DNA from: Chamaea fasciata | Taxonomy: Eukaryota; Chordata; Aves; Passeriformes; Sylviidae | DNA length: 64,000 nucleotides | Assembly (NCBI GenBank): GCA_029207755.1 | Contig: JARCOQ010000004.1 | Location: forward strand, 37,111,685 to 37,175,684 | Direction: 5' to 3' | Shown: positions 1-64,000 of the stretch, in pieces | How the letters are laid out: every line of letters starts with the position of its first letter | Position numbering within the stretch: position 1 is the stretch's first letter | Position numbers and translations under genes: made by a program | Notes under the pieces: generated by a model | What the model saw: only the letters and a program-made list of their open reading frames with translations | The model's database searches: none | Told to the model about the DNA's origin: nothing

Positions 1-3000
1 ACACAGATTCTTACACTGTGTGTTTATACAGATTAACTTGTGACTGAAGCAGTGTACAATCCATGAGGAGAATGTGTTACTTAGGTCACACTAGGTCCAG
101 GCTATTTTGTATACTCAGAGAAACTGATGAACTTACTACCAAAGGCTATACTGTACAATAAAGTGTACGCATGCTGCAGTTTGTGTCATTTATTAAAAGG
201 AGCTAAGCAGGTAAAGACAGAGTAGGTCTCAAGAGTAAGCCTTTATGTTTTTAGTTAAGAATTATCTAGAATTTTTTTGTCTTTTCTTTTCTGCTAGATG
301 TAGCCCTTAGATCCCAGTATCTAAAATCCTGCCCACAAAAGCGATCATTTTAGAAAGTTAACACAAGGGCTTTAGAAATGACATTTTGGAGGTGAATATG
401 CTGATGACCTTGAGAAAGGAGGATGGTACCCAACTGCCACTTTGCAGCATCCCTTGAGGTGTCTCCTAAATAATATTTTCAAATGCCTCTGGATATTCCC
501 TAGCAACAGCAATGCCAAGGCATACTTGCTAGGCATCACTACTAAGTAAAAGATTCTGTAGTTCTCTATTCTAAGGCTTTTTTGTGACTAAGAGTATGTA
601 AAACTACAAACATAAAATGAAACTGTGTAAACACATTGCCAAGTGCATGTAGATACTGTAAGTATTTTCTTTTCCAATATGTAATTGCTCCTCCCAGTTC
701 CTAATTTTTAATAACAGAAATTCAATTTGGCTTTATTGGTTTGTTCTCTCTTTCACACAGCAGCCATTTCCTGGACATAAAAGGTTCAACACTTCTCAAA
801 CCTTTGCCCCAGAAACAAAATACTTGCAACTGTAGCAACTGCTAAAAAGAATGAAACCTGAGTGATGTTTACTACCTATACAGAGATGATGAACAAGGAC
901 AGCACACAGTAATGCATCCCGGACCAAAGAGCTTCAGCATGAAATGTGAACTGCAGCTGTGGAGAAGCCAAGCAATAACAACAAAAAATAAAGGAAGAAG
1001 AAAAAGAAAATTAAAAAGAGCAAGAGATGACACAACATGATGGAAGACAGGAGTACTGATCCTTCTCCTTGGCTTTCTCACACAGAAGACACAAAAACAC
1101 AAGACAGAACTGCACAACTAAGAACTGTGGAGACTGCAACCATCATGCACCAATTTTCAGTGTTTAATGTAAATAAGAGGAGGAAATAGACAACAAAAGG
1201 GAAGAGTATGAAATAATAAAAGGGAAAATGGGAAGATGGCAAAAGACAGGGAAAAGGAGGAAATATGCATTTGTGTGTTGCAAGTGTCTTTCATACTAAT
1301 GTACTGCATACATGTCAACAGATTTTCTAAAGCTATCACACCTGTGGAGACAAAGAAGACTGAAAATACTGATGTTGATTACAGTATGGCTGACACTGTT
1401 TAAACAAAAGGCAATTCATTGTTTGTTTTTGGGATTCTTTTCAATTCCATAAACCTGAAACAGGGAGTTACTTCCCCAAACGTCCAACTGTGGTGTCACT
1501 TGCAGACCAACACATGCTAAAACATTCTTCTGTGATGAAATACAAAGTACAGATCAGCATCTATAGAACTACAGGTCTGGTAAATGTTAATTTCATAGTA
1601 CTTTATATTGAAGTTAAACGCTACTCATTACTGGCACCAGTCTTTTTAAAATTTCTTGATAAAGAGAGATTAGGCCTGTTCACTTTGCTTCATTTAAAAG
1701 CTTAGAACAAGGGGACTTTAGAATTTGTAATAGATTTTTTGATACCAAATTCTAATGCAAAAATTCAGCCTAGAAGATTTAAATAACAAAATGTTAGCAT
1801 GCAGAGGGCACATTAGACTTGAATCTCAGCTCTGCAAACACAGAGAAATCATATTTTGTTAGGCACATGGGTACCTATAACCACTGGAAGTACTACTTTT
1901 GTCTAGCAATACCTGTCTTTAGGCATGCAGACAGAACTTGCATTGGCAGTAATTTTTGCTTTGGAAGATGCAAAAAGTTAGAAAGCACCCAAGATCTTCC
2001 TCTGCTCCCACTTACTACTATCTTTCTAGTACAAACCATGCTTCAAGATTTCTGTATGACAGTGAACCAGTAACTAGCACTGATTTGAACTTATCGAAGT
2101 TGACTGACTGCACTTCCCCACCACATACTTTTAAATGACAAAGTAACTAGAACACAGAACATGTATATACTTTTGTAAAATTTCAAGACACCAGGCACAC
2201 AAATTATTTTATTCTCAGCATGAGAGGAGTATCCCTTTTAAAAGCAAACTATATTAAGGCACAGAGCAGTGATATGTCCCACAACAAACCTTCTTCTAAG
2301 CACAGGGACAGATTTAAAGCATTCTTCTTTTCAGTCCTGTTAGGCCCTGGTCTGCTCTGCTGGGTTTAGGGGAAAATTGTTTGAGTCATTTAGAGCAGTG
2401 TGCAGGAGAAACAACAAAAATCTTCAATAACAAACCTTTGCATGTAAACTTTCAGAACACTAAGGTAGAATTACATACTTGGCAAATTTTATAGCAAAAC
2501 CCAGTCAAACCAAGGTACTTCAGAAACTTTAACTTAGACAGCTTTAACTCAACCAGATAGAGAGTATTTACTAAGGCCTTGACTGGAATTTTTTCATCTG
2601 GTTTACAATATATTTCCAAAAGAAGTCAGGAGAAGAAAGAAAGAATAAGAATAGAAAGATATCACCACCCATGGACCCAGTGACAAGACTAGCAGTTTTG
2701 ATGTCCACGTGACATCCATGTCAAAGTGATTGTCACAACCTTGATCCACAGGAAAAATCCATGAAGCGCAAAGTTAAATGTATTAACATATGCTCAAGTT
2801 CAGGTGGGAATGCCCAGGTACCTCTGCGGGGGGAGTGGAAATTAACACTCTCTGATATAACACTGTGGATCATCTGTGCAGTTCTCTGGTGGAAGGCCTC
2901 AGAAATTGGTCTGCGGTTGGAGTTTTGGATAGTTTATGGCACCTGCTAAGACATGACAGCTGCCTTTCAAGTAAGCGGTAGTTGAGCTAGTTACACCCCA

Positions 3001-6000
3001 CCGGCAGGGACGAATACCTTCAGGTGTAGTGTGAATGTCTGACACCTTCCCCACAGAAGGGAGTTTTCACACCTGAGCCAGTTGAGTAAGGGAAGACATG
3101 ATAAAACACTTCTTCTAGGCCTCTCCCCTCATCTGGCTCAAACCCCAGCTTCTTAATAAACAGGGGTTGGTTTGTTGTGGTCAGCCTCTGGTGCTCATGC
3201 TCTCTCTACCTGGATTGTTGTCTTCCATATCAGCAGCAAAGCACACCCTACTTTTGCAAATTTGAGACATTACCCAGTAATATTTCAGTCTCACAACCCC
3301 CAAACTTTAGTCATAAGACTATGTTCTCCCTGATTTGCATTAAACATCTGCAAAACAACTATTTGACAAGTAAAAAAGGTAACTTATTACACATACTAAA
3401 TAGATACAAATACCCTTAGCATACAAATCTCCCAAGACACAACTTGCCAAAACCTCCCTCAGCAGTGCACCACGGTGAAGGAGTCAAACTAACTATTCTC
3501 TGTAACTAGCAACATAAAACTAACTTCAGGCTGGGCCGACCCCACACCACTTAATTTATTTTGAATAACTTACCTATAAACTTCTCCAGCTTTTCTGAGG
3601 AAGGGAAACATGCAACTCATAATTCTAAGATGATCCCTTCTCTGCTAAGTGCATAAAACCAATGAAACAGAGAAACTAAACAGTTAAAAAATGCAGCTTC
3701 TGATAGGTATTGGAGATACCTGCTGTGCTTCATAATGCTAAGTAAAAAGACCTCACAAAACCAAAACACCATTTTCTAAAAAGACTAAGATTTTTGTTTT
3801 CTTCTTACAACTTAGAGGTTTACTTTAAATCAATTGCAGAATCACTACCAGAAGATTGCATCCAAAGAAGTGCTAAGTAAGGAGCGCAGCGACAAGGAGT
3901 TAACTGTTTCTCTCACAGCAACTTATTTTTTCCCACTTCCTTTCTGTTCTTTAACCCTAGCTTCCCTAAACCGCCACAGACATTAGCATTAAAATCCCCT
4001 CTACCACCAAAACATTCTCCACTCTTATTTGCTTTCAACCCCCCAATGAAAAGCTAAAAAAGAAAAAACCGACCTATACCTGCATGGCATTACTTACTTA
4101 GGTATTTGTGTTAGGCTGACATTTCAGCATCGAAGGGGAGATAATGACATTTCATTAGCTGTCAATTAATATTACATCCTCACACAAAAACCCGCCCCAA
4201 TAAAGTCCTTGGTTCAAAATATACGTATTTTAAACAAAATAATGATGGTGGTATGTCAATGTTCACAGGAACTACCAAGGCTTGGCCCCACTGGACAGAT
4301 ACAAGTCTTTTGTCAGCTTCTGCCATAGAGAGCCATAATCAAGTCTCATTGACTTGAACAAGATGCTACTAATCAGATATTGATCCTGATGCAGTATCTT
4401 TTCCTTGGCTATATTAAGACTGAGTAGCTCAAGACTACCATAAAAATCAGAATAACTAACTCAAGATGAATCGACTCACTGCATGTCACAAAGCACCGTC
4501 AGCACCTACAGCACAGAGATGGATGATCTCTGTGCTGCAGAAAATCAGAACTGACTATAGTCATCAACAGTTAGTTAAAAACCCACAAATCTATCGATCT
4601 CTTAAACAGTTCAAGCTAATCCTGGGCCCTCATCAGCCATCTTTTGCCTTACTGCCATAATGCTGCACAAAACCAGTTCAGAATCATTTACTCTAGCACC
4701 AAATTGACGGAAAACAACTAATTTGAACCCCTGCCTGTAATAGATGGCCCAGGAGAGAAAACATGCAAAGTCTTTTCCAATACCTGACAAACACTTTCAG
4801 TGAAGAAATTTTCCTTAATATCCAACCCAAACTTCTACAGCACACATTGAGGGCATTTTCTCTTGTCCTAGCACGTGTCACTCGGGACAAGAAATGAGTA
4901 ACCCCCTTGCTACAACCTCCCTTCAGACAGTCCTACAAAGCAGTAAGGTCTCCCTGAGCCTCCTTTCCTCCAGGAAAAACACTCCAGCTCCCTCAGCCAC
5001 TCCTAGTACCACCTACTCTCCAGACCCTTCACCAGCTCCATTGCCCTTCTCTGGACTCTCTCCAGCACCTAAACGTCTTTTTTGTAGCGAGAGGCCCAGA
5101 ACTGGACACAAAACTTGAGGTGCAGTCTCACTAGCACCCAATACAGCGGCACAGTTACTGTCTGCTGCCCACACCACTTTTCATGCCAGCCAGGATGCCA
5201 GTGGCCTTCTGGGCTACCTGGGCTGGCTCATGTTCAGACAGCTGTTGACCAGCACCGCCAGGTGTCTTTTTCCTCCGAGAATCTTTCTAGCCTCTCTGCC
5301 CCAAGCCTGTAGCATTCAGAATTGGAAAACAAGGTACTTTGCACACAGGCCTCCAAACAGGTACAAAAGTACTGGAAATACTTTTTACAGGTGTGCCGTT
5401 TGTACTTTGGCATTTTGCTCAGAGACACAGCAGAGTTCAATACAGCATTTAAGGACTGCCACAACTGAGACAGAAAAAGGTGGAGCCCCGAGTATTTAGA
5501 GAACCGTCTTCAACTTCTAAGTAAAGCTTATTAGAAAGGGGAAGTGAACACAGAGGATACATGTTGGGGGAGGGGGGAAGGGCATATTAAAAAAAAAAAG
5601 GCAAGCAAGCCTAGTAACGTGTTTTGGAACATACTAAAAAGAATGCAAAGTATAGACTGGTACCAGCCCAGATGACAAACTGGGGTATCCAGGAACACTT
5701 GTGGACTGCACTAATTAGTATCTGGAATGGAAGGAACAAACATCACTTTGCTACAGAAAATCAGAAGTGAAAATATTCTCAGAGAAGATATAAGTGAACA
5801 CAGTGTCACTGTCATAGCCTGATGCTGAAATCTTCTGTTTCTTATCAATTTTATTTTTTATGAATACCAGCATGTCTTCACTTGCAGGAAGCTTGCTGGA
5901 GGTCCCAGCAACTTGCAGTAAATAAGAGGGTTTGAGGTCAGAACGGAAAGTTTGTAATTCATATTGAAAGCAGATTCGGAACTGTTTAATTGTTTCTCTG

Positions 6001-9000
6001 ACGTTTTCCTCCCCTCAGACCTGGTGACTGCACACTGTAACTCCCCACATTCACATGCTCACATCTTCCTAGGTAACAGAAACCTTTCTTTGAGTACAGA
6101 AGAAACCCAAACTACCATCACTTACGTCAAATTTAAGCCTACTGCCAAGGCCTTAGGCATTGTGACTCAAGGCAAGTGGTTCTGCTCCTGTGAATGGTGT
6201 CACAGCTCCTACTTCACCTTAGAACTGAGGTGAACTTGTTTGTGATTCAAACTAAGTATTTATGTCCAGAATCCTACTTATAACTCTGACAGCTTCTAGT
6301 AAGAGAAAGGTCAACAAACCTGCTTTGAGGTAGTAACCCTTTATGATAAATCCTTATGTTTCCTCCTGCCTCTCTCTCAACCGGAGTAATTTAAAACTCT
6401 AATTTCCTTAGTACAAAGGCTGGTCTTTCTTCATAAAATATAAATAATGTGTCAGCTCTAGGCCTGGATCAACAAACCTTCCTGTTAACACGAAAGTAAG
6501 GTTTTTAAAAAATATCAATACACTCCTTTCATCTCCCCAAAAGCTTTTGCTGCACACTGTATAAGGCTCTAATCAAAAAGACACCACCAGACAGTAGCAC
6601 TCTTCAAGAAGACACTGTCTAAGTAGCAGCAGACAACTAAGCAGAAGCCATTAAAGTTTGTCAAATCCAAAGGACCTAATAAGTAACTTTTGTAAACAGG
6701 ATTAATATCCAACACGATATGAACTCTGCAAATTATGTTGTTTGAGACATTGAAAGATTTCTTAAAACATGGAGGAGATACCCTACTCTTGGATAATGCT
6801 GACAGGAAAGTATGTTTCCACTATTTTCAACATTCACTCCACTCTCTTTAATTTTCAATAGTGAGTCTAAATAAAAACTACAGCTAGAAAACAGTAACAC
6901 TACAGACTTACAGGAGAAAAGCAAAGCACTTCTTAAAAAATAAGCACCTCAAAACACTGTAAGTTAAAAGAATTTTAGAGCCTCTATAAACAATCTTGTC
7001 CCCTTATCCAAGGACTGACTACAGACTCAAAGAGGAGCTCAAGTGTTCACAAACACAATCATCTAACATAAGCTGGTATCAAAAACCATCTCTCTGTAAC
7101 TGAAATCCTTATGTGTTGTGCATGCAACAGGATTTACAGAAAAGCAATCTGTCTGAAAAAAAATGCTCTCATCTACTGAAGAAAGTGACAGTGCCACAGC
7201 TAGCTGGTTTTCCCCTTTCACATCTCTTCTTTTTCCCTACATTTTTAAAGCACTGTCCAAGTGCAATGTCCAAAATCCCTGAGTTGAGCAGTGAAGACTC
7301 ACTGTTTTAAAAAGGATATTTATTTCACTATATATTTTCACTTCCCCTTCACCAAAATACTTCCTTCTCTGTCCAATCTGTACTTCTTGTTTCCCAACAC
7401 AGAGGAACGAATGACCGATGTCTTCTTTTCTCTTCTGTCTGTCCTGAACTGTAGTAATTCATCAGCAATGCAAGCAGGATTGCTGCTTCCTGACAGAACT
7501 TACAGACTTGATACCTAATTATGATCAGTGAAGAAAAATCAACACAGCTTGACCAAAGGCACCAAGACATTCCAGCAAATGCAGTCAAAATGCCACCAAA
7601 AGAGACAGCCTTCCACTGCTGTAGAAACTATACTACCACGTGCCGTTCCTATATTTATGTCTTTAAATAACATCCATCTATAACCCTAAGAAATTTGATT
7701 ACAGTATCAAAGGTGTATTATCTGTATTCTATATTAACATACAGAAGTCAGACATGCAACTACAGAGATATTTTGAAGTATGCTACAAGGCAATTCCTTT
7801 CAGAAAATTACTTTGAAAAAATCTGACACAACAGACGCCATAAAATTTTCTCTCCTCAAAAGTCAGGGATATGGAAAAATTAATCTTTTTACCCTTAATC
7901 GGCTCAGAAAATCATTAGCAAGACAATCTTATTTTCTTTGTCTTCCTTCTCCTGCAAGTTTCCTTTTGCTGTGTCAAGCACTCATGCTTATAACCAGCTC
8001 AGCAAGTTCATCTGACATAAAAATAAACTTACATAGACATAAAAATAACCTTACATAAAAAAGTCAGAGCGCCACCAGCTTGTCACATAACTAAACGGAA
8101 TGGAAAGAGATGATGGGGGTAGGGAACCTGTCCTTTTGATGACAGTCTGCATTTTATCAGATCAAGCACACCACAAGCTGTACCCCCTAAACTAGGGAGA
8201 GACACCTAGTATTAGACAGAACATGCCTGAGTCAGTCTGAGAGCTCCTGTAAGTTAGGCAGGGCTAGAGCCTTTAACTCCTTAAGAATCTTACGTTAAAT
8301 TTAACTTATCTTCTTGAAAAACAGAAAACTGAGCTATAAACTTCATTGGAAAATCCCACTTTTCACACGTATTCAGCTGTGAAACATCACATCTTTTCAG
8401 AAGCCCGAAGATTTCCTCAGTACTGACTGTTTTCACTAAGGATGCACAACAGCAATGCTTTTATTACTGTATTTTTCATTTAAAGTAAGCTGTTTTTAAA
8501 GAAGCTTAGCAAACTACAGGGCAGAGGAAATTCTTCTGAAGATAAAATTACAGCCAGAGAGCTTTAGCAGATTTTGTTTCTGCACGGAGAATGAGATTGA
8601 TGGTTTAAATAGTCTAAACAGTTTCTGCACTTACTTGACTTCAAACTATAAAACTTGTTTTATACATTGTCTAGTTAAAATACTCAGGCTGAGCATTAAT
8701 TTCTTTTTTAAAACTGGCATTTCAAACAATATTCCAAGTGCAAAAAAAAATTGAAATTCAGATGTACTTAGGGATCAAATAACCCTGTTTTGGGAGACAT
8801 CAACTAGTCTTATCTATTTAATTAAAAAGTCACAGTGGATTATTAATTTCTAAGTAAGAATCTAAGCTTTTACACTGACAGATGATACACAAACATGATA
8901 AACAGCCATTAATTTTCCAGATCAATTCCTTACTTAAAAGAACTCAAACCCCCAAAGTTAATGGTTATATTTTTGACATAAGAATGTATATTTACCTGAA

Positions 9001-9831
9001 AAATTACACTTCTATTCTAAAATTTAAAACTGTGCAACTTCCAAAGGCTTTTCAGTATTTTTTTTAGAAAAAGCTATGGTTGCTACTAATTTTTTTAGAA
9101 AAGCAGCTTTGCAGTATATTTTTCTGAAGAAAAGTAAGGAGGCAAAACGCTACACATCGATGACTAAATGTACTAGAAAGGGCGATGCGTACCTCGACAC
9201 CTGAATTTCAAAGAGCACATTTAGAGTTTGGCTCTTAGAGGAGTCCTACATGGGAAAACAGCAGATTTCATCCTTTAAGATGAAGAATGTTGCACGCGAC
9301 TATACTATAAAACTGATTTTTTGCGTTAATATATTGCAAATCCGTGCAATCACGAGGCAAACCTCGGAGAATTTCAGCGCTGTTTCAGAAAAGGCTAAAA
9401 GGTTTCCTGTGCATTTCAGGCTACGCAAGCAGCTTCCGGACGGTTGCTGCCGGCCGGCCACGCCACGACACCAAGTGCCACCGCTGGGCACCGCGGCTCC
9501 GCGCTGCCAACGGGGAAGGCCGGGGCCGGAGCCCGCGGCACGGGGAGCCTGTCACCGGACGATGGCTCCAACCTGGGGCACTCGCGAACCTTCTCCCGAG
9601 CCAAATACAACGCCCGAGGGGAGCCCCCGGTGCTTTCCAGCCACGGAAGCGGCAGCCCTTCTCGCCGTCACGGCGCGGTCCGGAACGGCAGCTCTGCCCC
9701 ACTCTCACCCTCGCCCGGGATCTGTCTGAGAGCGCAGACCCAAACCCAAGCCATTCGCGCGTCAGCAGGCAACGGGCTGCATCGCGCCCCACACGGAGAG
9801 GATGGGCCAGGCCGCTCTGTCCTTCCCTCAC
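1..9831 (-). other. OSTF1: OSTF1 intron 1 (partial), no further OSTF1 exon recognised
   Basis: This stretch lies downstream, on the minus strand, of the OSTF1 first coding exon. I looked on the minus strand for the next conserved OSTF1 segments (the SH3 segment with its ALYTFEP-type motif and the ankyrin repeats) and found none, so intron 1 probably exceeds 9.8 kb and the other exons lie to the left of the window. Apart from a CR1 fragment at about 4785-5330, the DNA is AT-rich unique sequence with only short open frames lacking splice sites or recognisable motifs. A segment around 2960-3250 with an AATAAA near 3154 has an LTR-like look but I could not assign it. Confidence 0.6.
4785..5330 (-). 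mobile_element. CR1 LINE fragment, antisense
   Basis: Read on the plus strand, this matches the reverse complement of the 3' part of avian CR1. It has the 'CTCCAGG...CCAGCTCCCTCAGCC' segment, the 'TTCTCTGGACTCTCTCCAGCACCT' region, the 'AGAACTGGACACA' block, 'GCCAGGATGCCAGTGGCCTTCTGGG' and 'CTCATGTTCAGACAGCTGTTGACCAGCACC'. The element is therefore on the minus strand. It is 5'-truncated and lacks the terminal octamer repeat. It sits in OSTF1 intron 1, in the same orientation as the gene. Substitutions throughout suggest an old copy with no coding potential. Confidence 0.85.
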
Positions 9832-9865
9832 CTGGCTTGGCCGGTTTAGGTGGCGGCTTGGACAT
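9832..9865 (-). CDS. OSTF1: OSTF1 first coding exon (osteoclast-stimulating factor 1)
   Basis: On the minus strand, ATG at 9865 opens MSKPPPKPAKPG, almost identical to the start of vertebrate OSTF1 (MSKPPPKPVKPG in human). The exon ends after the first base of the glycine codon at CCAG|GTGAGG, a strong splice donor (phase 1). OSTF1 is a roughly 214-residue intracellular adaptor with an SH3 domain and ankyrin repeats, known for indirectly promoting osteoclast formation. Only the proline-rich N-terminus is visible; the SH3 and ankyrin exons lie to the left of the window. The exon is inside the CpG island shared with NMRK1. The identity rests on 12 residues plus the position next to NMRK1, exactly as in other amniotes, and I consider it secure. 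Confidence 0.9.
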
Positions 9866-10141
9866 GGCTACAGCACGCCTAAGCACGGACGGGGGAGCGG
9901 CGCGACGGCGATGGGCTGTCCGGGCGCGGGCCCGCGGTGATGGGAGGCGGCCGTGCGAACCCCGGCAGTCGCCGGGCACGGCGCAGCGGCGGTGGCAGGA
10001 GCTGAGAAGAAGGGCGGGTCCCCGTGGGTCCCTCCCGGCCGCGGGCGGCACGCGGCCAATCAGCGCGCGCCGCGGGACGAGGCCCCGCCGCTTCCCTCCC
10101 CCGCGCTCGCCCCGGGCCGGGGAGTTGTCCAGGCTGCGGGG

Positions 10142-10311
10142 CGGCCCCAGGGACGGGGCGGCCCCAGGGACGGGGCGGCCCCAGGGACGGGGCGGCCCCA
10201 GGGACGGGGCGGCCCCAGGGACGGGGCGGCCCCAGGGACGGGGCGGCCCCAGGGACGGGGCGGCCCCAGGGACGGGGCGGCCCCAGGGACGGGGCGGCCC
10301 CAGGGACGGGG
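10142..10311. repeat. 17-bp GC-rich minisatellite, 10 perfect copies
   Basis: The unit CGGCCCCAGGGACGGGG is repeated ten times with no substitution I could see, followed by CGGC and then unique sequence. Each unit has runs of CCCC, GGG and GGGG, so the array can form G-rich secondary structure on either strand. Because 17 is not a multiple of three, the array reads open in several frames and gives false repetitive proteins. It lies between the OSTF1 and NMRK1 starts. Confidence 0.97.
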
Positions 10312-10650
10312 CGGCTAGTCGCAGTCGGCTGGGGCGTCGTGTGCGCAGGGCCGCGGTGTGCGCGGGGCCGCCCAGCTCGGAGGTGGGCGCGCCCCGGACA
10401 GCCCCGGCACAGCGTGTAGGAGGCGGGCGCTCCGCCGGAGCCGAGCTTTGCTGCCGGAAGGATGTGCTCTTAGCACGCTCGCGGCGTGGTTGAAGTTAAG
10501 TGCGAACTTCTGCGGCGCTGAAGTGTTGGAACTGCAACTAGTGGAGGCGCGGCCGAGAACCTCCGCCAGCCCCGCTTTGTGTGGACCCAAAGCTGTGAGA
10601 GACGTTCTCGGTCCGGGTCCGGTTCACCCTCGGGTGTCCCCGTGCGGGGG

Positions 10651-12569
10651 AGCTTTGCCGCGGTATGCCCTGAAAAACGGGGTGACAGCAGTGATGTGTT
10701 AGCGTTGTCATGGCTTTGTGCTCTATTTAAAGAGCCAAACTGACCCAAGTTAGAGTAGTTTAGGATTTCTGTGTTGCAGCATTTGTGACAAATTTGCTTT
10801 AGAAATTTCTTTTACACATTACTCAGGGCGGCAGAAGAGTTAGTGTGATTTTTTATGATGGTATTTTTTGCCGTAGACTAGGATTAATTTGCATATAGGC
10901 AATGACTTAAATTAAAGTCCAAAGGTGAAGGTGTTTGTCCGGTTTGTTGCATAACGTCCTCTGTGGGACAAAGGGTAATCCTCTGCAACACAAACTTTAC
11001 TGACGATTTTTAGAAAAGAACTTTTTAATCTTATTTTTTAGGTAGCCTGAATATCATCACTTCTTAAGAACAAATTATCTGTCTTCTCTCTTTGCACTGA
11101 TAGCCTGTACTATAAGCATTCTTATCACTGAATTTAAAAATTACTATATTCTTGGAAAACCATATATACTAGCTTTAAAAACTTGCAAATACTGACTACT
11201 GTAGACAAGTAGGACCATCACAAAGCAGTGCCTATCATAAGGGTGGTGTCTTGGACTAGTTGATAGGTCTTTTGTTGTTTCTTTTTTTAACATAACCATA
11301 CATTAAAAAATATGCGAAGTTCATATCACAGACATGTGAAACATGTGGAACTTCCAGTCGTTGCACCAAATGCAAGAGGATGTTATTGTATCAGGCTCCA
11401 CATGTGTCTGAACTTAGTTTCACAGAAACAGTGTGGGTTTGTTTTCATGCTGATGCCGTGTCTTTTTTCTAGTACAGTACAGATAACTTGTTCGTCAGAG
11501 GCAGGGAGTTTTACCTGTTCAGTCCTTTCAGGTCTTAGGAGTCATGGGTCTTACCTTCCTAAGTGTGACCTAGGACGCTAGAGCAGGTGAAAAAAGAGTG
11601 TTTGCTGTGGTTAAATAGTTGTAAATTGATGTGTGAAACTGAAAACAAACTCCCCTCTGTCTTTGCAGAACTGTTTTTTCAGTTGCAGTATTTTTCCAGT
11701 ATACTTCACAGTGTACTCTGCAATCACCCATTCCAGAAGAAAGTTCAGGGGAAAGAGCTGGGGCAAGGCAGAATTGTGTCTCCTGGCAGCTCTGACTACT
11801 GAAGGTGTTCAGGCAGTCAGAGCCTCAGAGCTGGTGGGATGTGGTGGCAGCAACAGGGATAGATAGCAACAGGGTGGACACATTAACCTTTAGCGTTTAC
11901 TCTTCGATCTTTTCAGGGGAAAATCAAGTGCTGCCTAGTCCTTCTCAATGCTAAGTCAGCTAGCGTGGCTTAAACTGCCCTTACAGTAGTTTTAATGCTT
12001 CTAGATTAATCTGCGGTGGAGCAGGGGACGAGGATTTGTGTGGTCTGGGGTGTTAATACCCTCAGAAAGGGAGTGGTGAATTACACAGTGAATACTACAT
12101 TGCTGAGACCAGGTTCATAAAAGAGGTTTTGAACATACTCTTTGTTAAAAGTCTTCATTAAATTTTAAAACATCTTTCTCCTCAGCATGCCACTTGTTTC
12201 ATTCGTAATGATTTTGTTTGTTTACCTTTTGTCTGTTTACCTTGTCTTTTTTTTATATTAATGCTTGTGCTCTTCTTTAGGAACTTGTATCATATGAGTA
12301 TCATTAGAACCGAGTCTCCCAGACTCTCTTCCAAATTATTAAAATACTGTAAAAAATAAAGTACATTGGAATTCATGGGGCATATATATTGCAGGTTCTT
12401 TGTTAGCATTAGAACAAGCAGCTGAGATTCTGACTGTACCTTTGCTAAAAGGAAAATTATGGACAACAGAAGAGAAAATAAATCATCTGTATAACTGGTG
12501 TTTCTTAATACCATAGTTGCCTTCTTGTTCCTGAATTAAGATTTTTCACTGGCTGATGTTTTTACACAG
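10651..12569 (+). other. NMRK1 5' intron, no coding feature seen
   Basis: AT-rich sequence between the CpG island and the first NMRK1 coding exon. It most likely holds the intron separating an untranslated first exon from the exon at 12570. It ends in a polypyrimidine stretch and acceptor, TTTTTACACAG, at 12569. Short open frames here have no recognisable content. Confidence 0.5.
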
Positions 12570-12628
12570 TAAAAGGAAGAACTGAGGAGAAAATAAACTA
12601 TGAAAGTATTGGTTATTGGCCTTGGGGG
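12570..12628 (+). CDS. NMRK1: NMRK1 exon with start codon (coding 12600-12628)
   Basis: The acceptor TTTACACAG ends at 12569; 30 nt of 5' leader precede ATG at 12600. The coding part reads MKVLVIGLG plus two bases of a Gly codon, then donor GTAAGT at 12629. It encodes the first beta strand leading into the P-loop. The Gly codon is completed by the next exon. Confidence 0.88.
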
Positions 12629-15600
12629 GTAAGTTATATAAAAATTAAATTTCCTCTACAGCTTAAGACTAGTCTTCTACTCAGAACGATGTGATGCAAT
12701 TTCTGTTTCTGAATACATATATTTTTGAAACTGGATTACAAATGTAGCATATAATTGTATAGTTTTATAGCATGTAACTCTTGAGAAATTGTTCTGTGTC
12801 TGTTGGAGACTTCAGGTGCAGGTGTCTGTAGCATCTTTCTTGACACTGCTTGATTTACTGTACTGATTGTTGAAAACTGTTGGAACATGCCAGAAAATTT
12901 CTAGAGGTAGAGAGTATTTAATACGACTAAAATTTGGGGGAAGTTGTGTTGTTTCTTTGCATATAACTATATAGTAATGTGAGCAAAAACTAATCTTTTA
13001 AACATATGTACTATATAGTGTGTGAGCCTGTACTTATGTTTGAAAGATTAGTTTTTGCCTTGGTGAACTTTTTACAATTTTTTTTAAACAGTGTAACAAA
13101 TGGAGGAAAAACAACCCTAGCAGAAAAACTTAAGAATGTGCTTCCCAACTGTGACATAATCTCTCAAGATGACTTCTTTAAGGTAACAGTTTTAATGGAA
13201 AAACTTGATAGGTAAAAGTGGGCTTGAGTAGATTTCACTTCTTTTATCCGTTCTGCTATTAATTGGTGCTGCTTAAAGTAATGTTTATTTCATAAGAATC
13301 ATGAAATGAACCCTGGGGAAATTGAAATTTAAGTGGCCACACCACTGAATATACTCAGCCAAAAGAAATTTCCTGTCTTCTTTGCCACTCTTTTAAAATA
13401 AAGCATGGGTGTATGATGGATGCATTTTTCAAGATCCTTTGTACTGAGTTTAATGACATTGTCTTAAGCCTACACCCATACAACAATAAGTAGTTTTGTC
13501 TCCCAAGTCAAAACAGGTTGTGCGTTCATGTTGGGGATGTTTCTTAAGAAGGGTGAAGGAGCTCTTATTTCTCAAGTAAAGCTCTAATGAACTTAAATCA
13601 TATGATTTGGAGTGTTTGTTGTTCTAGATTAAGTAAACTTTTTTGTAGCGTATTTTACAGTAGTTTACATCAATTTAATGTTGAAGATAAATGTAGCTAA
13701 TTGGATACAAGAGTGTATAACCTTTATGTGTATAACAAGAGTATATATCTCTCAGCATGGTCATAGAGGCAACCTTGAAAAAAAAAATTTTTCCCCCTCA
13801 GCCAGAGTCTGAAGTAGAAACAGATGAACATGGATTTAAGCTATATGATGGTAAGTAATTCTGATGCACTGGTTTTGAACATTGTACTGAAATTGTTGTG
13901 CTGAGCTTCAACACTTCTTCCACCCCATTCTGTCGGTCTCTTCCCTTCCAAGCAAGGCAGTAAACAAGTGGTTGCTTCAGAGCAATCCTTCTCTTAGTTT
14001 CACTCAGCTCACTGAGATATTTAAGAAAACTTCCTTAACTAGTAAATAGTTCAAACCAGTACTTGACCTTACCTTTTCTCTTTTGAATCTTTTCCTCTGT
14101 TTCCTCACTTGTGTCTGGTTTTGTAGCAAATGGTACTGTTCAATTAAAAGTCTTGTCTTGCAGTACTGGCATAAGCTTAATCTCATTGCCCTTTTTTTTC
14201 TCCCCACTTTTGCTAGTGAACTCATGGGCTATCACTATTGGGTTTTCCAAGTCAGTCAAAGCTTGGGACTATCCTGACACCTTTATTTCATGTCAGATCA
14301 CACATAAAGAGCATATATTTTTAAATTAATGATGAATGCTGGCTCAGTTTATTCTTGGAGATGTCTAGATGCAGATCCACTGTAGGCCAGGTCATATCTA
14401 CTTTTAAACAGTTGCTTGGTTAGTAGCTAATTTCTGTTGATACTTTGTGATCACAAAATATATTGATGAGAATATTGGTCGGACCCTTCAGTTGTACCTG
14501 AAAACCGGTGATTACCATCTATTGAGTCTTTGGCTCAGCTTCTAGACTTCATGTAAATGGAATGGGAAACTATAGCAATAAATTGGACATTCTTATTCAA
14601 ATATCCAGGTTTAATGCTGCTCTTAAAAGCTCTTTAAAAATGTGTTTACTGTTATGGTATCCAAAAACTGCCTTATTTCTACCATTCAGTACTTCCTCAA
14701 TATATTCTTGTGTGCCTGCAGACAGAAACAGGTGTTAATGGTGCTGTTCTCCTTTGTACACTGTGCTCCTTTAACTCTTTCTATGCCCACATAATGAACC
14801 TTATAAAAACCCTAAGAAAAAAGTGTTGAGTGTCTACTCCCCCTCAGACAATTGACAGAAAGGTGGATGTCTCAGGGTTAGTAAATATTTACAAGTTTTG
14901 TGGAAGTGGAGAGTACTCCCTGAAGTTTCTGTCATGAAGTGAAAAGCTGTGAATTCAGTTCAGACAATATTAGATGCCATAAAGTTCCAAGAGACTACAC
15001 CCAACAAAAATACCCCAAATCGTGGTGCAAGCTTTGGTTTCAGGAAATCATCAATGGCAAACACAGAACTACAGATATAGTCTTTGGGGTAGTCCTATTC
15101 CCTGTAGTTGAAATTTGTGTGTAGATTATTTGATTTGTGCTGATAAACGTCGGGGTACTTGAGGATTCTATTTTTTTTTCTTTTATTCTTTGTTTTTAAG
15201 GGATGTTTAACTTTGTTTTCATGTAGTACTTGATGCCCTCTATATGGATGAAATGGTGACAAGTATTTGCAATTGGATGAAAAACCCAGCAAGCTCAGGT
15301 GTTGTGACAGAAGAGCCACAGAAAACATGTGACAATCTGAAAAATGTTTATGTTTTGATTGTTGAAGGCTTTCTCCTTTACAATTACGAGTAAGCAATAA
15401 TATATAACTAAATTAAAAGCTACCCTAAAATGGAAGCAGGAACTAAATATGTTATTATTTTAGGCCACTTAATAAGCTATGGAATAGAAGATATTTTTTG
15501 ACCCTTCCTTATGAAGAGTGCAAAAGGAGAAGGAGGTAAGATTATTGACTTATTATTTAAAAAGAGTCACTGCACCCCGTGAACTGGAGTGGTCCTTTTG

Positions 15601-17674
15601 AACTAGCTTTTCTTCAGTGCTTGCAGAATGTAAGCTATTCAGATCATCTATCCTCTGTTAGTTTGAGGTTGGTTTGATTTGGTTTTTACTTCAGAGCACA
15701 TGGTTATTAAAGTATTAAGTGCTTTACAAACACTAAAAGGAGAATTTGTTGTCCTGATGAATTATTTAATTACTGATTGCATATTTGAGTAAAACAATGT
15801 TTAAAATGAGAAATGGTTAAAAAAAATACTAAGCACTCTTATTCTTGGTTAAGTACAGTTAACTGATGAATATTCTTAGAGTAATGATGTTCATGTGTGG
15901 GTTTAGTGTACAGTTTTGTTTAGACTGTCCATTAATTTTACCATGGATATAAACTAGATCATTGAGCCAGTGTCCGACTTGCCTCTAAATTTGGAGCAAT
16001 ACTGTGTGCTTGGAACAATATATGTGCACAAGATCAGAATCTGACTTTGAAAGAAATCCTGTATTCAACTGGCTTTGGTTGATACCACTTTCTTGGTTTC
16101 TCACTAGACTCACCTAAGACTTTCGTGTCCAGAATGGAAGAGTCTAGACTGAACAACTCGTCATTTAAAGCTGGAGAAATCTGTATACCTAATAAAAAGA
16201 GAAAAAGTAGCTTATTTTGGTAATAGTGTCAATACTTGTGTTTTAATTTATCTGTAATACCTTTTACAATTAAACCCCCAAAACTTTTACATTATCTTAA
16301 ATGTGGTTTGATTGGCAGAAATAGGTGAGATAGCAAAAGACTGCAGAAGTTCCTATCACAGATTGAATTTAAACAAAGGAGCCTCCTTGGCTCCAACAAA
16401 AATACAGCCAGCATTTCTTTTTTTTTATTTTGGATATAAGCTGTTATTTAACCAGCTAACACTAGGGCGCAAAATATAAAACTTACATATGGGAACACAT
16501 GTATTTTTTTATAGCACCAGAGTCTATCAGCCAGCAGATACACCAGGGTACTTTGATGGACACGTGTGGCCTATGTATTTGAAATATAAAAATGAGTTGG
16601 AAGAGAATGCAAGTATGCAAGTTGGTATGGTATCCTTAATTTTAAACTTACAGAATGCTTAACTGTGGCACTTGTGCAGTTTTTGTTGAATTGTGGGAGG
16701 CTTTTTAAATGGGACAAATTTTTCTTCAAATGTTTTTGTGACATTTAGTAGGTTTTGAGATTTCTGTTGGTTTATATTTCAAGCCTATAGGGATTTTGTT
16801 TTTGTTATTTAATAATAAAAATTAGGAAGTTAAAAAATAGAAATGTTCTGATTGCTAATTAAGTCCACTTAACAAGATAACTTGTTAAGATAACATACAT
16901 ATGTCTAAATAAGAAGCTTCTGGGACAATAGCTGGTTCATTGGCAGAGTTCTTCAGAACAAAACTGAAATCCTGTTTAAGTCTTGAAGATACTTTCTAGG
17001 TGCTGACTGTCCACACTACAGTCACGAGTTTTGCATGAGAAGTGTCAAAGCTGGGTCAGCTGTTGGGGCAGTGCTACAAGTTTGTGTGATGTTCACTCTT
17101 ACACAGCTCTTGGACCACCTGCTTCTGGAGTGAGGCCAGAAGGAAGGGAAATTGGGTGGCTGCTTCATCATTAGCACATTGCTTCTTGCTGTGTGCTAAG
17201 AATAAGAACTGCAGTGCTCCTCCAGAACCTGCTCAAAGGCTGAAACTGAGGAATCTGAAATTACCTACTGCGCAGAAACTTTTTGGCCAAATTATTCCAT
17301 TGCTCCACTGTCCTCGCATAATTACCATTATGCTTATGCAGATTTTTGTACCACAAAAAATTGTAAATTAATTATTAACTAGAATACTTTTCCATTATGT
17401 TGTTTTTTTTAATATGTAAAACAAGTTTAGGGAAGAGGAAAAAGGGGAGGTACTGTTCTTGGTTTTTATTTTTTTCTTCTCTTCTGATGGCATCTATAGG
17501 AATACTGAAAACTTTGTCCATTGCCATTACAGATAGCTGACATAGAACTCATGAACACTTCTTTTTTCTTCCTCAGATTACTTGGATGGAACAAAATCCC
17601 AAGAGGAGCTTTTATCCTATGTGTATAGTGATATAATAAAGGAATTAAACAAGCTGAGGGAAGAAAGTAAGTAA
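12600..17674 (+). CDS. NMRK1: Nicotinamide riboside kinase 1 (NMRK1), complete coding span, 7 exons
   Basis: Joining the seven exons gives an uninterrupted frame of 203 residues (human: 199). The enzyme phosphorylates nicotinamide riboside, and nicotinic acid riboside, to the mononucleotide using ATP, feeding NAD+ salvage in the cytosol. Visible features are an N-terminal beta strand and P-loop (GGVTNGGKTT, residues 9-18), ISQDDFFK with the Asp at residue 36 that corresponds to the catalytic Asp36 of human NRK1, an IVEGFLLYNY strand, the FLTLPYEECKRRRSTRVY lid region, GYFDGHVWPMYLKY, and a C-terminal YLDGTKS helix. The P-loop has Gly-Gly-Lys where human has Ser-Gly-Lys, as in NMRK2-type kinases. 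NMRK2 is less likely because the middle and tail follow NMRK1. All introns are GT-AG. NMRK1 is divergent from OSTF1 and in tandem with CARNMT1. Confidence 0.93.
13092..13182 (+). CDS. NMRK1: NMRK1 P-loop exon
   Basis: The acceptor (TTTTAAACAG) ends at 13091 and the donor is GTAACA. The exon completes the Gly codon and reads VTNGGKTTLAEKLKN, then VLPNCDIISQDDFFK. It carries the ATP-binding Lys/Thr of the P-loop and the catalytic Asp36. It ends in phase 0. Confidence 0.95.
13802..13850 (+). CDS. NMRK1: NMRK1 short exon PESEVETDEHGFKLYD
   Basis: A 49-nt exon after a T/C-rich tract and CAG acceptor, ending at a GTAAGT donor. It corresponds to the human PESEIETDKNGFLQYD segment, which contributes to the substrate side of the active site. 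It ends in phase 1. Confidence 0.95.
15227..15389 (+). CDS. NMRK1: NMRK1 exon VLDALYMDEM...IVEGFLLYNY
   Basis: The acceptor TTCATGTAG ends at 15226 and the donor is GTAAGC. It holds the poorly conserved acidic insert (region around NPASSGVVTEEPQ), then the conserved VLIVEGFLLYNYE strand and turn. It ends in phase 2, with GA of a Glu codon. Confidence 0.95.
15464..15535 (+). CDS. NMRK1: NMRK1 exon PLNKLWNRRYFLTLPYEECKRRR
   Basis: A 72-nt exon between acceptor ATTTTAG and donor GTAAGA. It encodes the arginine-rich lid segment that binds ATP phosphates in this kinase family. Both boundaries keep the frame with the adjoining exons. Confidence 0.95.
16515..16624 (+). CDS. NMRK1: NMRK1 exon TRVYQPADTPGYFDGHVWPMYLKY
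   Basis: The acceptor TTTTATAG ends at 16514 and the donor is GTATGG. This holds the strongly conserved PGYFDGHVWPMY stretch of nicotinamide riboside kinases, followed by a variable Glu/Asn-rich helix. It ends in phase 1. Confidence 0.95.
17577..17674 (+). CDS. NMRK1: NMRK1 last exon, ending REESK-stop
   Basis: The acceptor TTCTTCCTCAG ends at 17576. The exon reads DYLDGTKSQEELLSYVYSD, then a C-terminal helix, and reaches TAA at 17672-17674, giving 203 residues in all. The bases just before the stop, GAAGAAA|GTAAGTAA, also form a perfect splice donor. A longer isoform could splice to an acceptor at 19019 (TTTTCCACTAG) and read 26 further codons before TGA. The read-through stop is closer to the family length, so I prefer it. 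Confidence 0.8.
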
Positions 17675-19377
17675 CGTTACTGGAAATTGAATCTATGTAT
17701 CTATCCCATTCCATGTTAACAAGAAGCTAACGCTTTTATCTGAAAATACTACAAGAATTATATAGATCTATATGTCTTCATGTGCTACAGTACCATGTTT
17801 GCTCATTACTCTGAGTCAATTTCAGTTAAAACTGTGAGTTCCTTTAAATGGGGTGTTCTAAGATCATAGTTGAATCCACTGTTACTTAATGATAAAATAA
17901 TAAAAAACAGGGAAGAGAAGGAATATGGGATAAAATATCAATGAAAACAAATGTGTTGGTTTCTAATATACAGTGATGTCACTTGCAAACACTACTGGTT
18001 AGATATGTACTTTGTATTTATTTTAGATCATCAGGTCACAGCATGATAACATAGAAAGCCTGGATTCCATTTGATATGAATTGAAAACACCAAGACTCTC
18101 TTACATGGCAAGCCAACCAACTGAGCAAATGCTGTGTGTATGACCAAAATGCTACTTCATATAACACGAGAGTTTTTGTAATTATTATTAAGTCTCTCTT
18201 GGATATGGAGGCAGAGACTCCATTTAGGAGTATGACGAGTGTGTTCTTTAAAATTCCTTTAATCAGTCCAGCTTTGGCTGAGCTTCAAATCTGATTGAAT
18301 GGGTACATTTTAAAGAATGTGAAGATTTTTGTGCATGAAACTTAACCATAAAGATACACTTCTGTTGGATTAATAAGCATATCTGAACATGGATGATTGC
18401 AATTTGAAATGATCATATAGGAATGATAGTGACTGTCTCTAATATTTTTAGGAGCTTATAATCACTGATAAATATGCTTAGAGGAAATAGCCATGTAAGT
18501 TTTTGTAAGTTGTTATGATGCTTATTCAGTAACTGATTGAAGGACAGCTAAACTTATTCAGACTTGCTAAATACCTCGCTGGTGTTAGCACAGTAATTTT
18601 TGTGTTGTGTATTGTTTAAAGTAGTTGGAAATAGATGTTAAGAAAATGAAAACAAGCTTAAAGAGGACTCAGATTGTTGGAAAAAGATGGGGAAGTAAGA
18701 ATTAGAGAATGGAGATGCATTGTTAACAAGATATAGTACATATATTGTGCAGAAATTGTCTGGGATGACACAGACAATTAGATGGTAAGTCCATGCTTCA
18801 GGGAGAAGGAAAGAAGAAATAATTATTAATATTCATAACTCACATTGAAAGTGAAATGAAACTGAAATGTTGTGAATTAAATGTTCAGAAAGTAGGAATG
18901 GTAAAAAAATGTGAAAGCTTTGTTATAAAATTTGTGTAGATATATTTACGCAAACTAGGAAATTGGATTGTATTTCGTTGCTCAATAAGTAATGTCTTAA
19001 CTCTTATATTTTCCACTAGATTACATTTTTATCAGCCAAAATAAAAATAAAACTACAGACATGGAAAGCAAAGGATGGATTATATTACTTGATATGTGAC
19101 AGCTGAACTAGTCAGTGATTGAAATGTAGTACTTTATTGTATAAGTCCTAAATCTGTGTATAAGAAAAAGATGTTATCAGATTATACCTGTGTTTACCTG
19201 TGTTTAAAACAAAGTGCTTCCAAATATAATTTTATATTATTATTTTGCACTAAAAATACTTCATCTTGCATTTGCTGATATGCTGTGATGGACTGTCTAA
19301 CTTTAAACTGTATTTTTGTTTTTATTTCCCCTTGGAAAGGGTACAACTGCAAGAGATTAGGTAATGAATGGAATGGT
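17675..19377 (+). other. NMRK1 3' UTR and intergenic DNA
   Basis: AT-rich sequence without coding signals. The 3' untranslated region must begin here; the first AATAAA is at 17899-17904 and further ones occur near 19044-19055. I cannot tell which is used. The possible alternative terminal exon of NMRK1 (about 19020-19099) falls in this stretch. Confidence 0.45.
17899..17904 (+). terminator. NMRK1: Candidate NMRK1 polyadenylation signal AATAAA
   Basis: A canonical AATAAA about 225 nt past the stop codon, in an A-rich context. No clear GU-rich downstream element is evident, so the assignment is weak. Confidence 0.3.
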
Positions 19378-20190
19378 TGTGGTGGGCTGATCTTGGCTAG
19401 CCACCAAAACTGCTCTATTACTCCACCCTCAACAGGAGAGGGAAAAAAATGTAATAGATTTGCATCTTGACTCATGCATCAAGATAAGGACAGGAGGATC
19501 ACTCAGCAGTTACTCTCATGGAGTAACAGGAGAGGGAAAAAAATGTAATAGATTTGCATCTTGACTCATGCATCAAGATAAGGACAGGAGGATCACTCAG
19601 CAGTTACTCTCATGCAGTCAAAACAGATGTGGTTTGGGGAAATTATTTTAATTTACTGCCAATAAAATCAGAAATAATGAGAATTAAGAACAAATCATAG
19701 AACACCCCCACCACCCCTCCCTTCTTCCTGGGCTTGACTTCCCACACAAATTCTCTGCCTCCTGTCTCCCAGCAGCCCAGATGGATGGAGATTGTGTTGC
19801 TCCTTCTCTTCACAGTCTTCTGCTGCTCCAGAGTGGGGTCCTTCCCACAGGGCCAGTCTTCCACTTACACCTACTCTGCATGGGGATTCAGAAGAGGGAG
19901 TGGAATGAACAATGGTATCACCTGACTTTATTCTCAAGTAGTCCAACATTGGTGCTGTGGCAAGGAGCTCAGTTTTGTCAGATCCTCCTACAGGGAAAAA
20001 ATGGTAGATGAGCTCCAATACAGATCTATGCATTTGTGGTGTAAATCATTATTGGAATATACATGGCACTGAACTTGTGCTTCAGCAGCTTGTAATAAGA
20101 GCTCAGGACATAGATCTTTCACAGTTCTTCTGTAACCATGCCACATTTTGGAGCTGCATAATTTTTTTTTCCTCCAAACAAAACAGGTGA
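19378..20190 (-). mobile_element. ERV-type LTR fragment (ERVL-like), antisense
   Basis: Read on the minus strand, this has the layout of a common avian ERV LTR tail: a 'CCACTCTGGAGCAGCAG' block, a polypyrimidine/purine stretch, a late AATAAA-type signal followed by 'AATAATTTCCCCAAACC' and 'CTGTTTTGACTGCATGAG', then 'GAGGGTGGAGTAATAGAGC', 'TTGGTGG' and a terminal CCACCACA-like end at 19378. The left (U3) end is diffuse and I could not find the TG start, so the right boundary is approximate. An internal 94-bp segment is duplicated in tandem. No coding remnant is visible. Confidence 0.6.
19431..19618. repeat. 94-bp tandem duplication, near perfect
   Basis: Copies 19431-19524 and 19525-19618 differ only near their ends (CATGGAGT versus CATGCAGT). 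The duplication lies inside the LTR fragment, which is itself diverged, so it arose after the insertion and relatively recently. Confidence 0.97.
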
Positions 20191-20254
20191 TCTAAATTGG
20201 CTCCTGTGTAAGACCAGGACCCATGTTTTCAGAGCGGGGCAGTTCTAGTTGCTT

Positions 20255-20700
20255 CATTTAGAGGGAGTCCATAGTGGAGTTAAAAGAAGAGCAACTAAAT
20301 CTCAAGGGTATGGAGAAGTTGCTTTGCAAGGAGACACTGAAAATGGTGGGACCACTCACTGTGGAGAGAAGACCAAGGGGAAAATGGGCCACAGTTTACA
20401 ACATCTTGAAAGCTGTGAGTAAAGTGGAAGCAAAACTAATATTTACCACATTTCACAAATATTAGTCTGGGGGGCACTTCCTCATTTGAAACAGATTGAC
20501 CAATTTATATTAGGGTGATATTTCACAGGGATAGAGATGATGCTTTATGCAGTAAACACTGACCTTCTGAGATGTAATGCCAAAGGTGGCAGACAGTACC
20601 AGCAAGTTCAAAAGGGATCCAGAAGATTCATTGACACTTCACCCATAAGAAATAGTAAAGAAGCAAGCAGTGTTATATCGTGGATGGACTGTAGAAACTG
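20255..20700 (+). mobile_element. Old CR1-like LINE fragment, sense
   Basis: The run 'AAGAAGAGCAACTAAATCTCAAGGGTATGGAGAAG', 'TTGCAAGGAGACACTGAAAATGGTGGGACC' and 'GTTTACAACATCTTGAAAG' follows the 3' coding tail of CR1 in order. Downstream the match decays (the 'AGATGTAATGCCAAAGGTGG' region). It is heavily diverged and has no open frame across it. Confidence 0.6.
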
Positions 20701-22139
20701 ACCAGGCTCACCCGGTGCGCTGAAACTGTGTGCTCTGCTGCAGCAACTCAGCCACAAAAGATAATCAACTTTTTTTCTGAGTCTGTTTGGTAGATAAAGT
20801 ATTTCAGATGCCATTATAAAAGCTTACAGACCTGACCTGTAACTTGGCACGTTGGCAGAATGTTTTTGGTTTGAAGGTGATACAGCCCTTGACAGAAAAA
20901 AGTCTTTTTTTTTCTAGTTTGCTCTTGGTGAATGCCTTTTGATTGCCAGGGCTGTGAAGTGGTCGGAGAGAGCTGCAGGACAGAAGCCTGTGGTTCTTTA
21001 GTGAAGAATAGGTAACTTTCTGGAAGTGGTGTCATCTGCTGGCAGAACTTTCAGGCTGTCACAGCTGAAAGCAAGCTTTGCTAAGTGTCCTGTATAGATT
21101 CAGAAATGAGGAGTCATAGAGGTGGTGATGTTCTATAAAAGGCTAATGGCTTTTATATAAGAACAGAAATACAAGTATATTATTAGTTTGATATTTAAAA
21201 AGTGATTTTCTGATGTTAAGGTAACAGAACATGACAAGTCAAAAACACTGAGAGTAGGAACAAACTTTTTATCTCTCAGAGCTTATGGTTCCCACTCTAA
21301 CCTTCAAAGTCTAAAAGCTGTATTTCTGTTTAGACTATGTATCATTGATTCAGATGTTGGTTTTGCCACACACAAGGCAAATTTCCAAATTTACATACCC
21401 ACTTTGAAACAATGAATCTTCTGTCCATCGAACTGTGCATGTCTTGGTTTCTTTCTCGCATTGTCATTGAACACAGTGTCCAGTGTCCATTCATTGCCTG
21501 GTCAGTTACTGCAGTTACAAGAGAGCAGGAGCAGTGTGAGAGTAAAGTGAAAGTGTTTATTTTAGAAAGCTGATGCTCCTACTTCCACAGAGAGGAAGTT
21601 TGTGTGCTAAAACCCTTTCCTATTCCTGTTGCATTACTTGGATTACTGAATGACTGCCCCTGTCTTTAGACAGGCAGGAGGTATGGTAGTGCTCTTAAGT
21701 TTCTAAGACTGAGAGGACGGGCCCTTACAAACGAGGAAGTCTTGTATCAGCCACTTCTCAAAGCACGGTGGAAAGGTGTATGGTGTGACTTGCTGCATGA
21801 CATGGTGTCTGCACCTGGTCAAACAAGTTTTGTTAGGTGGAGGAGGATGTGCCCATCATCCAGGCCAAAGTCTGTTGTTGGGGAAAATCCAGTATTTAGT
21901 GACTCATGTAGGCTTAGACACCTTGCTTTTCCCTCCCCACAGTCGGTCCTTGCCCGTGCTCCCGGGAAACATCACCCGTCTTGAAGTAGTGCCTCTTTCC
22001 AGCACCGTGACCTCGCTGCCCCGGCTGCCTGCCAGCGGGGCTGGATGTATACCTGACCCCAGCCTGGAGTCGGCAGCCGGGCGGAGTCGGGGTTTGATTG
22101 CTGAGCCGGTATTTCATGTGCCTGGGTACCCCTGAGGAG
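20701..22139. other. Intergenic DNA upstream of CARNMT1, nothing assigned
   Basis: Unique, moderately AT-rich sequence that turns GC-rich towards 22000 as it enters the CARNMT1 CpG island. I see no convincing exon or repeat here. Confidence 0.5.
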
Positions 22140-22980
22140 CCCTGCGGCTGTGCATCCTTCCCCGGTACGCCTGAGGTGCTTCAGCGCCACTGCCGCCATC
22201 GGGCGGCCCCGCCGTGCCGCTTCACACAGCGGGGACGGGCACCACGCCACAGGCAGCAGCCCCTGTGACACCAAAGGGCTCGGGAGCGCGGATGGGGCGC
22301 TGCTCCCGGTCCCCCTGACACCGGCTCGGGAGGGCAGGGCCCACCTGCCGGGCGCGAATGCCCGGCCCTGCCCTAAACCCCCCCCCCGCTCCCCCTCCTC
22401 TCGCGATACTTCCTGCGCGGGGCTAGCGGTGCGCGTGCGTGCCGGCTGTGCCCGCGGGCGCAGGAGGGCGCGTATGTCGGCCACGTGCGCCGTGTCCCGG
22501 AAAGCGCTGCTGCCAAGGCCGCGTCCCCAGGGCGAGAGGGAGCCGCCTGCCAAGGTGATGCGCAGGGGGCTGCGGCGAGGCCGCGAGGAGGAGCGGGATC
22601 AGCTGCCGTGGCCGGGAGAGAGCACGAGCGGCATGGGCGCGGAGGCCGAGGCGGAACGGGCGGCGCCGGTGAGCGACGAGCGGCGGAGGCGGCAGCCGCT
22701 GGAGCCGAGAGCGCTGACGACGGCATCGGCCAGAGCGGTGGAGGAGGAGGAACGTCTGGAGCGGGAACATTTTCGGAGGATCATCAACGCGTTCCGATAT
22801 TACGGGTAATTGAGGCCTGCCGCCTGGGCGTGGGGCCCTGCGGGAGGCCCTCGGCTCCCGAGCGGCCTCCGCGGGCCTGGAGCAGTGCGCTCTCCCGGTC
22901 CGCGCCCCGTGCGCAGCGCTGTGCTGGCGGTGGCCTGCGGAGCCCCGGGTCGGGAAGGGGCTTCTGCACCGCTTTCTTTT
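22140..22980 (+). promoter_or_regulatory. CARNMT1: CpG island, CARNMT1 promoter and first exon
   Basis: A dense CpG cluster surrounding the CARNMT1 start, with AT-rich DNA on both sides. It includes a C-run at about 22377-22387 and several GGGCGG/CCCGCC-type (Sp1-like) boxes. It lies about 4.5 kb past the NMRK1 stop, so CARNMT1 has its own promoter. Confidence 0.8.
22558..22805 (+). CDS. CARNMT1: CARNMT1 exon 1
   Basis: Ends ...NAFRYY plus GG, at donor GTAATT (22806). The start is not certain. The frame stays open far upstream and offers ATGs at 22474 (111 residues to the exon end), 22558 (83) and 22633 (58, with the strongest Kozak context, GGCATGG). I chose 22558 because its length and the basic opening MRRGLRRG resemble the human start (MQRRRR, 77 residues to the same point). 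The region before EEEERLE is Arg/Ala-rich and poorly conserved. Confidence 0.75.
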
Positions 22981-25900
22981 TGGGGTGCGTGCAAAGTCGT
23001 CTTGATGTCTGTCAGTTCGAAAGCAAAGAAGACAGCATCAAACCTGGAAAGGGTGTCTTGCGGTCACTTAAGAGATAGAATGTTCTAAGACATTGTAAAG
23101 GCCTGTAAAACAATAGTATCTCCTACTGGCAGAGAAATGCAATGTGGGGTTTCGATTGTGGGTGGTAATTCTTGAAAGACGTTTTGCTTTGCAGAAGATA
23201 TAAGACCTATTGTTAGGGATAATGGATGCCATTTTTAATAACATCTGTTGTGTCAGAACAGAGTTTGCTGGCTTCATAGGAATGAGCCATCAGTGGTGGG
23301 CACATACAGTTTCAGGACTGAATCCGTTTAGTAGACGAGGAAGCAACTCACATTGCCAGGTAGTGGAGCCTGGCTGGAAAAGTCCAGTCCTCTTCAGTGT
23401 TTTGGTAAACCGATTCCTGTTTCTAGGTTTGGGAAGCAGGTTTGTATTTCAGCTAACGAAGCCCCAGTATGTGGCTCCTTACTACGTGCTGGACCCTTGT
23501 TCGTCGATGTAGCAGAAGCGTAATAGGTACACGGTAGTGAGGTTCTTGGTAGGAGTAAGTGATATTTATATAATTTCTTCTGTTTGAGGTTTTTCCATGG
23601 AAGTTTTATTTGTCTTCCAGGACAAGTGTTTGAGCAGGAGGTTGGTAAGAATGACTCTCTGATGTCTCTTCCAAGTGGATTCTCTAATTCGGTTTGGACA
23701 TATCAAAGACCTAGTTAGTAGCCCAGTTACCATTTCCTACTAATGCATTTCCAACCTGTATTTATTTATATTAGCGGTATAATTGTACCCGTAGGCCTTG
23801 GAAACTGGGAATATCTTTCTCAGTCTTGTGCTGAACTGTCGCTTTGGGTTGCTTTTGAATGCTTGTTACAGTAAAAACATAAGAAAAGGATGCGACTCAA
23901 ATTTCCAGTACAGAAATTCAATGAAATGACCTCTGTCTCAAAGAAATAATTAGAAATTTAGGTGAAATTACATATTATGGTACTTAATAAATGGAATTTT
24001 TCTTTGCTCATACAGATATTCCAGTTAACTTGGAAACATCTATATGAATAAGACAGTAATACACTCTCAGATGAGTCCAGATCTCTTTCTTGTCTTCTGA
24101 ACATAAACAGAGATAACTTTGTTGTTTGTAGTTTTTCTGAATTCAGTGAATTATTTTTTCTGCTAGGTCGTTGTAATTTAGCATAAAAGTGTGGAGAACT
24201 AGGTTCAAAGGGGTTTTTTTTAATGATAAAACTTTCAGGAAGATGTTACTGAGCTAAGCTGATATGCTTTATGTAGAGCTTCAGTTTATTTTTTCTCTTG
24301 TTTCTTGTCCTCGATTGTAATTTTAAACCACTGTAGCTATTGCAGTGAACAAGCCCTTCTCAGTTACACGTGAATAAGATATTACCTGGTCAGATTTCCA
24401 GAAAGAGGTTGTAACTGAAGTGCCAGCAATTGCAGCTGTCTCTCATAATGGCTAGTTTTTTCAGCTTTGTGCTACTGTATATTGACACAAGATTTGGGAA
24501 ACTTCAGTATGACTTGACCAGCTGAAATAATTTGTGGTCACAGGATGAATATCTCTTAGTGAATTCTCTCTCTACAGTCATCATGACTGTGCTTAGCAAC
24601 TATACTTCTGTCAGTTTAGACAGAAATCAAATCTAGCAGAATCTCAGAAAAGTCACCATTTTAGTGAAACTTTTATCCTGGAGGAATGGAAAAATATTTT
24701 TAGCTTTCATCAGTCACATGATCATGTTCCCAGCACTTATGAGGAATATCTTGTGAAAAGAATGTAGCTTAGTATCTTGGTGTGGCTGCCAGAACTCTGG
24801 TATGGTCCATCTGAGACTTTTACAGTTCTCTTGAAAACAATGGATTTTGAGGATCCCAGTTCCCACTCCACATCTTGTTATTTCTGTAACCAAACCTTAC
24901 CACTGAATTCAAATTAATTCAATTTAAATTGGATTTGTGAAACAAACTTGGGAGATGGTTGGTTGTTAAATTGTATAGATCCATGTGTTAAGGTACTGAT
25001 TACCTGCTCTGGATGAGTGGCTGATGATGAAATGGTAAGGAGGAAGGAAGAGTCCACTGGAATGTGTTAAATAGAGTAATAATGTGGAACTGGAGCTTAA
25101 AATTTTTTTTGCCTAAAAAATTCTAAAAAACTTGTTCATTAAAATTCTAGAAAACTTTTTCTGTGGTAAGGAACTACGAAGTCTGGTCACTTTCTGTGTG
25201 TGAAAAAGATGAATAATTGTAATTGGAACTGCTCAGAGTGAATTTTTTACATGTGTGTATATTGCTTCTAAATATTTTAAACTTTTGCTTTTTAGAACGA
25301 GTATGCATGAACGAGTGAACAGAACAGAGAGGCAGTTTAAGTCTCTCCCAGCTAACCAACAGAATCTTCTTCCTCAATTTCTTCCTCACCTTGACAAGAT
25401 TCGGAAGTGCATTGATCATAATCAAGAAATACTACAAACCATTGTGAATGACTGTGTTCATATGTTTGAAAATAAGGAATATGGAGAAGATGTATGTTAA
25501 AATGGACTTTTTTCTTGCTCCAAAATTAAATTTTATATGCTTTTGGGATTTTCTACATTTGTTTTTAATACCTCAAACCTCCAACTTTCTTTTCTTTTGC
25601 CTTCCTTGTTTTATCGTTTCTTGTTTGCTCACACTTTTGTCACTCTTGTCTTTCACATTTTGCAAAGCTGATGCTTAATGAAACTGTTTGTTGTTAGTTC
25701 TGTTAGTTACACTTAAGAAAACTAACTGTGAATCTGGCTAATTATTGTTTTCACTCTGGAGTTATAGCTTTACCCTGGTTACATTTTAAAAGGGTTTTTT
25801 TTCTGTTAACTATATAGAATGTAAGTGATATTGTCTGTCTTATTGTAGGTTCTTATATGTTACAACATTGTAAGTTGGTTGGAATTCTAGATTGTAAGTC

Positions 25901-28900
25901 TTTTTAATGTTATTTGTAATCACATTTTACTACTTGACCTACTTCCTATCAAAAAAAAAATGACACCAAGACTTGAAGGAGTGACAGGGATGGAAACAGA
26001 AGTCCTCCTTGGATACAGGCAAGATACAGTAATGAGCAGTTCTAATATAAGCTTCTCACTTTTGCCTTATCAGTATCTAAAGGGATGTTTTTTTCAGGGT
26101 AAGCAGTTCAGCCTCTGCACTGGCTAAGCCCCAGTCCTTTCCTGAATAAGGACTACCAATTGTGCTTTGCTATGTATTGGTTTTTTGATGTGAAAACTGG
26201 ACTTTTGAATGCCAAAGAGAGGCCAACAAACTCAGTTTGTATGGGTTATTAAGGTGGATCTAAGCCTGGGTCCCAGGAGTGAAAGAGAAGTGCTTTGTCA
26301 GCTGATATTCCCAGCAGTTCTTGTAGCATGGCTTTTTTTCTCTTCATAATTTGCTTTCCTTCCCAAGACTCCAGATACTTGGCATGTTTTCCACTAACTT
26401 TTTTTCCTCTCCACTTTATTCAGGGAAGCGGGAAGATTACACCAGCTTCAACGTTTGACATGGATAAATTAAAGTCCACATTGAAACAATTTGTGAGAGA
26501 CTGGAGTGAAGAGGGAAAGTCTGAGAGGGATTCCTGCTACCAGCCAATTATTAGTGAAATTATAAAGAACTTTCCAAAAGAAAGATGGTAATAGTGTCTT
26601 AAAACTTATATTTATGTGGACTTACACTGTTGCACAAATCTGAAACAATTTATGGAGTAATGAAAAGCTTTGTTTCAAACATAGAGAATTTTTTGTGAAC
26701 TCAGTGGAATTTATTTTTCAATCAAGAAAGTTTTTATTTCTAATACAAGATGTTGGAAAAGAGTATAATCATAAGCTTCACAAATAATACCAGGTAAACC
26801 AGTAATAATTTTTATGTTGTTCTGCAGCTGGGTGTAACAGTATCTGTAAACCTCTCAAGTAAGAAACTTCAGAAAGTTAACTTAGTTGTGCTTAGTGAGG
26901 TAAAGCTTGCAGGTCAGTGGATTCTCAGATTGTGTCTGCTGCAGGTGAAAGGAAGGACTCTGTGACAGCAGGAAGTAAGTCTTTGGCTCTTCATTATGGA
27001 AGGAGGAAGACATAACCTCTACTGCAGTTGCACTTAATTGCACTAAGAATTTACTCTGAAACTAGTAAATTCTAACCTTGTTTTCAGACAGCTCTTCTAA
27101 GACAGTTCTTAAAAAAACTTAGTTGCATGTGTGAGGGTAATTTTGTAAGTATTGGCTTGTTAACAGTGCCAAAATAGTCACTGATGTAGGAGTTTTAGGT
27201 AATTTAGGTGGGGTAATTTAGGTGGAAGCATACTGGTAAAGTCGCAGAAAGTCATAGTGCTATAAAAATTCCATGTTTATTGGTTGTCTCAATTAACCAA
27301 CCCAGGCATCCTAAAGTACATTTTAGTTTAAACTTAGTAGTCTTGCAGTGGGAAAATTTGAGAATTTTTATTCATACAGGTAACAGGCCACGACTTAGGT
27401 TTGATGTAGTAGGGTATTATTAGGGTGTTTTTTCTCTCGCTGTAATTGTTAATAATGCCCTTGTGCGAGTTTGAAAAGTCTTTTCCACTAGTCATCGTTC
27501 AGTTTCATTAGTGAAGGCCGTTTGTGGTGGGAGAACATGGAATGTAGACGGTTTCTATTTTGCCTTGAACTGATTTACCTAAAGATACATACACCTTTAA
27601 AAATGTTCTATCTGCGTGTGAACTTTCTCCCAGAGGGTTGCTGAGCACTGGAACAGGCTCTTCAGGGAGTTGATCACAGCACCAAGCCTGTCTGAGTTCT
27701 CGAAGTGTTCAGGCAGTATTTTTAGGCACATGGTGTGACTCTTGGAGTGTCCTGCATAGGGCCAGGAGCTGGACTCTCTTACCCTGACAGGTCTGTTCTA
27801 GCTCAATGTACTCTGTGATTCAGTGATTTTGGAGTGGAGAAGTTGTTTCAGTTTGAAGGGATTGGCAGGGCCTGAACTGACCACGATGAGTTATTCTGCC
27901 TGTTGTTCATAGTGGGAGAGGACTGGCCGTGGACTCTGAAAGAAAACAGCCTGTAGGTCAGCCTCAGAATGCAGCTTGGCCTTGCTTTAGAGTTTCCTTT
28001 TGTAGCACAGAGCACTAAAGTCTCCTGAAAGGATGAAATGGAAGCGCTAGAGAAAAACTGCACTGGGTGAAAGTGAAATGAAAACTACTTTACCTAAATG
28101 TATTTTGTGTTGAAAATGATAAATATTTTAAATTTGAAACTGTCAGTGCCAGTCATCTTTTACTTTGTTAAAGGAATTGCAGTACTCATCAAGTTTGTAA
28201 TACTCAGTGGAATGGTACATTCAGTTTCTAGTTAAAATAATTTGTTGACATTATTAATTCCATGCATCAGAATCATGTGAAAATGGAGTTTAAATTTTTG
28301 GAACTACTAAAGTATGTTTCACTCTGTGCATACACACCTTGTAGTGTTGCAGTTTGCACAGTTGTTGCGTATGGGTTCAGTTGGTATGTAAACAGCAGGA
28401 AAAACAGTGAAGTGTTGTGTATGCTTGCTCTTTGGGAAGTAGAAGTCATACAGGCAATGGTTGAAAGCAGCTGTAAATCAGAATAGTTATTTAGTAGGTC
28501 CTACTTAGCATGTGTTATCATGTGTTTTAGCCTAGTCTTCTGATGAGGCTGTCATCTAAAAATAAAATAAATGGCAAAAACAGTTTCTGCCTCTTTCTGC
28601 TTAGCACCTTAACACAGAATCTGTTAGCAAAGTCAACAAAGCAGTTTTAAGTAAATTCCATGAGATCAGGTCTTCCTGAAGAGGCGATAGATTTCTTGCA
28701 TTATTTAGGTTGGAATTTGTGTTTCAGCTTGCAGGAGCTCTGTAATATTTAAATGTCTTGGATTTCTTGGATTAGAATGAACCTCCTTGCTGTAGGAGAA
28801 AATAGTAAAATGTAGATATGTTTTTATTTCTTTATCAGTGTATTTATTGAAGCATTTTTATTGGGAAGTATCATAAGGGTTTTTTTGATTCCCCTTGTTT

Positions 28901-31423
28901 TCAGTCATCTTGGTTTCCTTTCACTTCTAGTGTTGCTCTTCCTGCTTAAGTGTTGCTCTTCCTGCTTATGTGAAATGATGTAAAGATCATCAGCTTATTG
29001 TCCAAAAGAAATCAATGAAATAATTAACTTTTTTGTTAATTATCATTCCTTGGCCAAAACCAATATACTTAGGTATTTTTTCCAGTTTTGTCATAAACTA
29101 GGCCTCTAGAATGAGCTGTAACTTGAAATTTATCTGTTGTGCTGTGCAGCAGTCAATGTATTTTCCAAGATGCTGACAGAACATCCCAAAAGAAATCACA
29201 AGAGCTTAGTTTCCTTTTGATTTGAAAAACAGCTTATTAGTTCTGAGCCCAAGCTTGACCATACTTCTTGAGTGTGCTCAGTCACATTTATAGTGAAGTT
29301 GAAATTTCTGCTTTATTTGAATTTTATTTGACTTTATATGAAAAACATCTGTCCTTGCAGGTCTTTGTACTTAGCCTAAACTTCGCTTTAAGCATTGGAT
29401 TTAAGAGCAAATATTTTGTCAGTGTTACTGCATCACTGAGTGCTTTGCAAGTCTTTAATGAAAGTATATAAAACTTAACTGCCAAATTTGGAGAATTGCA
29501 CCTCAATTGATTGTGCTGTTTAGCATTTGTCTTTAAAAAAAGTCACTGACAATGTGATTGAAGTGAAATAACAAAATACGGGATACTAAGAATTGGTTTT
29601 GTTTATGATCTAAATTTACAGACCTCATCAACACTAGGAAAGGAGTCCCACAGTGTGTTCCTATGCTGGTATTTCCACTGATCAGAAGCCCTCATCTCAG
29701 TGTGGAATATGTATTTATTAGTTGAACTGCAGTGCTTAGTTTATGCAAATGAGGTTTGTGTTTGATCAGACACACTCATTTTTCTTTTGTTGAGCATGTT
29801 TACCCCTTCAGCACCATTACTTTTTATTACAACACAATAGACATGAAATAAGTCTCCATTTTTATCATGTTTAATTTCCCCTTTTTAAAAATGGTATCTT
29901 TAAAAAAAGTTAAAGTCTTCATTAATATCAATAGTCCTCTAAAGCTGAAAATATATCACACTGAAACATGCAGTGTGATAAGGGCGTGACAGATTTGTTT
30001 CTGCTATTTCTCCAGTCTTGTTTAAGAGACATCTGCAATTTCAGTAGTTGAACTAAATAGTATGGTGCAGCCCTCTTCTCCACTGCTTGGCCAGCAGCTT
30101 TCTCCAAACCTGTCAGATTAATAGACTGATGCTGCTTCCCTTTTGGCCCACAGGTATTCAGTGGGTACTTGTCGGATACTTATTTATGTTCCTAACCCCT
30201 GCTGGGATGTGTGTCTAGAAATCCTGTCCTTGTAGGCTGGTTCAAGACTACTTTGCTTGCCAATCACTTTGGGTTATTGTGTTACCTCAATTGTTGGGTT
30301 TTTTTTTTTGGTTTTTTTTTGTTTTTTTTTTTGTTTTTTTTAAGTTAAGTTTATAACTGCTGAAATCACATAACCACCAGAGAAAAGCTGGTTTTTCTAG
30401 CCTCTTGAAGGATTGTAGCCATTAAAAAAAGCAATTTCTGTGCAATTAAAGATTTTTAGCTATTACAAGGATTCAAAATTCAACATAATGAATTAACAGT
30501 TTGTCACAAACTGTTCATTTTCAAGTCTTGAAAAAGGTGTTAGACAATTTTTTTTTTAATTAGGGGTCACGATCAACAGTCACCACTTACTATGCAGTAA
30601 GTTTGCCACATACCTAATTTCTCGGACTATAAATTCAAAAATATGCTCTTGGAAGGTTAGTGTCAATGTTAGTGGACTGAGATTTGATGATACTGTATTT
30701 CATTAGCTGTGCTCTGTTGCTGAAATGAAGTTGGTGGCCAGGAGCATTCTCCCACAACTGATATGAAGAATAGGGAGAGAAATTAATTTGCTGACAAATT
30801 TCCAGACTTTAATCCCTTAATAAAGGTGCAAACAAAAGTGTAGTTAAGTCTGCACTAGAAAAAGAGGATAGAAGGCTATTTACTAAGAGAGAATTGGGAA
30901 AATCAGTCTAGAAGTACAAAAACTTTATATGTGAATGAAAAGGTTTAAGACGGCTACGGGCAATTTAAAATCAACTGACTTGACTGTTAAAGGCTTTATC
31001 TTGTTTCAGGGTGTGTAAAGGTGCAGGTTTCAAAATGTGAACATACCTGCATAACTATTAGCTACTAAGTGGCTTTAAGAAAAGACCTTTCTTCTAATTA
31101 GTGTGTTTGTTGCCATCTTGAAAGTGGTTTATGGCTTTTCATCCCATTTATTATAGAAGTGTCCACATGGGGGTGCTAAAATCTGTGTAGAGCTAGTCTA
31201 AATATTTCATAAATAAAGTGAAATTGTAAAGAAATTGAGAAATAGATTAGGTTAGACAATCCATTTGGATTAATGGTGTACCATTTTGAATAGGAAGAGC
31301 TGTAAGGTAGAAGCTTTTCTATCTTCTACCAGAAGGCACATTTTCTTTTTCTTTCTTCTGGTTCCCTGTTTTCAGAAATTTCATATTGAGCATGTAGTTT
31401 TCTCCTGAAGTTTTTTTGTTTTG

Positions 31424-31454
<31 letters not shown>

Positions 31455-34400
31455 TTCAGTAGAACTTTGTGCTAGCTTTCTTCTGGTTTCCCTTGTAGAA
31501 GAGAGGTAATAAGAACCGTTGTTTCACAGGAGTGCTCTTAAGTAATAAGGAAGTCTTGATTTCCAGCTTCTTGTTAAGTCAGAAAAAGAGGCTGGATGTA
31601 TAATGGAATGGAAATGAATGATTTTCCATTTCAGAGACTTCACTAACTAGATGATCAAATCAAAACTCAAAAGGCACTGTTAAAACTGCTTTGTTAAATT
31701 GTGTGGCCTTTAGAAAAGAATAGTTCCTTTTGGTTCTGGGTAACAGTATTCAGAAATGTACAGCTTTTGGGATTTAACTCCTTTAATCATCTTCATGCTT
31801 GTGCAGCATCCTTACTCTTTTGAACCGTTTTTGGCATTCTGAATTTTTAAGTAGTCAAAGGTTTTGTGTTTTGGTGACTCATTTGCTTTGGGACTGCTGA
31901 TCATGGCCTCCTTCTGTTGATGTATTTTTTGCCTCTGAAGGTGATACACCAAACAGTGGGGAGGTGTGTGAATATTCATACTCTGGTGTATGAAATTGTG
32001 AACTCTTGAAGTTTATAACTGGAAACTGAAAAATTATTTCTTTTTAGACTAAGTATCTTCAGTTTGGCATGGGAGTGGTTTCTGTTTTATGAGTAAAGGT
32101 TTGATTTCGTTGTGGTGGAAGTGTGATGGTTAGGATATGTGTATGTTGCCTTTTTCTGCCTCAAAGAGGAGCAAATTTTGAGATTCTTAGTTCTATTTGT
32201 TAGTTGCTGCACTTGGGAGAGATTTTTTAGGTATTTTAGTGAACACACTGCTGAATGTTTTCTGGTTGTCTTCAGCTTGATGCCTAGTTATGGGTAGATG
32301 GTTAGAGAGCTGCAATGTACATTGAGTTAGGAAATGTCACTTAGAATAGTTTGGGGAAACCAGTGAGCAGCATATGAAGAACCCACCATTGCTGGAGCAG
32401 TCACTACTTTAAAGTTTTTACATTCTGAGTTCTTCATCAGATTTTGGAGATTTTATGTTTTCGTTTCTTGTCTCAAAATGCTTGGAGTTTTGTTTATTTT
32501 TCTCTTGCAAGGTAACAAAAGAGATGTCTAGAATGCTTTCTGATTATCAATGGGGCTTAAAGAAAAATACATTGTGCTATGTGATAATACTCTTCAATTA
32601 ACTTGAAATTTTTGGCTGGATAACTCTAGAACTTTTAAGGAAAACAGATTGTGTATAGCAGTTATGCTCTGTATTCTGAATTAGGGTTGTATATGTTCTT
32701 TTGAGTAATTTCCGTGAATTATTTTGACTGTACAATTAACCAATCTGATGAGAACAGGCTCAGTTTCCATTTAAAAGTGAAGTCATATGGGAGACATAAC
32801 ATAGTATCTAAGTGTATGGTGGGAAAAATGTTTGGCTGGGCCTCTAAGTTGTGTTAAGGGGTATCAGATAAAGACTTAACTATTATTTTTGTTCTGTTGC
32901 AGGGATTTCTCCAAAGTTAATATCCTGGTACCTGGTGCTGGGCTAGGTAGATTGGCGTGGGAAATAGCTATGCTCGGTTATGCTTGCCAAGGAAATGAAT
33001 GGAGCCTCTTTATGCTCTTTTCTTCTAACTTTGTACTCAACAGGTATACAGCTTATGTTTTACTTGCTGAATAAATCTTAGAGAGGCAAAATTATAAATT
33101 ACAAAAGTCTGAATATTATATATGTCTCACAAGAATAGATTTATAAGTCATAGTACAAGCCACACATACTCACTTTTTAGAGTGCTTTAAGGGAAAAGGT
33201 CTTAGGGATAAACAGGGAAGGAAGTATTGTATCTGGGTCATTAAAATTAAAGGAAACACGGCTTTCAAGTTAAGTTTTGAGATTTAAAATCTCTAAATTC
33301 TACAACAGACTTTCTGCAAATTTTTGATTAGGTTTAATGATTTATTTCACATTATGTCACCTGTTTCTGTAAAATGGACGCCTATCTTACTGTTACTGAA
33401 TATGGACTAGTAAATATGACCTAAAAATGGTATTTAGTGGTGGTGATTATTAACAGGATATCTGTTAAAAAAAAAAGTATCACGTTCCATACTAAAATTT
33501 TAACATGAAAAACAATCACTGAAGTGTGCTAAGCAAGAGGCTAAGAGTTAATAGTTCCACAATCATGCTCCAAAAATAAATGTAAATGTAGTAAATTTCA
33601 CGTTACAGGCTTTACTTAAAATTTCTGTATTTGATATTCTGCTACTTGCATTGGAATTACTGTTTTCAAAATGACCTTGTTAAGGTTTTACTTAAAATTT
33701 CTGTATTTGATATTCTACTATTTGCATTGGAATTACTGTTTTCAAAACGACCTTGTTAGAGAAGAAAACAGGCAGCACATGCAACTGTTCTTTTAAGAAA
33801 GAGAGTGGGAAGGCTACAGGTGGGCAAGTATTGAAAGAAGTCTGGAGTGTGTTATTTTTGAGGGTGGTTAGTGCCAAGTTCACAGAGCAGAATTTGACAG
33901 TTCTTCAGTTTGAAATGATACACCTTTGTTGAAAATACCTAAACTCTTGGCCCTTTTTTCTGTATTACCATATTGTTTTGGAGACTGTTTTATAGACTGA
34001 TTGTCCACAGTGCACTGTGATGCTCTTGCATCTCATACAGCTTACTGTTCAAAAACAAGGGGAAAACACTGCATGATGCCCACTGCATATCTGCATATAG
34101 CAGTAGTGCTCCGTGTGATAATAGATGTTTACTGGAACTTAATTTATTCTTTTTTTTTTTCTATTCTCAAGTGACTCATTTGGTGGTGAAATCGTTTATC
34201 AATTGTTCTGATTGATGCCTTTTAGCTACTAAAAGGAAGCCATATTCCTGTCATGCTTTGGAACTTCAAAGCAGCATAAAAGCATTCATTTCTCATATTT
34301 TGGAGAACTGGTCAGGTGTCAGAGGTTAGTTAGCTTCACCCCTACCCTCTGATGACATGCTTCCTTAAATAAAAAGTCTTCACCCATTTGTGAGATAATT

Positions 34401-37400
34401 CTAAAGATTCATGCTTTACTAATGGTAGTAATTTTAGCATCTAGTGCTGTTGGGGGTTAAGTTTATTCCTTCTTTCTCTAAAGAATTTTTTCCCCAGAAG
34501 TTAACAAAGAGACCAAGTGTTAGATACTTGAGAGTACTTAACCGAAACAAAAGGGTGGACAAAGTTGGAAGGGGGAGATAAGGCAGGTAAAAGACAGAGC
34601 TTGAGTCAGTTGCGGGCTCTTCTTTTTCTGGGAGGGAACGGCTGTTGCTGGCTGGAAGAGTTTCACTGTGGCCGAAGGGATCCAGTCCTGGGAAATCTAC
34701 TATCACCGGTTCAGCCTGAATCCTGAGTTTTCTCTTCCACCCGCGGGAGCTGGGCCGGCCCTGCCTCGCCTTCGGCTTCTTCGGCTCTGCTCCTGTTGCT
34801 ACAGAGTGACCCTGCACCCCCTGCGCTGCTGGGACATCCTGCCCCTGCCTTCCGAGACACCCTGCCATCCCAGCTACCAGCCCGGGACTTGTCCACTGTT
34901 TCAGCTTGGTGCTCTGAGGATCCTGCAGGGGCACCAAGACCAAACTGCCCTGGGTTCTGTGAAACAAACCCCTCAAAGTTCTTGGTACTGTTTTCTTTTG
35001 TTATTAGTGCTATAGTTGTTTGGGGGTTTTTTTGTTTGCTTTGTAATACATACTAGTAAAGAACTGCTATTCCTGTTCCCAAATCTTTGCCTAAGAGCCT
35101 CTGATTGTAAATTTATAATTAGAAAAAAAAAAGAGGTGGTTTACATTCTCCATTCCAAAGGAAACTCCAGCTTTTACCTGGCAAATACTTGTCTTCCCAA
35201 ACCAAGGCAGATTTTGGCGCCCAGTGTGGGGCTCGAACCCAGGACCCTGGGATTAAGAGTCTTACGCTTTCACTGTGGTAAGAGGAGCAGTGCCGAAGAA
35301 GCCGAAGGCGAGGCAGGGCTGGCCCTGCCCCCGCGGGTGGTGGAGAAGGCTCAGGATTCAGGCTGAACCGGTGATAGTAGATTTCTTAGGACTGGATCTC
35401 TTTGGCCACAGTGAAACTCCTCTAGCCAGCAACAGTCCAGCCATTCTCTCTCCCTGAACGCTGAAAAAAGAACAGCCCAGGGAAAAAAGAACAGCCCCCA
35501 GCTGCCTCAAGCTCTGTCTTTTACCTGCGTCTATCTCTTCTTTAAACTTTGTCCACCTTTTTGTTTCGGTTAAGTACTCTCAAGTATCTGACACTTGGTC
35601 TCTTTGGTAACTTAAGGGGAAAAGATTCTTTGGAGAAAGAAGGAACAAACTTAACCCCCAGCAAATGCTCATGTAGTTTTTCCTGTTTATGTAGGATATT
35701 TAGCCAAAAGGTGTAGATGCATTAAACTTGCTAACAGTATGAGATTCTGGACAGCAAATTTGAGTGTTGTGCAACTGCTGTTGTCTTCATCTTTGCTGGA
35801 CAAGTTGTTAGGAAGAGAATACTGCTAGCATGACGGAGCAGCAGTCAAGTAGTTAAAGTCCAAGCATTCCTTTCTGCCAGATGTAATTGTGGGCTTGATG
35901 TCTCTGTTATGAAGGTTTTAGGGAGTTGAAGATTCTTTCAGTTTAGTCTTAAGTGACTGTTCTCGGTTAGCCTTCTGAAATGCACGTTTGCTTTTCTGAA
36001 ACTGGAAGAAACAGCAATGATCAATATAAGCTGAAGATTATACCTCAAGAAGATGGTCATAAAAAAGAATTTGGCAATAAGTTTTTAACTATAGTCTCAA
36101 TTTAATTTATACTTGTTTTTAGTTGATATAAGCATGAGGATTTTGCTCATATATGCTTACTGTTTTACAGCTTACAGCTTTACCTTGTTTCTCTGATGGT
36201 GGTTTATATTTAGGAAGATGAAGTACTGTTTTGAATGTCAAGCATTGCTACATTAGACTCCTAGATGTGGTACACTGGCTTAATGTTTCTGTGTGCAAAG
36301 TAGTATTTGCTGATTTTCACGCATTTTAAAAAAACTTCTCATATCTCTGAAATCATGAACTTCTGTTACAGTGGATAAAGTTGCATGGTATGGTGTGTAG
36401 AGTGTGTGTCACAGTGTAACTGTGGCCATTGTAAATATATGAAATTATTTAGAGATTGGTACTCTGTTGAGGAAACTAATTTGAGAATAAAGTGACCCTA
36501 GACTAGTTAAACTGCAGTGGCTCCAAGGTTGCTTCAGTGCTTGTATGGGAAATTCTGCTTTCTTTTGTATGCGTAAGGTTCTTACATGGTTTGTTTTTCT
36601 TCTTTACTTTATGGAAAGAATATAATTTTAGATAAATCTTGACACTTGGAGAAGACTGCTAGTTGTGTTTGTTGCATGTCCATGAATCCCTTAGGATGAA
36701 AACAGTTATATTTTTACCTGTATACCAGCGGTGAGAAGTGAGATTTGACCTACCCATTTTTTCCAGAACTGTCTTTCCAGCTGAATGCTGAACCATGAAT
36801 AGCCCACCCCTATGGAAAGTAATGAAGTGTGTCACACTTATGTATGTTAGATTTTTATAATGGAATGCATATAATTTTTATAATGGAATGCATATTACAC
36901 ATCTTTTGTTATAAGAATGGAATTGCCAAGGACTGGAGTACTTGGTTTTGAAATAAAAATTGTTGAAACTGGAAATGGAGGTTTTCAGGCTTGAGTATGA
37001 AAAGAGATTGCTATTTTCTATTAAATTTGAACTAGTTCAAAGTCTATGTGAACACGAACACCCTTCTAATCTCTTTTTTTAATTGCTTTTGTAGTGGTTA
37101 GGGGTTTTTTTTGTTGTTTGGTCTTGGATTCACTTTTTTTAACCAACTGCATATATCTGATATTTATTTATATATGAAGAACGTAGTTGAACGCTGTATA
37201 ATTGATGAACTTGCTGCTCAAGTTTTAGTTTTTAACTGATAAAATGAAATAGAGCTATGACATGGAGAAGGTAACAAATATTATTTCAAACACTTTATCA
37301 CAAATATATTCTAATCACCAGCCAAAAGAGTGCACTTTGTATATGACCCAATAGATTGCTTGCAGTTTATGAAATGCTTGTTGATATGTATTTTGTGGGA

Positions 37401-40400
37401 CAGATATGTTCTCTGCTGTCTTTGAAAGAAAACGGTTTTTCATTTTTTTAGTTACAAACTAATTTTACAGGATGGTGGGAAAAGCTTCCTGTTATACTTA
37501 AATGCTGTGTTTTATCACTTTTTAAAATGAGTTTAGTTAGTCATGTCAATCCAGAAACTGCTTTACAGCATCTTTACTTAGCACGATTGCAAATCTTGTG
37601 CAGAGGTGTTACAAACTTCAAATCACTACGAACTTAAATTTAATATAATTATGGTTTGCAAAATGGTGCTTGTTTATATTTTTGATTCTTAAAGCATCTT
37701 CTCAGCGTCTGAAAAATGCTTTTGTTTAGCTGTGCTTCAAAACTTCCTATGATTATGGTTCAGAAAAGTCTGGAACGATAAAGATTTCTAAAAAAAATCA
37801 TGGAAGTAATGTTACTAGGTTTTGTTTGTTTATTGTTTTTATGGTTTTTGCTGCTGTTTTTTTAATGGAAAGAGAGATGATCCAGCAAATCTCATCTTTA
37901 TGGAATTAGCAAATCATAAGTTTAATTAATCTTACAAAATAAATGTATGTGTTTTCTTCTCAGCAGAGAAATAAGTTGGAGAAAATTGTAAGAAGTCATA
38001 AAAGAAAATTCTAAAACTAAAAATGGCAGTTACATTGTAGTAGTGGTTTTGTGTCGAAATAAAGTTGGTTTTTTGATCAGTTTGTTACTATGGGCGGTCC
38101 AAAGTGTTGTGAACTAGAATAAGTCTTTGGCAAATGTGGAGCTGTTACAAGAACTTCAACTTGTATATTTCTAGATTATAGGTAAGCAATTAGTTGAAAC
38201 AAATTTTGCTGGTTTTTGTATTTTCCAGATGCTCTCAAATTAATTCATGTAAGCTTTATCCCTGGATTCATCAATTTAGCAATAACAGAAGATCTGCTGA
38301 TCAGATACGACCAATTTATTTCCCAGATGTTGATCCTCACAGTCTTCCTTCTGGTTCAAACTTCTCTATGACAGCAGGGGATTTTCAGGAGATATATTCT
38401 GAGTGCAGTGAGTAAATGCAAACTACTAGGCTATCCATGTAACTTCACATCCTTTCAGAGTATCTGGGACAGATTATAAAGAGAATGGAAGTGTATCTGC
38501 CAGTATTAAGTATAAAGAACTAGCTGTAGCAAGATTCTCTTGCTCAGAATATTTCTCCAGCTGTATCAATAGGTCTGTTTCTTACTCCAAATCAGCTTTT
38601 CTTTTCTTCCATTTATAGAATATGTGGACGCCTCCTTGTCTAACAGATCGTACAGGAACCTTCCCCACAGCTGCTTAATCTTCTGAAGATTCTATCTTTA
38701 ACAGTAGAACATCCAAGACTGGCATAAAAAACACTTCTAATGTTATTTATTTACAGAACTTAAAACTTTTGCTATTTCAAGAATACCTGTTTAGAGAAAA
38801 AAACAGGGAGACTCATGCTTTAAAAGGTAGATTTCAAAAATTCCTGCTTGTTGAATTGACTAGTTAAAAACAGCTGGGGACATATTCAAACACTGACTAA
38901 AATGTTTTAAAGCTAAGTGACTTGTGAAAGTACACTTCAGTGTGGAGACTTGTATTGTTCTAGATACTAACTAGCGAGGCCTAAAATGACTGGGGATTTT
39001 TGCAGTTGTATTTTTAAGTTTTCATAATGAAATCCATAGGACAGGTGAGTAATAGCGCACTAGGGCTTTCATTTACATAAAATATATTACAATACTTACA
39101 TTTTATGGTATATAGCATATATAATTTTATATACTGTGTGAACAGTTTTGTTAAGTGAATTAGTATATGTAATATTGTAGTGTGTATATGTGTACATATA
39201 GACACATGAATACAAGTCAAATGAACCCAAAGTTAACAGTTTTTAATGTAAATTTAAATACTTTATTTACTTGCAAACAAAATTCTGAGCCTTCAGCTGT
39301 TAGTTGAAGGTGATTCTGATGATATCAACAAATACCAGGGTTAATTGACGAACTTTTATAGGGTTAAAAGCATTGAAATTAATCTCTCTATACTTTGCTC
39401 TTTTCGTGCAGATACGTGGGACTGTGTAGCAACTTGCTTTTTCATAGATACAGCACATAATGTTATTGATTATATTGATACTATATGGAAAATACTAAAG
39501 CCTGGAGGAATATGGATAAATGTAGGCAAGTGTGACCAGTTGCTCTTTTTGACTTATTTTTGATAGTATACTTGAAAAGTGTGTGTGAATAATTGTCTCT
39601 ATGCAGTAAACTATACGGCTAGAAAAACAGAGGGCTTGGAAATTATCTCAGAAGCATTCAAAATATGTTCAAATGTTTACTACTCACAATCAAGTCAACA
39701 CTGATTTTTAAATAGGCAAGTAAATCTTGCCAGTGGCAGGTTTTGCACTCATACGTCAAACATTTGTTTTTATGACGAATGTAGTATTCTGTGTTGTCTT
39801 TTGCTATTTTTCTGAGAAAACAGAACTTTAAAATACATCCTTTTTTTTTTTTTCTTTTTTTTTTCTTTTTTTTCCCCCCCAATGTCTTAAGTGGTACTCT
39901 GCTGCGAAGCAGAAGTTTTGAGAATGAGATTTGATTGGAGTCTTCCGTGTTGAAGGAATGTTAGACAAGACACAGACATTAAACATTATGCATAGTAAAA
40001 ATTGATCAGTCACTGGTCAATCTGCTAGGCAGACTTTTATATTCTGAGCTATAGACACAGCAGCGATGCTTCACTGAAGAAATTTTAAGATACAGAAAAC
40101 AAAATCTGGTAGGAAATGTTGCAAATTGTTGAATAAAAGCTAAAGAAATTAGTTTTCATTATGCATTGATTCTGAAATTCATTGTAAGAGTCATATTCAA
40201 GTAAGAGCAATGTGTTCTTTTGTCATTGTCAGTATTCATAGAATCATAGAATGGTTTGGCTTGGAAGGGATTTTAAATATGATCTAGGTCCAACCATCCC
40301 TGGGCAGGGAACCCTCCCTATTTTAGAGTATGTGAATCTGGATATAAGTGTTTGTTGCACTATCAGTATGTACTTTTGATTTTTACACATATTTTGTCTT

Positions 40401-40903
40401 TTTGATAGCCATTTCTGTTGTATCTTAATACTTTAGGTCCTCTCCTTTACCATTTTGAAAACCTGGGAAATGAACTTTCCATAGAATTAAGTTACGAGGA
40501 TATAAAAAATGTTATCCTGCAATATGGATTCCACATAGAGGTAAGAAGGTGCTGTAGTTTGCAGTAAGCAGTATTGTTATGAATCAGACAAACTGCTTTG
40601 AATAAACCACTGTAAATGTAATTCAATATAATAGCATATATTGATGACTTCTGGGAGTGTTATATATGTTACAAATTATCTGCTTTTCTCATTTCATAAG
40701 AAGTGTATAGATGAGCCTCATAATTTAATAACCATAGAGCATTTTCTTGTATAGTTCCTGTACAGAAGCTGTCTTGAAAACTGCTGCTTTGTTTTCAGGT
40801 GGAGAAAGAATCTGTACTGTCAACTTACACTGTGAATGAACTCTCCATGATGAAATACTACTATGAATGCGTGTTGTTTGTGGTGAGAAAACCAGAACAG
40901 TAG
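22558..40903 (+). CDS. CARNMT1: Carnosine N-methyltransferase 1 (CARNMT1), complete coding span, 8 exons
   Basis: Eight exons join into one frame of about 416 residues (human: 409). The enzyme transfers a methyl group from S-adenosylmethionine to the histidine imidazole of carnosine, giving anserine, an abundant dipeptide of bird muscle; the family has also been reported to methylate histidines in C3H zinc-finger proteins. Visible features are a low-complexity acidic/basic N-terminus, the conserved [10 protein letters not shown]...NAFRYYG region, the helical [14 protein letters not shown] segment, the Rossmann SAM-binding loop [12 protein letters not shown] (residues 212-222), [11 protein letters not shown], the [10 protein letters not shown] and [10 protein letters not shown] segments, [14 protein letters not shown] with an acidic active-site region, [12 protein letters not shown], and the C-terminal [13 protein letters not shown] strand. 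Intron 6 uses a GC donor. Intron 4 holds the palindromic LTR insertion. Confidence 0.94.
25296..25491 (+). CDS. CARNMT1: CARNMT1 exon 2
   Basis: The acceptor TTGCTTTTTAG ends at 25295 and the donor is GTATGT. It reads [40 protein letters not shown] and [11 protein letters not shown], almost identical to the human helical N-terminal domain. It ends in phase 0. Confidence 0.96.
26424..26587 (+). CDS. CARNMT1: CARNMT1 exon 3
   Basis: The acceptor TTTATTCAG ends at 26423 and the donor is GTAATA. It reads [40 protein letters not shown] and NFPKER, then TG of the Trp codon. It forms the linker and helices just before the SAM-binding core. Confidence 0.96.
27610..27835 (+). mobile_element. CR1 LINE 3' fragment, sense
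   Basis: In CARNMT1 intron 3. It follows CR1 in order: 'TTTCTCCCAGAGGGTTGCTGAGCACTGGAACAGGCT', 'AAGTGTTCAGGCAGTATTTTTAGG', 'GGGCCAGGAGCTGGACT', 'GTTCTAGCTCAATGTACTCTGTGATTC'. It is 5'-truncated and ends near a degenerate terminal octamer. Confidence 0.75.
31414..31452. repeat. (TTTTG)n microsatellite
   Basis: About seven units of TTTTG between T-runs, in CARNMT1 intron 3. A related T-rich low-complexity tract lies at 30298-30342. Confidence 0.9.
32903..33043 (+). CDS. CARNMT1: CARNMT1 exon 4, SAM-binding loop
   Basis: The acceptor TTCTGTTGCAG ends at 32902 and the donor is GTATAC. It completes Trp, then reads [20 protein letters not shown], the glycine-rich loop of the methyltransferase fold, followed by [19 protein letters not shown]. 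It follows a 6.3-kb intron. Confidence 0.97.
33607..33758. repeat. 76-bp tandem duplication in CARNMT1 intron 4
   Basis: Copies 33607-33682 and 33683-33758 are nearly identical, with a few substitutions (for example TCTGCTACTTGC versus TCTACTATTTGC). No known element is recognisable in the unit. Confidence 0.93.
34448..35209 (+). mobile_element. Complete LTR (left arm of the palindromic insertion)
   Basis: 762 bp, similar over its whole length to the solo LTR at 51650-52440. Shared blocks include GAGACCAAGTGTTAGATACT, TTAACCGAAACAAA, CGCCTTCGGCTTCTTCGG and CATACTAGTAAAGAACT. Compared with that copy it lacks a GC-rich insert of some 60 bp near the middle of its first half. Confidence 0.92.
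35215..35268 (+). other. Primer-binding site with extended tRNA-Lys(CUU) complement
   Basis: Starts five bases after the LTR end with TGGCGCCC, the complement of a mature tRNA 3' end including the CCA. Similarity to the reverse complement of tRNA-Lys(CUU) continues through the T-arm (GGGGCTCGAACCC), the variable loop, the anticodon arm (GGGATTAAGAGTCT, anticodon read as AAG) and into the D-arm side. The match is about 50 nt with some substitutions, against the 18 nt normal for a retroviral PBS. The presence of the CCA complement argues for copying from a mature tRNA, not a tRNA gene. Confidence 0.82.
35283..35663 (-). mobile_element. Inverted partial LTR (right arm)
   Basis: The reverse complement of the first part of the LTR, from TGCTGGGGG inward to the TTCGGCTTCTTCGGC block. 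It is not an exact copy of the left arm: GAGGCAGCTG and a C(A)GCGTTC motif match the solo LTR at 51.7 kb better, and it carries a short duplicated CTGTTCTTTTTT block. It was therefore probably templated by a different member of the family. Confidence 0.87.
36851..36896. repeat. 23-bp tandem duplication
   Basis: Two adjacent copies of ATTTTTATAATGGAATGCAT plus three bases, in CARNMT1 intron 4. Confidence 0.85.
38229..38407 (+). CDS. CARNMT1: CARNMT1 exon 5
   Basis: The acceptor TATTTTCCAG ends at 38228 and the donor is GTGAGT. It reads [19 protein letters not shown], then the [19 protein letters not shown] and [18 protein letters not shown] segments conserved in the family. It ends with the first base of an Asn codon. 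Confidence 0.96.
39412..39525 (+). CDS. CARNMT1: CARNMT1 exon 6, followed by a GC splice donor
   Basis: The acceptor CTTTTCGTGCAG ends at 39411. It reads [20 protein letters not shown] and [14 protein letters not shown]. No GT donor fits the conserved protein. The exon must end at GTAG|GCAAGT, so that G joins GT from the next exon to make the Gly of NVGPLLYHF. AG|GCAAGT is the consensus for GC-AG introns. Reading past this point adds only a short unrelated tail and a stop. Confidence 0.93.
40238..40325 (-). mobile_element. CR1 3'-terminal fragment, antisense
   Basis: Begins CATAGAATCATAGAATGGTT, the reverse complement of the CR1 terminal octamer repeat, and continues TTGGAAGGGATTTTAA, ATCTAGGTCCAACCATCCC and GGGCAGGGA. 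Only the last ~85 bp of the element is present. It lies in CARNMT1 intron 6. Confidence 0.88.
40437..40540 (+). CDS. CARNMT1: CARNMT1 exon 7
   Basis: The acceptor ATACTTTAG ends at 40436 and the donor is GTAAGA. It reads [20 protein letters not shown], then [14 protein letters not shown], conserved with human. It ends in phase 0. Confidence 0.96.
40799..40903 (+). CDS. CARNMT1: CARNMT1 exon 8 and stop
   Basis: The acceptor TTGTTTTCAG ends at 40798. It reads [20 protein letters not shown] and [14 protein letters not shown], then TAG. This is the conserved C-terminal strand pair; the tail is one or two residues longer than human. Confidence 0.96.
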
Positions 40904-40956
40904 TGATCTGAATAGGTTAATTAGAAAATGATGTTGGCTTGAAAGCTAGAAATGAG

Positions 40957-40962
40957 AATAAA
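40957..40962 (+). terminator. CARNMT1: Proximal CARNMT1 polyadenylation signal AATAAA
   Basis: About 55 nt past the stop codon, with a T/G-rich stretch (GTGGTGCCTTCTTGTT) some 40 nt downstream. Confidence 0.5.
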
Positions 40963-43356
40963 ATCAACTGGTGATGCATGGACAACCTCAAATCAGTGGT
41001 GCCTTCTTGTTCCTAAGAGGATATAGATAGTGTCTATTTTCTTAATATCTCTGTTGCTATTCAGACGTATACTATGCCGTGCATATTCGTAATACACTTG
41101 CAAAAGATTAAATGTTCACATGCACTGTCTTCGTGCTTTGGAATGCATTAAATATAAAAGCAAAAGTGTTTTCTTGAGAACAAAATTTAATGTTTGCCAT
41201 AACTAGGCTAATTCTCTGCTAATGCTGCCTCATTTTTCATAGATTGATAATGCTTTTTTTTTCTACTTGATGATATTAGGAATGCATGGAGGTGCTTACT
41301 ATACTAGCTGTGTCACTTTTAGAGAAGTATTTGTAAATGTATACTTAAATTATGAAATAGTTAGGAACTGGTAAAATTATTCTTGACAAATAAAATAGTC
41401 ACCAGAACTGTTAGAGCATTTTCTGTGAAACTGAAACAGGATATTTTCTGTGAAGTGAAATAGGATATTATACAAATTCTGATCTTTGGCTGTACCACTG
41501 TTAAAGGCTTAATCAAAAACCAGAACCTATAGAAAATTTGAAATACTATGTGAAAGCAGAATACTGAGTGAAGAAAAAGCAGAATATCACAGAGAAGCAG
41601 TATGTTAACCTCAGTTCAGGAAAACACTGCTCTTGATTGATCTTAGTGTTGCAGCTGAAATGTATTAGATGCTTTGCCTTCTTGAAATACACTGATTTTG
41701 AGTCATCTTCTTACTGTTTAGGCCAGAACTTTTAAAGTTGATGAACATAGCTGAGTTATCCATGCCGTATATAGGTAGTACAACATAAAAATACCTGTCA
41801 GAACAGGTCCAGTGCAGTTACATGTAAATATGTTTTATAAACTAATTACTTCCACCTGAGCCAGGATATGCAACCCAAATGGTATACAATTTCCTTGTAA
41901 CTTCTTGGTTCCTGCTACTAATGTGGGGTTTTTTCCTAACAGATGTGGATTAGGTGAATATTTAAAGACAAGTCAGGATACTATACAAGAGGCTGTCATG
42001 TCACATACAATCTCATGTCACTTTGAAGTTAAGTACATGAGAAAAACCTTAATTAACAGTCACTAGTCTGAGATGAGGTGTCGTGTTAGGTATTTTGTGA
42101 CATGTTGATTACCTTAAGTGCCATCTGGATGCATTTTCAAAAATATGTTGAAAATATAAATCCATTATGATGATGGCTGATTTTTTTTTTTTTTTCAAAT
42201 TTGGCTATAAAAACACTGGTCAGTAGCTTGTTTGTTTCCAATTATTTTTTTGTCCTGTCTTTCATGGTAATGTCCTAATCACATCTCTGCAATTGATCTG
42301 TTACTGGCTTTTCAGTTTTTCTAATCAAGGCCAGATATTTGTGCCTTTATTCCTAAACTGAAAATTTGCAAGGAGGGAAAACAGTCTTTTTAAAAAATAT
42401 TTTCAACAACACATAAGAGGGCACATGCTTGTGTATGTTTCAGTATTGTGCCCCTTTCTGCTCAGAATCCTGTTTGAAAGCAGAGGCTACTGGTCTACAG
42501 AAGTGTTTAAGTTTGGCTTAAACTACTCTTCTTTGAACTCTGCATTTCTAAAAGTGCATGAACTGTCAGAGTTCTACCCTATTCCAAGGAAGATGTGTTT
42601 AAAGATGAAACACTGCTGTTCAACAAATAATTTAAAAATAAAAGTCCTTGTGTGGCTAAAATTAAAAAAAAAAAAACAACACCATGCTTTAGTTTCCATA
42701 TTGTACCATTTAATTTTTGAGAAAATTTGTTATTCTTTGCTTTCAACCTGCTTTTCTTATTTTAGGTAGAATATGATTAGTAATTTACTTGATTTTCAAG
42801 CTTCTTGAAATAAGACAGAGATTAGGTGAATGTCAGTTAAGCTGATGCTGAGTAGCATATCCATCTGTAATACTACCCAGTTACTGCCCCTTACACAGTC
42901 TGTTTTTCAAAAATAAGCAATGGAACTCTTTATTTATGATTGAGTGTCAATATCCTGTGTTCTGGTGGTTTTTTTCTTTGCCACTCCATGTTGTCACAGG
43001 TGCCATTTTTGTATGTTCTCTGGAAATGTTTTTACACATGGTATAATACAGTGATGTGCTTTTATTTCTCATCTAGAAGACCCTGGGGTTTATCCAGAGC
43101 TTTCTGCTTTCAAATTGCAACGGTCACATTAAGAGTTGGAAGCAAAATAATCTTGTGTTAGAAGTGTTTCACCTGCAGTCCCATTTATGAGTTTTTAGAA
43201 TTCTCTGCCACTTGTACTGTAATCCACGGGGATAGTTGTGTCTTTTAGAATTTGATCATTGTTTTATTTAGTTTATATGCAGGGGAAAATGTTCAAGGTG
43301 TTTATCAGCTGAGACTGTTTATGTCACTGTTAAACTGTACATGGTAACAGGTGTAA

Positions 43357-43362
43357 AATAAA
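43357..43362 (+). terminator. CARNMT1: Distal CARNMT1 polyadenylation signal AATAAA
   Basis: The last AATAAA before the next promoter. It would produce a long 3' UTR. Confidence 0.4.
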
Positions 43363-43589
43363 ATGCTGCATAATCTTCAGTGTAAAGCTCCTTTAAATGG
43401 AGTTTGATAAATGTAAAATATCTTGTATTTTTTTTAATGTGTTAATATTCTGAAATTGTTTGCAAAGATGGTAAGAATGGGAAGTTTCATGTCTCTGTGT
43501 GCACTTCCCACAGTTTTCGATGTGTGTAATGGACTGGATTTTTTGGATATTAAAACTTGCTGTAAAGCTTGATGTCTCGCGTGTTTGGC

Positions 43590-44290
43590 TCCTCCAGTTC
43601 GTGGCCGGGCGGGGGTTTCCCTGCTGGGGTGCTTCCTGTACGCTCCTCCCGTCAGGCACTGCGGCGGGAGGCCCCGGCGCCGAGCGTGATGCTCGTGCGC
43701 GGTACACCGCGCGCGCCGCGCATGCGCCGGCGGGGCACACGAGCCCCGCGGAGCCGCCGGCGCGGGGCCCCTCATGGCCAAGCGCCGCGCGGAGACGCTG
43801 ATGTGTCACGTTCCCGTGAAGCGGCTGCTGCGCGAGCCGGCGCTGCCCCGCGCGGGCGAGCGGCGCTCCCGGGCGGAGCCGGGCTGCGCGGGCCCGGCCG
43901 CGCACAAGCGCCCGCTGGAGGAGGCGGAGGCGCCGCCGGGAAAGCGACTCGGGCTCGGCGCCCCCCAGGTGCAGCCGGGGGCCGCAGGAGGCGGGCGACA
44001 GCAGCGCGGCGAGACGGCGGCGCCCCAGGACGCGCCGGCGGCGGAGGGACGCGCGGGCAGGCGCAGCGAAGAGCGGGCCGCCGCCGAGGTAACTGAGCCG
44101 GACGGGCCCGGGGCGGTCCTCCGCGGGGAGGAAGTGGGGGGCGGCGCCTGTGGCGGCTGAGGCGTGTCTTCGGGAGTCGGGTGGCCGCCGGGAGTGCTGG
44201 CCGGCTTTCGCCGGGCGCGGCCAGTGGTCTGTTCCGCCCAGCCCCGTCTGCGCCTCCAGGCCGCGGGCAGCTTTTAGTTCCTTTTATTTT
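43590..44290 (+). promoter_or_regulatory. CpG island, C9orf40 promoter and exon 1
   Basis: An abrupt CpG-dense segment with repeated GCGC and GCCGCGC, flanked by AT-rich DNA and containing the start codon at 43774. The long overlapping open frames on both strands here are compositional. Confidence 0.8.
43774..44088 (+). CDS. C9orf40: C9orf40 exon 1
   Basis: 105 codons from ATG (CTCATGG, G at +4) to GCCGCCGAG|GTAACT, phase 0. Only the first ~20 residues are conserved; the rest is low-complexity and charged. Confidence 0.9.
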
Positions 44291-47200
44291 TGTCTTCCTC
44301 GAGGCAAAAGAAGTGTCATCGAGCGTTACCGGTCCTTCAAACGCCCCGCGCCGTGAAGTGGATGGGAAACAGCCTGTCCACCTTACCTGAGGTTATGCTC
44401 AGCTTCATGCCCGTCCGGCAATGCGGTGGAAACTTGCAGTTTTTCTGGTGTCGGCTCTGTTGTGTGAGTGTCAGGGTTAGGCTCACTGCAGGGTCGGCTT
44501 CCTCAGCTTCGTATTTTGACATTTAATAGCAATGCCACAGCTGTCTTTAAACCAAAAGATTTGTCGGAGGCGGTGGTCTGAGGAAGGGCATCAGTGTCCT
44601 AATGAATAGAGTATATTGAAACTACTTTCTTCTGTTAACTTTGAACAAAATACGTTTTTGTTCCCGAGTTTGACTGCATTTTACGCAATAGTTCATAAAA
44701 CAAAATTTGATACATAAAAAGAAATTTTTTATTAAACCCCAAAAATCCACACAACCAAAAAAAAAATCGTGATCAAATTTCACACCTTTCAGGCATAGAA
44801 GTTTGGTTTGTGTTAAACTGACTTTTCCTCCCACCTGGATTTTGTAAGACCAAATTATTAGATTCAGTGACACAGAAGTGTCAGGAAGTCTGATCAGGTT
44901 AGATGGGCTTTGAACGGCAGTTGTAGACTTTGATTTTGAGAATTCGATGCCTTTCATAGTACAACACCCACTTCTGATCTGTAAAGAAAACAGTGACTTT
45001 TCCTTTTCAAGCTGTGCCTTTTTGTGTTTTCTTGGTTGATTGATTTGTTAGTGGGGTTTATAGATGATGGATGGTAAAATTAAGGCAGGGAGAAATTCAG
45101 GAAAAGTTCTACGTCCTTTGAATATTACACAGCCATTTTAAACACATGCATCTCTTTAATTTTTGAAGAAAGAGCACTTGTATTTATAAACATAGTCATT
45201 AAACAAATTGAGCAAACCTCTACAGAACAGTTTGACTATCATCACAGGTGTAATGCTGAACCTGTACTTGTTCGTGGCATTATTTGGCATAATTTTGTAA
45301 ACTTTAGCATTGATTTGGAAGACCACGAGCCCCTTGAATTCCCACATAGTAAAGATTTGTTCTCTATATGAAATATTTTTCTAGGATTGTGTTTTTAACA
45401 GATTTCTCAGTACAGTATTGTATAAAAATGTTTTAGTTTTAAAATAAAGCTTGATTAACACCTCAAGCTAGAGATATTTCTTCCAGTTTTTGTGTGTCCT
45501 ACCTGTATATTTTAAATCTTTTATAATGATATTTCCCATTATGATTTTTACACCTTTCTGAAAATACAATCACTAGGTTTTTATTATTCTTTGCTGTTTA
45601 TGGCTTTTGTATTTCATTACATTAATAAATATGGTCAGGATACTGTTAATTTAACAGTGTTTTTGTTAAAGTTTAAAGCATTATATTACAGTTGGTCAGA
45701 GAAGAAAGATTATTTTAGTTTTATTTCCAAGTACACTTCTGCAACTAGAGTTGAAAAACTAACTCCTTAGATATTATCTTACTTAGTCTATGGAAACTGA
45801 GCTTTTGTACTTCTGAGCTTGCTGCCTGTTGCCTACCTTGATAGAATTTCTACTCAAAACCTATGTGGAAGCTTACTTAGCTGAAGGTGAATATTTGATG
45901 TTTTATTTTGCCTCCTGCATACAAATGCTTAGCGTTTGTGCCTGTCTTTTGTACTGGATGCTTTTTTTTTCATTTTCACACTAAAATATTACTGATCTGT
46001 AAACCTCAGAGCTCTTGAGATTAATTATGCACATAGTCTTAGTCCAAAATTGAGTATGTATTTATGAACTCCTAGACTCCAATAATTTTGAAACGAGGGT
46101 GCTGTCATTCACTTTATGCATACAAAGCATCAGGGTTCTGTTTTTTAGTACTTAGCTCTCAGTGTGAGAGAAAACTTTCTAAAATATCAGGGGAGTTCAA
46201 ATTATGCAGGGGAGAATTTGTAAAAGTAGTTGACAGTTTCTGAAACTGCACTGCCTGAAGTTTTTTTCCAAAGAATTTGTTAGCCACCTGCCCTGCACGG
46301 TTCTGTGTGATGCTGTCTAGGCTAAAAATACAGACTGAAAAGCCATCACTTCCACACTTGTCAATTGTTATTAATGCTGTGCAGTACAGAACTTCCAGTT
46401 TACAAGAACGGCAACTACTTTTGGTTTGGCTTTCTTCCAGTTTCAGTGTAATCAATCCTTTTGTTCCTGTGTCACGGTGTCATTTAATTGGTTTTGGTAT
46501 CAATTAATGGGAACTTATGTTCTTTAATGTTTTCTGAAGACAGACTTTCCCAATGAGGAAATTCACATTAGTAATATTCTACAGGCAAGGAGCCATCTTA
46601 CTGCTATGAAATGTCTACACCTTTCGTCCTTACTTAATTATTATAGGTTTTAAATCATGCTGGTGTTTTGCAGCAGAAAGATGTTGCTTAGTGCAACAGA
46701 TTGTTGTTCAGGAGAGGTCTGTTTGGTGACAAACAGAAAAATGTATTCTTTAAATGAGAAATATGGTGATTTTATGTACTTTTCTCTTTTGGGAAGTGGG
46801 GAAGGCATTATTTTTCACTATTTGAGAAAGGTGTAGGGATGATACTCATTACTGTTTTTTTTATTCTGTTGCAAAACCAACGGACAAGTCATTGATTTTT
46901 TCAAGAGCCACACTGTAGAGGCCCACTGAACTTGACTCAGTTAGTGTGTGGATTGTGGTGGTGCTTTCACCCCCCACAAGCTGCACTTTGCTATCTGAGA
47001 AATACCAAAACAATTATATATAATACAAGTTTGTTTGTTAAAAATACTTCATCATCTGTTACAGCTAAGACAGTGAAGTAAAATATTTAACAATTTGAAT
47101 TGTGTGTCAGGAAAAATGCAAACCCAATATAATATGGACATGCATTATTTTAGGTTTGTGTCAGCATTCACTGTTTTTGTATACCTGAAGAAAATACATG

Positions 47201-48212
47201 TTCATGACCTAAGGAACGCCTTAAGTCATTCCTCTTCCTAGGTGTATCGTGTTCATAGAAACATGTTCAGCTTGGCCGCTGTTGATAACTATGACATGTT
47301 TATAAACAGGCAGTGCATTTTCTCCTAGACATTTAAAAAAAATTAAAATTGTGATGCCATAGTAAATTAGTAGATGAGGATGTGTTTCTCCAAGATTTTC
47401 TGAGATACTGTCTAGTTAGATAGGTTGGAGCACTCTGCTCATAATGCTAGGGGTATGGGTTTGCTCCCCATATGGGCCATTCATTTAAGAGCTGCACTTG
47501 CTGATCCTTGTGGGTCCCTTCCAGCTCAGAGCATTCGGTGATTCTTGAGCTTTTCTCTCTTGAATACAAAATTTGGATACAGCAAAGAAGAAACAGAATT
47601 TGGTTTAAACACTATAAAATGCTTTATTTATCCTGCACATATCATTCCTCTGAGTTCTTGTTAAGTAGCTAAATACATTCTTTCGAGTACCACTGTCTAA
47701 ATATGCATGAAAATTGTATACCATTATGAGAAGAAAAAGCAGTGAGCTGGTTTTGTATGCAAAGTCCTATAATTGCACTAGTTTTGCACCTTTTTTCTGT
47801 GCAAAAGTCGTAAGTTGAAGTAATTTATGGAATTATGGAAGCCGTTACATAATTCTTTGCAAGTACATTAAAAAAGACAGGAGTAAATAATGATCTAGTT
47901 AAAAAATTAAAGTAATAGTTAATATGTAATAGCTGGGTACCTCTTCCTAATTTCAGTTTCTCAAATAAAAAGTTTCTTTTTATAATTTTCTGCTGGTGGT
48001 ATACACAATAATGTTTTGTTAACTTTTTGTTTATTTGTCTCTTTTCAAAGCAAGAAGAGGAATTCTGTCAATATAACTCATTCCTTTACTGGAGAGCACC
48101 ACTGCCTGCTATTGATTTGTCTGATATTCAGAACCTAGAAGATGAAGAGACTCCATCTGGCGCTAAAACTGCTGCAAGGACTGATACCACAGAGACTGAA
48201 ATGGAAACCTGA
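43774..48212 (+). CDS. C9orf40: C9orf40 orthologue, uncharacterised protein, complete coding span, 2 exons
   Basis: Two exons give 158 residues (human about 194). The N-terminus MAKRRAETLMCHVPVKRLL matches the human MAKRRA...HVPWKRLL opening. The C-terminal exon carries the family's best conserved stretch, EEFCQYNSFLYWRAPLPAID. Between them lies an Arg/Ala/Pro/Gly-rich, probably disordered segment encoded by GC-rich DNA. There is no signal peptide or membrane segment. The basic motifs (KRR, HKRP, GKR) could allow nuclear import, but the function is unknown. It sits directly downstream of CARNMT1 on the same strand, as in human. Confidence 0.9.
44089..48050 (+). other. C9orf40: C9orf40 intron, with a SINE
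   Basis: The single 4-kb intron, from GTAACT to a CTTTTCAAAG acceptor. AT-rich, with a tRNA-derived SINE at about 47412-47546 and nothing else I can assign. Confidence 0.8.
47412..47546 (+). mobile_element. TguSINE1-like SINE (tRNA head, CR1-like tail)
   Basis: The first ~70 bp are tRNA-like: an A-box-like TAGATAGGTTGGAGCA, an anticodon-arm-like CTGCTCATAATGC, a degenerate B box GGGTTTGCTCC and an acceptor-side ATGGGCCA. The tail reads TTAAGAGCTGCACTTGCTGA, then TCCTTGTGGGTCCCTTCC and AGCTCAGAGCATTCGGTGAT, the CR1-type 3' end that lets CR1 machinery mobilise it. This head-tail combination is that of TguSINE1, described from zebra finch. Confidence 0.85.
48051..48212 (+). CDS. C9orf40: C9orf40 exon 2 and stop
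   Basis: Reads QEEEFCQYNSFLYWRAPLPA and IDLSDIQNLEDEE, then a Thr/Ala-rich tail TAARTDTTETEMET and TGA. The aromatic NSFLYWRAPLP core is the family signature. The acidic tail is poorly conserved. Confidence 0.92.
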   Translation, partial: QEEEFCQYNSFLYWRAPLPAIDLSDIQNLEDEETPSGAKTAARTDTTETEMET

Positions 48213-49350
48213 TCAGTTGTTTCATAGCTGTGCATCTGTCCCCAGAAAACTTGTTTCCGTTGAGATTCAGGTTTTATTCTTTGGGGGAATGATAAACATA
48301 CTTATGCTGTCTTGGAGAAGTCTTTAAAAGCAAATCTGAATTGCCTTAGTGGGTGGCGTAGACAGTATTGGGTACTTAACAGTAAGCTGTCTGAAGGTGT
48401 GCCGTAAGGAGGAGGTGACAATGTCTAACAGGAATACTTGAAAACATGGAGGCAGACTAAAAGAAGAAAACAGAAAATTAGAACTTTGGGATGCAATTAA
48501 AACCAATGGGGATATGCTACATGTTGAAAGGAAATGCAAAATCATTCTGTTTGTCCTTAACAAAAAAAAAGTGTGGTACCTGAAAGTGAAGTATTTACCA
48601 TGTGAATTTATCATAAAGCACACAAACTCTGGTGGTTTCTAATGTGTTCCTTTTTCTTTATAGTAGCTAAACCAAAAAATAAGAGTCCATCAAAATCGGA
48701 CAAAACATTCCCTTTTTTATGCAAATTAAAACCCAAGTGTGTCAGAGAAGGGGAAAGAAAAGGGGCTACTTTCTGCTGAAAGCTGCTGCTCTTTTGAAAG
48801 GTTTCACATTCTCATTGTGAGAAAGATTTTTCACCTTCCCTTTTTCACATTACATACAGCAGAGGGCACCCAGTTTTATTTGTTTTCGGTTACAAAGTTA
48901 CTTAGTCTTTGTGATCTTGCTCTGAACCAGTTGATAGCATCTGAATGACAGGTTTTGGCAGCTATGTCAAGAAGAGTTAGTGCAATATAAAATGACCACA
49001 CACACTCCTTCAAACTTTACTGAATGAGGTGTAGTTTTTGCAGAGACTGAATCTTGCAGAAAGTTTTTGCAGAAGTTAATTCAAATAGTGGGGTTTTTTT
49101 GCTGTGAAATAGGAACTTAATATTTGTGATTTGCAGTTTATTTACAAACTGAAGTACAATTAGAAAGACATGTCTTTAATAATAGACTGCAGTTGTATGG
49201 GAAGACTTACATTTTCCAAATACATTTGGTCTTTAAGGATAGAAAATGTATTTTTTCTGTAACTATTATGGAAAAAGAAATCTTTTGAATTTTATTTTTT
49301 TCTAAGAATGTGTTTGGTAAAGGACAATAAAGTTTTGCCTGTGTGTATGT
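48213..49350 (+). other. C9orf40: C9orf40 3' UTR
   Basis: AT-rich untranslated sequence running to the AATAAA at 49326-49331, which is followed by a GT-rich stretch (TTTTGCCTGTGTGTATGTG). Confidence 0.65.
49326..49331 (+). terminator. C9orf40: C9orf40 polyadenylation signal AATAAA
   Basis: A canonical hexamer with a strong GU-rich downstream element within 30 nt, about 1.1 kb past the stop codon. The best polyadenylation site in the window. Confidence 0.75.
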
Positions 49351-51644
49351 GAAAACTTTGGCACTGTTACTATGTGAAGTTCTTGATTTTATTTCATAAG
49401 ATTGCTGCTTCTGTATCTTTGTTGATTTATTAGGTCTTTTTGTTTAAAATAGTGAACTTGTTAGCTTTCTTGGTAAACACTTGGAAACTTTTTCTGGTAC
49501 TTGTGCTGCATAAGTGTCTGTATTTGTTGCTTATTCATTTAGCTTGTTAAGATCTCTGAATACCTTCTGAAGAAAGGCGGTGACTTAGTGACTTAAGCAC
49601 TTCATGGTGCCTCTTTGGTTATCTTTCTACCTTCTGTCAGATTAGCTGGATATATATTTGGACAAAATGTATTTTTCTCAGACAGTTTTAACATTTTGTT
49701 TAAGTCCAAATACACCAACTTTCTTAGGGGGTGCTATAAAATTTTGTAAAAACCGAACTCCTTTTCTGGCAAGAAGGCTGTAAAACTGCTATTTCATGTT
49801 TACTATAACCAAAATAAATTAGTGAAAAAAATAGATCTCTTTGTTGAGGTGTTTGGATTGGTTATATAATCTAGGAGGTTTTGACCCTAGATAAATCATG
49901 TGCTCATATATTTTAGAATATATCAGTTTTATAATACTTCACACCATCCAGTGTTCTCAGGATCCAGTGTTTTGCATTCGTAGCTAGTATCTTTGCAACA
50001 CACTCTACTCATTTAAAATCTGCTTGATGCTTCACTCAGTAGATACATCCTAGCAATAGCCAGTATTTTATTAATGAAATCTGTCATTCCACTCTATTCA
50101 TGGGACAGAAGGTGTTTTATTACTGTCTTTCAAATACATGTTTGATCTATCCTGTAACAAGATAAATAAGTCTTTTACAACAAATTAAGCTTGCAGTGTG
50201 CTGTAAGCCATGTTTACTTAAATTGCAGTTGTGCTGTAGGCAAGTACTTTCCTCGTGGTTAGTTCCAGTTGTGGACTGTGTTACAGGCTAGAATGTTATG
50301 GCTACTTTTAGAGCATTTCCTGAGCTGATTCATTTTTTCCATTCATCACTTTGCAAATAGAGTTAAATTTAAAAGCCTTGGAAAACTACTTGAAATTACT
50401 CTTGGGAGTCTGAGTTGTACAAAAGGCTGGGCCAGTAAGGGGGCGTGATAGATTACATAGATTTTGCATTAGAGCAGACAAAAGGTATTATAAGAAATTG
50501 CATTTCTCAGTGTCTGCTGTCTCCAGGTGCCACATGACACTAAACTACCAAATTGCTGGTCTTGACTTCTGACTCCAATTTTCTAGAGACCTTTCGTTCA
50601 AAAGCTGCATATAAACTATATGTGAGCTTAAGCTGTTTTAATTTGCATATACATTAATATTCAGTGAGAAGAAAATGTTCTTTTAAGATAAAGAAATGCC
50701 ATCAGACATGTTGAGACAATTCAGTAGATGCATATTGACTGACAGTTTTAATTTGATACGGTTTTAAATTTCAGAGGAAAAAATAATTTATATTTTCTGT
50801 AGTTAACTGGGAGTTTGGTATTCTCTAAAATATTTCTCTCTAGAAGGAAAAACCAGTGTCACAAGCTTAAGAACTTGTAAGGGGTAACCACATCTACACA
50901 CCACCCAGATTCATCAGCTGCTGCATCAACAAGTTTCACAGTAAGGGTACAGTCATAATAATAAGTCAGATGTGGCAGTTAAATATGTTTCAAAGCAGAT
51001 ATAGTAATATATATAGTAGATATATTTTCAAACAGTAAAAGATCATGACCAACATCTGGTAAATTCTTTGCATTATTCTAAACTAAAGGCCTGTTTTATG
51101 TTGTCTGATTTGTGTTTTTTGAAGACCGGTATTATGTTTATGTTTCCCAAGATAGATAAGCCTCCAGAAGGAGATTAAAGCTCAGTCCAGATCAGGAAAG
51201 GGAAGAACTACTATGAAAAACAGGCTGCACAAGTGAATGTGTGTTGGGTAAATAGACTGTGGTAGAGAGAAAGGGGAAAAAATGTGGGGGATGGATGGTA
51301 GGTGATCATGAGGTAGCTCAGGCTGTGATTGCAAGTGTAGTTGTCCAGCAGATCAATGGCAAGAATATTTTCAGCATTAACTCCTTCTTCAGCACAGCAA
51401 CATTACAGTAATTTGAATATGATTATCAGCTAAATGTAATAGGTTTCTCACTGTTTTTACAGTTACTGTTTTTTTTTTTTCCTGTTGGCCAAGAATTTAG
51501 TGGATATTAAAAAGGCATGCTTGTATATAGGTACTTGGAAAATATATAGGGTCCTTCATGAAGAAGATAAATATGTGCAAATGTATATGTTACCAGGTGA
51601 AACCAAATGTAATTACTATCCAGCATCTTACCAGCATATTCTAA
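49351..51644. other. Intergenic DNA, nothing assigned
   Basis: AT-rich unique sequence downstream of C9orf40, without convincing exons or repeats. Confidence 0.5.
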
Positions 51645-51649
51645 CCAGA

Positions 51650-52440
51650 TGTTGGGGGTTAGGTTTGTTCCTTCTTATTCTAAAGAATTTTTTCCCCACA
51701 AGTTACCAAGGAGACCAAGTGTTGGATACTTGAGAGTACTTAACCGAAACAAAGAGGTGGACAAAGGTGGAAGGGGGAGATAAGGCAGGTAAAAGACAGA
51801 GCTTGAGGCAGCTGCGTGCTTTTTTTTTTCCGGCGTTCGAGAAGACGCGTGTCTGTGGCTCCTCGAGGAGCTCAGCCGCCGCAAAGCACGCCGAGGGGAG
51901 AACGGCTGTTGCTGGCTGGAGGAGTTTCACTGTGGCCAAGGGGGTCCCGTCCTGGGAAATCTACTATCACCAGTTCGGCCTGAATCCGGAGTTTTCCCGG
52001 CCACCCGCGGGGAGCTGGTTCAGGCCCTGCCTCGCCTTCGGCTTCTTCGGCGCTGCTCCTCTTGCTACAGCGTGACCCTGCACCCCCTGCGCTGCCGGGA
52101 CATCCTGCCCCTGCCTGCCGGGACACCCTGCCATCCCAGCTACCAGCCCGGGACTTTCCCACTGTTTCAGCTTGGTGCTCTGAGGATCCTGCAGGGACAC
52201 CGAAACCAAACTGCCCTGGGTTTTGTGAAACAAAGCCCTCAAGGTTCTTGGTACTGTTGTCGTTTGTCATTAATGCTGTAGTTGTTTGGTGGGGGGGGGG
52301 GGGGGAGGTATTTTTTTGTGTCTGTTTGCTTTGTATTACATACTAGTAAAGAACTCCTATTCCTATTTCCCAAATCTTTGCCAAAGAGCCTTTGATTGTA
52401 ATTTTTACCTAGCAGATACCTGTCTTCCCAAACCAAGACA
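51650..52440 (+). mobile_element. Solo LTR with perfect 5-bp target-site duplication
   Basis: 791 bp starting TGTTGGGG and ending AACCAAGACA. The flanks CCAGA (51645-51649) and CCAGA (52441-52445) are identical, so both boundaries are exact. It belongs to the same family as the two arms at 34.4-35.7 kb. A 5-bp duplication is typical of ERVL-type integrases, though family assignment needs a library search. It includes a run of 15 G at 52291-52305 where the related LTR has five. Being solo, it arose by recombination between the two LTRs of a former provirus. Confidence 0.93.
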
Positions 52441-52445
52441 CCAGA

Positions 52446-55400
52446 ACAGTAGATTTATTGGGAGAAATTCATGTATTCTTTTGTGAAAGCATCTAACCAC
52501 AACTGTGGTAAGAGGGCTTAGACTGTACAGGCTCACTGTTTTCTGCAGCAAAACTTGTGCTTAAAGAAGGATTTCATTATAACTAATATACCTTGGCTGG
52601 CTTAATTACTTCCACGCCTACAGTTATAACTTTGCGACTCTAGGTGGCAGTACACATTTGCAGTAAGTTGAATTTGGAAAATGTTTTGGGTATGCTTGTA
52701 TTCCAGACGGCTACTGAAAATTCAAGCAGTGACATCATGAATGCTAATCATTTCCTTACTGTGATACATAAATAAGGGCAAATCAACTCAGAAGTTCCTG
52801 ATCATAAGGTGACACAAGGTTTTCAGCATAACTAGAGTAAAAACATTGTGTCAAGGAGTTTTGATTCATCTCTTAATTCTCTTCAAATCTCATCCGCCAG
52901 AGAAAAAACAAACCAAAAAACAGCCAACCAAACCCAATTATCAGTTTAATACATGGGATTTTGCTGTCACTGCTTTGTATCACTGTTTTAGTTAGGACAG
53001 GGGAACAAGCTTTATTGGAATTGTGTGTTGGATGGAAACCTCAGTTGGTGGCTGAAGGCTGCTTAAAGTGTGTAATGATAATATGAGGAAGAAAAAGGTA
53101 AGTGCTAATTCATAAGAAACTAACTCACAAAGAAGTATTTAGATGTTTGTATATAGGTAACTATTCGCAGCGTATGAAGAAAATTAGAGAGGGGAGATAC
53201 TTATTTTCCTGTTTCCTAATTAAAATTCCTACTTCGTGCTTTTTGTATTAGAGAATTTGATGGTGATGTGTAGTATATTTTAAGAGTCTATTTTAATTAC
53301 TATTGCATTTGCAAGTAATTGTTGTAGTCAGTAGTATTTTATGTTTTTAATGTTCTTGAAGTATTCTTGTATTCATGACTTCATAGTCACTTCTCAGGAC
53401 TTAAAAACCCCATTGTTCTTTCTTCTCTTAAAGTCATACAGACCAAAACTTTTTCCCCTACTGAAGGAAAAAATAGTTTTCTTATTAGTGATATGTTACC
53501 ATTCCCAGGGGAAAAAATGTTAAAGCAGGATGGAGGTACAGTAAACTTTCGTTTGTATGTTTACTTTGTTTTTAAACATTATGGTGGATCATTGTTTTCC
53601 TGGTTTTGTTTTGTCTTATTTTACAATAATGAACTTTTGGAAGAAGTGATATGGACTACCTAAGCATTATTTTTTCCCCACTTTTTTAATATGAATGCTT
53701 CCAGTTCCTATTTGGATTGGAATATGAAGAATTAAGTATGAGACTGAGAAAATTAAACAAAAATAGCATTGTACTATCTGCAGTGAAGTTAGAGAAAAGC
53801 CTTTCATGCAGAGCTATGAATGGAAATGAGCCATTCATTGTTCTCTTGCACAGGTGAATTTTGTAGCATCTTTCATTTGAGTAGTACACAGATGCTCTTC
53901 TGTGTAAATTGAAACACAATAATTGATTACATGAGATCTATGCAAAGTGTCAAATACCTCTCTCGGAAGCCTGATACTACATGCTTGATATTTTCTTTTG
54001 ATGTTTCAACTTGTAGAATATGAAAATTGCTTTCAGTTTCTTTTAATTTCTGGAATTTAAAAAACAAAACAAAACAAAAACAAAAACACAACAACAGCTT
54101 ATTTTGCTTCTGATTACATAATTATTATGTGAGAACTGCTTTGGCATAAAGTAAGCTACCAAAATCCTTTGGTTTCATGATCATTAGTTGGAAACTACAT
54201 TTTTTAAAAAAATATCAAATAATCACAGAATGTTGCATCTCTGTATGCTAGAATAGTTTTTATTATTTTACCTTTATGAAATTAGGTAACCTGTGATTGA
54301 CAAGAGGAAAATCTATTTCAGACAAATCTCTGTATTTCCAAATCTGTAATGTGTAAATACAGCTTTTAATTGTGTAAATTTAACTCATAAAAATAATTTT
54401 GAAGTATGGTTTTGAAATACAGTATGAAAATAAAAATCAGTCACACTACTTTGATGTGATTTGCCCAAGGATGGAACTAAACCTATTTCCTCTCCTAGGC
54501 TAGTCAGTTTTTCCTCAGTAAAGAAAAATATTCTGAGATGTTTTCATGCGAGGAAGGAATTTAAGAAAATATTGCTTAATCACCTTTGCTGATTCCAGTG
54601 ATAATAAAAACTACAATTTAGAAACACACTATAGCAATTAGCAAACACATTGGTATAAAAACTAGGTAAGGACAAAGACACTGGGTTACAAGAAAAGAAT
54701 GTTGTTTTAGAAATAGGTGATTGCTGCAAGGAAAGAATTCTTCATTTCTTGAATAGAGGAAGCTTAAATTTACTTTGCTTTCCTTTTAGGAAAAGATTTC
54801 TAGGTACCTAAAGGTGAAATTAGAGCAGCAGCAACAAACAGCCAAATTAATCAGTTTGACTGTTCATGTTATGTTTATATTATTTAGTATGGGATAGCTA
54901 CTCAAAACACTATTTAAAGCAATAATTGCCACAACAATGCTCTGCCTGACTGACACCAGCATCTGCTGGTAACTGCCTGCTGCTTTCAACAGGGAATACT
55001 CAAAGTGGTGCCCTGTGGGCCAGGTACAGCTTATAGGGTGAATCCTGTAATGGTTCCCTGCCTTTTCTGCTGTGGTTTGGCCATCAGGCTGTACCTTAGG
55101 GGGAACCCTTGCCCAGACCCCACAGTTGCTAGGGTAGCCTGTGGCTGCCAGCAGTCAAGTGTTTGTTCATTGGCTGCAGAGCAGGGGCAGTTTAAACACA
55201 CACATCACAGGAACATGGATGTGTCTTTGGCCTTTGGAAGACTGGCACAACAATAGACAGTATTATTCACCATGAAACTGCCCATCCTTTGCACTTTTGC
55301 ACTGCTTCTATTGCACTGTACAATCTGGCATTGCTTTAAGTCTTGTGTTTCACTCAGAATGTGTGTACTCACTGTACTTCACTGTACATCCTAGTAAATT

Positions 55401-55782
55401 CAGGTTTTCCTCTTGCTTCCAGCCACAGGTCACTAAAGGAAAGATTTCCTTCTTCCATAGTGAAGCATGATGCTCCATGTACATTCAACGTGGTTTAACC
55501 CTTGATTTTTAGATAATTTTAGATATTTGATTTTTAGGTTTTTTTTTTTTCTTTTTTTTGTGAATAGTTGATTTTTAGGTAAACAATTTTCAGTTAGGTC
55601 AAATTAAAGAGATCAGTCATGTGAATAAGGCTCTTTTTTTAGACTTATGCATAAAGATTTTTGTTTGTCTCCTCTAAAGCTCAAAGCATTTGCTCTGGCA
55701 CATCTTTGAATATGAATACTAACACCAATCTCCATCTTCCCAGTTTTAACTTTTGTATAGTCCCTGTGAGAAAGATACCATA
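52446..55782. other. Intergenic DNA, nothing firmly assigned
   Basis: AT-rich, with an A/C-rich simple tract near 54059-54092. A segment around 54990-55190 is GC-richer and has a repeat-like look but I could not identify it. Confidence 0.45.
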
Positions 55783-56610
55783 AAAACGTGGAATGTGAAG
55801 TGTTTGGAAGGGCCTTAAAATCATTTTGAGGGGATTTAAAATCTAGTCCCACTCCCTGCTGCCATGGAAAGGAACACCTCCCACTAGATCAGGTTGCTCA
55901 AGGCCTTAGCCAACCTGGCCTAGAACACTGCCTGCGCTGGGACATCTCCAGGTTCCCTGCAGGTCCCTTTCAGATACTGGAAGGTTGCTATGAGGTCTCT
56001 TCTCCAGGCTGCAGAGTCCCAACTTTCTCAGCCTTTGTAGTGGACATGTTCCAGTCCTCTTACCAACCTCATGGCCCCCTCTGGACTTCCTCCAACAGTT
56101 TCATGTCCTTATGTTGGGGACACCAGAACTGTACACAGGGTGGGTGACTCCAGGTGGGTCTCACAAGAGCAGAGCAGAGGGTCAGAATCACCTCCTTTAA
56201 TCTGCTGGCCACACTCCTTTGGATGTAGGCTGGAATGCATTTGTCTTTCTGGGCTGCAAGTGCACGCTGCTGGCCCATGTTGAGTTTTTCATCAACTTTC
56301 ACCCCCAAATCTTTGTCCACAGGGCTGCTCTTGATTACTTCCCTGCCTCACCTGTGGGTGTGTCTGGGATTGAACTGAGCTGAGTGTAGGACCTCACACT
56401 TAGGTTTGTTGAACTTTTTGAGGTTTGCTTTGGTTTGCCTCTCAAGTCAAGGGTCCCTTTGGATGTCATCCCTTCCCTCCAACGTTTGACTGCACCACTC
56501 AGCTTGGTTTCATTGGCAAAAATGCTGAGGGTGCTCTTGTTCCCAATGCTCATGTCACCAATAAAGATGGTGAAGAGTATCAGCCCCATACCAACCCCAG
56601 CTTGCGCCTA
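55783..56610 (-). mobile_element. CR1 LINE fragment, antisense
   Basis: About 830 bp matching the reverse complement of CR1 in order. It starts at a degenerate 3' end (GTGGAATGTGAAGTGTTTGG, then AAGGGCCTTAAAATCATTT) and runs through CTGGACTTCCTCCAACAG, GGGGACACCAGAACTGTACA, CTGGCCACACTCC, TGGCCCATGTTGAGTTTTTC, ACCCCCAAATCTTTGTCCAC, CACACTTAGGTTTGTTGAAC and TCCCTTCCCTCCAACGTTTG. The latter parts lie in the 3' end of the reverse-transcriptase frame, which carries several disruptions. It is the longest CR1 copy in the window. Confidence 0.92.
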
Positions 56611-57064
56611 GTATTGTAAAACAGGTGGGAAAGCAAAATACAGATTTTGCAAATTGTTTTAAAGTGAGGATTTGAGAGCTCTGGGGTACTGTCTGGAGGA
56701 AATGTCACTGAAGAATCCATATGTCTGTCATTTGTCACAGTCCAGGAAGCTAAGGCAGACAGAATTCTACCTTCTAGGAGTACTCTGAAAGGTGATACTT
56801 TTGAAAAATCTGTTGATTGCTCTGAGGGATACAAGGAATGAGAGAACAAACAGAGGAGAGGCAATGTTCCCTGAGGACTATTGTAAAAAAACTTCAAGAT
56901 TGCTTATTCTCAGAAGTAAGAATTGTGTTATGGGTCAATAAGGGCTCCCCAGAAATCGGGAAAATTTTAAAGGTGATACTGTTTAGCTACACATACCATC
57001 TGGAGTGTCAGGGAATGTTGAGGTAAAAAACGCAGTGTTATCCTTTGAGCCTGCATCTTCCTTG

Positions 57065-57392
57065 TGCTTGTCTTCACTACCTGAAAGGAGGTTGCAGTGA
57101 GGCAGATGTTGGGGTTTTGTCCCAAATTACAAGAGAGAACAAGAGGGAATAACCTCAAGTTGTGCCAGGAGGGTTTAGGTTGCTTATTAGGGTAAGTTTC
57201 TTCACTGGAATGGTTGCCAAGCATTAGGACAGGCTGCTCAGAGAAGTGATAGAGTCACCGTCCCTGGAAGTTTGTAAAAGATGTGTAGATATGGCACTTA
57301 ATGACATTGTTTAGTGGTAGACTTGGCAGTGCTAGGTTAATGGTTGGTTGATCTTAGAGGTCTTTTCCAATCTAAATGATTCTATGGATCTA
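57065..57392 (+). mobile_element. CR1 LINE 3' end, sense
   Basis: Begins in CTACCTGAAAGGAGGTTGCA and continues CCTCAAGTTGTGCCAGGAGG, TTAGGACAGGCTGCTCAGAG, GTCACCGTCCCTGGAAG and TTAGAGGTCTTTTCCAATC, ending at the degenerate octamer ATGATTCTATGGATCTATAA. Opposite in orientation to the neighbouring CR1, so it is a separate insertion. Confidence 0.92.
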
Positions 57393-60300
57393 TAATTGTT
57401 GCCCTGCAAAAGTACATTGTGCTTCTCTATAAATGTAAAGCACTTGTGCAATGAGATGGAGGTTACTCCACCTGAAAACTGCCAAACACACTTCTACACC
57501 AAGTCCTCTTAGAATGCCTCCACTAATTTTCCTACTAATTTTGTGTTAAGAAAATTTAGTTACAGAGGCTAGAGACATCATGTGAAATATTGTTTCTGCA
57601 TTCTGGACTGTGATGTCCTGCTGTAGGAAGCAATATGCTGGGTTCCATGGGACCATGACTGCAAGCACAGAAACTGTTTGTGGTTGTAACAAGATTAAAC
57701 TGTCCTGTTGTATTTTGTTCTTTGGATCTATAGCAAGGCTATTTCAGAATGCATTCCAGGAGAATTATGGTTGGTTATTTGTGATTGTGACCATCAAGTT
57801 GAGAAAGCACCCTCTACATTTCTGGTAACTTAAAAACTCTGAAGTTTTAAAAATAATTTTTCTCAGAATAAGTTCTGCAGACTGTCCAATTGACTTCAAA
57901 TAATTCTTCATGCATTCTAATACAACATCAGAACTATATTGAGGGAATTTGAGCCATACTCAGATATCAATAACTGCTTGTTTCATGGGTGACATGCCTA
58001 AAAAAGAAGATATCCTGTCTGTATGTATTTCAATATTCAAAATTCTCTTTCTTCTTGCCTCCTGTTGAAGCACATTCATCATGCAAAGAAATAGATGATT
58101 GACATTTATGTGCCTATCTGGGTTCTGTCACCTTTTAATAAAAAAATAATTCTATTTGAGATGAGGAAATTAATGTTCTCCTTTGGTGGCAGATTAGTTT
58201 CTAATATCAGTGTGCACTGGGCAGCAAGAGGGAAGATTTTCTATGATCACATCTGGAACAATCATTCTATATACCCATACTGTGAAATAAGCAATAAAGC
58301 ATGATTTAAGCTCACTCCAGGAAGCTGTGTTCACACACTGTATGTTGAAGGGGAACACCAAAGCAGAAAATTCTGCTCTCTTGTAGTTCAGAATCTGCAT
58401 GGTAAAACAATATTTTTTTGCTGTAAGGAACAACATTCTGCCACAATGCCTTTCCACAGCATGCTAAAGCAGAGACTAAAACAGACATTATCTGATGAGT
58501 GTTTTCAATATATCTGCTGCCAACCTTTGGTCTTGGATTGACTAATGCTACTTTTTTAGTTTTGTTAGATAAAGATAAATAAGCCTGAAGGCAGGCTCAT
58601 TTGTTCATGATGATATGAGTGGGGGTGAAACCTAGAAGCAGTCTACCAGTTTTATTCCTTGTTCCTCTCTGCTGCATCATCAGTTCTTGATAGTCTGCTA
58701 AGGCACTAAGGCAAAGGTAAAGGTGTGTATATAGTCTTATGAAACTAGGTATCTTCAGTGTGCTTGGACATGATGAAACAATGAAACAGGGAGTTCCCTC
58801 TAAAACAGATTAGTGCAGGAGATGTAAATTAGTTTGGGCTTTTTCATTCCAAAGTCTGTATGAACATCTAGTAGATTCTGCCTGATTAAACACGATGGAT
58901 GGAAAAAAACCCCAAAACATTTCAGTGTACTTTGCTGGATATGAGGTATGATATAACAGGTCTTAGAGAACAGAGTGGGTATCTGGATGTTTATGCCTTT
59001 GCAGGCCACCCATGGAAACAACAGAAACAAACCCATTTCTCTTTGGTATGTATTTCTATTAAGCGTGTTATTTTTCTTTGAGATTGCTTTTTGGTACACT
59101 TGGACTTTGAAAACAGTGCAAGGTGATTAATGAGTTAATGCAGTCATACTTTGACAAGTATACATTTAACTTACTTAGAACATGAAAAGCAGAAGATGTG
59201 ATACACCGTTCCTAATGACTGTCCAAGAACTGAGCTGTCTGTACTGCTTTTGAAGTGACAGCCTAGACACTGGAAATAAAAGACTAACAAAAAAGAAGCT
59301 TAAAGGATGGACAAGCAAGATAGCACTGGTCTTAAGGTAAGTCTGTAGAAATAAGATTGATAAGGAGGAAACATCTCAGCAGTTCTGATTTCTAGAGAAA
59401 ACAGGAGAGTACATGAGAGTTATGTGGACTTCGAACTACTTAAGTGGCTGTTATAAAACACCACATGTGTTTTCATATCAGTGAAGTGCTGAGGAATTGG
59501 GTGTGGGAATTTGCAGCATAAGTTGGCTTATATGGCTTTTCACAGCAGATTTTTATGTCTTTTTAGTAGGTAAGAAACTGCAAGACCTGATTTCAGGAAA
59601 GACTTAAAATTTCTTATGTCTGAAAGACTGTTCACAACTTAGAAAGAAATGGCAGAAACTTGCAATCACATATGCACATGTAGCTGTGACCCAGTAAGTC
59701 TAATGCACCTACATTTGCTGGGATACTTGTGTTTCAAGTTCCTTATGGAGTTTAGATTCATATAAAGAGTGGGGATGGTAACAGTTACTGGTACATCCTA
59801 TAAAAGGTTTATTTTCTTCATTTATAAACATTGATGATACTAGCAAATTGAGCCAAAAGCTTCTATGCTGACACAGGATGACTTGATAGAGAAAATTTAA
59901 TTGACAATTAAGTAATACCTTATAAAAGGTGTAGCTAGGTAAAGAATGAACATGACGTTCAACACCTGCTAAAATTTCTGGAAGTCCATGCTGTTATTTG
60001 GAGCTCTAATACTTTCTTAAGGTGTACCATGTGGGAAATGCAATATAAAAATCTAAACACAAAAAAGAAGAGATACAAGAAGCAGAAAACCATGTTTGGC
60101 AGGGGGCTGGATACAGTTTCATTATTATCTCTGTCTTTTAAATAATGGTTTATGTGAAACCGCTGGTAAGTTTGACAGCCAGTATTTTAAAAGGCCCTGA
60201 GGAATGCCTAGGACCAAGCAGACTCTGTTTTTTGGGGTGCTGCTGAGACTGTCTGAACTGTCTCTCCCTAGTGCTCACAGAGGCTCTGCTCAGGCTCCTG

Positions 60301-61239
60301 CAATGGAACAGCATGGTCTAAAAGCAAGTGTCTCCTGTAGGGAGGAGGAGGAGGGAGAGCTGAGCACAGCAGAGAAAGATAAAACTTGGCTGAGCAGGAA
60401 AATGAGAAATTGAGAGAATAGAAAATGGGATAAACATCTAGAAAGAACAAGTGGATAGGAAATATAGATAACATCCAGAATCAGATGGACATTGGAGCTC
60501 AAAGTCAGTACAGTGGCCAGAAACCAACAAAATAAGAAGAAACAATAGGTAAGAAGCGGATGAAAGAACAGAGCTGAGAAACCAGAGAACTGGAGCCTGG
60601 TATTTATTACAGGAAGAGAGTAAGTTTGAGATCAGTGGAAATGGAGATTGTTTGAAAAGCAAGGTTTGAGAAACAAGTTGAAGAAAAAAAAGACTGGAAA
60701 CAAATTCAGGATGAAGAAGAATGCTGTTTACCTCTTTCATTAGTTTACACTAGGTACCACGAGGCATAATTATTGCAGGGACTTTGGTTTAATGGCTGTG
60801 ATCCTTGAGACATTCCTGGGCTCCAGTCCTGCAGGGGACAGTGATAGCTGCTGAGGGGAAGATCACGAAACTAAGTGTTCAAAAATTTGGGTTTCTATCC
60901 AAATTTCATCAGTTTATGAAGGTTTTAATTAATACACTGGTCACTGGTTTCAATTAATATACTGTTTTCTTATTCTATAATACTGCTACTGATCCTTTTT
61001 TTTACTTTTTGCCTTCAATAATGTCTTGATTGCCTGTGATTCAAGTCTTCATATTTCATAATTCAAGAGAATTGCTGATTTCCTCTTGGACCTTCTTGTT
61101 ACTTTTATTGTAACTTGTACCATGAATTTACTTTTGCAGCCCCTTGAAAAATGACTGGGGCGTTAGGAGGGGGGGCTGAGATGCAGGCAGACCAGAGTCA
61201 AAAAGCATATGCTGAGCTCGGGGTACCTGTGATCCGGTC
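57393..61239. other. Intergenic DNA, nothing assigned
   Basis: AT-rich unique sequence. The part from about 60340 to 60720 is purine-rich (A/G) on the plus strand, which creates open frames on the minus strand without protein features. Confidence 0.45.
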
Positions 61240-61920
61240 TCTCTGTGTGAGAAAGAATTTGACAGGGTGGAAGAAGAGCGCGGCTGGGCCCGGGAGGGGA
61301 AGCGTGTGAGCGGAGATCCGCTCGGCCCGGCCGTCGAGGTTCCCTGAGCGGACGGCAGCCAAGGCAGAGCGGGTGCTCGCCCGCCCCGCATAGGAAAGCG
61401 CTGGCGGCAGCGTGCACCTCCCGGGACCGGGGGCAGATAGCAGCTGGCTCACCGAGAAGTCCGGGGTAAAGGACGGCGCCCCGCCCGCCCCGCGCTGTCG
61501 CCGCGGGAGAAGGATCGCGGGCACGCGGCATGGCGGCGCCGCGGGACGTGCTGCTGTCGCCGTTGGGCTCCGTGTGCCGGGGGCACTGCTGGGGTCGCGC
61601 CTGGCAGCCCCCGCACAGCCACCGCGCGGACCCGCAGGTGAGGGCGGCGCGGACGGCCGTGACCCCGCTGTCCCCCAGCGCGGGCGGCGCCGTGTCCCGC
61701 CGCGTCCTGCCGAGCAGCGGGGGCTGTGACCGATCCTCCCCGTCCTGAGCCGGCCCCCGTGGCTGCGGCTGCGGAGGGGCAGTGTCCGCTCCGGGCGGCG
61801 CCGGGTGACCGGCTCGGACCGAGCTCTCGTCGGTGTCCAGCGGCGCTCACCGCCCTCGCCGTGCCGTGAGCGGCGTCCGAACCAAGCCGCGAATGGCATC
61901 AGGCTCCGTCTGAGGGTCCG
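61240..61920. promoter_or_regulatory. CpG island, promoter of an unrecognised plus-strand gene
   Basis: A dense CpG cluster bounded by AT-rich DNA on both sides, with a start codon in strong Kozak context at 61530. Long minus-strand frames here look compositional. Confidence 0.75.
61530..61637 (+). CDS. Predicted first coding exon of an unrecognised gene
   Basis: ATG in a strong context (GCGGCATGG) opens 36 codons, MAAPRDVLLSPLGSVCRGHC then WGRAWQPPHSHRADPQ, and ends at CCGCAG|GTGAGG in phase 0. I do not recognise the protein. TRPM6, the next gene in the human order, does not begin like this, though it has alternative 5' exons. The CpG island, Kozak context and donor together support a real gene; the next open, frame-compatible exon is 1.7 kb downstream. 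Confidence 0.55.
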
Positions 61921-62103
61921 GGCGGCTTGGGGGGAGCAGATCAGTGTTGGTAAATAGCAACTCCTGGGGGCTGTTTTACTAGGAATCTGGTATTCTGGGG
62001 CCGGTGCTCTTTAGCTCCGTGCATTTCAGCAGACGGGGACTTGAGTGGTTTCATTCAAACACATGGATCTACTTTTATTGTAGTAGCCACCAAAGGCATT
62101 TAG

Positions 62104-62234
62104 AAAAACAAAACAAAACAAAACAAAAACCTAAAAAACCAAAACCCAAAACCCCAAAAAAACCACACAAAAAAAAAAACCCCAAAAAAAAACCCAAAAA
62201 AAAAAAACCCCCAAAACCCCCCAAACAAACAAGA
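62104..62234. repeat. A/C-only low-complexity tract
   Basis: About 130 bp almost purely A and C on the plus strand, mixing CAAAA, CCAAAA and long A-runs. It produces a spurious Lys/Pro-rich open frame. Confidence 0.9.
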
Positions 62235-62977
62235 AACTCCCACAAACCTGCCCACGCTACGGGCAGGACATAGCACGGCAGTTTTGAGGTTGTGCTATTC
62301 CAAATAGCCGTGGGGTTGAGTGTAACACGTCAGAAAAGTGCGTCCGGCTTTAGTAAATTGTCACTTCTTTCTACTATGATGCTGACTGAATTCTTTTGTT
62401 TGTTTGTTGTTTTTGGAGGGTTTTTTTTCCTATTTGTTTTTTCTTTAAATTTAAAGATGGAACGTTTGTGATTCAGATTGAGGTTTGGCGTTTGAAAAGA
62501 GAGCTCTGCTACTATACCTAACATTATGAACCTGGATGATCATGATCATGCTGTACCAACATTGCTGTAGCAGAGTATCGTCTGTATCTTTTTCTGATAC
62601 ACTTGCTGATGAAAGAAGCATGCTTACAGTGGAATACTCTTTATACATCTCTTTATGAACATAATTTTCAAAATGCAAAATATCTGCTTGTAAACTAAGA
62701 AAAAAAATGAGCTAGGGTTTTTAGTTGTGAACACATGAAATTAAACCACAAAATTCTGTTACCAAAACACTGGAGTAGCCAATTTTTAGAGATTCATGTC
62801 TTTTGGACCTGCCAGAGGAATTGTAGTGTTATCTATAAGAATCAATGGATACTGATATGAGCCTAAAATGAGTTTAAGGAAGCATCATCATAGTTTTCTT
62901 TCTCTCTGAAGCATGCTCTGAAGTTGTGAAATCAATTTACAGATTTTTGGTAGGTTTATCTTATACCATAACAACCT

Positions 62978-63033
62978 TATGTTAAAATAAGTAGTATTAT
63001 GTTAAAATAAGTAGTATAAAATACTACTTATTT
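62978..63033. repeat. 20-bp direct repeat with 13-bp perfect hairpin
   Basis: TTATGTTAAAATAAGTAGTA occurs twice in tandem (62978-62997 and 62998-63017). The second copy forms a hairpin with what follows: AAATAAGTAGTAT (63005-63017), loop AAA, ATACTACTTATTT (63021-63033). Confidence 0.95.
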
Positions 63034-63329
63034 AAAGTAGTTGTAGGGTTATGTAGTAGTATTAAAAACCACAATAAGCAGCAAAAACGTTGTTGTGTTT
63101 GAACCAGTTTCCTTAATTGTTTGGTGGCTTGATAAAGAAAAACTGAAGATTTCATGACTGTTACAAGGTCAGGGCACAGTGACCAGCCAGTAGTGAATGA
63201 GTTGAAGTATGTTGTTTCTAGTAGTGACCAGATCATGAAGAAAACAAAAAAATCATCCAGAACTATACCAGAAAAAACATTTCCCTTTGAGCTTCACCAT
63301 CAGGGTTTTTTTTTGTTTTTATATTATAG

Positions 63330-63435
63330 GAACAGGAAGCAGATAATTGTTACTTGTTACTGCTTTCTCCCTCTGCCCCTTTGCGACCCCTAGTGAAGGC
63401 CAAAACGCTATGTAGTAGCTTTAAAAGAGCAGAAG
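63330..63435 (+). CDS. Predicted second coding exon of the unrecognised gene
   Basis: The acceptor follows a T-rich tract (TTTTTATATTATAG, ending 63329). In the frame set by the first exon it reads EQEADNCYLLLLSPSAPLRP then LVKAKTLCSSFKRAE, and ends at AGAAG|GTGAGT in phase 1. The phase agreement, strong donor and absence of stops support it. No domain is recognisable, and the gene continues past the window. Confidence 0.5.
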
Positions 63436-64000
63436 GTGAGTTTGAAATGTCTACAGCTCATAAAGGAAAATGTAGTTTCAATAAACATGTCTGTCCAGGC
63501 ATACACATGATTATGCAGTGCAGACAACGCTCCCATCTGGGCTGTGGGTAAATTATTTATGTGCCTGGGTCTCAGTTTTCAAAATCGGTGTTGGCACCTA
63601 AGAGCATAGATCCCTCTGGGGCCAGTGTAACTTTGTGTATCTATTGATTGGCTTTGTGGAGAACCTCGTGGGCCTGGGAACTGCACAGTGTCACTTCTCC
63701 GATCTCCCCAGGAGTTCTTTTTTGCCTCTGCATAACCACACTGGTAGGTGTCCTGAATAAAAGAAAACAGGTTTTAATGGCCATGAAGCCAGAATTGTGC
63801 TGGATTCATATTATTGTCTTTAAAGTTGGATTGCAGAACAGGGTAGCACATCACAGGGAAGCTGCAGCAGTGAGAAGGGAAGGTCAGTCCCTTCATGTTG
63901 CTGTCAGCACTATGCTGAATGTGTCTGCTCTTACAAATAGGATGGTGCAGACCATTCTGGACTGCTGTATCCCATCTACAATGTCTGACACTGTGGCTGT
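63436..64000 (+). other. Intron of the unrecognised gene, to the window edge
   Basis: No further exon is evident in the last 565 bp. Confidence 0.4.

Follow-up and report, generated by a model that had tools for sequence, protein, structure and literature searches.

The palindromic insertion at positions 34448-35663 of the window (the whole 64,000-nt stretch of Chamaea fasciata DNA analysed here) is probably a reverse-transcription product of an ERVL-like element that went astray and was integrated once into the germline. Direct reading shows a complete LTR followed by a spacer of 5 nt, a PBS for tRNA-Lys and an inverted U3; the element both begins and ends in a U3 terminus (Table 1). At its centre lies a 56-nt antisense copy of tRNA-Lys(CTT), PBS included, which runs 38 nt beyond the PBS and has its endpoint at A21. 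Apparently, the element preserves in the germline a type of copying error that had been known from the laboratory. The same architecture, a palindrome around a tRNA copy with outer U3 ends and perfect 5-bp duplications, recurs at two other sites in the genome, L044 and L081.

Table 1. Coordinates of the focal element and of a comparison LTR in the window.
Feature	Positions	Strand	Remark
Left flank AGTGC, putative 5-bp target-site duplication	34443..34447		
Arm A, full-length LTR (U3-R-U5), TGTTGGGG...CCAAGGCA	34448..35209	+	
Spacer GATTT, from LTR end to PBS	35210..35214	+	same in 26 family copies read
18-nt PBS, complementary to the 3' end of tRNA-Lys(CTT)	35215..35232	+	
Over-extension, antisense tRNA-Lys(CTT) through position 58 and the anticodon as far as A21	35233..35270	+	alignment to L045:1501-1573
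Arm B, inverted partial LTR (U3 side); terminus CAGCA, inner truncation at CACTG	35271..35663	-	
16-nt word GAAAAAAGAACAGCCC, twice, 19 apart, inside arm B	35463..35497	+	
Right flank AATGC, putative target-site duplication, 4/5	35664..35668		
Solo LTR of ordinary type, same family, flanked by CCAGA/CCAGA	51650..52440	+	comparison copy, perfect duplication

An earlier sequence-only reading of this DNA had described a full LTR, a PBS, an inverted partial LTR, outer U3 ends and flanks agreeing at four of five positions, and both direct reading and alignment of the two arms bear this anatomy out. Arm B aligns with arm A from the first base (TGTTGG.. / TGCTGG..) to position 357 of arm A, and the inverted segments are 91% complementary at 34448-34571/35540-35663, 91% at 34583-34627/35484-35528 and 90% at 34642-34804/35273-35435. 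A chance stretch was rejected as the source of the palindrome, since this complementarity is far above chance. The doubled word is found in arm B only, among 13 rows aligned. An ordinary provirus has direct LTRs and ends in U3 and U5, whereas the LTRs of the focal element are inverted and both of its ends are U3. Neither is the element a solo LTR, as two inverted arms enclose tRNA sequence.

The focal element belongs to an LTR family by its identity to family LTRs and its TG...CA ends: 40 other LTR rows align with arm A over most of the length of the arm at 84-90% identity (40 scored of 4082 candidates). Target-site duplications were examined for 38 family LTRs, 33 of them with a clean 3' end, and the flanking pentamers agreed at 5/5 in 20 of the 33 and at 4/5 in a further seven. 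In the six unclean LTRs, the end had been misplaced by the script in at least three (L006, L017 and L035), and another, L002, has a PBS as its 3' neighbour. The family duplication is therefore 5 bp, and the 4/5 agreement at the focal element is not unusual. Pentamers matching at 4 or 5 of 5 positions in 27/33 copies agree with the 5-bp duplication of ERVL-like class III elements. One broken family pol piece matches RVT_1 weakly (E 1.5e-4, under the curated cut-off), and searches with two other family pol pieces matched no family; the label "ERVL-like" is provisional and follows the duplication length.

The long tRNA complement sets the focal element apart from ordinary members of its family. 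When aligned to the tRNA-Lys(CTT) gene of the genome (L045:1501-1573, called by ARAGORN), 49 of its 56 positions agree, and it is unbroken to U5 and the spacer and far exceeds 18 nt, as over-extended plus-strand strong-stop DNA would. A genome search with 35196-35300 as the query gave 274 candidates, of which 40 were scored. These comprised the focal locus, the tRNA gene, two loci with a long tRNA copy (L044 and L047) and 36 others matching only to about base 41, which corresponds to the LTR end, the spacer and about 18 nt of PBS. All 26 ordinary family leaders read among these 36 continue with an unrelated leader after about 18 nt, as does L002. We therefore rejected the possibility that the long tRNA complement is a leader common to the whole family; over-extension is no feature of the family genome as sampled. 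Further copies of the focal junction in the same genome, which the sequence-only reading had proposed to look for, did not emerge among the 40 scored of 274 candidates. Elsewhere in the window, at 52498-52516 and about 60 bases past the solo LTR, the 14-base word ACTGTGGTAAGAGG matches the focal junction at 35272-35285, probably by chance.

Searching the genome with the complement of the tRNA gene yielded eight candidates, all of which were scored: the Lys(CTT) gene, a Lys(TTT) gene (L080), the focal element, L044, L047, L078, L081 and L079. At L044, an LTR is followed by the spacer, a complete tRNA copy (75/76 positions aligned, with 7 changes relative to the tRNA gene) and an inverted LTR, with the U3 ends facing outward. 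No difference separates the two arms over 682 bp, and the flanks read CATTT/CATTT. An assembly artefact was rejected for L044, as the host flanks differ between the two sides and carry the perfect duplication. ARAGORN still calls the tRNA copy at L044:1471-1546 a tRNA-Lys(ctt) gene despite its C>T changes. At L081, 56 nt of tRNA end at the same base as in the focal element and are followed by CA-AAATC and the inverted LTR, within perfect 5-bp flanks (CATGT/CATGT). The stop at A21 falls one base before position 20, a dihydrouridine in many tRNAs. Only TGTTG is left of the L081 left arm, directly before ACA-GATTT, which we read as an internal deletion. The earlier proposal of one integrase-mediated event after aberrant reverse transcription is thus the best supported, mainly by the perfect 5-bp duplications of L044 and L081, but it had overlooked the over-extension. 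With U3 on both sides and a 5-bp duplication (4/5 at the focal element, 5/5 at L044 and L081), these loci have what integration of two U3 ends would leave.

The remaining over-extended copies are joined to different partners. L047 belongs to another ERV family, its LTR having no match to the focal LTR, and consists of an LTR and 70 nt of antisense tRNA-Lys directly joined to a sense pol piece (RVT_1, E 1.9e-9, Pfam). The locus (L047 and L110, G000:C4:56905378-56908968) is a short provirus with LTRs 99.1% alike over 546 bp and flanks GCACC/GCAAC. L078 carries an LTR, a tRNA copy of about 67 nt lacking two bases, a Wnt cDNA (PF00110, best E 7.3e-20) and a second LTR that is 88% like the first, within flanks CCCTG/CCCTG. 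The locus (L078 and L112, G000:C2:116437694-116441112) thereby has the form of a Wnt retrocopy between LTRs, and its tRNA copy lies at the 5' junction. The cDNA presumably is most like WNT16, and among the LTRs compared, that of L078 matches only its own partner. A comparison of flanks shows that the pentamers agree at 4/5 or 5/5 in all five ERV-linked tRNA copies. At L079, an antisense tRNA was found with no LTR visible by eye. Lys(TTT) was also considered as a second primer tRNA, giving six candidates, all scored: L080 and both C12 places were called as Lys(TTT) genes by ARAGORN, L118 and L120 gave no call, and one row was the Lys(CTT) gene. A clear ERV-linked case was not found among these six, with L120 (G000:C16:13032117-13032151) as a possible exception. 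This candidate starts like a PBS and carries antisense tRNA-Lys(TTT) over 39 nt; the copy stops just before position 37, as the HIV-1 P5 product would.

The association between palindromes and over-extension can also be seen from exact pattern searches. For two inverted U5 ends separated by a centre of 45-75 nt, only L044 and L081 match, and the reversed control gave 0 on both strands. For a centre of 0-30 nt, which includes the normal 18-nt PBS, there was no match, and the reversed control gave 1 per strand. The palindromes found in this way therefore accompany over-extension rather than a normal PBS; the numbers are small and refer to exact patterns, so that diverged copies, the focal element included, are uncounted.

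Whether the two focal arms are siblings bears upon how they were joined. Two U3 samples, a first one of 45 rows and a wider one of 70 rows, hold the copies closest to arm A or arm B (40 scored of 4082 candidates and 40 of 2446). In the 70-row sample, arm B falls in a 21-row U3 group (support 100/97) without arm A, and forcing the two together costs 37.7 log-likelihood units (p-AU 0.083); the corresponding cost in the first sample was 21.3 units (p 0.209). The arms differ from one another at 14% of 357 positions, whereas the nearest sampled copy differs by 10.7% from arm B and by 5.9% from arm A. Based upon these distances and the separate U3 groups, the two arms probably already differed at birth. 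When pairs were ranked by shared rare states in the first sample, A and B came first among 903 at one threshold, with four sites that each occur in at most one other row; at the strictest threshold they had none in common (rank 53). The wider sample, with 2415 pairs, gave none at the two strictest thresholds; at the looser ones, A and B shared two sites, which placed them seventh, and three, which placed them fifth. As proof of a joint birth, the four rare states common to the arms were weakened by this wider sampling. Probably, the focal arms represent two variants of one virus population, as would be the case with two co-packaged genomes, a scenario which also leaves room for two separate insertions.

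The changes carried by the tRNA copies are unevenly distributed between the strands. Outside CpG sites, the five copies exhibit 16 C>T and 1 G>A changes relative to the tRNA gene (two-sided p 4e-4); CpG sites contribute 6 C>T and 3 G>A, and other kinds of change amount to 6. Position 29 is changed in four of the five copies. In L081, the C>T at position 29 and the G>A at position 41 fall on a base pair and perhaps reflect another Lys isodecoder; minus this pair, the non-CpG count is 15 C>T vs 0 G>A. Such a bias would be compatible with a plus-strand tail that was deaminated while single-stranded, or alternatively with tRNA bases having been misread.

The behavior of HIV-1 suggests how such molecules might arise. 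According to PMC13191261, plus-strand strong-stop DNA normally ends before m1A58; on unmodified tRNA, plus-strand synthesis copies to the tRNA 5' end; loss of the A58 methyltransferase complex in cells lets synthesis pass A58; and only products ending at 58, 55 or 54 serve in transfer. By analogy, plus-strand strong-stop DNA of the focal element (U3-R-U5) would have copied the 18-nt tRNA-Lys primer and, through absence or bypass of m1A58, read on past this stop to A21. The tRNA tail would mismatch the viral leader, such that the second strand transfer could not be extended. Instead, the tail may have been linked by its 3' end to that of another LTR DNA which had also started in U3, probably from a co-packaged variant, either by template jumping of reverse transcriptase or by host end joining. 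The presumed product would be a short linear duplex with U3 at both ends, which integrase could insert with a 5-bp duplication. At L044 and L081, the partner starts with CA ahead of AAATC, as would be left by cleavage of its own tRNA two bases from the terminus, and the focal partner starts at CACTG within the LTR. Arm B may have lost its inner part during joining, or else in a later deletion running from one TG dinucleotide to another; since TG is present both at the CACTG site of the family LTR and at an L081-type join, deletion from an L081-like ancestor would be a simple path. Stranded tails may have found various partners: a second LTR DNA in the focal element, L044 and L081, pol in L047 and host cDNA in L078. 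It is conceivable, and we put it forward tentatively, that failure of the m1A58 stop gives this lineage a recurrent side path, from which tails are joined and lead to two-U3 integration or to the capture of pol or mRNA, with single-stranded tails also being deaminated.

Several features of the focal copy stand against a single integration of such a product: its duplication is 4/5 rather than 5/5, its arms group with different LTR sublineages, arm B is truncated, so that the original join is not visible, and a two-U3 linear duplex needs two plus-strand starts or an opened hairpin, neither of which is seen directly. The closest rival differs solely in the joining step. In a fold-back, the tRNA tail would prime on its own strand and copy to the U3 end, with the resulting hairpin opened later. 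The identical arms of L044 are as this scheme would have them, and a full antisense tRNA 3' end could pair with the PBS start in an acceptor-stem-like manner. However, no such pairing is available to a tail that stops at A21, as in the focal copy and L081; a hairpin, with its single end, requires an unseen opening; and the extra CA on the partner side of L044 and L081 would rather fit a U5 end with its tRNA cut off. The focal arms, moreover, resemble two sublineages and fall in different U3 groups (p-AU 0.083), and a single-molecule fold-back is consequently unproven for this copy. On balance, we consider fold-back unlikely. Two insertions, in which an LTR with a tRNA tail was followed by an inverted LTR nearby and by a deletion joining the tail to the middle of that LTR, would accommodate both the different U3 groups and the truncated inner side of arm B. 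However, the outer flanks would then match by chance alone, for which simple arithmetic gives 16/1024 (~1.6%) at 4/5 or better; L044 and L081 share the outward-U3 anatomy with perfect duplications; and the over-extended tRNA would still need an explanation of its own. We judge this sequence of events to be quite unlikely.

Alternatives invoking later rearrangement or mobility as a unit fare worse. Recombination between two inverted LTRs can invert the chromosome segment between them, and we have read such a case at L009 (G000:C4:9736524-9738675), where two full inverted LTRs lie about 550 bp apart and the flank pairs AATAT/AATAT and CCAAT/CCAAG match only with the middle turned back; L009 probably is an inversion by recombination between LTRs. 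The flanks reject an inversion of this type at the focal locus: its two outer pentamers agree with one another, and the arms enclose no visible host DNA. Antisense tRNA, furthermore, is not something that an inversion would create, and we find this alternative barely credible here. The sequence-only reading had also raised a small non-autonomous family moving as a unit, which could be reconciled with three palindromes in one genome and with the A21 endpoint common to the focal element and L081. Against this, scoring 40 of 274 candidates turned up no further copy of the focal junction, and each palindrome has an LTR sequence and tRNA changes of its own, L044 also a different tRNA length, which leaves such a family highly improbable. 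A single integration of a joined, over-extended product is the reading that we prefer.

Based upon these loci, over-extension products appear to have been integrated and inherited with their stops kept to the base, at A21 twice and at the tRNA 5' end once, which suggests that, in nature, a pair of U3 ends can serve as integrase substrate. An LTR followed by more than 18 nt of antisense tRNA is also a searchable signature, allowing the frequency, stop sites and fates of over-extension to be compared between genomes and between hosts that differ in tRNA modification. In the titles and abstract openings of part of the matching open-access literature, palindromic or U3-U3 integrated LTRs were not found.

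When compared to known systems, the focal element has the LTR, the U3 terminus and the 5-bp duplication of its family's many solo LTRs, such as the one at 51650-52440. Solo LTRs differ in that they end in U3 on one side and in U5 on the other and lack tRNA sequence, being products of recombination between direct LTRs. The junctions of 2-LTR circles and autointegration products likewise reflect aberrant joining of viral ends, sometimes with tRNA or PBS remnants. These consist of U5-U3 joins or rearrangements of the whole genome, whereas in the focal element U5/tRNA ends are joined tail to tail and two U3 ends integrate. LTR-mediated retrocopies, represented here by L078, are akin in their template switching during reverse transcription of an LTR element; they capture host mRNA, whereas the focal element captured another LTR. 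The closest likeness is with the over-extended strong-stop DNA of HIV-1 (P1 and P5; PMC13191261), in which U5 likewise continues into tRNA-Lys beyond position 58, L044 having the complete copy. The HIV-1 products were obtained in vitro or in cell culture, the longest being described as not serving in transfer, whereas the loci described here are integrated and inherited, belong to an ERVL-like element using tRNA-Lys(CTT) and have the over-extended end joined to a second LTR.
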